Part shown: positions 1-40,224 of the stretch, piece by piece | Position numbering within the stretch: position 1 is the stretch's first letter | Layout of the letters: each line of letters begins with the position of its first letter | Assembly: GCA_017540825.1 (NCBI GenBank) | Contig: JAFYAH010000015.1 | Span: forward strand, 1 to 40,224 | Length of the DNA: 40,224 nt | Source of the DNA: Candidatus Methanomethylophilaceae archaeon | Lineage (GTDB): Archaea; Thermoplasmatota; Thermoplasmata; Methanomassiliicoccales; Methanomethylophilaceae | Reading direction: 5' to 3' | The notes under the pieces: generated by a model | What the model saw: the letters and a program-made list of their open reading frames with translations, nothing else | Databases searched by the model: none | Told to the model about the DNA's origin: nothing | Program-made: the position numbers and the translations under genes

Positions 1-1604
1 AACATGCTATCGTCAGGCAGCGGAAGCCCGAAGTGGCCGTATATGTCCCTGCATTTCTTCGGGACCTCGTTGATCATCCACCCGCTCCTGAGGTTCGTGG
101 CCGTAAGGGATCTGAGCCTCTTGAGTATCATCGGTATCCCGAGAGCCCTCATCTCCTCGTCCATGGACTGGCGCATGAGCATGCGCATGGATAGGCCCAC
201 GAACTGGACGAAGAGAAGCCCCTTGGCCGCATCCAGGCTGTGGACGTACCTGATCCCGCCGTCCATGTCGTCCTTCAGAGACTCGTACTCCTTCTCGTCC
301 TCGTCCCGCTTCCTGTACAGCTCCAGTATGTCCGCGGGGCTGCAGTCCATGTTGGTCACGAACACGACCTTGCCGAAGTTCCTCATGGCGAACGTCATCG
401 AGTTCCTCCTCCTGGTCAGGAGGACCTTGCCGTCCTCGCCCTCGGAGACGTCGAAATGCCTCTCCAGGCCCTCCAGCCTGCCCCTGAATATGTCCGATAT
501 CGTCACGGCCTCGCCCTTCCACTCAGTCTCGGAGGCTATGCGCTCCGCCTCCGCGATCCTGGAGATGAACGCGTCCCTCTCCTCCTTCTCGCGGTCCGTG
601 TTGAGGAACGTCAGGACGCGCAGTTCCTTGACGGCGCTGCCGTCCGGCAGCGTCGCCGCGGTGCCGTAGGGCCACTCGACCCTCCGGTCGGAGAACGACT
701 CCGTGCGTTCATGGAAAGGGAACATGTTGACCGGGTTCTCCAGGTCCTCCTTGGCGGCGGTTATCCAATCCTTGTGGAGGTCCGTGCCTCCCCTCACGGG
801 GATCAGGTACCTGCAGTCGCCCTGGGACTCGAGGAACGCGATGTTGGACTCGCTGTAGAAGCCGCGGTCCATGACCAGCGCCACGGTACTCGCCCCCATC
901 GATCTGAGCCTGGATATCATGCCCTTCACGGTGCTGACGTCGGAGATGCTCCCGGGGAACAGCTTCATCATCACGGGGAGGCCCGTCTTCAGGGAGTGCA
1001 CCAGGCCCAGGTTGACCTGCGGCAGGCCTGTCTTGCGGGTCCCCCTCCCGTTCTCCAGCATATCCATCTGCTCCGACGAGGACTGCAGGACGCTCGTGTC
1101 GAACACGGCGACGTCGTCGCTGTCCATGCACGACTCGTAGAACAGGTTGCGCGCCGAGTCGTTGGAGCCTATATCGTCAAGCAGCTCGGACAGCCTCTGG
1201 GACTCGTACGCGCCTTCTCCCAGCAGCATCTCCAGGGCCGTTGTGTTCATCGTGTCTCTGACGGAGCGCAGGCTGTCTGGGTCGGTAATTCTCAGTATGC
1301 CCAGAGAGAGGATGCGGGACGCATCCTCCTCGCCGAAGAACGAGGCGAGCCTCCTCCTGAGGCCGATGGTCTCGGACAGCTTGAACAGCAGATCGTAAGG
1401 CCCTACCGTGACGGACCTGTAGGGCCTTTCGTCTTTGGCACAGACAGGACGTCTGCGGCTCTCGATGATGATGCCGTTTTCGTCGCACGGGCCGATGTAT
1501 TCTTTTTTCTGCCTTCCCTGCTTCTTGACAGGGTCCCAGTACGGGGTCAGTTTGTACAGGTAGTGCTTGTTGCCCCGCTTTTCGACACGGGTTTTTGTAG
1601 GCAT
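1..1604 (-). CDS. IS1634/IS4-type DDE transposase, partial (C-terminus beyond window)
   Basis: The frame reads from ATG 1604 for 534 codons to the window edge with no stop, so most of a 550-600 residue transposase is present. It should catalyse cut-and-paste transposition with an RNase-H-fold DDE active site. Visible support: an acidic strand VFDTSVL, the second-Asp motif MDRGFYSE, and near the C-terminus a segment starting YRKRDEDEKEY in which Y, R, E and K have the spacing Y-(2)-R-(3)-E-(6)-K, the signature of the IS4 superfamily. The N-terminus (KRGNKHYLYKLTPYWD) is the usual short beta-rich start of IS1634 proteins and resembles the partial protein at 40123. A TATA-like box at 1622-1633 lies about 24 bases before the ATG, which suggests a leaderless message. 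The family call is firm; intactness cannot be judged because the end is missing. Confidence 0.9.
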   Translation of the reverse strand, partial: MPTKTRVEKRGNKHYLYKLTPYWDPVKKQGRQKKEYIGPCDENGIIIESRRRPVCAKDERPYRSVTVGPYDLLFKLSETIGLRRRLASFFGEEDASRILSLGILRITDPDSLRSVRDTMNTTALEMLLGEGAYESQRLSELLDDIGSNDSARNLFYESCMDSDDVAVFDTSVLQSSSEQMDMLENGRGTRKTGLPQVNLGLVHSLKTGLPVMMKLFPGSISDVSTVKGMISRLRSMGASTVALVMDRGFYSESNIAFLESQGDCRYLIPVRGGTDLHKDWITAAKEDLENPVNMFPFHERTESFSDRRVEWPYGTAATLPDGSAVKELRVLTFLNTDREKEERDAFISRIAEAERIASETEWKGEAVTISDIFRGRLEGLERHFDVSEGEDGKVLLTRRRNSMTFAMRNFGKVVFVTNMDCSPADILELYRKRDEDEKEYESLKDDMDGGIRYVHSLDAAKGLLFVQFVGLSMRMLMRQSMDEEMRALGIPMILKRLRSLTATNLRSGWMINEVPKKCRDIYGHFGLPLPDDSM

Positions 1605-1622
1605 AGTACCATATGGTACTAT
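1603..1622. promoter_or_regulatory. 20-bp perfect palindrome over the transposase start codon
   Basis: ATAGTACCATATGGTACTAT is identical to its reverse complement and includes part of the transposase start codon (CAT at 1602-1604 on the plus strand). The minus-strand TATA-like box (1622-1633) directly adjoins it, so the palindrome fills the space between TATA box and start. Inference: an operator for transposase autorepression, or part of the element's end. A third half-site lies at 1681-1688. Confidence 0.6.
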
Positions 1623-2175
1623 TAATATAAATAATCTTCTTGGCACAGCCAGTTGTCCAAATAGATGTCAGAAGTCAAGGATAGTACCAATCGATTCCGG
1701 GAGTTAGGGAACCTCTTCTATGACAGCAAGACGGGGAGTGTCGCGTCTGCCCTGCAGCGAGGAAAGACAACGCCGCATACGCCTTGCCAGTCGTTCAAGA
1801 AGACCCCACTTGGACAGGCTTCTGAGGAAGCGCACCATCACCTTCGAAACGCCTTCCGGAATCTTCTCCCGCCTGTTCTTCCTGACTCTCACCATCGACC
1901 ATAAAGTCATGCCGCGCGACGATGCCAATCGCTTAACCACATCCGGAGGAAGAGCTCATCCCAATTTTTCTCTAGATTAGAAAATGCACCACAACAATCA
2001 TTTCGAAAACCCCTAGTCGATTATGCCGGACGAGTTCACCGGGCAGGTCATGCATGCTTGACCCCTTAAGAATCCAACTAAGAAACCCTGAGACTTCGAT
2101 CGAAGGCATTCAGACGAACGTTGCAGCGACATGACCAAACAGCATTTACCAGAAAATCATAATACTAACAATATA

Positions 2176-2189
2176 ATAGTTATAACTAT
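2176..2189. promoter_or_regulatory. 14-bp perfect palindrome upstream of hbd
   Basis: ATAGTTATAACTAT equals its reverse complement and lies in the AT-rich stretch about 80 bases before the hbd TATA box. It has the look of a dimeric repressor site, but simple AT-rich composition can produce such palindromes by chance. Confidence 0.3.
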
Positions 2190-2265
2190 CATTTTTGTAG
2201 TATAATAAGAATTAATTATCTACTATTTTTTAATATTATGGTTGAAATTATTGTATCTTGTCACG

Positions 2266-2272
2266 TTATATG
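2266..2272 (+). promoter_or_regulatory. TATA box for hbd
   Basis: TTATATG about 50 bases before the start at 2318 would place transcription start near 2295 and leave a short leader. That leader contains the Shine-Dalgarno-like GAGGGA at 2305-2310. Confidence 0.45.
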
Positions 2273-2317
2273 TAGACTTACAGAGTTCGCCAACGAGATA
2301 ATCCGAGGGAACCTTCT

Positions 2318-3163
2318 ATGCACGGTATTTCTGGCGACATCAAAACTGTTGGAGTGATAGGATCAGGAACCATGGGCGTCCAGATCGCGGAATGCATGGC
2401 TGAACATGGATACCAGGTTATTCTGAAAACGCGCAATCTGGCGCGCAAAGATGCCATCTTGGCAAAAATGAACAAACATCTCTTCAAAAGGGGCCCAGAA
2501 TCCGCTAGCGAAATATTGTCCCGCATAGACATTTGCTCCGCAGCAACTGATCTGAAGGGATGCGACCTGATCGTGGAATCGGTCGTAGAAGATTACGAGG
2601 CCAAATCCGCCACGTTCCAAGAACTGAGGGATGTCATAGGGGAGGATACCCTGGTCGCGACCAACACATCCGCGCTGTCGGTCACGAGGCTCTCCGAATC
2701 GTTCAAGGGCCTGATGGGGCTGCATTTCTTCAACCCGATACATCGTATGAAGCTCGTTGAGATCGTCACTACCACGTCCTCGTCGCAGAGCTCGATCGAG
2801 ATGCTGAAGAAGCTGGTCGTCTCCTTGGACAAGACTCCCATCGTAGTCATCGACTCGCCCGGATTCCTGGTGAACAAGCTGCTGCTGCCCCAGATAAACA
2901 ACGCTATAAAGATGAACGAGGCGGGAGTTGCCACCAAGGAGGAGATAGACCAGGCGGTGAAGCTCGGCCTCAACCATTCCATGGGCCCCTTCGAGCTTGC
3001 AGACTTCATCGGGCTCGACGTCTGCTATTTCATCCTCAACGAGATGTATGAGGTCAGCGACGACCCCAACTACCGTCCCGCGTCCCAGCTGAAGAGCCTG
3101 GTCGACAAGGGACATCTGGGCTTCAAGACGGGAAGAGGATTCTACGAGTACCCGAGGGCGTAA
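2318..3163 (+). CDS. hbd: 3-hydroxyacyl-CoA (3-hydroxybutyryl-CoA) dehydrogenase
   Basis: A 281-residue protein, the normal length for the short 3-hydroxybutyryl-CoA dehydrogenases that interconvert acetoacetyl-CoA and 3-hydroxybutyryl-CoA. The Rossmann motif GSGTMG is at residues 15-20, and the catalytic region TNTSALSV...GLHFFNPIHRMKLVE has the expected His at 136 and Glu at 148. The C-terminal dimerisation domain is complete (GPFELADFIGLDV, then GFKTGRGFYEYP at the end). The residue after the second beta strand, usually Asp in NAD-dependent enzymes, is replaced in a Lys-Thr-Arg stretch (37-39), which may mean NADP(H) preference (inference). ATG 2318 has GAGGGA 7 bases upstream. No thiolase, crotonase or acyl-CoA dehydrogenase gene is near, so its pathway is unclear. 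It ends one base before the next gene. Confidence 0.92.
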   Translation: MHGISGDIKTVGVIGSGTMGVQIAECMAEHGYQVILKTRNLARKDAILAKMNKHLFKRGPESASEILSRIDICSAATDLKGCDLIVESVVEDYEAKSATFQELRDVIGEDTLVATNTSALSVTRLSESFKGLMGLHFFNPIHRMKLVEIVTTTSSSQSSIEMLKKLVVSLDKTPIVVIDSPGFLVNKLLLPQINNAIKMNEAGVATKEEIDQAVKLGLNHSMGPFELADFIGLDVCYFILNEMYEVSDDPNYRPASQLKSLVDKGHLGFKTGRGFYEYPRA

Positions 3164-3164
3164 G

Positions 3165-4157
3165 ATGGGGTCTAGAGATGTTTCGTTCGACGTCTATGGC
3201 GTCTGCACTACCAGGGACATATTCGGGCTGGTCCCATACAACAAATATCCTGTAAAGAAATACTTCCAGCTTTCCTTCCCTCCGGCGTTCGACCCTTCCA
3301 ACCTGTTCTCCATCAACCCTTTGACTCCAGACGACATAGATGCAAGCTCTGGATACGTCAGGAGGATCTGCGCTGCGGACCTGAACCGCACCGTGATATC
3401 CGACTTGGAGAATTCAGGAGCCAGTTGGATCATAATTGACGTCAGATCGGTCCCGAAAGGGCTGTGGGAGGTCAAATTCGGAGGGGAGACCCATTACTAT
3501 TCTCTTGGCAACTTCGTCAAGAAAGAGGCTATCTACAAGTCCATCGAAGCCAAGGGCCTTGCTGTGGAGTCCATCAGGAAGGTGAAGACGGAGGAGGTCC
3601 CCGACATGGACGCCTACGTCGACAAGTTCTGCGACTTCCTCAAGAGGCGCTACGACGGGAACATAATCCTGGTGGAGCTGAAGGAGGCCATGTGGCTCCT
3701 GGACAAGGGCGGGAACGTCGCATACAAGCCTAGCGCCGAGTCTGAGTACAACTGCAAGGTTATGGACGAGTACTTCATGAAGATCCTGAAGAAGCTCGAC
3801 TGCCACTACATCCGCACGCCTCCGAACATCGTCTACGATTCCTACAACCACTTCGGAGACGCTTATAGGGTGCACTACGTCCAAGAATGGTTCGACTACG
3901 CCAACAAATGCATAGACCTGATAACCTCCGGGAAGGAGGGCTACCAGAGAGAGATGGACATCCTCAGCATCGAGCTTACCAACAAGATGGACCTCATCAG
4001 GGGGAAGAACATCCTCTCCCGCACGAACGCCTGCAAGAGGTTCGACGCGATGTTCAAGAACAGGGCTTCCGACAGGCCTCGGATGGAGTCGTACATGTCC
4101 CAGCTTTCCGAGGCCTTCGAAGGCACCGAAGACGGGGTCTTCAAGGCGGAGATATAG
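3165..4157 (+). CDS. DUF6270-like domain protein (module up to the first TAG)
   Basis: The frame starts at ATG 3165, one base after hbd, and meets TAG at 4155-4157 after 330 residues. The N-terminus resembles DUF6270 proteins: a first strand with VCTTRDIF (residues 13-20), then KKYFQLSFPPAF, a YVRRICAADLNRTV segment, and ASWIIIDVRS ending a strand. This pattern recalls SGNH-like folds, and the family is often found with surface-polysaccharide genes; its biochemical role is unknown. Residues from about 240 to 330 are helical and charged. The same frame continues directly into Sel1-like repeats after the TAG, and repeat homology begins before the TAG (AEI-TAG-GRIGLAH against AEMMGLLGRAF of the next repeat). 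This is therefore probably the N-terminal part of a larger protein. DUF6270 assignment is from motif memory, not a search. Confidence 0.7.
   Translation: MGSRDVSFDVYGVCTTRDIFGLVPYNKYPVKKYFQLSFPPAFDPSNLFSINPLTPDDIDASSGYVRRICAADLNRTVISDLENSGASWIIIDVRSVPKGLWEVKFGGETHYYSLGNFVKKEAIYKSIEAKGLAVESIRKVKTEEVPDMDAYVDKFCDFLKRRYDGNIILVELKEAMWLLDKGGNVAYKPSAESEYNCKVMDEYFMKILKKLDCHYIRTPPNIVYDSYNHFGDAYRVHYVQEWFDYANKCIDLITSGKEGYQREMDILSIELTNKMDLIRGKNILSRTNACKRFDAMFKNRASDRPRMESYMSQLSEAFEGTEDGVFKAEI
4155..4157 (+). other. In-frame TAG codon 1 (candidate pyrrolysine codon)
   Basis: This TAG sits between GAG ATA and GGG CGC ATA, at the boundary between the DUF6270 module and the first Sel1-like repeat. The aligned position in other repeats is Met, Met, Tyr or Ile. 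No other gene in the window ends in TAG. Confidence 0.5.
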
Positions 4158-5159
4158 GGGCGCATAGGATTGGCGCACCGCGACAGGAAAGACGGGCTTG
4201 CGGATCTGGACGCCGCTGCGGAATGGATGAGGAAGGCTGCCGGATGCGGCCTTGCGTGGGCGCACAAGGAACTGTTCGACATCCTCTGGATGATGGGCAC
4301 GCCCGATTCCCTCGCGGAGATGGCCAGCAGGGCCTTCGCAAGGGCAGAGGCTGGCGATGCCGAGATGATGGGCCTGCTCGGAAGGGCTTTCAAAGAAGGA
4401 AAAGGCGTCGACCAGAGCCTCGAATCCGCCGAATCCTGGCTCAAGAAATCCGCCGACGGCAAATGCCTATGGGCCAAGGACGAGTACTTCGACCTGCTCT
4501 GGGAGATCGGCACCCCGGAGTCCCTAGCGAAGATGGCGGAATTCGGGAAATCCGAATACAAGAACAACCCGTCGATGATGGCCAGGATGGGCAGGGCGTA
4601 CTGTCGGGGCAGAGGCGTGGAGAAGGACATCCCTAAAGCTGTCCAGCTGCTGAGATCCTCGCTGGAGAAGGGGCCCCGCTGGGCCAAGGCCGAGTACATC
4701 GACGCCTTGATCCAGGTCGGCACGGCCGAATCGAAGAGGGACGCGTTCGATTACACCAGATCGATCCTCGAAGAGGACAGGGGGGACGCCTATGCCCGTA
4801 TCGCATGCATGTACCGGGACGGGATCGGAACCAGGAAGAGCCTCCGCCAGGCCTGCGACAACTTCAGAAAGGCTGCGGAGAAGAGGTTCCCAGCATCCAG
4901 AGCATAGCTTTTCGACGTCCTCTGGGACATCGGGACGAAAGAGGCGTACAAAGAGGCTTTCGACATGATCAACGCCGCCTCCAAGAACGGAACCGTGAAC
5001 GGAGAAGCGATAGGAAGGCTCGCAAGATGCTATCGCGACGGACGCGGAACCGTGAAAGACCTCGACATGGCCGCAAAGCTGATGAGGAGGGCCGCGAAGA
5101 AGGACGTTCCCTGGGCCGAGGCCGAGCTGGACGCGATCGAGTCTTCGAGAAAGGGATGA
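4158..5159 (+). CDS. Sel1-like repeat module (after the first TAG, contains a second TAG)
   Basis: This segment carries about five Sel1/TPR-like repeats with a period near 70 residues. Each has a GRAYxxGxGVxKDxxxA helix start, an AAxxG-type turn, then WAKxEYFDxLWxxGTPES. Such alpha-solenoids act as protein-protein scaffolds. There is no ATG or ribosome binding site at its beginning: the only early start is a TTG at 4170, which lies inside the first repeat and would truncate it. A TAG at 4905-4907 interrupts the fourth repeat at a column where other repeats have Glu (GAA or GAG). After it the frame continues with LFDVLWDIGTKEA and a final half-repeat to TGA 5157-5159. Read alone it is a broken gene; read with TAG as a sense codon it is the C-terminal half of the DUF6270 protein. 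Confidence 0.65.
4905..4907 (+). other. In-frame TAG codon 2 (candidate pyrrolysine codon)
   Basis: This TAG sits between GCA and CTT TTC GAC in the fourth Sel1-like repeat. The aligned residue is Glu in the first, second, third and fifth repeats. A single G-to-T change in GAG would produce it. Confidence 0.5.
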
Positions 5160-5606
5160 ACCTGAAATGGCGGAGATCCCCGACGGCTTCGGGGGACCCC
5201 GCCGATCGGTCTTCCCATCAGCAGACAGAAGGGCGATCAGGCATCAGCTCCTTCTCTTTCTCGATTATGCGATCGAGGCTGCTTTCCCTGGGCGAGGAAT
5301 ATCGCCTGCTGAGCCTGCTCGAGCATGCCCAGGCATCTGAGAAGGTCCGCCCTGGCCAACCATACCTACAAACCTCTTCGACGCCGCTCAGGAGACGCTC
5401 TGACCTATCGATGGAGCCATCTTCTTGTGCTGCAATAACAAACGGGGTTTCCCACTATAGTGTTACCAGCTATCAAGGACAACTCGGACCTTGTGTACTG
5501 GTTGCTATTTTCTTAAACAGACTATAGTTCTAAATTTGTGCCCAAAGTCAGATATCCTTATTACCAACCAATCAGATAATGGCGGTGCTATTGAGCGGTG
5601 CCTGAA
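5160..5606. other. Intergenic region between the TAG-spanning gene and the Na/Pi transporter
   Basis: About 450 bases without a supportable gene. The first part (to about 5420) keeps coding-like GC content, and a plus-strand frame through 5250-5420 looks weakly coiled-coil-like, so it could be decayed coding sequence. The rest is AT-richer and holds the promoter of the next gene, with a plausible TATA element near 5551-5567. Confidence 0.4.
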
Positions 5607-7286
5607 ATGGATGCGGTAACGTCAGCGACGGCGATTCTGACCTTGGTAGCCGGAATTGGGGTTTTTCTCATAGCTTGCACGATGATGAGCTCTAACCTCG
5701 AGTCCATCTGCAGCAACAGGCTGAAGAGGCTGTTCTCCAAGGCTTCGGACAAGAAGCTTCTAGGGGTCGGGATAGGGGCCGTCGGGACCGCCGCCATACA
5801 GAGCTCGGGAGCGATGACCGTCCTCGTCATAGGGTTCGTCAACGCCGGGATCATGTCCCTCACGCTTGCGGCCGCGATTATCTACGGTGCGAACATAGGG
5901 ACCACCATAACGGCCCAGATCGTGGCTTTCGGGATGATGGGCGGCGACTCCCTGTCCCTCACCGTCATCTTCGCCGCGCTGACCGGGGTGGGCGCGTTCA
6001 TGAGCGTGTTCGCCAAAAAGGACTCCGTCAGAAAATGGGGAGGCATCCTCGCGGGATTCGGCATGCTGTTCGTCGGTCTGGAGATGATGAGCGGGTCCAT
6101 GGAGGCCTTCGCCCAGATGGACGAGGTGAAGAGCTTCCTGGCGAGCATCGAGAACCTCATCCTCCTGGTCCTCATCGGAGCCGGACTCACGGCCATAATC
6201 CAGAGCTCTTCGGTCATGACGTCGGTCGCCATCGCCATGCTGGTGGCAGGGCTCATCGACCTTCAGCAGGGCATCTATCTGACGATGGGGTCCAACATAG
6301 GCTCCTGCGTCGTGTCCATACTCGCAGGGATGTCCAGCGGGATGAACGCCAAGAGGACCGCGCTGATGCACCTGACCTTCAACGTCATCGGCGTCGTGCT
6401 CTTCGTGACGGCAGGGTTCCTGCTCGATGCGGCCACAGGCGGGTCGTTCACCTATGCCGGCATGTTCTCCTATGTGTTCCCGGACGCCCCGCAGACCCAG
6501 CTCGCCATGTTCCACACGTTCTTCAACGTCGTCACCGTGATCATAATGCTCCCGATGACGTCCAAGCTGGTCTCGTTCGTCTGCAGGGCCATCCCCGACA
6601 AGGGAGAGCCTTACGACGAGTCCGCGCCTCGCCTTCACTACATCAACGACTACATGCTGAAGACCCCGCCTATCGCCGTCCTGGAGGTGAAGAACGAGAT
6701 CGTGAACATGGCCAAGATCGCCATGACGAACGTCACGGAGGCGTGCTACATGGTGAGGACCTTGGACTTCGCGAACATCGAGAGGTTCAGATACAACGAG
6801 AAGGAGCTGAACTACCTCAGGAAGAACATCACGAAGTTCCTGGTGAAGCTGTCCAACCTCCAGCTCAACGACAAGGACAACGCGTACGTCTCGGCCGCCT
6901 TCCGCACTGTCACCGACCTTGAGAGGATAGGCGACTACGCCGAGAACATCGTCGAGTACGCCGAGAGGCTGCAGACCCTGGGAGACCAGTTCTCCGACTA
7001 CGCCAAGGAGGAGATCGTGGAGGTCAGGGACCTGATAGAGCAGCTCTACGAGCTCATCATGGAGGCCTACGTCAAGGTGGACAGGAACACCCTGAAGAAG
7101 GCCATGGCGATCGAGAACCAGATCGACGACCTCACCGACAGGATGGCGGAGGAGCACATCAAAAGGCTCAACGAAGGCACCTGCAAGCCCGACGTCGGGG
7201 CGGAGTACCTCTCCCTCGCGTCGGACACCGAGAGGATAGCCGACCACTTCGTGAACGTCGGGAAGGTCATACGCGACTTCGCATGA
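5607..7286 (+). CDS. Na+/phosphate cotransporter family protein with C-terminal PhoU-like domain
   Basis: About 559 residues from ATG 5607 (GTG 5598 is an alternative in-frame start). The N-terminal two thirds is a polytopic membrane protein with the two inverted QSS repeats typical of the NptA/PNaS family: [11 protein letters not shown] near residue 70 and [11 protein letters not shown] near residue 200. GANIGTT and GSNIGS follow them. The last 200 residues form a soluble helical PhoU-like domain with two diagnostic motifs, [12 protein letters not shown] and [12 protein letters not shown]. Such proteins import phosphate with sodium, or act as low-affinity phosphate transporters whose PhoU domain may regulate flux. 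The gene stands alone, and the ipk promoter follows within 80 bases. The family is clear; the direction and ion specificity are inferred. Confidence 0.9.
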
Positions 7287-7334
7287 GCCGACGGCTGGGG
7301 TTCGTCGTTCGACGTACATCGCATCCGCATCACC

Positions 7335-7342
7335 TTTTATAT
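7335..7342 (+). promoter_or_regulatory. TATA box of the isoprenoid operon
   Basis: TTTTATAT centred 25 bases before ATG 7364 implies that transcription starts at or next to the start codon, giving a leaderless message. This also decides the start against longer in-frame options upstream (from 7283). Confidence 0.6.
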
Positions 7343-7363
7343 GTAGACCCTAATCGTCGCACG

Positions 7364-8140
7364 ATGATGCTGATAAAGCTTGGAGGTAGCGTGATTACCG
7401 ACAAGTCCCAATACCGCAGGTTCGACAAGGAGGCCGTCTCCCGCCTATGCAGGGAGATAGCCCGGTCCGGCAGGCAGACGGTGGTGGTCCACGGTGCGGG
7501 ATCGTTCGGGCACATACTGGCCAAGAGGCACTCCATCCAGAACGGCTACTCCAGCAAGGAGCAGATACCCGCCGTGGCCATGATCCAGCACGACGTGAGG
7601 GAGCTCAGCTCCATGGTCGTGGCCGAGCTCCTGGAAGCGGGGATACCTGCGGTCTCGGTGCCGCCGGGATCCTGCTTCGTCATGGACGACGGGAAGCTGG
7701 TCATAGGCGACGAGGAGCCCATCAGGTCCCTCCTGAAGATTGGCATAATGCCCGTGCTGTTCGGGGACGTGGTCATGGACCGCAAGAAGGGGTTCGGGAT
7801 ATGCTCCGGGGACCAGGCGATGGAGGCGCTCGCGAAGATGCTCAAGCCCGAGAAGGCGGTCTTCGTATCGGACATAGACGGGCTGTTCACAGCGGATCCG
7901 AAGAAGGACCCTGACGCGAAGCTCATACCCGAGGTGACGGAGGAAGCCATGGAGAGGGTCTCCATCGAGCAGAGCGTGGACGACGTCACCGGAGGAGTGG
8001 CGGGGAAGATGAAGGAGATGCTGGACATGAGCAAGAACGGTATGGACTGTGTCCTGATCAACGGGTCCGTCCCCGGCAACCTGCAGTCCCTGCTGGAAGG
8101 AAAAGAGATCAGATGCACAGTGGCGAGGGCGCAGAGATGA
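7364..8140 (+). CDS. ipk: Isopentenyl phosphate kinase
   Basis: A 258-residue amino-acid-kinase-fold enzyme that phosphorylates isopentenyl phosphate to isopentenyl diphosphate in the archaeal mevalonate routes. It opens with [12 protein letters not shown] (phosphate-binding Gly loop with Lys). The motif VHGAGSFGH carries the His that marks IPK among related kinases, and [11 protein letters not shown] with [10 protein letters not shown] form the nucleotide end. The start is placed at ATG 7364 by the TATA box; ATG 7367 is equally possible by sequence. It is first in an operon with fni and the prenyl synthase, sharing ATGA overlaps, which agrees with consecutive steps: IPP made here, isomerised by the second gene, condensed by the third. 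Confidence 0.93.
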
Positions 8141-9189
8141 CCATCAAGAGCAGAAAGGCAGACCACATCGAGATATGCAGGAACGAGGACACCGCCCCAG
8201 GATACTGCTACTGGGACGACGTAAGGCTCGTGCACAACGCCCTCCCCGAGATCGACATGGACTCCATAGACACCTCCTGCCGCCTGTTCGGCAAGAGGCT
8301 GGAGTTCCCGCTGGTCGTGACTGCGATAACAGGCGGGTTCGACGGGGCGACGAGGATAAACGCCAACATCGCCAGCGCCTGCGCGGACCTCGGCATAGGA
8401 ATGGGGGTCGGGAGCGAGCGCGCCGGGATCACAGGCGTATGCCCGGAGAGCTTCTCGGTCGTAAAGGAGTACGACGTGCCCCTGGTGATAGGGAACGTCG
8501 GCGCCCCGCAGCTGGTGCGCCAGAAGGGGAAGGACCCGTTCCGGAAAGAAGACGTCGAGGCTGCCATGGAGCTTGTCGGGGCCGACGTGATGGCGGTCCA
8601 CCTGAACTTCCTGCAGGAGGTCGTGCAGCCGGAGGGCGACACGAACGCCGAGGGATGCCGCGACGCGATACGCTCCCTGGCCAGAGACCTGCCGATCGTC
8701 GTGAAGGAGACCGGCGCCGGGATATCCAGGGACGTCGCGCTGAGGCTGAAGGGGATCGGCATCCAGGGGATGGACGTCGCAGGCATGGGAGGGACGAGCT
8801 TCGCAGCAGTAGAGCTGCACAGGGCCGTCAAGGCCGATGACCCCGTGAGGGCGAGCATCGGCAGGACCTTCCTCGACTGGGGCATCCCCGCTCCGGTGTC
8901 GGTGTCCGAGGCCGCCTGCAGCGGTCTGCCGCTGATCGCGTCCGGAGGCGTCCTGAACGGGGCGCATGCGGCCGCCGCGATCTCCATGGGAGCTAGCTGC
9001 GCGGGAGTAGCCAACGCCGTCCTGAAGGAGGCGTGCGAGTCCGCCGAGGCGGTCAAGATGAAGCTGGAGACTATAAGGGAGGAGCTCAGGGCGGCGATGC
9101 TGCTGACCGGCTCCCCCGACGTTAAAGCCCTCTCCAAGGCCAGGCATGTGGTGCTTGGAGAGTGCAGAGCATGGATGGAATCGCTATGA
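8137..9189 (+). CDS. fni: Type 2 isopentenyl-diphosphate isomerase (FMN-dependent)
   Basis: A 350-residue TIM-barrel flavoprotein that interconverts IPP and DMAPP, the normal length for Fni/IDI-2. Visible family motifs are RKADHIEIC at the N-terminus, [44 protein letters not shown] and [18 protein letters not shown], which build the FMN phosphate site and the barrel rim. The start is taken as ATG 8137, which overlaps the ipk stop as ATGA; an in-frame ATG at 8113 would overlap ipk further and is less likely. The gene ends in an ATGA overlap with the prenyl synthase gene. Confidence 0.94.
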
Positions 9190-10172
9190 TGGACGCGAAA
9201 GAATATCTGAAGAAGAAGTCCGCCGAGCTGGACGGGCCTATAAGAAAGTACATAGTGGACGACGAGCCGCCTAACCTCGTCGAGGCGTCCAGGCAGTATC
9301 CGTACGCCGGAGGCAAGAGGATGCGCCCGGCGATGGTCCTGGCATGCTGCGGCGCTGTGGGAGGCGACCCTTCCGACGCCGTCCCGCTGGCCGTGGCCAT
9401 AGAGTACATACACAACTTCACGCTGATACACGACGACCTGATGGACGGGGACGAGGTCCGCAGGGGGATGAGGACCATCCATGTCGGGTACGGGATGCCC
9501 ACGTCCGTCCTCGCGGGCGACTGGCTCTTCTCCAGGGCGTGCGAGATCATCGCCAACATGGACGTCCCGCCGGAGAAGGTCGTGAAGGTGATGAGGTACG
9601 TCACCAAGGCCGTGTGCGACCTTGGCCGCGGGCAGCAGATGGACGTGAACAACGAAGGGAAGATAGTCCCCGAAGAGTACTACGTCGAGACCATAAAGCT
9701 CAAGACGAGCGTCCTTTTCGCCGCGGGAGCCGCCGGAGGGGCCATCATCGGAGGGGCCGACGACCGCACCGCCCAAGCGATATACGACTACGCCATCGAC
9801 CTCGGGCTCGGATTCCAGATGCAGGACGACTACCTGGGGGTGGCCGGGGACCCGAAGAAGACCGGGAAGTCCGTCGGCAACGACATACGCAAGGGGAAGT
9901 GCACCTGCATGATCACCCATGCCATGAGGGCCATAAAGGACCCGTCCCTGCTGGACGAGCTGAAGGGGATCCTGGGGAAGCTGGACGCCACCGACGAGGA
10001 ATGCGCCCGCGCCAGGAAGATCCTGGAGGACGCCGGGTCCATAAAGTATGCCAAGGACCTCGCCAGGGAGAAGGCGGAGTCCGCGATAGAGAGGATTGCG
10101 TTCCTTCCCGAGAGCGAGGACAAGGAGTTCATGATCGCCCTTGCCAGGTACTCGATCGAGAGGGAAGTCTGA
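9186..10172 (+). CDS. idsA: Short-chain isoprenyl diphosphate synthase (GGPP/FPP synthase)
   Basis: About 328 residues from ATG 9186, overlapping the fni stop. It condenses DMAPP and IPP to C15-C20 prenyl diphosphates for archaeal ether lipids. The first Asp-rich motif DDLMD is at residues 83-87 (after YIHNFTLIH) and the second is in FQMQDDYLGVAGD; GGKRMRP near residue 43 binds IPP. A Phe sits five residues before the first Asp motif, the position that in archaeal GGPP synthases sets chain length, so GGPP is the likely product (inference). Third gene of the ipk-fni-ids operon. It ends 3 bases before the convergent radB stop. Confidence 0.93.
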   Translation: MMDAKEYLKKKSAELDGPIRKYIVDDEPPNLVEASRQYPYAGGKRMRPAMVLACCGAVGGDPSDAVPLAVAIEYIHNFTLIHDDLMDGDEVRRGMRTIHVGYGMPTSVLAGDWLFSRACEIIANMDVPPEKVVKVMRYVTKAVCDLGRGQQMDVNNEGKIVPEEYYVETIKLKTSVLFAAGAAGGAIIGGADDRTAQAIYDYAIDLGLGFQMQDDYLGVAGDPKKTGKSVGNDIRKGKCTCMITHAMRAIKDPSLLDELKGILGKLDATDEECARARKILEDAGSIKYAKDLAREKAESAIERIAFLPESEDKEFMIALARYSIEREV

Positions 10173-10175
10173 GGA

Positions 10176-10835
10176 TCAGATGTCCTCGATCCCGGTCTCG
10201 GTGATCCTGTAAAGCGCCGACCTCCCTTCGGGGAGGCTCCGGTGCTTCATTATGACGGCTGCGCGACGGCCGTCCACCCCTTTGTCCAGACGGAGTATGG
10301 TCTTCGCGTTGTGGTGCAGCGCGTGCCCGCCGAGGAACTCCACGCCGCCGCTGGCCAGGTTGCTGTACACCTGCGACGTGACCAGCACCGCGACGTCGTT
10401 CTGCCTGGCCAGGTTGAGGAGGACCTCGGTCTGCCGTATGAAGTCGCTCCTCACGGCGCTCTCCTCGTATCTCAGGCGGTAGTACATGGTGAGCGAGTCT
10501 ATTATCACGGCCGACACGGTCCCGGTGGAAGCCAGCCTGGCGACCTTGTCGACGCGGTCGGACTGCTCCTCGAAGCTGTGGACCTGGAACACGAGGAGGT
10601 TCTTCACAGAGCCTTCCATGCCGGAGAACACCTGGGATATGCGGTCCGTGGACAGCCCCTCGGAGTCTATGTAAGCGACCCTGTCGCCGCCCTTGATCAC
10701 GCTGCGGGCGAGCTGGAGGCAGACGTTAGTCTTCCCCGCGCCGGCCTCTCCGTAGATCAGGGTGACGCTGCCTCCCTCGACGCCTCCGCCGAGAAGGCGG
10801 TCGAACTTCTGACAGCCCAAGGGTATCCGCTTCAC
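10176..10835 (-). CDS. radB: RadB, archaeal RecA-family recombination accessory ATPase
   Basis: A RecA-core ATPase of about 219 residues without the N-terminal DNA-binding domain of RadA, as is typical of RadB, which aids homologous recombination and repair. It shows IPLGCQKFDRLLGGGVEGGS, Walker A GEAGAGKT and a Walker B strand ending VIIDS, then SQVYSN and HALHHNAKTILRL. The open frame can be extended to TTG 10853, but a minus-strand TATA box at 10858-10867 is only a few bases from that codon and about 26 bases from GTG 10835. I therefore prefer the leaderless GTG start (protein beginning MKRIPLG). Converges with the prenyl synthase gene. Confidence 0.92.
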   Translation of the reverse strand: MKRIPLGCQKFDRLLGGGVEGGSVTLIYGEAGAGKTNVCLQLARSVIKGGDRVAYIDSEGLSTDRISQVFSGMEGSVKNLLVFQVHSFEEQSDRVDKVARLASTGTVSAVIIDSLTMYYRLRYEESAVRSDFIRQTEVLLNLARQNDVAVLVTSQVYSNLASGGVEFLGGHALHHNAKTILRLDKGVDGRRAAVIMKHRSLPEGRSALYRITETGIEDI

Positions 10836-10857
10836 GGCACCCTCAACATCCAATGCA

Positions 10858-10867
10858 GATATAGAAG
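10858..10867 (-). promoter_or_regulatory. TATA box for radB
   Basis: CTTCTATATC read on the minus strand, centred about 26 bases before GTG 10835. It argues for the shorter radB start. Confidence 0.45.
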
Positions 10868-10878
10868 TATGGAAAGGG

Positions 10879-10896
10879 GGAGGGGGCGGCCCCTCC
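10879..10896 (-). terminator. GC hairpin after the AIM24/membrane-protein operon
   Basis: A 7-bp stem GGAGGGG / CCCCTCC with a short loop lies directly downstream of the stop at 10901 on the minus strand, followed by a short C/T-rich tract. Terminator-like, but archaeal termination depends mainly on T tracts, so confidence is limited. Confidence 0.4.
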
Positions 10897-10900
10897 GTTC

Positions 10901-11227
10901 TCAGTTGTTCTTAGGGTCGTCGGACGAGGAGTTCTCGACCGGCTTCATGTCGTCCAGGCTGTAGTCTACGCCTTCCTGGACCTGTTCCCCTTTGGCGATG
11001 TACATGGGGACGGCTATGATGAGCATTATGGCGTAGGCCACGATGGCTATGACCACGATCGCTCCGACTATGAGCAGGGCGATGCTGGCCAGGGACTCCA
11101 GGACGCCCGGGATCGTCAGGGCGTATATGGCAAGCCCTATGGCGATCACCGCCGCGACGACTATCAGCAGTATCCCCAGCCCGGACTTCGCCGTGCTCTT
11201 CTTCCTCACTCCTGCCGCTTCTGCCAT
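10901..11227 (-). CDS. Small two-TM membrane protein of unknown function
   Basis: A 108-residue protein with a basic N-terminus (VRKKSTAKSG), two long hydrophobic helices at roughly residues 16-40 and 46-75, and an acidic Ser/Asp-rich C-terminal tail that should lie on the opposite side of a turn from the helices. I do not recognise a family. It begins 9 bases after the stop of the AIM24-family gene, so the two are probably cotranscribed and the products may act together at the membrane. A GC hairpin follows. Confidence 0.7.
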   Translation of the reverse strand: MAEAAGVRKKSTAKSGLGILLIVVAAVIAIGLAIYALTIPGVLESLASIALLIVGAIVVIAIVAYAIMLIIAVPMYIAKGEQVQEGVDYSLDDMKPVENSSSDDPKNN

Positions 11228-11236
11228 CTCTTCACC

Positions 11237-11914
11237 TCAGCTGTTGTTGGGCAGATAGGGAACGAGGGACATCGCGAGGTCTCCGAGCGTCATGGACTGG
11301 AGGATCACGCGGCCGGGGCCGGTGAGGGTCGTGACGAACAGCCCCTCTCCGCTGAACAGGACGTTCTTGACGCCTCCTACGCTGCTTATGTCGTACGTCA
11401 CGCCGTCCTGCCATGCCACTACATGGGACGTGGAGACTTTGAGCATCTCTCCGGCTTTCAGGTCCCTCTGGATCAGGTCCCCGCATGCGTGCGCGAAGAC
11501 GAGGCCGCTCCCGGACAGCTTCTGGAGTATGAGCCCCTCCCCTCCGAAGAGCATGGACCCCAGCTTCTTCTGGAAGGCGATGTCCATCTTCACGGTGTTC
11601 TCGGAACCCAGGAAGGAGGATTTCTGGCAGATCCAAGAGCCTTCGGCTATGTTGAGGTCGATTATCTTCCCAGGAGCCTTTCCGGCTATGCCTACGGTCC
11701 CGTTCCCGGATCTCGTCTTGAATTTGACGAGGAACATGCTCGCGCCGGACAGGGAGCGCTTGAGCCCGGACATGAAGCCGCCTTCCATCTTGGACTCCAT
11801 CTCCACGTTCCCCGACATGTAGACCAGGGCGCCGGCGTTGGTGACCAGCTCCTCTCCAGGGTCCAGCTCTACGTTGGCAATCTGGAGGTTGCTACCGGTT
11901 ATGCTGTATTTCAT
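11237..11914 (-). CDS. AIM24 / TIGR00266 family protein
   Basis: A 225-residue all-beta protein of the AIM24 family (TRAP-like jelly-roll). Members are widespread in bacteria and archaea and are named after a yeast mitochondrial inner-membrane organisation factor; the molecular role is not established. Family features are LDPGEELVTNAGALVYMSGNV near the N-terminus, Gly-rich FMSGLKRSLSGASMF, an APGKIIDLNI segment, and SSFLGSENTV in the middle, ending with a FSGEGLFVTTLTGPGRV strand pair. It starts at ATG 11914 about 30 bases from an AT-rich box shared with the divergent bud32 promoter. The following gene encodes a small membrane protein. Confidence 0.85.
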   Translation of the reverse strand: MKYSITGSNLQIANVELDPGEELVTNAGALVYMSGNVEMESKMEGGFMSGLKRSLSGASMFLVKFKTRSGNGTVGIAGKAPGKIIDLNIAEGSWICQKSSFLGSENTVKMDIAFQKKLGSMLFGGEGLILQKLSGSGLVFAHACGDLIQRDLKAGEMLKVSTSHVVAWQDGVTYDISSVGGVKNVLFSGEGLFVTTLTGPGRVILQSMTLGDLAMSLVPYLPNNS

Positions 11915-11930
11915 AGCGAAGCAATCATTC

Positions 11931-11953
11931 TTTATCCTTAAAATAATTACTTG
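11931..11953. promoter_or_regulatory. Overlapping divergent promoters of AIM24-family gene and bud32
   Basis: TTTATCCTTA (from 11931) lies about 27 bases before bud32 ATG 11960. The minus-strand box AAGTAATTATTTTAAGG (11937-11953) lies about 30 bases before the AIM24 ATG at 11914. Only 45 bases separate the two start codons, so both messages are probably leaderless and their polymerases compete. Confidence 0.45.
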
Positions 11954-11959
11954 GAGCGG

Positions 11960-12580
11960 ATGTCAGCGAGCGATTCGGCTATCGGAGCGGAGGCAACCGT
12001 GTCCAGGACCGTGTTCCTGGGGCGCGACGCCGTCAGGAAATCTAGACCGCCGAAATCATACAGGCTGCCGGAGCTGGACAGGCGCATCCGCTCCGTCCGG
12101 ACGAGGAGCGAGGCCAGGCTGATGAGGGAGGCCAGAAGGGCAGGGGTCCGCACCCCGTGCGTTTACGACATCGATCTGGCGGACTGCTCCATCGTGATGG
12201 AGAGGGTCGTCGGCCCGACCGCCAAGGAAGCGATAGCGTCTGACCCGGAAAGGGCGCCCGAGATAGCCGCGAGGATAGGGGAGGCCGTCGCCAGGCTGCA
12301 CTCCGCCGGGATCTGCCACGGGGACCTGACCACGTCCAACATGATCGTCCTCCCGGACGGGGAGGTCTGCCTAATAGACTTCTCCATGGGATGCTCCAAG
12401 GCCTCTCTGGAGGAGATCGGAGTCGACGTCAGGCTGCTGGAGAGGGCTTTCGGGTCCGCCCATGCGGGGATGGACGAGGCGCTGGAATCCATGATGAAAG
12501 CCTACTTCGAAGGAATCCCCGACGCGGATGCGGTCAGGAAGAAGCTCGCGGACATAGACAACAGGGGAAGATACACATGA
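11960..12580 (+). CDS. bud32: Bud32 KEOPS-complex kinase/ATPase
   Basis: A 206-residue small RIO/piD261-type kinase, the Bud32 subunit of KEOPS, which makes the universal t6A modification of ANN-decoding tRNAs together with Kae1, Cgi121 and Pcc1. Visible: a Gly-poor N lobe with RKSRPPKSYRLPELD, RTRSEARLMREARRAGV (the family's conserved Arg-Glu helix), the catalytic loop HGDLTTSNMIV and the metal-binding LIDFSMG. It is encoded separately from Kae1 (many archaea have a Kae1-Bud32 fusion). The start ATG 11960 fits the promoter; an upstream in-frame TTG at 11951 would extend it by three residues. The stop overlaps the start of rdgB (ATGA). pcc1 lies in the superoperon at 34084. Confidence 0.92.
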   Translation: MSASDSAIGAEATVSRTVFLGRDAVRKSRPPKSYRLPELDRRIRSVRTRSEARLMREARRAGVRTPCVYDIDLADCSIVMERVVGPTAKEAIASDPERAPEIAARIGEAVARLHSAGICHGDLTTSNMIVLPDGEVCLIDFSMGCSKASLEEIGVDVRLLERAFGSAHAGMDEALESMMKAYFEGIPDADAVRKKLADIDNRGRYT

Positions 12581-13137
12581 AGCTGAAGGTCATCACCTCG
12601 AATCCAGGCAAAGTGGCGGAATACAGAAGGTCCCTCTCCGACCTCGGGCTGGAGATGGAGCACCTGAGGCTCCCCTACGACGAGGTCCAGACCTCCGACC
12701 TGGAGGAGGTCGTGAACAAGGGGATGGACGAGATAATAGCCAAAGGGGTCAGGGACTTCATCGTGGACGACTCGGGGCTGTTCGTCGACGCCCTCAAGGG
12801 GTTCCCGGGGGTGTGGTCGGCATACGCGCAGAAGACCATCGGGAACGGAGGGATCCTGAAGCTCATGGAAGGCGTGGAGGACCGCGGGGCCGAGTTCCGG
12901 TGCTGCATAGGCTGCGACATCGACGGCCGCCGCATAGTCGTCACAGGGGTCTGCAGAGGATCCATAACCCTCTCCGAGGCCGGCAGCGAAGGGTTCGGGT
13001 TCGACCCCATATTCACCCACGACGGAAGGCGCACGTTCGCGGAGATCCCGATAGAAGAGAAGAACGACGTGTCCCACAGGGGGAACGCCGTGAGGCTCCT
13101 TGCGGAGCAGCTGAAGAAGATGGGCCTCGTGGGATGA
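12577..13137 (+). CDS. rdgB: XTP/dITP diphosphatase (RdgB/HAM1 family)
   Basis: A 186-residue house-cleaning pyrophosphatase that hydrolyses XTP and dITP to monophosphates to keep deaminated purines out of nucleic acids. It has the family motifs in order: ITSNPGKVAEY at the N-terminus, a catalytic DDSGLFVDAL, WSAYAQKTIGNGG, GSEGFGFDPIF and a C-terminal SHRGNAVRLL. The length is standard. ATG 12577 overlaps the bud32 stop, so the two are translationally coupled; a bud32-rdgB pair is familiar from other archaea. Confidence 0.94.
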   Translation: MKLKVITSNPGKVAEYRRSLSDLGLEMEHLRLPYDEVQTSDLEEVVNKGMDEIIAKGVRDFIVDDSGLFVDALKGFPGVWSAYAQKTIGNGGILKLMEGVEDRGAEFRCCIGCDIDGRRIVVTGVCRGSITLSEAGSEGFGFDPIFTHDGRRTFAEIPIEEKNDVSHRGNAVRLLAEQLKKMGLVG

Positions 13138-13161
13138 GCCCACAAGGTCCTCCCCCGGCCC

Positions 13162-13554
13162 TCAGATGAGAGGGGTGATGGGGGGGTTGGATACTATTAT
13201 GCACACGCCGAGGCCGAGCGCCAGATAGATCAGGTAGTTCCCGATCATGGACTTGGTCTCTATCATATCTGGGCGGAACCCGATCGCGCTCAGGATCTTA
13301 GGCATGAGCGCCATGACGCCGAACGAAATGGCGGTCGCTATGATCCACATGTATCCGATCATCCCGTTCTTGAACCCGAAGCCGCAGAGCAACCCTCCGA
13401 CCACTCCGACAATAACCCCGAACACGAGGACGACCAGGCATATCTTCGTCCCGTAAATGTCCTTAAGGATGAACTCCCTCTCGTTGAACTCGGTAGGAGT
13501 GAACTCGTACTCCTCCTCGGGATCCTCGACGATCAGTCTCCTTTTCTTTGCCAT
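13162..13554 (-). CDS. Three-TM membrane protein of unknown function
   Basis: A 130-residue protein: a charged cytoplasmic N-terminus of about 36 residues (MAKKRRLIVEDPEEEYEF, then NEREFILKD) followed by three hydrophobic helices around 37-60, 68-88 and 105-124. I do not recognise the family. It converges with rdgB and begins about 55 bases upstream of the pgk stop on the same strand, so it could be a separate transcript or the end of another unit. ATG 13554 is the only plausible start. Confidence 0.65.
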   Translation of the reverse strand: MAKKRRLIVEDPEEEYEFTPTEFNEREFILKDIYGTKICLVVLVFGVIVGVVGGLLCGFGFKNGMIGYMWIIATAISFGVMALMPKILSAIGFRPDMIETKSMIGNYLIYLALGLGVCIIVSNPPITPLI

Positions 13555-13611
13555 CGCGCCCCCATCCTGAAGTCCATTAATATAATTATTGTGGCCCTCG
13601 GCGTCAGCGGG

Positions 13612-14850
13612 TCAGGAGAACCTCTCCTTGGAGTACTTCAGAGCCTCGATCACGGGAAGAGGCTGGCCCAGGAGGAACGTCTCGAGAGCCCCTCCGCCGG
13701 TGCTCACATAGGAGAAGCGGTCGGCGAGGTCGAACCTCTCGGCGGCTCCGCCGGTGTGCCCTCCTCCTATCACGGACTGCCCTCCGGAGTCCACCATGGC
13801 CTCCATCAGGATCCTCGTCCCTATCTCGAAGCCCTCCTTCTCTATCATCCCGGCAGGGCCGGACATGAAGCAGGTCTTGGAGGAGCGTATCACCTTGGCG
13901 AACTTCTCCGCGGTCGCGTCCCCTATGTCCAGGGCCGGCTCCGCGGTGGGCATGTCGCCTATGTTGACGGACACCCTCGCGCCGCCCCTCTCGACGGCCA
14001 CGTCCACAGGGAGCAGGACCCTCTGGCCGTACTTCTCCAGGATGTCCTTGGCGGCCTGCAGGTTCTCGGGGGTTAGCTCGTCCTGGAGGACCTTCGTGCT
14101 CGCCTCCCCGATGTCCACCCCTCTCGCGAGGAGGTACGCGTTCCCTGCCAGGCCGACCAGTATGATCGTGTCGGCGGTGCCGTTGCCGAGTACCCTGTCG
14201 ATCATCTCGGACACGTCGCCGAATTTGGCTCCGCCCAGGATGAACACGGACGGCCTGCGGGGGTCGGTGAATATGGCGTTGAGAGCGAACATCTCCTTGG
14301 CCATCAGCCTGCCGGACGCGGAGGGGACCTTCGCGGGGAACCCGACCAGGGAGCATTGGGACCTGTGGGAGGCTCCGAACGCGTCGCAGACGTAGTAGTC
14401 GATCAGAGGGGCTAAAGCCTTCACGATCTCCCCCTCCGCATGAGCCGCCATGTCGACCTTGGCGGTCTCGGAGTCTATGGCCCTGACGTTGCCGAGCAGC
14501 AGCACCTGGCCAGGCTCCAGCGCCTCGATGGCCTTCTTGGCGTCCTCCCCGATCACGTCGTCCACGTACTTCACGGAGGCGTTGATGTGGCGGGAAAGGC
14601 ACTCCGCATGCTGGCTCAGGTCTATGAAGTCCCATTTGCCCTTCCTGCTCTGATGGGCGAGGATCACCAGCTTGGCGTCCTTCCCCATGAGCTCCCTGAC
14701 GGTGGGCACCACCCTCCTTATCCTGGAGTCGTTCACTATCTTGAGAGAGTCCTTGGAGAGGGGGCAGTTGATGTCCACCCTCAGAAGGACGGTCCTGCCC
14801 CTGAAGTCGAAGTCCTCGAGGGTGTTGAAGTCCTTGGCCGTGCGGAACAC
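13612..14850 (-). CDS. pgk: Phosphoglycerate kinase
   Basis: A 412-residue archaeal-type PGK converting 1,3-bisphosphoglycerate and ADP to 3-phosphoglycerate and ATP; in a methanogen it runs mainly in the gluconeogenic direction. Diagnostic parts are FDFRGRTVLLRVDINCPL at the N-terminus, ILAHQSRKGK, YVCDAFGASHRSQ, FILGGAKFGDV and the C-terminal nucleotide loop IGGGHTGGAAE. The start must be GTG 14850: an in-frame TAA at 14863-14865 lies just upstream and no ATG occurs between. GAGGT, next to the GTG, is too close to act as a normal ribosome binding site. It directly follows, and slightly overlaps in another frame, the gap reading frame, which has no stop of its own. Confidence 0.94.
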   Translation of the reverse strand: MFRTAKDFNTLEDFDFRGRTVLLRVDINCPLSKDSLKIVNDSRIRRVVPTVRELMGKDAKLVILAHQSRKGKWDFIDLSQHAECLSRHINASVKYVDDVIGEDAKKAIEALEPGQVLLLGNVRAIDSETAKVDMAAHAEGEIVKALAPLIDYYVCDAFGASHRSQCSLVGFPAKVPSASGRLMAKEMFALNAIFTDPRRPSVFILGGAKFGDVSEMIDRVLGNGTADTIILVGLAGNAYLLARGVDIGEASTKVLQDELTPENLQAAKDILEKYGQRVLLPVDVAVERGGARVSVNIGDMPTAEPALDIGDATAEKFAKVIRSSKTCFMSGPAGMIEKEGFEIGTRILMEAMVDSGGQSVIGGGHTGGAAERFDLADRFSYVSTGGGALETFLLGQPLPVIEALKYSKERFS

Positions 14851-14857
14851 CTCGGTT

Positions 14858-15871
14858 CTTGCTTATGCCCAATGCGGCGTTGGTCTTCCTGATGGACTCG
14901 CAGGGGTCCTGCTCGGCCTTGCACATCGACCTTATGCAGTCTATGTTCTCGGGAATGACGTCGGACTCCTGGTGGACGGCCTGGTAGTAGTACAGCGTGT
15001 TCCTGACGACCTTTATCCCGTCCTCCCAGACGACGATCTCGTACATGTCCGACCTGTCGCGCCCAAGGTCCCTCGCGAGCTCCATTATCTGGGCGGTGGT
15101 CTTGATGCCGTCCTTGGACCTCACGAGCCTGACGCGGGGAGCCTTCCTGAGGACGGCCACTACGTCTTCGGTCGTGGTCTCGCTCCTGAGCTGGGCGACG
15201 ACCGTGTGGACGTGCATAAGCGTGGTGGACGCCTTTATCGCCATCGTGCTTATGTCTAGCCAGGGCATGATGCTCTGCACGTCCGGGCCGTGGTGTGTCG
15301 GGAGCTTGACGGAGGGCTCGAGGCCGTTTATAGGCCCGTTCTTGCTGTCCCCGGGGTCCGCGGCACGCCTGACGATGGTCACGAACGCCTTCTCGACCTT
15401 GAACGCCTTGTCTATCGGGCTGAGGGTCCTGAGCAGCCCGGTGGTGTTGCACGAGACCACGCGGGAGAGCTGCGCGCCCCACGACTCGGAGTAGTTCGCG
15501 GTGGAGTTGAAGGATATCCCGGTGAGGCTGTGGTCCTCCCCGCCCTGGAATATGGCTTTCACGCCTGCGGCCTTGTACTGGTCCCTGTACATCTCGCCGA
15601 CGTTCCCGGGGGTGCAGTCGACCACGATGTCCACCTTGGAGTACATGTCCTTGAGCGTGCCCGCGATCTCGACGCCCGCGTCCTTGAAGGCCTGGACGCT
15701 CTCGTCGGGGACGTAGATGTCGTACCCTTTCCTCAGAGCGGTGATCGCCTCGAACGTCGGGCGGGTCTTGGTGACCCCGACGAGCTCCATGTCGTCCTGC
15801 GCCGCGACGGCCGAAGCCACCCTCTTCCCTATCGTCCCGTATCCGTTGACTCCTACCCTGATCTTCGCCAT
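14858..15871 (-). CDS. gap: Glyceraldehyde-3-phosphate dehydrogenase (archaeal type), stop codon not evident
   Basis: From ATG 15871 the frame encodes a complete archaeal type II GAPDH of about 338 residues: GVNGYGTIGKRVASAV Rossmann start, VTKTRPTFEA (the sequence after the second strand favours NADP), catalytic Cys 141 in SCNTTGLLR, and a terminal SIRKTNAALGISK as in family members. The frame then does not stop but runs through the whole of pgk in a different phase to 13604, adding about 415 unrelated residues. A TAA lies at 14863-14865 in the neighbouring frame, exactly where the protein should end. A one-base indel (real or a sequence error) near the junction is the simplest reading. The end given here marks the end of family homology, not an observed stop. 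Confidence 0.85.
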
Positions 15872-15948
15872 GAATATGACCTGAATAAGCTAATAGGGTG
15901 GCATTAAAAAAATCTATTGAGCCGAGGAGGGCGTTCCGGACCATCGAA

Positions 15949-15958
15949 CCTTTAAGTA
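15949..15958 (+). promoter_or_regulatory. TATA-like box of the phosphoesterase gene at 15981
   Basis: CTTTAAGTAG about 28 bases before ATG 15981 suggests a leaderless or near-leaderless message. The gap promoter diverges from the same 109-base gap, where a run of T residues on the minus strand lies about 35-45 bases before gap. Confidence 0.35.
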
Positions 15959-15980
15959 GCCTTTCAAGGATGACATCAGC

Positions 15981-16616
15981 ATGAGGTTTCTTGTCATCAC
16001 CGACCTCCACCAGAAGAGGGCGGACGTCGGCTGGATAAACGAGGAGATCAGGAATCAAGGCGCGGAGTCGGTCCTGTTCCTGGGCGACGTCACCAACTTC
16101 GGAACGAAGGAGACCGCGGCGAAGATCCTGTCTTCGATCGATTCCACGGTCTATGCGATACCCGGGAACTGCGACCCTCTGGACTTCGCCGAAGGGATAA
16201 AGGACGTCGCCGTGGACATGCACGGGAAGGCGGCGGACGTCGGCGGATGCAGGCTGGTAGGACTGGGGGGCTCCAACCCGACCATATTCCACACCCCGTT
16301 CGAGCTCAGCGAGGACGAGCTCTACGACGGCCTCAAGAAGAACGCGTCCGAGGGCATGATCCTGATGACCCACGCACCGTCGTACGGCATCCTGGACCAG
16401 ATCCCCTCCGGCCAGAGCGTGGGCAGCACCGCCATAAAGAGAATAGTGGACGAGTACCGCCCCATCCTCGCCCTGTCCGGCCACATCCACGAGGCGGTCG
16501 GCGTCGTGAGCCGGAACGGGACGCTCTTCGTCAACCCCGGCCCTGCGAAGGACGGATGCTTCGGCGTCGTGGACGTCGTAGACGGGAAGGCCTCGGCCGA
16601 GATATTCAAACATTGA
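15981..16616 (+). CDS. Calcineurin-like metallophosphoesterase (COG2129-like)
   Basis: A 211-residue protein with the full set of binuclear metal ligands: TDLHQK at residues 7-12 (the Asp-x-His motif), LGDVTN, the GNCD motif in IPGNCDP, MTHAPS and GHIHE near the C-terminus, followed by VNPGPAK. These define a small calcineurin-fold phosphodiesterase/phosphatase; the substrate is unknown. It resembles the archaeal Icc-related group more than the YfcE group, but I cannot test this. It stands alone between the divergent gap gene and the convergent ABC importer genes. Confidence 0.85.
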   Translation: MRFLVITDLHQKRADVGWINEEIRNQGAESVLFLGDVTNFGTKETAAKILSSIDSTVYAIPGNCDPLDFAEGIKDVAVDMHGKAADVGGCRLVGLGGSNPTIFHTPFELSEDELYDGLKKNASEGMILMTHAPSYGILDQIPSGQSVGSTAIKRIVDEYRPILALSGHIHEAVGVVSRNGTLFVNPGPAKDGCFGVVDVVDGKASAEIFKH

Positions 16617-16661
16617 GAAAGAGCAGGGGGCGGGCATCTCTCTGCCCGTTCTCCCCTGCCC

Positions 16662-17741
16662 TCAGAACGCCGCGTTCTTCCTCTGCCTGTACAGGAAGTA
16701 GATGAACAGCGGGCTCCCGATCAGGGCGGTGATGGTCCCCACCGGCAGCGCCCCGGGGATGCTGCGGACCACTATGTCGGAGACCAGGATAAGCAGCGCC
16801 CCCAGCACCGCCGAAGTCGGGACGAGTATCTTGTTGTCGCTCCCCACGAACAGCCTTGCGATGTGGGGCGCCACCAGCCCGACGAACCCTATGGACCCGG
16901 TGAAGCAGACGCAGACCGCCGTGGCGACGGACATTACCATGAAGCACAGTATCCTGAGCCCCGTGGGGTTCACGCCCAGGCTCTTGGCCATGTTGTCCCC
17001 CGTGGACATGACGTTGATCTTGTTCGCGACGGCCATAGCGAAAAACAGCATCATTACGAGGGCCAGGGCCAGAGGCAGGACGGCCCCCGAGTCCGTCTTG
17101 GACAGGGTCCCGAGGCTCCATTCGTATATCTCGCGGAGGGCCTCCGCCTCGGCGTTGAACTTCATGAAGGTCGTGAACGCCGAGAACATGTACATCATCC
17201 CGATCCCGACGAGGACCATCATCGTCGAGCTCATCTTCTTGAACGTGGAGACGAAGATTATCACGGACGCGGGCACTATCGCGAACACGAACGCATTGAC
17301 GATCGACGCGCTGGTCCCGCTGAAGAACGGGATTATGCAGACGTGGTAGCATATCGAGATCGCCACGCCGAACAGCGCCGCGGAGGATATCCCTATGGTG
17401 TAGGGGTCGGTCAGCGGGTTCCTGGTGATGGACTGCATCATCGCCCCGCATATCGCCAGCGTGGCTCCCACAGCCACTCCCGCGACGGTGCGTGGGAGGT
17501 TGTCCTCCATGATGACCCTGTCCAGCATCCACAGGTAGTACTGGTAGCCGGTCCCCCTCTCGGGCACGTTCCCGGTCAGATGGTTCGCGATGCTGTCGAA
17601 GACGTCCGACATCGACACCCCGAACTTGCTGACCGACAGGGAATAGACCGACAGCGCCAGGCATAGGATGACGAACCCCACGATATACAGGACGCGGCGA
17701 TGCTCCTTCCTGCGGTACTGGGCCACCTTCTCCGACCTCAT
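16662..17741 (-). CDS. FecCD/BtuC-type ABC importer permease (second)
   Basis: A 359-residue polytopic permease with about ten membrane helices, of the FecCD family that imports iron-siderophores, haem, cobalamin or related chelates. Typical segments are VAVGATLAICGAMMQSITRNPLTDPYTIGISSAALFG after the second helix, DDKD-type loop replaced by STGDNMAKSLGVNP, and FVGLVAPHIAR (coupling helix region) near the C-terminus with a final PVGTITALIGSPLFIYFLYR. It starts immediately after the stop of the first permease gene (no spacer). Two different permeases suggest a heterodimeric channel. For a corrinoid-dependent methylotrophic methanogen, cobalamin is an attractive substrate, but this is inference. 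Confidence 0.9.
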   Translation of the reverse strand: MRSEKVAQYRRKEHRRVLYIVGFVILCLALSVYSLSVSKFGVSMSDVFDSIANHLTGNVPERGTGYQYYLWMLDRVIMEDNLPRTVAGVAVGATLAICGAMMQSITRNPLTDPYTIGISSAALFGVAISICYHVCIIPFFSGTSASIVNAFVFAIVPASVIIFVSTFKKMSSTMMVLVGIGMMYMFSAFTTFMKFNAEAEALREIYEWSLGTLSKTDSGAVLPLALALVMMLFFAMAVANKINVMSTGDNMAKSLGVNPTGLRILCFMVMSVATAVCVCFTGSIGFVGLVAPHIARLFVGSDNKILVPTSAVLGALLILVSDIVVRSIPGALPVGTITALIGSPLFIYFLYRQRKNAAF

Positions 17742-18827
17742 TCACCACACCCCGCTCTTCTGCCTGACTATCAGGTACAGGAAAATCGGCGCGCCTATGA
17801 ACGAGGTCACGACCCCCACCGGGACCTCCGCCTGGACGTCCAGCGCCCTGCTTATGATGTCGCAGGACGTCAGGAAGAAGGCCCCCAGGGCCACGGACCC
17901 CGGTATAAGGAAGCGGTTGTCCGAGCCTATGGCCATCCTGACGATGTGGGGCATCACCAGGCCCACGAACCCTATTATCCCCACGTAGCTGACTATCGAC
18001 GCTGCGATGAACGAGAGTATCACCAGGCAGAGGATCCTGAGGCGGTCGCTGTTCAGGCCGAGGGACCTGGCGTCCTTGTCGTCCAGGGACATGAGGTTGA
18101 GCTTGTTGGAGAGCGGCAGTATTATCGCAATGCCTGCCACCACGGCGACGGTCATCAGCGGGAGCGAGCCCCAGCTCAGGTCGGCGAACGACCCCACCTG
18201 CCAGCGATAGACGGTGGCCAGGTTCTCCTCGTCCGTCGCCACCAGGAGGATCGAGGTGAGGGCGTTGAACATGTAGGATACCGCCACTCCGGCCAATATC
18301 AGTGTGGAAGGCGACTTCCGGAAGAAAGGGGAGAACAGGATTATGACCGCCACGGGCACCATGGACATCAGTAGCGCGTTGGCCACGGTCCCGACGCCGG
18401 ACAGCCCCGCCCCGCCGAACGAGAATCCAAGGGTCATGGCGATGGCCACCCCGAACAGCGCCCCCGAGGAGACCCCGGTCGTATAGGGGTCCGCCAGCGG
18501 GTTCTTCATCACGCTCTGCATGATCGCGCCAGAGATGGCCAGGCCCGCCCCGGATATGATCCCGAACAGCGCCCTTGGCACGCGGTAATTCCATACGATG
18601 CTGTCGTCGAAGAACTCCTGGGTGCGGGGCTCGTAGGTGACGCCCTGGAGATGCTTTATGAAATAGTCGAAGACGGTCGCCACGTCCAGGTCGCGGGTCC
18701 CCACGCAGAGCGATACCCAGAACACGGCGAAGGTGGCGATCGCGAAGAGCGATATGAACAGGAGCTTGAACCAGATGTAGCGACTGTACTCCTTCTTGAA
18801 ATCCCCGCTGGACGTCTCGTCGGACAT
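17742..18827 (-). CDS. FecCD/BtuC-type ABC importer permease (first)
   Basis: A 361-residue permease paralogous to its downstream neighbour: a cytoplasmic start (ETSSGDFKKEYSRYIW), about ten helices, the family segment ISGAIMQSVMKNPLADPYTTGVSSGALFG, SLDDKDARSLGLN, FVGLVMPHIVR and a C-terminal PVGVVTSFIGAPIFLYLIVR. It starts 12 bases after the stop of the ATPase gene. Gene order ATPase-permease-permease without a substrate-binding protein means that the binding lipoprotein must be encoded elsewhere. Confidence 0.9.
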   Translation of the reverse strand: MSDETSSGDFKKEYSRYIWFKLLFISLFAIATFAVFWVSLCVGTRDLDVATVFDYFIKHLQGVTYEPRTQEFFDDSIVWNYRVPRALFGIISGAGLAISGAIMQSVMKNPLADPYTTGVSSGALFGVAIAMTLGFSFGGAGLSGVGTVANALLMSMVPVAVIILFSPFFRKSPSTLILAGVAVSYMFNALTSILLVATDEENLATVYRWQVGSFADLSWGSLPLMTVAVVAGIAIILPLSNKLNLMSLDDKDARSLGLNSDRLRILCLVILSFIAASIVSYVGIIGFVGLVMPHIVRMAIGSDNRFLIPGSVALGAFFLTSCDIISRALDVQAEVPVGVVTSFIGAPIFLYLIVRQKSGVW

Positions 18828-18839
18828 GGTATCGCCGCC

Positions 18840-19658
18840 TCATAGGTCCGAGGTGCAGACCGATCCGTCCGGCATCGGCCGGCATTCGTCGCATTCCAGG
18901 TCCTTCAGGACCAGATGGGGCCTGCCTCCGTCGTCTATTATATCCGAGTCGACGCCGTACACGGTGCGTATGTTCTCCCTGGTCAGGACCTGAAGGGGGG
19001 TCCCGACGGAGAATATGGTCCCCTCGTGCATGAGGATGATGCTGTCGGAGTACTTCGACGCGATGTTCAGGTCGTGGCTGATCATGATCACCAGTATGCC
19101 CTGCTCGTGGGACAGATGCTTCAGGAGGCGGGAGATCCCGAGCTGGTGCTTTATGTCCAGATTGGAGGTGGGCTCGTCCAGGAGGAGCACCTTCGGCCTC
19201 TGCACCAGCCCCCTGGCCAGCATCACCTTCTGGTGCTGCCCTGCCGAGAGCTCGTTGAACGGGCGCATGGCCAGGTCCTCTATCCCCAGCTGCGTCATAG
19301 TGTCGTACACAATCTCGAGGTCCTCGTCCGAGGTCTTCCAGCCCGCGTGAGGATGCCTCCCGAGGAGTATGGTGTCCACCACGCTGAGCGGGAAGGTGTC
19401 GGACGACGCGTACGGCACATACCCGACCTCCTTCGCCATCTCCTTGAGGGAGTAGTCCTTGACGCTCTTCCCGTCCAGGAACACCTTCCCTGCGGTAGGG
19501 TCCAGGATCTTGTTGATGCAATGGATCAGCGTCGACTTGCCGACGCCGTTGGGCCCCAGTATCGAGACGAACTGCGCCCCCCTTATGTCCAGGCGGATGC
19601 CGTCCAGAACCGGGTCCGACGCGTAGCTGAATGCCATGTCCTCTATCCTGATCTCCAT
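18840..19658 (-). CDS. ABC transporter ATPase, FecE/BtuD type, with Cys-containing tail
   Basis: A 272-residue ATPase energising the two FecCD-type permeases that follow. Walker A GPNGVGKST, Q-loop region VGYVPYASSDTFPLSVVD, signature ELSAGQHQKVMLARGL (LSAGQ in place of LSGGQ), Walker B LLLDEPTSNLD and the switch His in ISHDLN are present, so it should be active. After the usual end, a tail of about 25 residues carries three cysteines as CDEC-x8-C, not usual for this family, which could bind a metal and report on cargo (inference). The start ATG 19658 lies about 25 bases from a minus-strand TATA-like GGTTTTATCATCC, so the message is probably leaderless. Confidence 0.92.
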   Translation of the reverse strand: MEIRIEDMAFSYASDPVLDGIRLDIRGAQFVSILGPNGVGKSTLIHCINKILDPTAGKVFLDGKSVKDYSLKEMAKEVGYVPYASSDTFPLSVVDTILLGRHPHAGWKTSDEDLEIVYDTMTQLGIEDLAMRPFNELSAGQHQKVMLARGLVQRPKVLLLDEPTSNLDIKHQLGISRLLKHLSHEQGILVIMISHDLNIASKYSDSIILMHEGTIFSVGTPLQVLTRENIRTVYGVDSDIIDDGGRPHLVLKDLECDECRPMPDGSVCTSDL

Positions 19659-19772
19659 CTGACACTACCATGGATGATAAAACCAAATTACTATACAAAT
19701 GCTATCTTCGTAAATGGCGGGCCCATGGCCCATAAAGCCCATCGGGGCCTCCCGCTCTCGGCAAAGGGGTAG

Positions 19773-19780
19773 AATTATAT
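19773..19780 (+). promoter_or_regulatory. TATA box for rps8e
   Basis: AATTATAT lies about 34 bases before ATG 19811, predicting a transcription start near 19802 and a leader of under 10 bases. Confidence 0.45.
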
Positions 19781-19810
19781 AGGACACCATGTTTAGCGTG
19801 ACCGATTACA

Positions 19811-20188
19811 ATGGCACTTTGGCAGGGTAAATCCAACAGGAAGCCCACCGGCGGGAGGCTCGTCGCTTCCCAGGGCAAGAGGAAGTTCGAGATCGGCAGA
19901 GAGAAGCAGTTCACCAAGATCGGTGCTCAGAGCCTCAAGCAGTACCGCGGAGCCGGCGGCAGCGTAAAGGTTGGAATGCTCAGCGCAGAGTATGCGAATG
20001 TTGTCGACAAAAAAGCGAAGACTGTCAAGAAGGTCAAGATCCTGACCGTGAAGTCTAATCCTGCCGACCCCAACTACGTTCAGCGTAACATCATCAACAA
20101 GGGCGCCACCATCTCCACCGAGGCTGGGGACGCAATTGTCACGTCGAGGCCCGGACAGGACGGCGCCATCAACGCAGTACTGCTTTGA
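19811..20188 (+). CDS. rps8e: 30S ribosomal protein S8e
   Basis: A 125-residue archaeal/eukaryotic-type small-subunit protein, normal in length. Conserved segments are the basic start LWQGKSNRKPTGGR, KRKFEIGREKQFTKIG, and the C-terminal half with NPADPNYVQRNIINKGA and SRPGQDGAINAVL. It contacts 16S rRNA in the small subunit body. It lies divergent from the ABC importer operon and upstream of srp19, which has its own promoter. Confidence 0.96.
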   Translation: MALWQGKSNRKPTGGRLVASQGKRKFEIGREKQFTKIGAQSLKQYRGAGGSVKVGMLSAEYANVVDKKAKTVKKVKILTVKSNPADPNYVQRNIINKGATISTEAGDAIVTSRPGQDGAINAVLL

Positions 20189-20282
20189 GCTTGAGTAATC
20201 CAATCGACCAAACCGCTTCCCATCCCTCGGGGATGGCATCCCTTCTTTTCCATCGACTCCACTGTTTGATTCCTTCGGGAAA

Positions 20283-20291
20283 TTTTTATTA
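20283..20291 (+). promoter_or_regulatory. TATA box for srp19
   Basis: TTTTTATTA is centred about 28 bases before ATG 20315 and implies a leaderless message. It supports ATG 20315 over the in-frame GTG 20294. Confidence 0.5.
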
Positions 20292-20314
20292 CGGTGCGCC
20301 CGATTCGGCAGGAC

Positions 20315-20611
20315 ATGGCTTACGATGCAGACGTCGCAATCACCCTCTGGCCCGAATACTTCGACGCCAAACGCACCAGGTCCGAAGGCAGGAGGCTGCC
20401 CGTCGCCATGTGCGTCGAGAACCCCAGCCTGGACATCATAGCGAAGGCCGCCATGATACTCGATCTCGAGTACGAGGTCAGGGAGGACATGAGCTACCCC
20501 AAGGCCCCCCGCTCGAGGCACGGGTGCGTCAAGGTGGAGAAGGGGAAGATCGGCAAGACCGCCCTGCTCCGCGAGGTCGGCAACACGCTGATAAAGAACA
20601 AGAAGAAGTGA
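20315..20611 (+). CDS. srp19: Signal recognition particle 19 kDa protein
   Basis: A 98-residue SRP19, which binds 7S RNA helices 6 and 8 and primes SRP54 binding for membrane protein targeting. Family features are ITLWPEYFDAKRTRSEGRRLP at the N-terminus, with NPSLDIIAKAA, a basic YPKAPRSRHGCVKV and a Lys-rich end. ATG 20315 is fixed by the TATA box. The following nnr gene starts 5 bases after the stop. Confidence 0.94.
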   Translation: MAYDADVAITLWPEYFDAKRTRSEGRRLPVAMCVENPSLDIIAKAAMILDLEYEVREDMSYPKAPRSRHGCVKVEKGKIGKTALLREVGNTLIKNKKK

Positions 20612-20615
20612 TCGC

Positions 20616-22001
20616 TTGATCTCGCCGACGGACGCTCGCACCCTCGACGCCAACGCCGAGGCGCTCGGGGTTCCGGTATCCCGGCTGATGGACAGCGCCG
20701 GAGCGGCCCTGGCAGGCTTCCTGGAAGAGCGCTTCGGCGACTCGAGAGCGGTGTTCGTCTGCGGCACCGGCAACAACGGGGGCGACGGCTTCGCTGCCGC
20801 TCTCCTCAGGGATCCCGAGCGCACCAAGGTCTCCCTTCTCAAGAAGCCTTCGTCCATCCGCTCCGACATAGCTCGCGAAAGGTACTCCCTGCTGGAATGC
20901 CCCATAGAGGCCTATGCTGGGGCGTCCTCCTTCGAGGGGTTCGACGTCATTGTGGACTGCGCGCTCGGCACCGGGCTCTCAGGCGAGGTCCGCGACCCGT
21001 ACCTGCAGTTCATCCGCGATGCGAACCTCTCCGGCAAGCCCATAGTGTCCGCCGACGTCCCGTCCGGCCTAGGCTCTCCCGACTGCATAAGGCCTGTGGC
21101 CACGGTCGCCTTCCACGATTCCAAGGAAGGGATGACTGAGGAGAACTCTGGAGAGATCGTGATCGCGGACATCGGGATCCCCGCAGACGCCTTCAAGAAG
21201 ATCGGACCTGGGGACCTGCTCCGCTACCCCGTACCGGACAAGAGAAGCCACAAGGGCCAGAACGGGAGGCTGATGATCGTCGGAGGCGGGCCGTACTTCG
21301 GAGCCCCGGCGATGAGCGCCCTGAGCGCCCTCAGGACCGGCGCGGACATCGTCAGGGTCTTCACCCCCGAGTCTTCCTACCGCGAGGTGGCTGGGGCGTC
21401 CCCCGTGCTTATGGTGACCAAGCTCCGCGGGAACATCCTGAACTACGACTCCCTGGAGGTCATCCTGGCGGAATCCGAGAAGTACGACGCCGTGCTGATA
21501 GGCCCGGGCCTCGGGACCGACGAGATAACGATGAAGACCGCCAGAGCCTTCATCCGCTCCTGCAAGATTCCCATGGTCATCGACGCCGACGCCATATCGG
21601 CCGCGAAAGGCGTCGAGGCCAGGGCTGCCACGGTGCTTACGCCCCACGGCGGCGAGTTCTCGAAGCTGTCGGACGGCAGGAGCCCCGAGGAGGTCGCTGC
21701 CGAGATGGGCGCCGTCATACTGAAGAAGGGCGCCGAGGACGTCGTCACCGACGGGGCACGGACCCGCATAAATGCGACAGGGACCCCTGCCATGACTGGC
21801 GCCGGGACCGGGGACGTGCTGGCAGGATCCGTGGCGGCGCTCCTGTCCAAGGGGATGTCCGCCTTCGACGCCGCCTGCCTAGGGGCATACATATGCGGGA
21901 AGGCTGGCGAGCTCGCCTTCGAGAGGCTGTCCTACGGGCTGATCGCCACCGATGTCATAAACTGCATCCCTCAGGTGCTGAGAGACGGCCTGCGCCCATG
22001 A
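20616..22001 (+). CDS. nnr: Bifunctional NAD(P)H-hydrate repair enzyme (epimerase and dehydratase)
   Basis: A 461-residue fusion. The N-terminal YjeF domain (about 1-205) epimerises damaged NAD(P)HX, with GTGNNGGDGFAAA as its nucleotide loop and SADVPSGL before the substrate pocket. The C-terminal ribokinase-like domain (about 215-461) dehydrates the S form using ADP or ATP, with VGGGPYFGAPAMSALSAL, VLIGPGLG, LTPHGGEFSKL and GAGTGDVLAGSVAALLS. The start is TTG 20616, since no ATG occurs before the conserved N-terminus; this is 5 bases after srp19. The stop overlaps the next ATG, so it is coupled to the phosphoesterase gene. Confidence 0.93.
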   Translation: MISPTDARTLDANAEALGVPVSRLMDSAGAALAGFLEERFGDSRAVFVCGTGNNGGDGFAAALLRDPERTKVSLLKKPSSIRSDIARERYSLLECPIEAYAGASSFEGFDVIVDCALGTGLSGEVRDPYLQFIRDANLSGKPIVSADVPSGLGSPDCIRPVATVAFHDSKEGMTEENSGEIVIADIGIPADAFKKIGPGDLLRYPVPDKRSHKGQNGRLMIVGGGPYFGAPAMSALSALRTGADIVRVFTPESSYREVAGASPVLMVTKLRGNILNYDSLEVILAESEKYDAVLIGPGLGTDEITMKTARAFIRSCKIPMVIDADAISAAKGVEARAATVLTPHGGEFSKLSDGRSPEEVAAEMGAVILKKGAEDVVTDGARTRINATGTPAMTGAGTGDVLAGSVAALLSKGMSAFDAACLGAYICGKAGELAFERLSYGLIATDVINCIPQVLRDGLRP

Positions 22002-22768
22002 CCTCGATGCAGCCCGTGTACAACGTCCCTGCGCTGACGGTCGGGAACGCGCTGGTCATAGGGGACCTCCACATAGGCGTCGAGTCCCATATGCGCGCCA
22101 AAGGGTTCCACATCGTCTCCCGCACTAAAGAGATGCTCAAGGAGATAGAGGAGGCGGCGGACGACTGCGTGAGCAGGCTGGTGGTCCTCGGCGACGTCAA
22201 GGACTCCGTCCCAGGCTCGACCAAACAGGAATATGCCGAGATACCCGACTTCTTCGAGCGCCTGTTCGAGCGCTTCGACGTCATAGACGTCGTGAGGGGC
22301 AACCACGACACCGGCATAGAAGGCTTCCTGCCGGGAAGGGTGAAGGTCCGCCCTGCGACGGGGATGGCCCTGGGCGACGTCGGGCTCGTGCACGGCCACA
22401 GATGGCCTTCCGCGGAGGTGATGGGATGCAGGACCCTCGTCATGGCCCACAACCATCCTGCGGTCATGTTCGTGGACGGCGTAGGGAAGATTATGACCGA
22501 GCCGTGCTGGATCAGAGGGAGGTTCGTAAAGGGGTCCACGGAAGAGTACCCCGTCCTTCCGGAGAGCTTCGTCGTGATCCCTGCGTTCAACAGGATGCTC
22601 GGGGGCTCGCCGATGAACTCCGAGGACGTGGAGCCCATAGGCCCCATTCTGGGCAGCGGCCTGGTGGACTTCGACGGCTCCCGCTTCTACCTCCTGGACG
22701 GCGTGGACCTGGGGAAGCGCTCCGACCTCATGGTAAGGAAGTCCCGCAGGACCGTCCCCAGAGCCTGA
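21998..22768 (+). CDS. Calcineurin-like phosphoesterase, COG1407 (ICC-like)
   Basis: A 256-residue archaeal phosphoesterase of the COG1407 type. Metal ligands appear in GDLHIGVE near residue 23, VLGDVKDS, GNHDTG, and HGHRWP followed by MAHNHPAV. C-terminal residues (IPAFNRMLGGSPMN) are also typical of this group. The substrate is unknown; relatives are often beside DNA-repair helicase genes, which is not the case here. ATG 21998 overlaps the nnr stop as ATGA, implying coupled translation with the NAD(P)HX repair enzyme. Confidence 0.87.
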   Translation: MTSMQPVYNVPALTVGNALVIGDLHIGVESHMRAKGFHIVSRTKEMLKEIEEAADDCVSRLVVLGDVKDSVPGSTKQEYAEIPDFFERLFERFDVIDVVRGNHDTGIEGFLPGRVKVRPATGMALGDVGLVHGHRWPSAEVMGCRTLVMAHNHPAVMFVDGVGKIMTEPCWIRGRFVKGSTEEYPVLPESFVVIPAFNRMLGGSPMNSEDVEPIGPILGSGLVDFDGSRFYLLDGVDLGKRSDLMVRKSRRTVPRA

Positions 22769-22901
22769 CCCACCCCTTCGTTTCCACTGGAAAAGCGCAG
22801 ATGCGGCCGTTGATGGGACATATGCTACAAACCGTATCGTCTCGCGATGGCAACCGCTACGATTCGAATTTTCTATAGAAATAAGAGGTTTAAAGTAAGG
22901 T

Positions 22902-22917
22902 GAGGGGCGAACCCCTC
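22902..22917 (-). terminator. Hairpin after the hdrA-mvhDGA operon
   Basis: On the minus strand GAGGGG-TTCG-CCCCTC forms a perfect 6-bp stem with a TTCG loop, starting 10 bases after the mvhA stop. It is preceded by a run of A and followed by T-rich sequence toward 22870. It is well placed as an operon end or 3' stability element. Confidence 0.5.
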
Positions 22918-22927
22918 GTTTTTCCGA

Positions 22928-24445
22928 TCAGCTGCGGCTGACGGTGTCGTAGACGGAGCCGTCCGCGTTCCTTATGACAGCGGTGAGGGGCATCTGTCCG
23001 GGAAGGCTGTGGGTAGCGCAGGAGTTGCAGGGGTCGTACGCCCTGAACGCCATCTCGCACATGTTGAGGAGACCGGGGGAGACCTCGAAGTTGTGGATGA
23101 GCGCTTTGGCGACCTTCGCGACGTCCATGCAGATGGGGCCGTTGTTGTTGGTGGTCCCGACGACGAGGTTGCATGCGGTGACGATTCCGTTCTCGTCGCA
23201 GGTGTAGTCGTGGGTCAGGGTTCCGCGGGGAGCCTCGACGCATCCGACTCCGCGTCCTCCGGGGACGAGGTCGGTCTGCTTGATGTCTCCCTTGAAGGCG
23301 TCCTTGTCCTCGCAGTCCTGCAGGCACTTCTCGGCGCAGCACAGGAGCTCGATGATCCTTGCCCAGTGGGTGACGAGGGTGTGCTGGCACGGGCCCTCGA
23401 CGCCGGCGTCCTTGAGGATGCCGCGGTACTCGACGAGCGCGTCCTGGGCGAGAGGCGTGGGCATCGCTTTGGCAGTGTTCAGCCTGGACAGGGGGGTGGC
23501 CCTGTACAGCCCGCTGTCGGCGCCGTCGACCAGGCCCTTGTATCCGGGCTTCCTGAGGTAGGGGAACTTCTCGTACGACCAGGGCTCGACGGCCTCGGCG
23601 ATGTGCTCGAGGTAGTCCTTGGGGTCGTAGAGGTCGTGCTCCTCTCCCTTGAGGCCGACGACCCTGACCTTTCCGTCGTGGATCTCGAACTCGCCCTTGC
23701 CGTTGACCAGCCCCATGTGGTAGGTCTCGTGGTAATAGAGGTCGGGGTTGAGCACGATATCCATGTACTCCTTGTTGGCGTAGACGACGTCCTTGAACAC
23801 CTGGACGGAGGTCTTGGCGAACTCCAGCATGTCCTTGGCGTTGGCGACCATCTTCTGCCTCTCCTCCTCGCTGATGGGCTTGGAGACTCCTCCGGGGACT
23901 CCCATGACGGGGTGGGTGGCCTTTCCTCCGATGATCGTCTGGATCTCCTGGGCCTCGGCGCGGGCCTTGAGGACGGCCGCTCCGAGCTCGAGCCCGACGC
24001 GTCCGACGACTCCGAGGACGTTCCTCTCCGCCGCAGGGGCGGCAGGCCCGCACACGAAGTCGGGGGCGGCCAGGGCGTAGAAGTGCGCTATGTGGCTGTG
24101 GACGAAGTGCGCGTTGTAGAACGTGTCCCTGATGTGGTACGCGGTCTCGGTGGGCTTCGCGTTGAAGCATCCGTCGATGGCCTTGGTGGAGGCCAGGTGA
24201 TGGGCTCCGGGGCAAACCCCGCAGAGCCTCGCGGTGATCTGGTTGAGCTCGGTGACCCTCCTTCCGATGCAGAACCTCTCGAACCCTCTGAGCTCGGGGA
24301 CCTGCCAGTACGCGTTGAGGACGTCTCCCTTGTCGTCAAGGAAGATCTCGATCTTTCCGTGCCCCTCGAGACGGGTTATGGGGTCCACAGTGACACGGTT
24401 TCCGTTGACTTTCTTCTTGTCATCCCAAATGATAGGTGCTGCCAT
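22928..24445 (-). CDS. mvhA: F420-non-reducing [NiFe]-hydrogenase large subunit MvhA
   Basis: A 505-residue large subunit carrying the NiFe centre that splits H2. The N-terminal ligand motif RLCGVCPGAHH and the C-terminal DPCNSCATH supply the four cysteines. A further 26 residues after the terminal His motif would be removed by a maturation endopeptidase once nickel is inserted. Early RVTVDPITRLEGHGKIEI is the standard large-subunit opening. The start ATG 24445 abuts the mvhG stop and has GGAGGT upstream inside mvhG. It is the last gene of hdrA-mvhD-mvhG-mvhA, and its electrons go through MvhG and MvhD to HdrA in the cytoplasm. Confidence 0.96.
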   Translation of the reverse strand: MAAPIIWDDKKKVNGNRVTVDPITRLEGHGKIEIFLDDKGDVLNAYWQVPELRGFERFCIGRRVTELNQITARLCGVCPGAHHLASTKAIDGCFNAKPTETAYHIRDTFYNAHFVHSHIAHFYALAAPDFVCGPAAPAAERNVLGVVGRVGLELGAAVLKARAEAQEIQTIIGGKATHPVMGVPGGVSKPISEEERQKMVANAKDMLEFAKTSVQVFKDVVYANKEYMDIVLNPDLYYHETYHMGLVNGKGEFEIHDGKVRVVGLKGEEHDLYDPKDYLEHIAEAVEPWSYEKFPYLRKPGYKGLVDGADSGLYRATPLSRLNTAKAMPTPLAQDALVEYRGILKDAGVEGPCQHTLVTHWARIIELLCCAEKCLQDCEDKDAFKGDIKQTDLVPGGRGVGCVEAPRGTLTHDYTCDENGIVTACNLVVGTTNNNGPICMDVAKVAKALIHNFEVSPGLLNMCEMAFRAYDPCNSCATHSLPGQMPLTAVIRNADGSVYDTVSRS

Positions 24446-25669
24446 TTACTGACCTCCGGTCTCTTTGACGGCCTTCTTGATGAGGGCCTTTCCGAGAGTG
24501 AACGCGTAGAAGTACCCGAGGGGGTCCTTGATCTCGCTCACGATTTTCACGATCTTCTCCTCGTCGCAGATGGGGTCGTCGTCGAGGATGGGCAGGAGCG
24601 ATGCGACTGCGGTGAACATGCTCGCTCCCTGCTCCTGGACGTCGGCGGTGGGGCCGTAGCATCCGCGGCAGGGCTGTCCGGCCTTGGTGCACCTGGCGCC
24701 GCATCCGCCGATGGTGGAGGGCCCGAGGCAGAGTATCCCCTGGTCCATCAGGCATATGCCGTCCTGGACGTTGACCTGGTAGGGCTCGAGGAACTCGGTG
24801 ATCCTGGCGTTGGCCTTCTTCCTGGGGCACTCGTCGCACAGGGTCTTGGTGGTGATCCCGATGGTGGTTCCCTTGGGGGGCAGGGCGACTCCGGCGTATG
24901 CGAAGTCGGCGACGGCCTTCAGCATCTGGCTGATGGTCTCCTGCTGGGGAGGGCATCCGGGGACGAAGTAGTCCACGTCGACGACCTGGTCGAGGGTCTT
25001 GACGGTGTCGTAGAGGACGGGCAGGGTGAGCTCTCCCTCGGGCACCTTGCAGGACACCTTGGGGATTACGGGCGCGTCCTTGTGGTAGGTCTTCTGGAAG
25101 TCGGCGCTGGTGGGGGTCTTGGTGTAGACGTAGTTCAGGATCTCCTCCTTGCCGTCCGCGACCAGGTTGGCCAGGGCGGGGCTCCCGCCGAAGCAGGCGC
25201 AGGTCCCGTAGGCGACGACGATCTTGGACTTCTGCCTGAGCAGCTTGACCATGTGCTCGTTCTCGGAGTTCCTCACGGCTCCGGAGATGATGGAGACGGT
25301 GATCTCGCCGTCCTCCATGGCGGCGATGTCCTTCTCCTTCCCGTCGGCGGCGACAGGCCACATGACGATGTTGGCCATGTCTCCGACGGTGAGGATCCTC
25401 TCGTTGACGTCGAGGATGGACACGTCGCATCCTCCGCAGGCGGCGGCCCAGTAGATGGCGAGGTTGATCTTCCCGCCCTTGGGCGCTCCGGGGAGGAGCT
25501 CTCCGAGGTCGGCCTTCTGGAGCTCGTGGGTGACCTTCTCTCCGTCGTAGGCGGCGGCCTTGGCGGCGTCGGCGGCGCCCTTCACGGCCTTCTCGGCTTT
25601 GTTGGCGACGTTGGCGGCGACGTCCTCGACCTTCTCCTTCTTCTTGAACAGCTCGTCTAAGAAACCCAT
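24446..25669 (-). CDS. mvhG: F420-non-reducing hydrogenase small subunit MvhG with long N-terminal extension
   Basis: A 407-residue iron-sulfur small subunit passing electrons from MvhA to MvhD. The core starts near residue 67 (KINLAIYWAAACGGCDVS) and has the cluster ligands in GTCACFGGSPA, PGCPPQQETI, CDECPRKK, and CLGPSTIGGCGARC followed by CRGCYGP. The first 66 residues are extra compared with the roughly 300-residue MvhG of classical methanogens. They are Ala/Lys/Glu-rich (FLDELFKKKEKVEDVAANV, KAVKGAADAAKAAA) and would form amphipathic helix. The start is well supported: AAGGAGG stands 8 bases before ATG 25669. It starts one base after the mvhD stop. Confidence 0.94.
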   Translation of the reverse strand: MGFLDELFKKKEKVEDVAANVANKAEKAVKGAADAAKAAAYDGEKVTHELQKADLGELLPGAPKGGKINLAIYWAAACGGCDVSILDVNERILTVGDMANIVMWPVAADGKEKDIAAMEDGEITVSIISGAVRNSENEHMVKLLRQKSKIVVAYGTCACFGGSPALANLVADGKEEILNYVYTKTPTSADFQKTYHKDAPVIPKVSCKVPEGELTLPVLYDTVKTLDQVVDVDYFVPGCPPQQETISQMLKAVADFAYAGVALPPKGTTIGITTKTLCDECPRKKANARITEFLEPYQVNVQDGICLMDQGILCLGPSTIGGCGARCTKAGQPCRGCYGPTADVQEQGASMFTAVASLLPILDDDPICDEEKIVKIVSEIKDPLGYFYAFTLGKALIKKAVKETGGQ

Positions 25670-25670
25670 A

Positions 25671-26090
25671 TCAGTTCGCCTCCTTCTGGAGAGGGGTAGG
25701 TCCGAGCGCCTTGACGACGTCTACGAACTCGGTCACGGTCTTCTGGAACTTCTCTCCCTCGGACGCGGAGACCCACTCGAGCTTGAGCCTCCTGGGGTCG
25801 AACCCGTACTGCTCGAGGACGAGCCTGAGAAGGGCGATCCTCCTCCTGGCCCTGTAGTTCCCTCCGATGTAGTGGCAGTCTCCGGGGTGGCATCCGAGCA
25901 CCATCACGCCGTCCGCTCCTTTCGAGAAGGCCCTGAGGATGAACTCGGGGTCGACGCGCGCGGAGCACATGGTCCTGATGATACGGAAGTTGGTAGGCAT
26001 CTGAAGCCTGGCGACTCCTGCTCCGTCGGCGCCCGCGTAAGAGCACCAGTTGCAGCAGAAGGTGACGATCCTAGGTTCGAAATCGGCCAT
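25671..26090 (-). CDS. mvhD: Hydrogenase iron-sulfur subunit MvhD
   Basis: A 139-residue [2Fe-2S] protein linking the hydrogenase to HdrA. It has the family's Cys pattern: FCCNWCSYAGAD near the N-terminus, then MCSARVDPEFILRAF and VLGCHPGDCHY. ATG 26090 follows the hdrA stop by five bases and is preceded by GGAGGAGAG in the hdrA end. It is free-standing here, whereas in some archaea the domain is fused to HdrA. A longer open frame upstream is only a shadow of hdrA. Confidence 0.95.
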   Translation of the reverse strand: MADFEPRIVTFCCNWCSYAGADGAGVARLQMPTNFRIIRTMCSARVDPEFILRAFSKGADGVMVLGCHPGDCHYIGGNYRARRRIALLRLVLEQYGFDPRRLKLEWVSASEGEKFQKTVTEFVDVVKALGPTPLQKEAN

Positions 26091-26095
26091 CGTAA

Positions 26096-29000
26096 TCACT
26101 CTCCTCCTACGGGGTAGTCGAGGCATGCGTCTATCTCGGCTATGATCTGCTTGGTCCTGAATCCTCTCTGCTCGAGGGCTCCGGACGGGCACGAGGCGAC
26201 GCAGCATCCGCATCCCTTGCAGAGACCGGCGTTGACCTCGCTCTTCAGGGATCCGTCCTGCTGCTTCACGAGGGACACGGCGTTGTAGTCGCAGCATCCG
26301 ACGCAGACTCCGCATCCGTCGCACAGGTTGGGATTGACTCCCGCGACGATTCCTTCGGAGATCAGCTTGTCCTTGGAGATGACGGTCAGCATCCTGGAAG
26401 CGGCTCCGGAGGCCTGGGCTATGCACTCGTCCATGAACTTGGGCCAGTGGGCGGCTCCGGCGACGTAGACTCCCTCGGTGGCGAAGTCGACCGGCCTGAG
26501 CTTCTGGTGGGCCTCGAAGTAGAACCCGTCCTTGGAGATGGGCACCTTGACCATCTTGGCGAGGTTCTCCTTGTTCTCTCTGTCGGGAGCGATACCGGTG
26601 GCGAGGACGACGGCGTCGACGGGGACCCCGACGGTCTCTCCGAGGGTGCAGTCGAATGCCTTGACGCACTTTCCGTCGTACGCGGGAAGGTCGTCGTTGA
26701 CGGGGTACCTGAGGAACCTGACGCCGAGGCAGGAGGCCTTCTGGTAGAGCTCCTCGCGGAACCCGTAGGTCCTGATGTCCTTGTGGAAGATCGTGACGTT
26801 GGCCATGGGGTTGGCGAGCTTGATCTTGATCGCGATGCGCAGCGAGGAGGCGCAGCAGACGCGAGAGCAGTAGTGGACGTCATTGTTCCTGGAACCGACG
26901 CACTGGATGAACGCGATGTTCTGCGCATTGAGCTGGCCGGCGTCGAGCTTCGACTCCGCCTCGATCTGGGTCATGACCTTGGCGTCCTTTCCGTAGTTGT
27001 ACTCGGTGGGCTTGTAGGGGGTCGCTCCGACGGCGAACAGGACTCCTCCGACGGGGTAGTCGTGTCCGTCGGACAGCCTCAGGGTGAAGTTCCCGACGAA
27101 TCCGGGGATGTCCTTCACGGTGACGCCGGTGTGGACGGTGATCTTGGGGCACTTCTCGACTTTGGCGATGAGGCCCTTCAGGTAGTCCTTGACGGCGACT
27201 CCGTCCTCCTTGAAGTTGAAGTTGCGGGCGTATCCTCCCAGCTCCTTCTCCTTCTCGACGAGGTGGACGGGGTATCCCTGGGCGGCGATGTCCAGAGCTG
27301 CGTTCATTCCGGTGATTCCTCCTCCGATGACCGCGGCCGCGTTGGTCACGGGTATCTCGGATCCCACGAGAGGCTCGAGCAGGGCGGCCTTCGCGATGGC
27401 CATCCTGAGGAGGTCCTTCGCCTTGTTGGTGGCCGCGTCGGGCTCGTGCATGTGAATCCAGGAGCACTGGTCGCGGATGTTGGCCATGTTGAACAGGTAT
27501 TTGTTCAGGCCTCCGTCCCTGCAGGCCTCCCTGAAGAGGGGCTCGTGGGTCCTGGGGGTGCACGACGCGACGACGACCCTGTTGAGGTCGTGCTCGGTGA
27601 TGGCTTTTGAGATGGACTCGAGGCAGTCCTGGGCGCAGGCGTACTGGGACTCGTTCGCGATGACCACGTTGGGCAGGGTCTTGGCGTACTCGACGACCTC
27701 GGGGACCCTGACCACGGACCCGATGTTGATACCGCAGTGGCAGACCCAGACCCCGATGCGGGGCTCTTTGCCGACGACGTCCTTCTCGGCGGGGTACTTC
27801 TTGGGGGCGCAGGGCTCGAAGTCCTTCTTGACGATCCACGCCCCGGCCTTGGCGGAGGATCCGCACGCCTCTGCGACGGAGGTGGGGATGTCCTTGGGGG
27901 CGGCGAAGGCTCCGGTGACGAAGATTCCGGGCCTGGTGGTCTCGAGGGGCTTGTAGACGGAGGTCTTGCAGAACCCGTACTGGTTGAGCTCGATGCCCAG
28001 GGTCTTGGCGAACTCCTCGGCTCCCTCGGGAGGCGCGAGCCCGATGGACAGGACGACGATGTCGAAGGTCTCGGACACTCCGTTGTTCTGGTCGTCCGTG
28101 TAGTTGATGGTCAGGGACTTGTCGGGGTTCTCCTCGATGTTGGAGACGCGGGCGCCCCTGTGCATCTTGATCCCGTACTCGTCCTCTCCCCTGTGGATGT
28201 AGGCCTCGAACTCTTTTCCATAAGACCTGATGTCCATGAAGAATATGTCTTCCTGAAGGTCGCCGTGCTCTTTGGTGATCATCGCCTGCTTGGTAGCGTA
28301 CATGCAGCAGACGGAGGAGCAGTACTTCTTCCAGCCTTTCTTCTCGGACCTGGATCCGCAGCACTGGATGTACGCGACCTTGGTGGGGTGCTCCTTGGTG
28401 TTGGGGTCGACCTTGAAGTAGGGTATGGTGATGTGTCCCTTGTCGGGTCCGGAGGCGCACATCATCCTCTCGTACTCGATCGCGGTGACGACGTTCTTGA
28501 ACCTGCCGTAGCCGTACTCGGTGGCGACGTGGGCATCCCAGACCTTGAATCCGGGGGCTGCGATGATGGAGCCGACCTCGAGGACCTTCTCCTCGTCCTT
28601 GTCGTCGTAGTGGATGGCCCCTTTTCCGCAGGTCTTGGCGCAGTTTCCGCACTTGCCCTTGGTGAGCTTCATGCACACGTCCTTGTCGATGACGGCGACG
28701 CGGGGGACGGCCTGCGCGTGGGGTATGTAGATTGCTTTCCTGTTGACGAGTCCGAACTCGTACTTGTCAGGGATGTTCTTGACGGGACACTTGGCGATGC
28801 AGTCGCCGCATCCGGTACACTCGCTCGGGTTGACGTACCTGGCTTTCTTGAGGACGGTGACCTTGAAGTCGCCCGCCTCTCCATCGACCTTCAGGACCTC
28901 GTGGTAGGTCAGAACATCGATGTTGGGATGTCCGCCACAGTCCGCCATCTTAGGCGAAAGGATGCATGCGGAACAGTCGTTCGTAGGGAAGGTCTTGTCC

Positions 29001-29131
29001 AGACGGCACATCACTCCACCGATGGTAGGATCTCTCTCTACCAAGTAGACATGAATTCCGCGGTCTGCAAGATCCAACGACGCCTGGATTCCAGCGATTC
29101 CTCCACCGATAACCAATGCCGATTTGCTCAA
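26096..29131 (-). CDS. hdrA: HdrA, tandem-duplicated heterodisulfide reductase flavoprotein
   Basis: About 1011 residues against about 650 for classical HdrA. First half: flavin fold VIGGGIAGIQASLDLADRG, FPTNDCSACILSPKM, a ferredoxin-like insert with ECTGCGDCIAKCP and CGNCAKTCGKGA, and CCGSR...YCSSVCC. Second half, from about residue 470: the HdrA N-terminal Cys domain (VWVCHCGINIG, ASCTPRTHEPLF), a second flavin fold (AAVIGGGITGMNAALDIAAQG), CVGSR...YCSRVCC, and two C-terminal [4Fe-4S] motifs (CDGCGVCVGCC, CKGCGCCVASCP). HdrA bifurcates electrons from H2 between ferredoxin and heterodisulfide with HdrBC, which is not encoded here. The start is taken as TTG 29131 with GGAGG seven bases before; an in-frame TTG 29152 lacks such a site. 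First gene of the operon. Confidence 0.93.
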   Translation of the reverse strand: MSKSALVIGGGIAGIQASLDLADRGIHVYLVERDPTIGGVMCRLDKTFPTNDCSACILSPKMADCGGHPNIDVLTYHEVLKVDGEAGDFKVTVLKKARYVNPSECTGCGDCIAKCPVKNIPDKYEFGLVNRKAIYIPHAQAVPRVAVIDKDVCMKLTKGKCGNCAKTCGKGAIHYDDKDEEKVLEVGSIIAAPGFKVWDAHVATEYGYGRFKNVVTAIEYERMMCASGPDKGHITIPYFKVDPNTKEHPTKVAYIQCCGSRSEKKGWKKYCSSVCCMYATKQAMITKEHGDLQEDIFFMDIRSYGKEFEAYIHRGEDEYGIKMHRGARVSNIEENPDKSLTINYTDDQNNGVSETFDIVVLSIGLAPPEGAEEFAKTLGIELNQYGFCKTSVYKPLETTRPGIFVTGAFAAPKDIPTSVAEACGSSAKAGAWIVKKDFEPCAPKKYPAEKDVVGKEPRIGVWVCHCGINIGSVVRVPEVVEYAKTLPNVVIANESQYACAQDCLESISKAITEHDLNRVVVASCTPRTHEPLFREACRDGGLNKYLFNMANIRDQCSWIHMHEPDAATNKAKDLLRMAIAKAALLEPLVGSEIPVTNAAAVIGGGITGMNAALDIAAQGYPVHLVEKEKELGGYARNFNFKEDGVAVKDYLKGLIAKVEKCPKITVHTGVTVKDIPGFVGNFTLRLSDGHDYPVGGVLFAVGATPYKPTEYNYGKDAKVMTQIEAESKLDAGQLNAQNIAFIQCVGSRNNDVHYCSRVCCASSLRIAIKIKLANPMANVTIFHKDIRTYGFREELYQKASCLGVRFLRYPVNDDLPAYDGKCVKAFDCTLGETVGVPVDAVVLATGIAPDRENKENLAKMVKVPISKDGFYFEAHQKLRPVDFATEGVYVAGAAHWPKFMDECIAQASGAASRMLTVISKDKLISEGIVAGVNPNLCDGCGVCVGCCDYNAVSLVKQQDGSLKSEVNAGLCKGCGCCVASCPSGALEQRGFRTKQIIAEIDACLDYPVGGE

Positions 29132-29211
29132 ATCATTGCCTCCGTATACCAACTGGTGTTTGGAACAATTAGGGGGAATGGATACGGCCTAATAAGCGCT
29201 ATGCAACTGTC

Positions 29212-29220
29212 TTTTTATAG
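29212..29220 (-). promoter_or_regulatory. TATA box of the hdrA-mvhDGA operon
   Basis: Minus-strand CTATAAAAA about 85 bases before the TTG start predicts transcription from about 29190. That leaves a 60-base leader with a Shine-Dalgarno site, unlike the leaderless genes around it. Confidence 0.5.
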
Positions 29221-29299
29221 AAGAAGTTACACATTTTTGTGAAAACCAATTTTATTTTATTTAGGTTAGGCTAAAAAATAAGCATAGCCAGACGTTTTT

Positions 29300-29318
29300 T
29301 ACAACAGTTTTTGTTGTA
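29300..29318. promoter_or_regulatory. Inverted repeat upstream of the hdrA promoter
   Basis: TACAACA-GTTTT-TGTTGTA is a perfect 7-bp inverted repeat with a 5-base spacer, about 80 bases upstream of the hdrA TATA box. It could be a regulator site, or a hairpin with a T-rich loop. The role is not established. Confidence 0.35.
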
Positions 29319-29365
29319 GAATCTTAAAGGATAATGCTACAATTTATTTTGTATAAATTTTGCGC

Positions 29366-29379
29366 TTGACAACTGTCAA
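29366..29379. promoter_or_regulatory. Inverted repeat TTGACA-AC-TGTCAA
   Basis: Perfect 6-bp half-sites around a 2-base centre, about 50 bases from the previous repeat in the same gap. It has the shape of a helix-turn-helix dimer site. Chance occurrence cannot be excluded. Confidence 0.3.
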
Positions 29380-29611
29380 AGAATCAACGAAATATGGACT
29401 GTTCGCAGATGCTGGAAACGTGTTCTTAAATACCAGAATCTGCAGACTAGCGCCGTCCTCGGACCTCTGGCCTACGTCCGCATTGGATGGACGGCCATCC
29501 AAGCATATGGTAGCAACAATAACAAATTCGTAATATTTTTCCGAAAATGACGGCCGGTTCGAGAAAAGCACGGGAATCTACCTAAAAAGCGGATGCATGC
29601 CTCGGCAACGG

Positions 29612-29617
29612 TTATAA
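29612..29617 (+). promoter_or_regulatory. TATA box for pop5
   Basis: TTATAA within GGTTATAACC lies about 28 bases before ATG 29642, which predicts a leaderless start for the first gene of the superoperon. Confidence 0.5.
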
Positions 29618-29641
29618 CCGAGGAGCGGCTGAGCCGGACCC

Positions 29642-30001
29642 ATGGTCGTGAAGTCAGTCCGCGGAAGGCGCCGCTACATCTCGTTCCAAGTGCCGGCAGG
29701 GACGACGCGCGATGCCATCTCCGCCGCCGTCGACGCCGCCGACCCGAGGCCGGAGAGCTTCAAGGCGATAACCTGCTCGGGCGGGAAGGTCGTGGTCAGG
29801 TGCTCCCCCTCCGACCGCGACGCCGTCGTCGGCATCGTCTGCTCCCTCGGGCCGGAGGCTCGCTCGCTCAAGACCTCTGGGACCCTCCGCACCCTGCGCG
29901 ATTCCGACCCCGATCTGAGGGTTCCGCGCAAGAAGAAGCGCCGAGACGCCTGTGCTAAACGTCTTTATACTGCTCTATCTTACCCGCAACCGTTAAAATA
30001 A
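29642..30001 (+). CDS. rnp2: RNase P protein component 2 (Pop5/Rnp2 family)
   Basis: A 119-residue basic protein. The N-terminal strand RGRRRYISFQVPAG, the middle VVVRCSPSDRDAVVGIVCSL and the end SLKTSGTLRTLRDSD match the Pop5 fold, in which a ...SGTIR-type strand is diagnostic. Pop5 pairs with Rpp30 to activate the catalytic domain of RNase P RNA in tRNA 5' processing. Sequence conservation in this family is low, so context carries weight: in many archaea pop5 stands immediately upstream of psmA in the exosome superoperon, as here. The last 20 residues (basic, then SYPQPLK) are less conserved, and the psmA promoter region overlaps them. Confidence 0.75.
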   Translation: MVVKSVRGRRRYISFQVPAGTTRDAISAAVDAADPRPESFKAITCSGGKVVVRCSPSDRDAVVGIVCSLGPEARSLKTSGTLRTLRDSDPDLRVPRKKKRRDACAKRLYTALSYPQPLK

Positions 30002-30013
30002 GGAGCAGAGAAA

Positions 30014-30724
30014 ATGCAACCCGGACAGATGGCATATGACAAGGGAATCAGCGTATTCTCCCCCGACGGAAGGCTCTTCCAGGTGGAGTACGCCCGCGAG
30101 GCCGTAAAGAAGGGATCCACTACCATCGGTGTGAAGTACAAGGGCGGGGTCGCCCTCATCGTCGACAGGAGGTCCATCAACAAGCTCATCGAGCCCAAGT
30201 CGACCGAGAAGATCCATCAGATAGACGATTACATCGGGTGCGCCACGTCCGGCCTCGTCGCTGACGCCAGGGTGCTCGTGGACGAGGCCAGGAAGGCCGC
30301 CCAGGTCCACAAGGTCAACTACGGGGAGAACATATCTGTCGAGATGCTCGTGAAGAAGGTCTGCGACCACAAGCAGAACTACACCCAGTACGGGGGCGCC
30401 CGCCCGTTCGGCACCGCCCTCCTGGTGGCGGGGTCCGACGACCTTGGCACCCACCTCTTCGAGACCGACCCCTCCGGAGCCCTCATCGCGTACAAAGCGA
30501 CCTGCATAGGCATCGGCCGCAACGCCGCGATAGAGGCCCTCGAGAAGGGTTTCGAGGACGGCATGAGCTACGGGGACGCCATGAAGGTCGGCCTCAAGGC
30601 CCTGGAAGCCGCGATAGAGGAGAGCCCTAAGGCGGAGTCGGTCGAGATCGGCATCGCCGAGGAAGGCAAGAAGTTCAGGAGGCTCAGCGAGGCCGAGATC
30701 TCCGAGCTCATCGGCAGCGCCTGA
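30014..30724 (+). CDS. psmA: Proteasome alpha subunit
   Basis: A 236-residue 20S proteasome alpha subunit forming the outer rings and gate. It has the gate/N-terminal helix PGQMAYDKGISVFSPDGRLFQVEYAREAV, KKGSTTIGVKYKGGVAL, YIGCATSGLVADAR and RPFGTALLVAG. The gating Tyr and the conserved pocket Lys expected for docking regulatory ATPase tails are in the usual region. ATG 30014 has AAGGAG upstream. A TATA-like CTTTATACT at about 29962-29972 inside the end of pop5 may give an extra promoter. It heads the stretch into SBDS and the exosome genes. Confidence 0.97.
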   Translation: MQPGQMAYDKGISVFSPDGRLFQVEYAREAVKKGSTTIGVKYKGGVALIVDRRSINKLIEPKSTEKIHQIDDYIGCATSGLVADARVLVDEARKAAQVHKVNYGENISVEMLVKKVCDHKQNYTQYGGARPFGTALLVAGSDDLGTHLFETDPSGALIAYKATCIGIGRNAAIEALEKGFEDGMSYGDAMKVGLKALEAAIEESPKAESVEIGIAEEGKKFRRLSEAEISELIGSA

Positions 30725-30735
30725 AGGTTCGGCCG

Positions 30736-31431
30736 ATGGTCAGCCTAGACGACGCGATAACCGCCAAGCTGGAGTCCCACGGCGAGACGTTCGAGATACT
30801 CCTCGACCCCAAGGTAGTGGACCTGATAAAGCAGGGGAAGGAGTTCGACATCGTCGAGTACATGGCGGTCGAGGACGTCTTCAAGAACGCCAGCAAGGGC
30901 ACCAAGCCCGCCGAGGACAAGATCAAGGAGGCGTTCGGGACCGACGACGTCGCCGAGATCGCCAGGAAGATCGTGGAGAAGGGCGAGATCCAGATAACCG
31001 CAGAGCAGCGCAAGGAGATGCTCGAGGCCAAGAGGCAGCAGGTCATCGCGTACATCGCCGCCAACGCCATAAACCCGCAGACGCACTCGCCCCACCCGCC
31101 GCTGAGGATACAGCTGGCCCTGGAGGAGGCCAAGTTCCACGTGGACCCGTTCAAGCCCCTCCAGAAGGAGATAGACGAGGCCATGAAGCTGCTGAGGCCC
31201 CTGCTGCCCATAAGGTTCGAGAAGAGCCGCATAGCGATCAAGCTCAACGGCTCCGACTACGGGCGCTGCTACGACGACCTGGTGCGCTACGGCATGGTCG
31301 AGAGGGAGGAGTGGACCGCCGACGGCTCGTGGATAGGGCTGATGGAGATCCCCGGCGGGATGATAAACGAGATCACGGACAAGCTGAAGCACAAGACCAA
31401 GGGCACGGCGTCCGTGAAACTCATTAAATGA
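30736..31431 (+). CDS. sdo1: Ribosome maturation protein SBDS/Sdo1
   Basis: A 231-residue SBDS orthologue, which with EF-2-like GTPases releases eIF6 from the large ribosomal subunit. The three expected domains are visible: the FYSH domain (about 1-85, with FEILLDPKVVDLIKQGKEFDI), the helical domain (RKEMLEAKRQQVIAYIAANAINPQTHSPHPP) and a C-terminal ferredoxin-like domain (RFEKSRIAIKL, DDLVRYGMVEREEW). The NPQT-type turn followed by HPP is characteristic. It lies 11 bases after psmA in the superoperon, upstream of rrp4. Confidence 0.95.
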   Translation: MVSLDDAITAKLESHGETFEILLDPKVVDLIKQGKEFDIVEYMAVEDVFKNASKGTKPAEDKIKEAFGTDDVAEIARKIVEKGEIQITAEQRKEMLEAKRQQVIAYIAANAINPQTHSPHPPLRIQLALEEAKFHVDPFKPLQKEIDEAMKLLRPLLPIRFEKSRIAIKLNGSDYGRCYDDLVRYGMVEREEWTADGSWIGLMEIPGGMINEITDKLKHKTKGTASVKLIK

Positions 31432-31450
31432 CTTTCGAGAGTGATACAAG

Positions 31451-32164
31451 ATGGAAAGAAGAAACGCCAGGCAGACGCGCGAGATTGTCGTCCCCGGCGA
31501 CGTCCTCGACGGGTCCGGAATGAAGCCCGGAGAGAACGCGTACCTCATGGACGGCAAGGTCCGCGCCAGCGTCATGGGCGTCAGGAACGTCTTCCAGAAC
31601 ACGGTCGGCGTCATCCCGTTCAGGGGATGCTACATGCCGACCTCTGGGGACACCGTGATCGGGGTGATCGTGGACATAGGGCCTTCCAACTGGCTCGTGG
31701 ACATCGGAGCGCCCTACCCTGCGCCCCTGCATGTGAACGAGGTCCCCTGGAAGGTCGAGTTCGGGGACACGTCCAGGTACCTCGGCATGGGCCAGGTGGT
31801 CCTGCTGAAGGTGCTGTCCGTGGACGAGAGCAAGAAGATAAACGTGACCATGAAGGACTCGGGCCTCAGGAGGATCGAGGGCGGGAGGCTGGTGAAGATC
31901 TCCCACTCCAAGGTCTCCAGGATAATAGGGAAGAGCGGGTCCATGATCTCGATGCTGAAGAACATGACCGACTGCCGCATCACCGTCGGGCAGAACGGCA
32001 TGATATGGATTGACGGCGAGGACAGGAACGCCGACGTCGCCACCCAGGCGGTGAAGATGATAGAGGCCCAGGCGCAGTCTGGCAGCCTGACCGACAGGGT
32101 CAGGGCATTCATCGAGGAGAAGCTCCCCCGCGAGGAGGACGAGTACGAAGAGGAGGACGATTGA
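31451..32164 (+). CDS. rrp4: Exosome RNA-binding cap subunit Rrp4
   Basis: A 237-residue cap protein that sits on the Rrp41-Rrp42 ring and feeds RNA into its channel. Order of domains: N-terminal domain ([22 protein letters not shown]), S1 domain ([26 protein letters not shown], about 63-135) and KH domain ([23 protein letters not shown], about 148-205, with an IIGKSG loop). A strongly acidic tail ([16 protein letters not shown]) ends it. The stop overlaps the region of the rrp41 start. Confidence 0.96.
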
Positions 32165-32166
32165 CG

Positions 32167-32913
32167 ATGAGCGGACATACAGACATGACGCTGGTTGACG
32201 AGGAAGGGATGAGGATCGACGGGAGGACCGCCGAGCAGCACAGGCCCATCAAGATAGAGGCGGGCGTGCTCAACAACGCCGACGGCTCAGCCTACGTGGA
32301 GATAGGGAAGAACAAGGTCCTTGCGGCCGTATACGGGCCCAGGGAGTGCCACCCCAGGCACCTGCAGGACCCCACCAAGGCGATCATCCAGTGCAAGTAC
32401 AACATGCAGGCCTTCTCCGTCAGCGACAGGAAGAGGCCCGGGCCCGACAGGAGGTCCGTGGAGATATCCAAGATAATATCGGAGGCGCTGGAGAAGGTGG
32501 TCCTCACCGAGCTCTACCCCCGCGCGTCCATAGACGTGTACATAGAGATACTGCAGGCCAACGCGGGAACCAGGTGCGCCGGGCTCACCGCCGCCTCGGT
32601 GGCCCTCGCGGACGCAGGCATCCCCATGAGGGACATCGTCCCCGCCATAGCCGCCGGGAAGGCCGACGGGCACGTGCTCCTGGACCTCAACAAGGAGGAG
32701 GACAACTACGGCCAGGCCGACGTGCCGATAGCCATAGTCCCGTCCACGGACGAGATAGTCCTGCTGCAGATGGACGGGAACATGACCCGCGAGGAGTTCG
32801 ACCACGCCATAGAGCTGGCGGTCAACGCTTGCCACGAGGTTTACGACATCCAGAAGGACGCCCTGAAGAGGCGCTACTCCAAGTCAAAGGAGGCAGAGAA
32901 CGATGAGCAGTGA
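32167..32913 (+). CDS. rrp41: Exosome catalytic subunit Rrp41
   Basis: A 248-residue RNase-PH-fold subunit, the phosphorolytic active member of the hexameric ring. Visible are [20 protein letters not shown], the RNA-binding [37 protein letters not shown] and the catalytic acidic region ending [17 protein letters not shown] 32167 is preferred because GAGGAGGACGA precedes it; an in-frame TTG 32161 overlaps the rrp4 stop. The 3' end overlaps rrp42 by 11 bases. Confidence 0.95.
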
Positions 32914-33676
32914 GATAATGTCCGACATCAAGCGCGACCACATCGTAAAGCTCCTCGAGGAGGGGAAGAGGGAGGACGGCCGCGGCATAGAGGACTTCAG
33001 GAAGATACAGGTCGAGACCAACTGCATCGAGAGCGCGGACGGATCCGCCAGGGTGAAGATAGGGAAGACCGAGGTCATCGCGGGAGTGAAGATCATCCCC
33101 GGGACCCCCTTCGCGGACACCCCCAACATCGGCGTGCTGACCACCGGGGCGGAGCTCATACCCATGGCCCACGCCTCGTTCGAGTCCGGCCCGCCCGGGG
33201 AGGACGCCATCGAGCTGGCGCGCGTGGTGGACCGCGGCATTCGCGAGTCCGGGATGGTGGACGTGGAGGCCCTGTGCATCACCCCCGGCGCGGAGGTGTG
33301 GATGTGCTTCATCGACATCTACGCCCTCGACTACGACGGCAACCTGTTCGACGCCTCCAACCTGGCCGCCGTGTGCGCGCTCAAGACGGCCGTCATCCCC
33401 GGGGAGCAGTACGGCAAAGGGGAGAACAAGCCTCTGCCCATAACCTGCGTGCCGGTGTCGGTCACCGAGGTCAAAGTAGGAAACACTTTAATAGTAGACC
33501 CAAATTTCGACGAAGAGCAGATTTCATCCGCCCGCCTGACTGTCACAACCGACGACAACGGCAACTTCAGGGCAATGCAGAAAGGCGGCTGCGGCTCGAT
33601 CACCCTTGACGAGCTCAGCCTGTGCCTGGACAGGGCCGTGGAGAAAGGCGCGGAGATCAGAAAAATCATCGGGTGA
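32903..33676 (+). CDS. rrp42: Exosome ring subunit Rrp42
   Basis: A 257-residue RNase-PH-fold partner of Rrp41. It is catalytically inactive in archaeal exosomes but is needed for ring assembly and RNA binding. It begins [27 protein letters not shown], contains [36 protein letters not shown] and DALDYDGN-type residues ([13 protein letters not shown]), and lacks the catalytic Asp pair context of Rrp41 ([12 protein letters not shown] in its place). The start ATG 32903 lies inside the rrp41 end, implying coupling. Confidence 0.95.
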
Positions 33677-33681
33677 TCACG

Positions 33682-33933
33682 ATGTCCAAGAGAACAGTCA
33701 AGGTTGGAAGCGCCGGAAGGTTCGGCGCAAGGTACGGCGTCATCGTACGCAACAGGATAAAAACGATCGAGGCCCAGCAGAAGAAGAGGCACGAGTGCCC
33801 CGTCTGCCACCACGACTCCGTGAGGAGGGTGAGCTCCGGCATCTGGTTCTGCAAGCGCTGCGAGACCAAGTTCGCCGCGGAAGCCTACAGCCCCGTCACG
33901 AAGAAAGAGCTGTCGCAGGTCTCCGAGCAGTGA
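33682..33933 (+). CDS. rpl37ae: 50S ribosomal protein L37Ae (eL43)
   Basis: An 83-residue zinc-ribbon ribosomal protein. GSAGRFGARYGVIVRNRI is the family N-terminus. The zinc ligands are in HECPVCHHDSVRR and IWFCKRCETKFA (two CxxC pairs), and GGAY-like sequence appears as AEAYSP near the end. ATG 33682 follows the rrp42 stop by five bases, and the longer frame upstream is an rrp42 shadow. In archaea it commonly follows the exosome genes, as here. Confidence 0.96.
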   Translation: MSKRTVKVGSAGRFGARYGVIVRNRIKTIEAQQKKRHECPVCHHDSVRRVSSGIWFCKRCETKFAAEAYSPVTKKELSQVSEQ

Positions 33934-33937
33934 GCGG

Positions 33938-34081
33938 GTGGTCCGATTGTACAGATGCGCGAAATGCAAGGAGCCCGTGAGGAACGACCCCAAGTCCCTG
34001 GGGCTCCAGTGCGAGAAGTGCGGGTCGAAGATATTCTTCAAGGACAGGCCGTCCACGAAGAAGACCCTCTATTCCGACTGA
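33938..34081 (+). CDS. rpoP: DNA-directed RNA polymerase subunit P (Rpo12)
   Basis: A short gene of about 47 residues. Zinc-ribbon cysteines appear as CAKC near residue 7 and CEKCGSKIFFKDRPS in the middle, which with the basic C-terminus is the Rpo12/RpoP (eukaryotic Rpb12) pattern. RpoP binds the Rpo3-Rpo10 assembly platform of RNA polymerase. The start is GTG 33938 or TTG 33947; no ATG is in frame. It lies 4 bases after rpl37ae and 2 bases before pcc1, the usual place for this gene in the superoperon. Confidence 0.88.
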   Translation: MVRLYRCAKCKEPVRNDPKSLGLQCEKCGSKIFFKDRPSTKKTLYSD

Positions 34082-34083
34082 GC

Positions 34084-34320
34084 ATGCTGAGCGCGACCCT
34101 GAAGACGGACGGGGACCCGGACGTGGTCTCGTCGTCCATCGGGCCGGAGGCGGGGAGGGAGCTCCCGCGCACCCGGGCCACGGTCAGGAGGGAAGGGGAC
34201 GCCACGGCGGTGGAGATCGTCGCCGAGGACTCCTCCTCCATGAGGGCCGCGCTGAACTCCTATCTGGAGTGCATCAGGATAATCGAGGACGTACGCAGAA
34301 TAGCGGAGGTCAAGCCATGA
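34084..34320 (+). CDS. pcc1: KEOPS subunit Pcc1
   Basis: A 78-residue protein with the Pcc1 alpha/beta layout: a first strand (LSATLKTDG), LPRTRATVRREGDATAVEIVAEDSSSMRAALNSYLECIRIIEDV and a short end. Pcc1 dimerises and bridges to Kae1 in the t6A-forming KEOPS complex and contributes to tRNA binding. It lies between rpoP and the prefoldin beta gene, a known archaeal arrangement. The stop overlaps the pfdB start as ATGA. The other recognised KEOPS gene, bud32, is some 22 kb away. Confidence 0.85.
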   Translation: MLSATLKTDGDPDVVSSSIGPEAGRELPRTRATVRREGDATAVEIVAEDSSSMRAALNSYLECIRIIEDVRRIAEVKP

Positions 34321-34664
34321 ACGGGATCAGCCCCCAGTTACAGAACCAGATTACGCAGTTCCAGCAGGTGCAGCAGCAGCTCCAGGCCGTCTCCTCCCAG
34401 AGGACGCAGATGGACACCCAGAAGCGCGAGATGGAGAGGACCCTCGAGGAGCTCGGAAGGAGCACCGGCGCGGTCTACAAGTCGGCCGGCACGCTCATGA
34501 TAAAGGTCGACGACGTCGAGGCCTTGAAGGCGGAGCTCCAGGAGTCCATCGAGCTGATGGACGTCAGGATAGGCTCCCTCTCCCGCCAGGAGAGCAGCCT
34601 GAAGGAGAGGTTCCTCTCCCTGCAGAGCGCCATCAACGCCGCGATGGGCAAAGGCCAGCAGTAA
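34317..34664 (+). CDS. pfdB: Prefoldin beta subunit
   Basis: A 115-residue chaperone subunit. Two coiled-coil helices (about 5-50 with LQNQITQFQQVQQQLQAV, and about 75-112) flank a beta-hairpin with VYKSAGTLMIKVD, the usual prefoldin beta hairpin. The alpha2-beta4 hexamer passes unfolded proteins to the thermosome. The TAA stop is followed by a GC-rich hairpin-like stretch (34678-34697), which probably ends the superoperon. Confidence 0.94.
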   Translation: MNGISPQLQNQITQFQQVQQQLQAVSSQRTQMDTQKREMERTLEELGRSTGAVYKSAGTLMIKVDDVEALKAELQESIELMDVRIGSLSRQESSLKERFLSLQSAINAAMGKGQQ

Positions 34665-34732
34665 ACTTCATTCTCGCGCCCCTGCGACGGCGGGGGCAAC
34701 CCTTTATCTGTCCGCTCGCCGGTCGTTCCAGC

Positions 34733-35507
34733 ATGGGCAGGGATTCCGCGCTCAGGCCCATCCCGATAGGCGTGGACGACTTCAAGAAGATGCGCGACGG
34801 CGGGTACTTCTACGTGGACAAGACGATGCTGATAGCCGACGTCCTGTCCAGCGGGTCCGAGGTCCAGCTCTTCACCCGACCCAGACGCTTCGGAAAGTCG
34901 CTGAGCCTGTCCATGCTGGATGCGTACTTGAACTTGGAGTTCGGGGGGGGGGGAACAGATGGTTCGAAGGGCTAAGTACAGAGGATTCTCCCTCCCCATC
35001 CCGAACCGGGAGATGTACCAGGTGTTCTACAGAACGATGATGAGCCATCTCAGAAGCACTTCTACCCTGCAGTTCGGGAGGCTTTTCGATGCCTTGGAGA
35101 CCGGAGACGCCCTTGGAGTCGAGAAGAACCTGTACTCCATCCTCTCCGAGAACTTCAAGTCGATGCAGCTGAAGGACGAGGGCGATTACCATCTGATCGT
35201 CGCCGCCGGAGCTATGAGCAGGCTGGGAAGATACAAGATCAGCGTCGAAGAGGAGACGGGAAACGGCCGTACGGACATGATCTTCGTCCCCAACTATCCT
35301 GGCCTGCCGAACATAGTCGTGGAGTTCAAGAGGACCGCCTCCGAAGACCCGCGCGCCTGGGAGAAGGAGGCCGCCGAGGGCCTGGAGCAGATGAGGAGGA
35401 AGGAATGCTTCCACGGCCTCAAAGAAAGGACACTCCTGTACGGAGCCTGCTTCCGCAACAAGAAAGCGAAGGCCCTGATGGAGATGACACTCCGATCCAA
35501 CCAGTGA
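34733..35507 (+). pseudogene. Broken AAA-ATPase-like / PD-(D/E)XK nuclease family gene (internal deletion)
   Basis: Compared with the intact relative at 35568-37250, only the first 72 residues (PIGVDDFKKMRDGGYFYVDKT, then TRPRRFGKSLSLSMLDAY) and the last 170 (LPIPNREMYQVFYRTM to FKRTASEDPRAWEK and beyond) remain, with about 300 residues missing between. An 11-G run at 34943-34953 shifts frame just after the N-terminal part. A few codons of the expected WFEGL follow in a second frame, and the C-terminal part is in a third. The C-terminal nuclease-like motif (GNGRTDMI, VVEFKR) is preserved. A TATA-like CTTTATCTG lies about 28 bases before ATG 34733, so the remnant may still be transcribed. Confidence 0.85.
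34943..34953 (+). repeat. Run of 11 G residues in the pseudogene
   Basis: G(11) at the frameshift position of the broken AAA/PD-(D/E)XK gene. Such tracts slip in replication and are error-prone in sequencing and assembly. Alone it would not restore the gene, because a large deletion follows. Confidence 0.7.
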
Positions 35508-35567
35508 TGCTGCCACGGGCCGAGGAGGCCATCAACCGCCTCCCAGAGGCGCGTGGCGTCCTTTCCC

Positions 35568-37250
35568 TCATCGTGCGCCAAGGGGTCGGGATGCGCGGAC
35601 CCTCTCTGACACGGCCTTGGCCTCCTTGTTGCGGAAGCATATGCCGTACAGGATGGTCCTGCCTTTCATGCCGTCATGGTACCCCTTCTCCTTTATCTGC
35701 CACAGCCCCTCCTCCGCTCCAGCCAGGAGGTCCTCGCCCGGCTTCGCCCTCTTGAACTCCACCACGATGTTCGGGCGGCGGCCGGAATTCCTCTCCATGA
35801 TTAGATCCGCCCTGCCGTTCCCGGCCTCCTCCTCCATGCGGACCCTGTAGGACCCCAGCATGGCCATGGCCGCTCCGGCGACCAGCAGCTGATAGTCCCC
35901 CTCGTCCTTGAGCTGGAATGACTTGGCGTTGCCGGCCAGGATGGAGTACGCGTTCTCCTCTATCGCGCCTATGTCTCCCTTCTCCAGCCCTTGGAACAGC
36001 AGCCTGAACTGAGACTGCACGTCCGTGTACGCCCTGTCCAGCAAAGCGTCGCGGAACACGCTGAACACCTCCCTGTTGGGAACGGACAGCCTGTGGCCAC
36101 CTTTGCAAGCCACCGCGTTGAGGTACCCCGACATCGCCATGACCGAGTAGATGGAATCCTTCCGGCTGAGGAGCCCCCTGACCGGGACGGCAGGCTCGAC
36201 CCTCTTCGTCACCGACCCGCCGGAGCCGAGGGCTGCCAACTCGTCCAGGGTGTCCTGGCCGGCGAGGTCCACGAGGTTGCCGATGATGTCGTTGCTGCTG
36301 GTGTTCGCCCAATATACGTCGGGCCTGCATCCGCGGTCTACATAGTTCAATATGCTCCACGGATTGTACACGTCCGTGCTCCCGAACCTGTACCCGTCGT
36401 ACCATCCTCTGCACTCGTCGAACTTCTCGGGATGGCCTGCCTCGTCGAGCACGTCTTTGACGTCCTTTCTGGTGAAGCCGAAGCATTCGGAGAAGTCTTC
36501 GGACAGGATGTTGTTCACATACAGGTTGTTCAGTCCGGAGAAGATGCTCTCCTTGGCGATCTGCATGACCCCGGTGACCACGGCGAAGCTAATGTGGGCG
36601 TTGTCTTTCAAGGTGGCGGTATAGAAGCTGCGCAGGAATTCCGCTATCTCGTCGAAGGCGTCCTTGTCCATGGAGCTGTTTATCGGGCTGTCGTACTCGT
36701 CTATCAGGACTATGGGGCTCACGCCATGGTGGGCTTCCAGCATGGCGCAAAGCATCGACACGGAGCATATGGCGTGATTCCTGTCGAACTGCGAGGCGCT
36801 CGTCTCCAGATACTCCTTGCGAAGGACGCCGTCGATGCGGTCGCTGTCCCTCAGATACCCGAAGTCCATGTAGGCGGAGGCTATCTTTCCCCTCAGCTCT
36901 TCGAAGAAGTACTCGAACCTGGATGTCGACAGCCCTCCCAGGCTGATCCTCACCACGGGGTATGCGCTCTTGTGCCTCGCCGCGTCCTCCGCACCGTCCA
37001 CAGCCAGGCCTTCGAACCATGCGTTCCCCTTGTATCTGAGGTTGAAGAACGCGTCCATCATAGAGAGGTTCAGGGTCTTTCCGAACCTCCTCGGACGGGT
37101 GAACAGGAGTACCCCCTTCCCGCTGTTCCGAAGAACCTCCGGTATCAGGCCCGTCTTGTCCACGTACAGGAGGCCCATGTCGCGGATCCTCTTGAAATCG
37201 TCCCTCCCTATGGGCGCCCCTCTCATGTCCTCGCCATCGTCCTGTTCCAT
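35568..37250 (-). CDS. AAA-ATPase-like domain plus PD-(D/E)XK nuclease-like domain protein
   Basis: A 560-residue protein matching the pairing of AAA-ATPase_like (PF09820-type) and PDDEXK_9 (PF08011-type) domains. N-terminus: PIGRDDFKRIRDMGLLYVDKT, then a P-loop-like FTRPRRFGKTLNLSMMDAFFN. Middle: PIVLIDEYDSPIN (Walker B-like), IAEFLRSFYTATLKD, and VTGVMQIAKESIFSGLNNL. C-terminus: GNGRADLIMERN and NIVVEFKRAKPGED, giving the D...ExK nuclease signature. Families of this kind are multicopy in gut anaerobes; the function is unknown, with defence or mobile-element roles proposed by analogy only. ATG 37250 is placed about 27 bases after a minus-strand TATA (37273-37280). Two decayed relatives flank it. 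Confidence 0.88.
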   Translation of the reverse strand: MEQDDGEDMRGAPIGRDDFKRIRDMGLLYVDKTGLIPEVLRNSGKGVLLFTRPRRFGKTLNLSMMDAFFNLRYKGNAWFEGLAVDGAEDAARHKSAYPVVRISLGGLSTSRFEYFFEELRGKIASAYMDFGYLRDSDRIDGVLRKEYLETSASQFDRNHAICSVSMLCAMLEAHHGVSPIVLIDEYDSPINSSMDKDAFDEIAEFLRSFYTATLKDNAHISFAVVTGVMQIAKESIFSGLNNLYVNNILSEDFSECFGFTRKDVKDVLDEAGHPEKFDECRGWYDGYRFGSTDVYNPWSILNYVDRGCRPDVYWANTSSNDIIGNLVDLAGQDTLDELAALGSGGSVTKRVEPAVPVRGLLSRKDSIYSVMAMSGYLNAVACKGGHRLSVPNREVFSVFRDALLDRAYTDVQSQFRLLFQGLEKGDIGAIEENAYSILAGNAKSFQLKDEGDYQLLVAGAAMAMLGSYRVRMEEEAGNGRADLIMERNSGRRPNIVVEFKRAKPGEDLLAGAEEGLWQIKEKGYHDGMKGRTILYGICFRNKEAKAVSERVRASRPLGAR

Positions 37251-37272
37251 GATAGCGTTTCCGCATCTTCGT

Positions 37273-37280
37273 TCATATAG
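37273..37280 (-). promoter_or_regulatory. TATA box for the AAA/PD-(D/E)XK gene
   Basis: Minus-strand CTATATGA about 27 bases before ATG 37250, giving a leaderless message. It decides against the longer open frame starting at 37325. Confidence 0.45.
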
Positions 37281-37352
37281 CCGCGGCGTGCGTGCACGGC
37301 ATTCAGCGATCGCGACCGCAACCATAACATACCGTCCGCAGGATTACGGCGC

Positions 37353-38078
37353 ATGACAGACGCCCTCGTACTGAACGACGTGCACAAGTCGTACGGCAAC
37401 AGGGAGGCGGTCCACGGGATAACGCTGAGCGTGAGGGAGGGCGAGATATTCGGCCTTCTGGGACATAACGGCGCAGGGAAGACCACCACCCTGAGGATGA
37501 TATCGACGCTGCTGCAGATAACGTCCGGGTCCATACAGGTGTACGGATACGACGTGGCCACGCAGCCGGAGAAGGTCAGAGAGGTCATAAGCTACCTCCC
37601 GGAGGACGCAGGGGCCTACAAGGACCTGACCGGCAGGGCGTACCTCGAGTTCATATCCAAGTTCTACACCACCGGCGAGGAGCAGAAGGAGATGGTCCGC
37701 AGAGGGATCGAGCTGGCCGACCTCGGCGACAGGATCGACTCCAAGGTGGACACCTACAGCAAGGGGATGATGCGCAGGCTCCTCATAGCCAGGGCGGTAA
37801 TGCCATCGCCGAAGCTCGCGATAATGGACGAGGTGACCTCCGGGCTGGACGTGATAAACGCGTACGAGATCAGGGAGGTCATCCGCTCCATAGCCAGGAA
37901 CGGAGTGACGGTGATAATGTCGTCGCACAACATGTTCGAAGTGGAGATGCTCTGCGACAGGGTGGGGATGATCGACCAGGGCAACCTGATCCTCCTGGGC
38001 ACCCCGGAGGAGCTGAAGGAGAGGTTCGGGGCCAAGAACCTGGAAGAGGTGTTCGTCAGGGCGGTGAGGGGGTCATGA
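37353..38078 (+). CDS. ABC transporter ATP-binding protein, NatA/ABC-2 type
   Basis: A 241-residue ATPase: Walker A GHNGAGKTT, Q-loop ISYLPEDAG, signature YSKGMMRRL (the variant seen in NatA-like exporters), Walker B LAIMDEVTSGLD and switch SSHNM. It should energise the permease encoded by the next gene (the stop and start overlap), for export of an ion, drug or peptide; the substrate cannot be told. A weak TATA-like CATAACAT is about 27 bases before ATG 37353. The gene is divergent from the intact AAA/PD-(D/E)XK gene, with 100 bases between. Confidence 0.93.
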   Translation: MTDALVLNDVHKSYGNREAVHGITLSVREGEIFGLLGHNGAGKTTTLRMISTLLQITSGSIQVYGYDVATQPEKVREVISYLPEDAGAYKDLTGRAYLEFISKFYTTGEEQKEMVRRGIELADLGDRIDSKVDTYSKGMMRRLLIARAVMPSPKLAIMDEVTSGLDVINAYEIREVIRSIARNGVTVIMSSHNMFEVEMLCDRVGMIDQGNLILLGTPEELKERFGAKNLEEVFVRAVRGS

Positions 38079-39433
38079 GCCATCTCACGAACATAGTCAG
38101 GAAGGAGCTGAAGGAGCTCCTCACCCCCGGGTCGGTGCTCTCGGTTATGGCGATGGTGGTCCTGTTCGCCATGCTGGGAGGGCTGGTCGGCGGGGAGGTG
38201 GAGAAGGCCAAGGTGCTGCCGGCGATCGCCCTGGTGGACGACGCCAACGGCGAGACGACCCTGCCGGACGGCACCCACTGGAGCCTCTACAGCACGGTCG
38301 CGAAAATCTACTCCGGGTCCATACCCGAGGGGAAGAGCATAGACGACTACGTGGTCAGGCTGACGTCCACAGACCTGCCGGACGGGAGCCTGGACCGCGC
38401 GGCCCTCCAGGCGAAGATTCAGGAGAAGGGGATAAACAGCGCCATAATAGTGCCGGACGAGTTCTCAGAGCTGATCCAAGGCAAGAAGCAGGCGTACCTG
38501 GAGCAGATGTACCTGTACGAGGCGGAAGGCATGTTCGGGTCCTCCCCGAGCATAATGGCCTCCACCGTGGTGGGCTCGCTCGGGACCAGCCTGTCGTACT
38601 CGCTCCTGGTCGGAGTGGTCGGGGCGGAAGACTACGGGTTCTACTCCTCGCCGATAAAGACCGGTTCGGGGACGATGGTCAACGGGAAGTACGTCGAGGA
38701 CGTGACCCCGTCGGAGATCTCCAGCCAGGTGTCCAGCCAGACGATGATGGTCCCGATAGTCATAATGATCATAATCATGATGGTCGGCAGCATAGTGATA
38801 AGCTCCATGGGCTCCGAGAAGGAGAACAAGACGCTGGAGACGCTGCTGACGCTGCCCATAAAGAGGACGACGATAGTCACCGGGAAGATCGTGGCGGCGG
38901 CGATTGTCGGGCTGGTGTACGGCCTGGCCTACATGGTCGGGATGAGCTTCTACATGAACGCACTGACGTCGGAGATCACCTCGGGAGTGAAGCTGGAGGA
39001 CGTGGGTCTGGGGTTCGACGGGCCGGACTACGCGTTACTGCTGCTGTCCATGTTCTTGTCTATCGTCTGCGCACTGGGGATATGCATGATCCTGGGGGCG
39101 TTCGCGAAGAACTACAAGTCCGCCCAGACTATGACCATGCCCCTGAGCATACTGGCGATGATACCAGCTTTCGTGATAATGTTCTCCGGATGGTACGGGT
39201 CCTCGCCGATCATCCAAGGGATCCTGTTCGCGATACCGTTCTCGCACCCGATGATCGCGATGCAGGCGCTGATGTACAACGACTACACCCTGGTGCTGTC
39301 GGGGATAGCGTACATGGCGGCGTTCGCGGTCGTGGCGATAATGGTCACCGTGAGGCTGTACAGCTCGGACATACTGATAACCGGGCTGGGGCAGAACAGG
39401 ACCTACCAGAGGCTGACGGGAAAGAAGAGGTGA
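38075..39433 (+). CDS. ABC-2 type permease (NatB-like)
   Basis: A 452-residue permease: one N-terminal membrane helix (about 19-40), an extracytoplasmic domain of about 190 residues (from EKAKVLPAIALVDDANGET onward), then five or six helices. Between the second and third helices stands GSEKENKTLETLLTLPIKR, the conserved cytoplasmic ExE-type loop of ABC-2 permeases. The large outside domain is typical of NatB/YhaP-like exporters. ATG 38075 overlaps the ATPase stop. The 3' end abuts a decayed nuclease-family copy on the other strand. Confidence 0.9.
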   Translation: MSHLTNIVRKELKELLTPGSVLSVMAMVVLFAMLGGLVGGEVEKAKVLPAIALVDDANGETTLPDGTHWSLYSTVAKIYSGSIPEGKSIDDYVVRLTSTDLPDGSLDRAALQAKIQEKGINSAIIVPDEFSELIQGKKQAYLEQMYLYEAEGMFGSSPSIMASTVVGSLGTSLSYSLLVGVVGAEDYGFYSSPIKTGSGTMVNGKYVEDVTPSEISSQVSSQTMMVPIVIMIIIMMVGSIVISSMGSEKENKTLETLLTLPIKRTTIVTGKIVAAAIVGLVYGLAYMVGMSFYMNALTSEITSGVKLEDVGLGFDGPDYALLLLSMFLSIVCALGICMILGAFAKNYKSAQTMTMPLSILAMIPAFVIMFSGWYGSSPIIQGILFAIPFSHPMIAMQALMYNDYTLVLSGIAYMAAFAVVAIMVTVRLYSSDILITGLGQNRTYQRLTGKKR

Positions 39434-39730
39434 GAGGACGGGAGGTCGGGGCGACTTCTCCACGACGGCCCTGGCCCCCTTGTACCTGAAGCTTAACCCG
39501 TACAACAGGGCCTTCCCCTTCAAGCCGTGGTGGTACCTCTTCCCCTTCGCCTGCTCCAGGCCCTTCCGGGCCTCTTCCAGCAGGTCCTCCCCGGGCTTCG
39601 CCCTCTTGAACTCGACGAGGGACGTTCGGGTGCCTTCCGGAGGCCCACTCCATTATCTTGTCTGCCCTGCCATCGCCGGCCTCGTCCTCGATGCGGACCC
39701 TGTAGCACCCGAGGGGCGCCATCACTCTTG
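39434..39730 (-). pseudogene. C-terminal remnant of an AAA/PD-(D/E)XK family gene
   Basis: Minus-strand fragments match the end of the 35568-37250 protein. GCYRVRIEDEAGDGRADKIME is in one frame (about 39655-39720), then after a frameshift near 39630 VEFKRAKPGEDLLEEARKGL, LKGKALLYGLSFRYKGARAVVEK continues in another. The N-terminal ATPase part is absent; only a doubtful NPFLDGF segment lies further upstream. This third copy sits directly against the ABC permease stop. Confidence 0.8.
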
Positions 39731-40107
39731 AAGCCGTCGAGGAAAGGGTTCAACCCGAACCTCTCGAACCCGGCCCTCACCATCTGGGCGCATCCCAAAG
39801 GAACGATTATATGCTCTCTACAGCCACCGCCATCCATCTTGAATGTCGTCTGTTTCATAGGCTCGAGGCGCTTTCTGCTTTAGCGTTGTTCGCCCACAGA
39901 TCTTCGGCCGATGCCGCACATGTCCACTCTATGGACCTGCCGTTTTGTATATGCGCGCGCATAATCACGCGCGCGAGGATGTCGAAATCAAAATCATACC
40001 CAATTTCTGTGCATGCTAAGTAATCGCGATCCTGTTCTCTGACCTATTATCAATATGCTGGCTAGGGCTGGAGCGAGGTGTTGTATACTATTACTTACAT
40101 ATAGATT
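39731..40107. other. Gene-free region before the right-hand transposase
   Basis: Nearly 400 bases with no supportable gene. It holds the GC hairpin at 39954-39975 and becomes AT-rich toward the transposase promoter (TATA-like CATATAG near 40098-40104). It probably contains the left end of the second IS element, but no terminal repeat could be fixed. Confidence 0.45.
39954..39975. repeat. Alternating CG inverted repeat
   Basis: CGCGCGC and GCGCGCG flank an 8-base AT-rich spacer. The strict purine-pyrimidine alternation could form a hairpin or Z-DNA. The role is unknown. Confidence 0.4.
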
Positions 40108-40124
40108 ATGTTAGGTAATAACAT
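40108..40124. promoter_or_regulatory. Inverted repeat over the second transposase start codon
   Basis: ATGTTA-GGTAA-TAACAT, a perfect 6-bp inverted repeat, overlaps the ATG at 40123 and lies between it and a TATA-like box near 40098-40104. A wider imperfect pair (TATTACTTA at 40089-40097 and TAGGTAATA at 40112-40120) is also present. The arrangement mirrors the palindrome at 1603-1622. Confidence 0.45.
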
Positions 40125-40224
40125 GGTCAGACCGAGGGAAGGGGACGGCATCAAGCGCACGATCGTGAGAAGAGGCGACAAATACTACGCATACGAGGTC
40201 ACTTCGGTCATGGAGAACGGCAAG
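40123..40224 (+). CDS. IS1634-like transposase, N-terminal fragment (continues beyond window)
   Basis: Thirty-four codons from ATG 40123 to the window edge. The segment RTIVRRGDKYYAYEVTSVME resembles KRGNKHYLYKLTPYWD at the start of the transposase at 1604, the typical beginning of IS1634-family proteins. The upstream layout (TATA about 22 bases before the ATG, inverted repeat over the start) is also the same. The two proteins are clearly not identical, so these are different elements. Confidence is limited by the short visible part. Confidence 0.6.
   Translation, partial: MVRPREGDGIKRTIVRRGDKYYAYEVTSVMENGK

Follow-up and report, generated by a model that had tools for sequence, protein, structure and literature searches.

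The window, i.e., the whole stretch of 40,224 nucleotides analysed here, is part of a draft assembly. At the contig end lies a DDE transposase gene (DDE_Tnp_1; 6–1646, minus strand), near a plus-strand pair of genes. The first of the pair encodes a 3-hydroxyacyl-CoA dehydrogenase (2318–3163), and its stop codon lies one base before the ATG of the second, a DUF6270–Sel1 gene of 664 codons (3165–5159). A Shine–Dalgarno-like GAGGG (3154–3158, plus strand), recognised by reading the sequence, is found 6 bases 5′ of this ATG. Translation of 3165–5159 confirmed the single frame proposed in a preliminary description of this DNA. The only in-frame stops before the TGA at 5157–5159 are TAG codon 331 (4155–4157) and TAG codon 581 (4905–4907), and frameshifts, TAA and internal TGA are all absent from the 664 codons.

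The encoded protein has two parts. Residues 10–238 (3192–3878) belong to the DUF6270 family, matching the whole Pfam profile (positions 1–222 of 222; E 4e-10, 40.3 bits against a cut-off of 27.5). Residues 324–663 (4134–5153) form a Sel1 alpha-solenoid, seen both as Pfam repeats above the cut-off (E 3e-23) and as the fold of a structure model. DUF6270 precedes the first TAG, and the solenoid runs unbroken across both. In the model (mean pLDDT 68), the Sel1 part is mostly at 75–92, DUF6270 is poorly modelled, and the best PDB matches are Sel1 proteins. Both TAG sites lie inside helices of the continuous solenoid, codon 331 at the start of the first Sel1 helix (residues 324–339) and codon 581 in helix 578–589. 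No mention of DUF6270 was found in the literature searched. Sel1 solenoids usually bind other proteins. Host-associated members of this order also carry many Sel1 proteins, for which a role in adhesion or interaction has been discussed (PMC7883539). On these two grounds, the likeliest guess is that the solenoid serves binding and DUF6270 is the working part.

Coding character is maintained in all three TAG-bounded segments, with GC3 values of 0.79, 0.80 and 0.76 and in-frame coding scores of 0.31, 0.21 and 0.28 per codon, whereas the other frames score strongly negative. The sole early start 3′ of the first TAG is TTG 4170, which could open an ORF of 245 residues, as would suit two or three separate proteins with each segment restarting after a TAG. 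However, TTG 4170 shows no Shine–Dalgarno sequence at normal spacing, and a start there would truncate the first repeat, leaving the conserved GRIG 5′ of it. The earlier view that the first TAG is followed by no usable start thus holds, and it is hardly credible that the segments are made separately.

Pyrrolysine machinery and genome-wide use of TAG

The host genome (2.37 Mb, 73 contigs) carries a tRNA with anticodon CUA (pylT, CTA), called tRNA-Pyl by ARAGORN. The genes for pylT, PylS, PylB, PylC and PylD are consecutive and form one cluster on a contig (C68) separate from that of the window, PylD scoring above its NCBIfam cut-off and the other pyl proteins being assigned from position and sequence reading. 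The complete pylTSBCD set, whose presence the preliminary description had proposed to verify, is therefore found in the same genome. Its two mtmB genes contain one in-frame TAG each, and its trimethylamine methyltransferase gene (mttB) also spans a TAG. PylD was likewise found in all seven relatives tested, five of them of the same genus, and the relatives found are consistent with the earlier assignment to Methanomassiliicoccales.

The behaviour of TAG was compared with that of the other stops by applying a simple codon-pair gene finder to 933 kb of the genome, which yielded 627 genes ending in TGA (507), TAA (70) or TAG (50). Coding extends beyond the stop, well ahead of any ATG, at 9 of 50 TAG, 4 of 507 TGA and 0 of 70 TAA ends (Fisher p 3.6e-8); the TAG fraction is inflated because the sample takes in stretches picked for holding TAG genes, but the contrast between the codons is not due to the choice of sample alone. 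The three TGA cases examined proved to be pairs of unrelated neighbouring genes (e.g., Rad51 then a methyltransferase).

The role of TAG in this genome is mixed, since about 31 TAGs (about 5% of the genes in the sample) still resemble genuine terminators. It has reportedly been proposed, in 2025, that some archaea decode every TAG as pyrrolysine (Pyl). Complete reassignment of TAG to sense was considered for this genome and is not supported, given the terminator-like TAG ends and one further TAG that is followed by an unrelated thiG in the same frame. No excess of back-up stops was seen behind TAG-ended genes (median distance 21 codons, compared with 26 for TGA and 16 for TAA). A mixed role has also been reported elsewhere, the use of TAG as a stop being 4–5% in Methanosarcina and lower, at 1.6%, in Ca. 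M. alvus (PMC4153887).

TAG codons in the DUF6270–Sel1 family

Three DUF6270–Sel1 genes were found in the host genome, on the window contig (C8), C49 and C18. Each has two internal TAGs, and the C18 gene (L037:5856–7601) has a third near its end; of its TAGs, one interrupts DUF6270, one a Sel1 repeat, and the last stands six codons ahead of the TGA. Members of the family in relatives carry zero to three TAGs. They also occur in tandem, as six genes in L042 (G029 C43), one of them with three in-frame TAGs, and as four genes in L047 (G026 C37). About ten of the internal TAGs in the family are independent, as judged by homology, and no clear case of an internal TAA or TGA was seen, the candidates being gene ends or weak matches. 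As one-step mutation of sense codons is expected to yield TAG in 45–55% of cases, we estimate the probability that ten of ten internal stops are TAG by chance at roughly 0.0003 to 0.003.

This pattern bears on whether two nonsense mutations, both TAG by chance, have recently turned the window gene into a pseudogene; nonsense mutation was an option named in the preliminary description. An orthologue with the same two TAGs was not found: no close orthologue was detected among 31 same-genus genomes, in the genome contigs or in the viral contigs searched, and the closest full-length matches are about 35–37% identical. The gene may also be dispensable, because it is paired with a dehydrogenase that had no match in six same-genus genomes and because an IS transposase lies close by at the contig end; the dehydrogenase and the TAG gene may together be an acquired segment. 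In the comparison of the locus, the contigs of most relatives break just 5′ of the neighbouring transporter gene. Against decay, however, stand the absence of any other lesion in the 664 codons, the coding score maintained in all three segments, the TAG-only interruption of the other two DUF6270–Sel1 genes of this genome, and a related group that retains a TAG across four species. We regard a pseudogene as quite unlikely.

The related group just mentioned comprises the C49 gene of the host genome (L036:5262–7490) and L046:6784–9030, L043:6506–8722 and L050:5780–7996, two of these members being on the public MAG contigs SUSZ01000017.1 and JAEEJP010000010.1. These orthologues, from four species, conserve a TAG at one column, within ARYGL-A/C-TAG at the Sel1 tyrosine position. 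Amino-acid identity 3′ of the shared TAG is 36–76%, and dN is lower than dS on both sides of the TAG in all pairwise comparisons, a sign of purifying selection; the two closest sequences have dN and dS of 0.14 and 0.64 after the TAG and 0.24 and 0.68 before it. These data argue strongly that translation would pass this TAG, and accidental damage is unlikely when four species retain the codon in one position. The C49 gene has an extra TAG where the other members carry TAC or TTC.

The shared TAG alone is no proof of a need for Pyl at this site. Of the codon columns, about 10% are identical in all four genes, so that an invariant TAG is in keeping with an ordinary sense codon under constraint. 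A stronger view is that gut methanogens have recruited Pyl into DUF6270–Sel1 proteins as a residue with a selected function, e.g., interaction or cross-linking on the solenoid. It would have long been fixed at the tyrosine site of the sister group and gained several times in other members of the family, including the window gene. We consider such recruitment unlikely.

Probable pyrrolysine at the two window sites

In the window protein, homologous coding sequence lies on both sides of each TAG, and the alignment to paralogues with sense codons is free of gaps at both. At codon 331, KAEI-TAG-GRIG aligns with KAEI-E-GRIG and KAEI-G-GRIG, and the closest paralogues show E, D, A or G at this column, within a strongly conserved KAEI-x-GRIG. 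At codon 581, SRA-TAG-LFDVLW aligns with RN-D/E/K-LFDxLW, and the column ahead of LFDxLW is occupied by E, D, K, Q or T in relatives (E, D, K or Q in paralogues). The gap-free Sel1 alignment described earlier thus stands through both TAGs, but its comparison at codon 331 had used an internal repeat, not the closest paralogues with their E, D, A or G. The codons of several relatives at the two columns are GAG, AAG or CAG, each one base off TAG.

Since the TAG sites are variable, mostly charged helix positions in relatives, both pyrrolysines probably take the place of exposed polar residues at positions that tolerate the exchange, and are probably neither catalytic nor part of a length switch. 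Such a switch would make a 330-residue, DUF6270-only protein when pyrrolysine is scarce and the full-length form under an ample supply of methylamines. The first TAG does lie exactly at the border between DUF6270 and the Sel1 solenoid, and translation should terminate at TAG some of the time, given that about 5% of genes still rely on release factor at this codon. However, other members of the family have TAGs within DUF6270, in mid-solenoid or not at all, so the domain-border position is not conserved, and RNA structure 3′ of the window TAGs does not go beyond that of shuffled sequences (z-scores −1.8 to +0.8). With TAG positions that vary and no RNA structure signal, the supply-dependent length suggested earlier lacks support, and we hold it to be highly improbable.

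As the best-supported account, we consider it likely that the window gene is intact, that Pyl-tRNA(CUA) reads both TAGs to give a 664-residue protein, and that the pyrrolysines are, probably, tolerated replacements of polar residues. The pylTSBCD genes would supply Pyl-tRNA(CUA) for decoding of codons 331 and 581; the product would consist of DUF6270 and a single unbroken Sel1 solenoid, and competing release would leave some shorter product. The two TAGs may each go back to one substitution, for instance from GAG, AAG or CAG, in a lineage that would decode TAG efficiently enough for a sense-to-TAG change to be nearly a missense change. The pyl genes, the TAG-specific continuation of coding, the TAG-only interruptions within the family and the four-species TAG support Pyl decoding well, one of the options of the preliminary description, and from these sequence data we infer actual insertion, its efficiency and its near-neutrality.

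Known and predicted pyrrolysine proteins and further candidates

Like MtmB, MtbB and MttB, the window protein is encoded across TAG in a genome that decodes it. However, Pyl in the methyltransferases is catalytic and conserved, whereas the window sites vary among relatives and belong to a solenoid. Another case is Methanosarcina Thg1 (tRNA-His guanylyltransferase), a different protein from an ordinary gene, in which Pyl reportedly arose by neutral evolution (title cited as reference 79 of PMC4153887).

For Ca. M. alvus, 16 extra Pyl proteins were predicted in 2014, including a 389-residue Sel1 protein (AGI86303.1; PMC4153887), and for ISO4-H5, 46 amber-containing genes were predicted in 2016 (PMC5011839). 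The window gene resembles these predictions in its in-frame TAGs flanked by homology, the pyl cassette and low use of TAG as a stop, and differs in its two TAGs, its N-terminal DUF6270 and its species. The earlier suggestion of a new pyrrolysine protein is thus well supported as to Pyl decoding, but weaker as to novelty of kind. In the passages of PMC4153887 and PMC5011839 consulted here, a TAG at one homologous site across species is not reported outside the methyltransferases. What is new here is the density of TAG in DUF6270–Sel1 genes and the four-species TAG of the sister group, and the window gene itself joins an already predicted kind.

The sister-group TAG is accordingly the more interesting lead, offering a test of whether selection can keep pyrrolysine in a protein without a known link to methylamines. 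Amber decoding in gut methanogens would reach beyond methylamine metabolism, and standard annotation would split such TAG-spanning proteins. Elsewhere in the host genome, another Sel1 protein gene (L038:4881–6533, C53) continues for 88 coding codons beyond a TAG. Two large uncharacterised genes, L122:4006–7230 (C38) and L039:16423–19362 (minus strand, C50), have a frame that runs through one or two TAGs and are further candidates for Pyl proteins.
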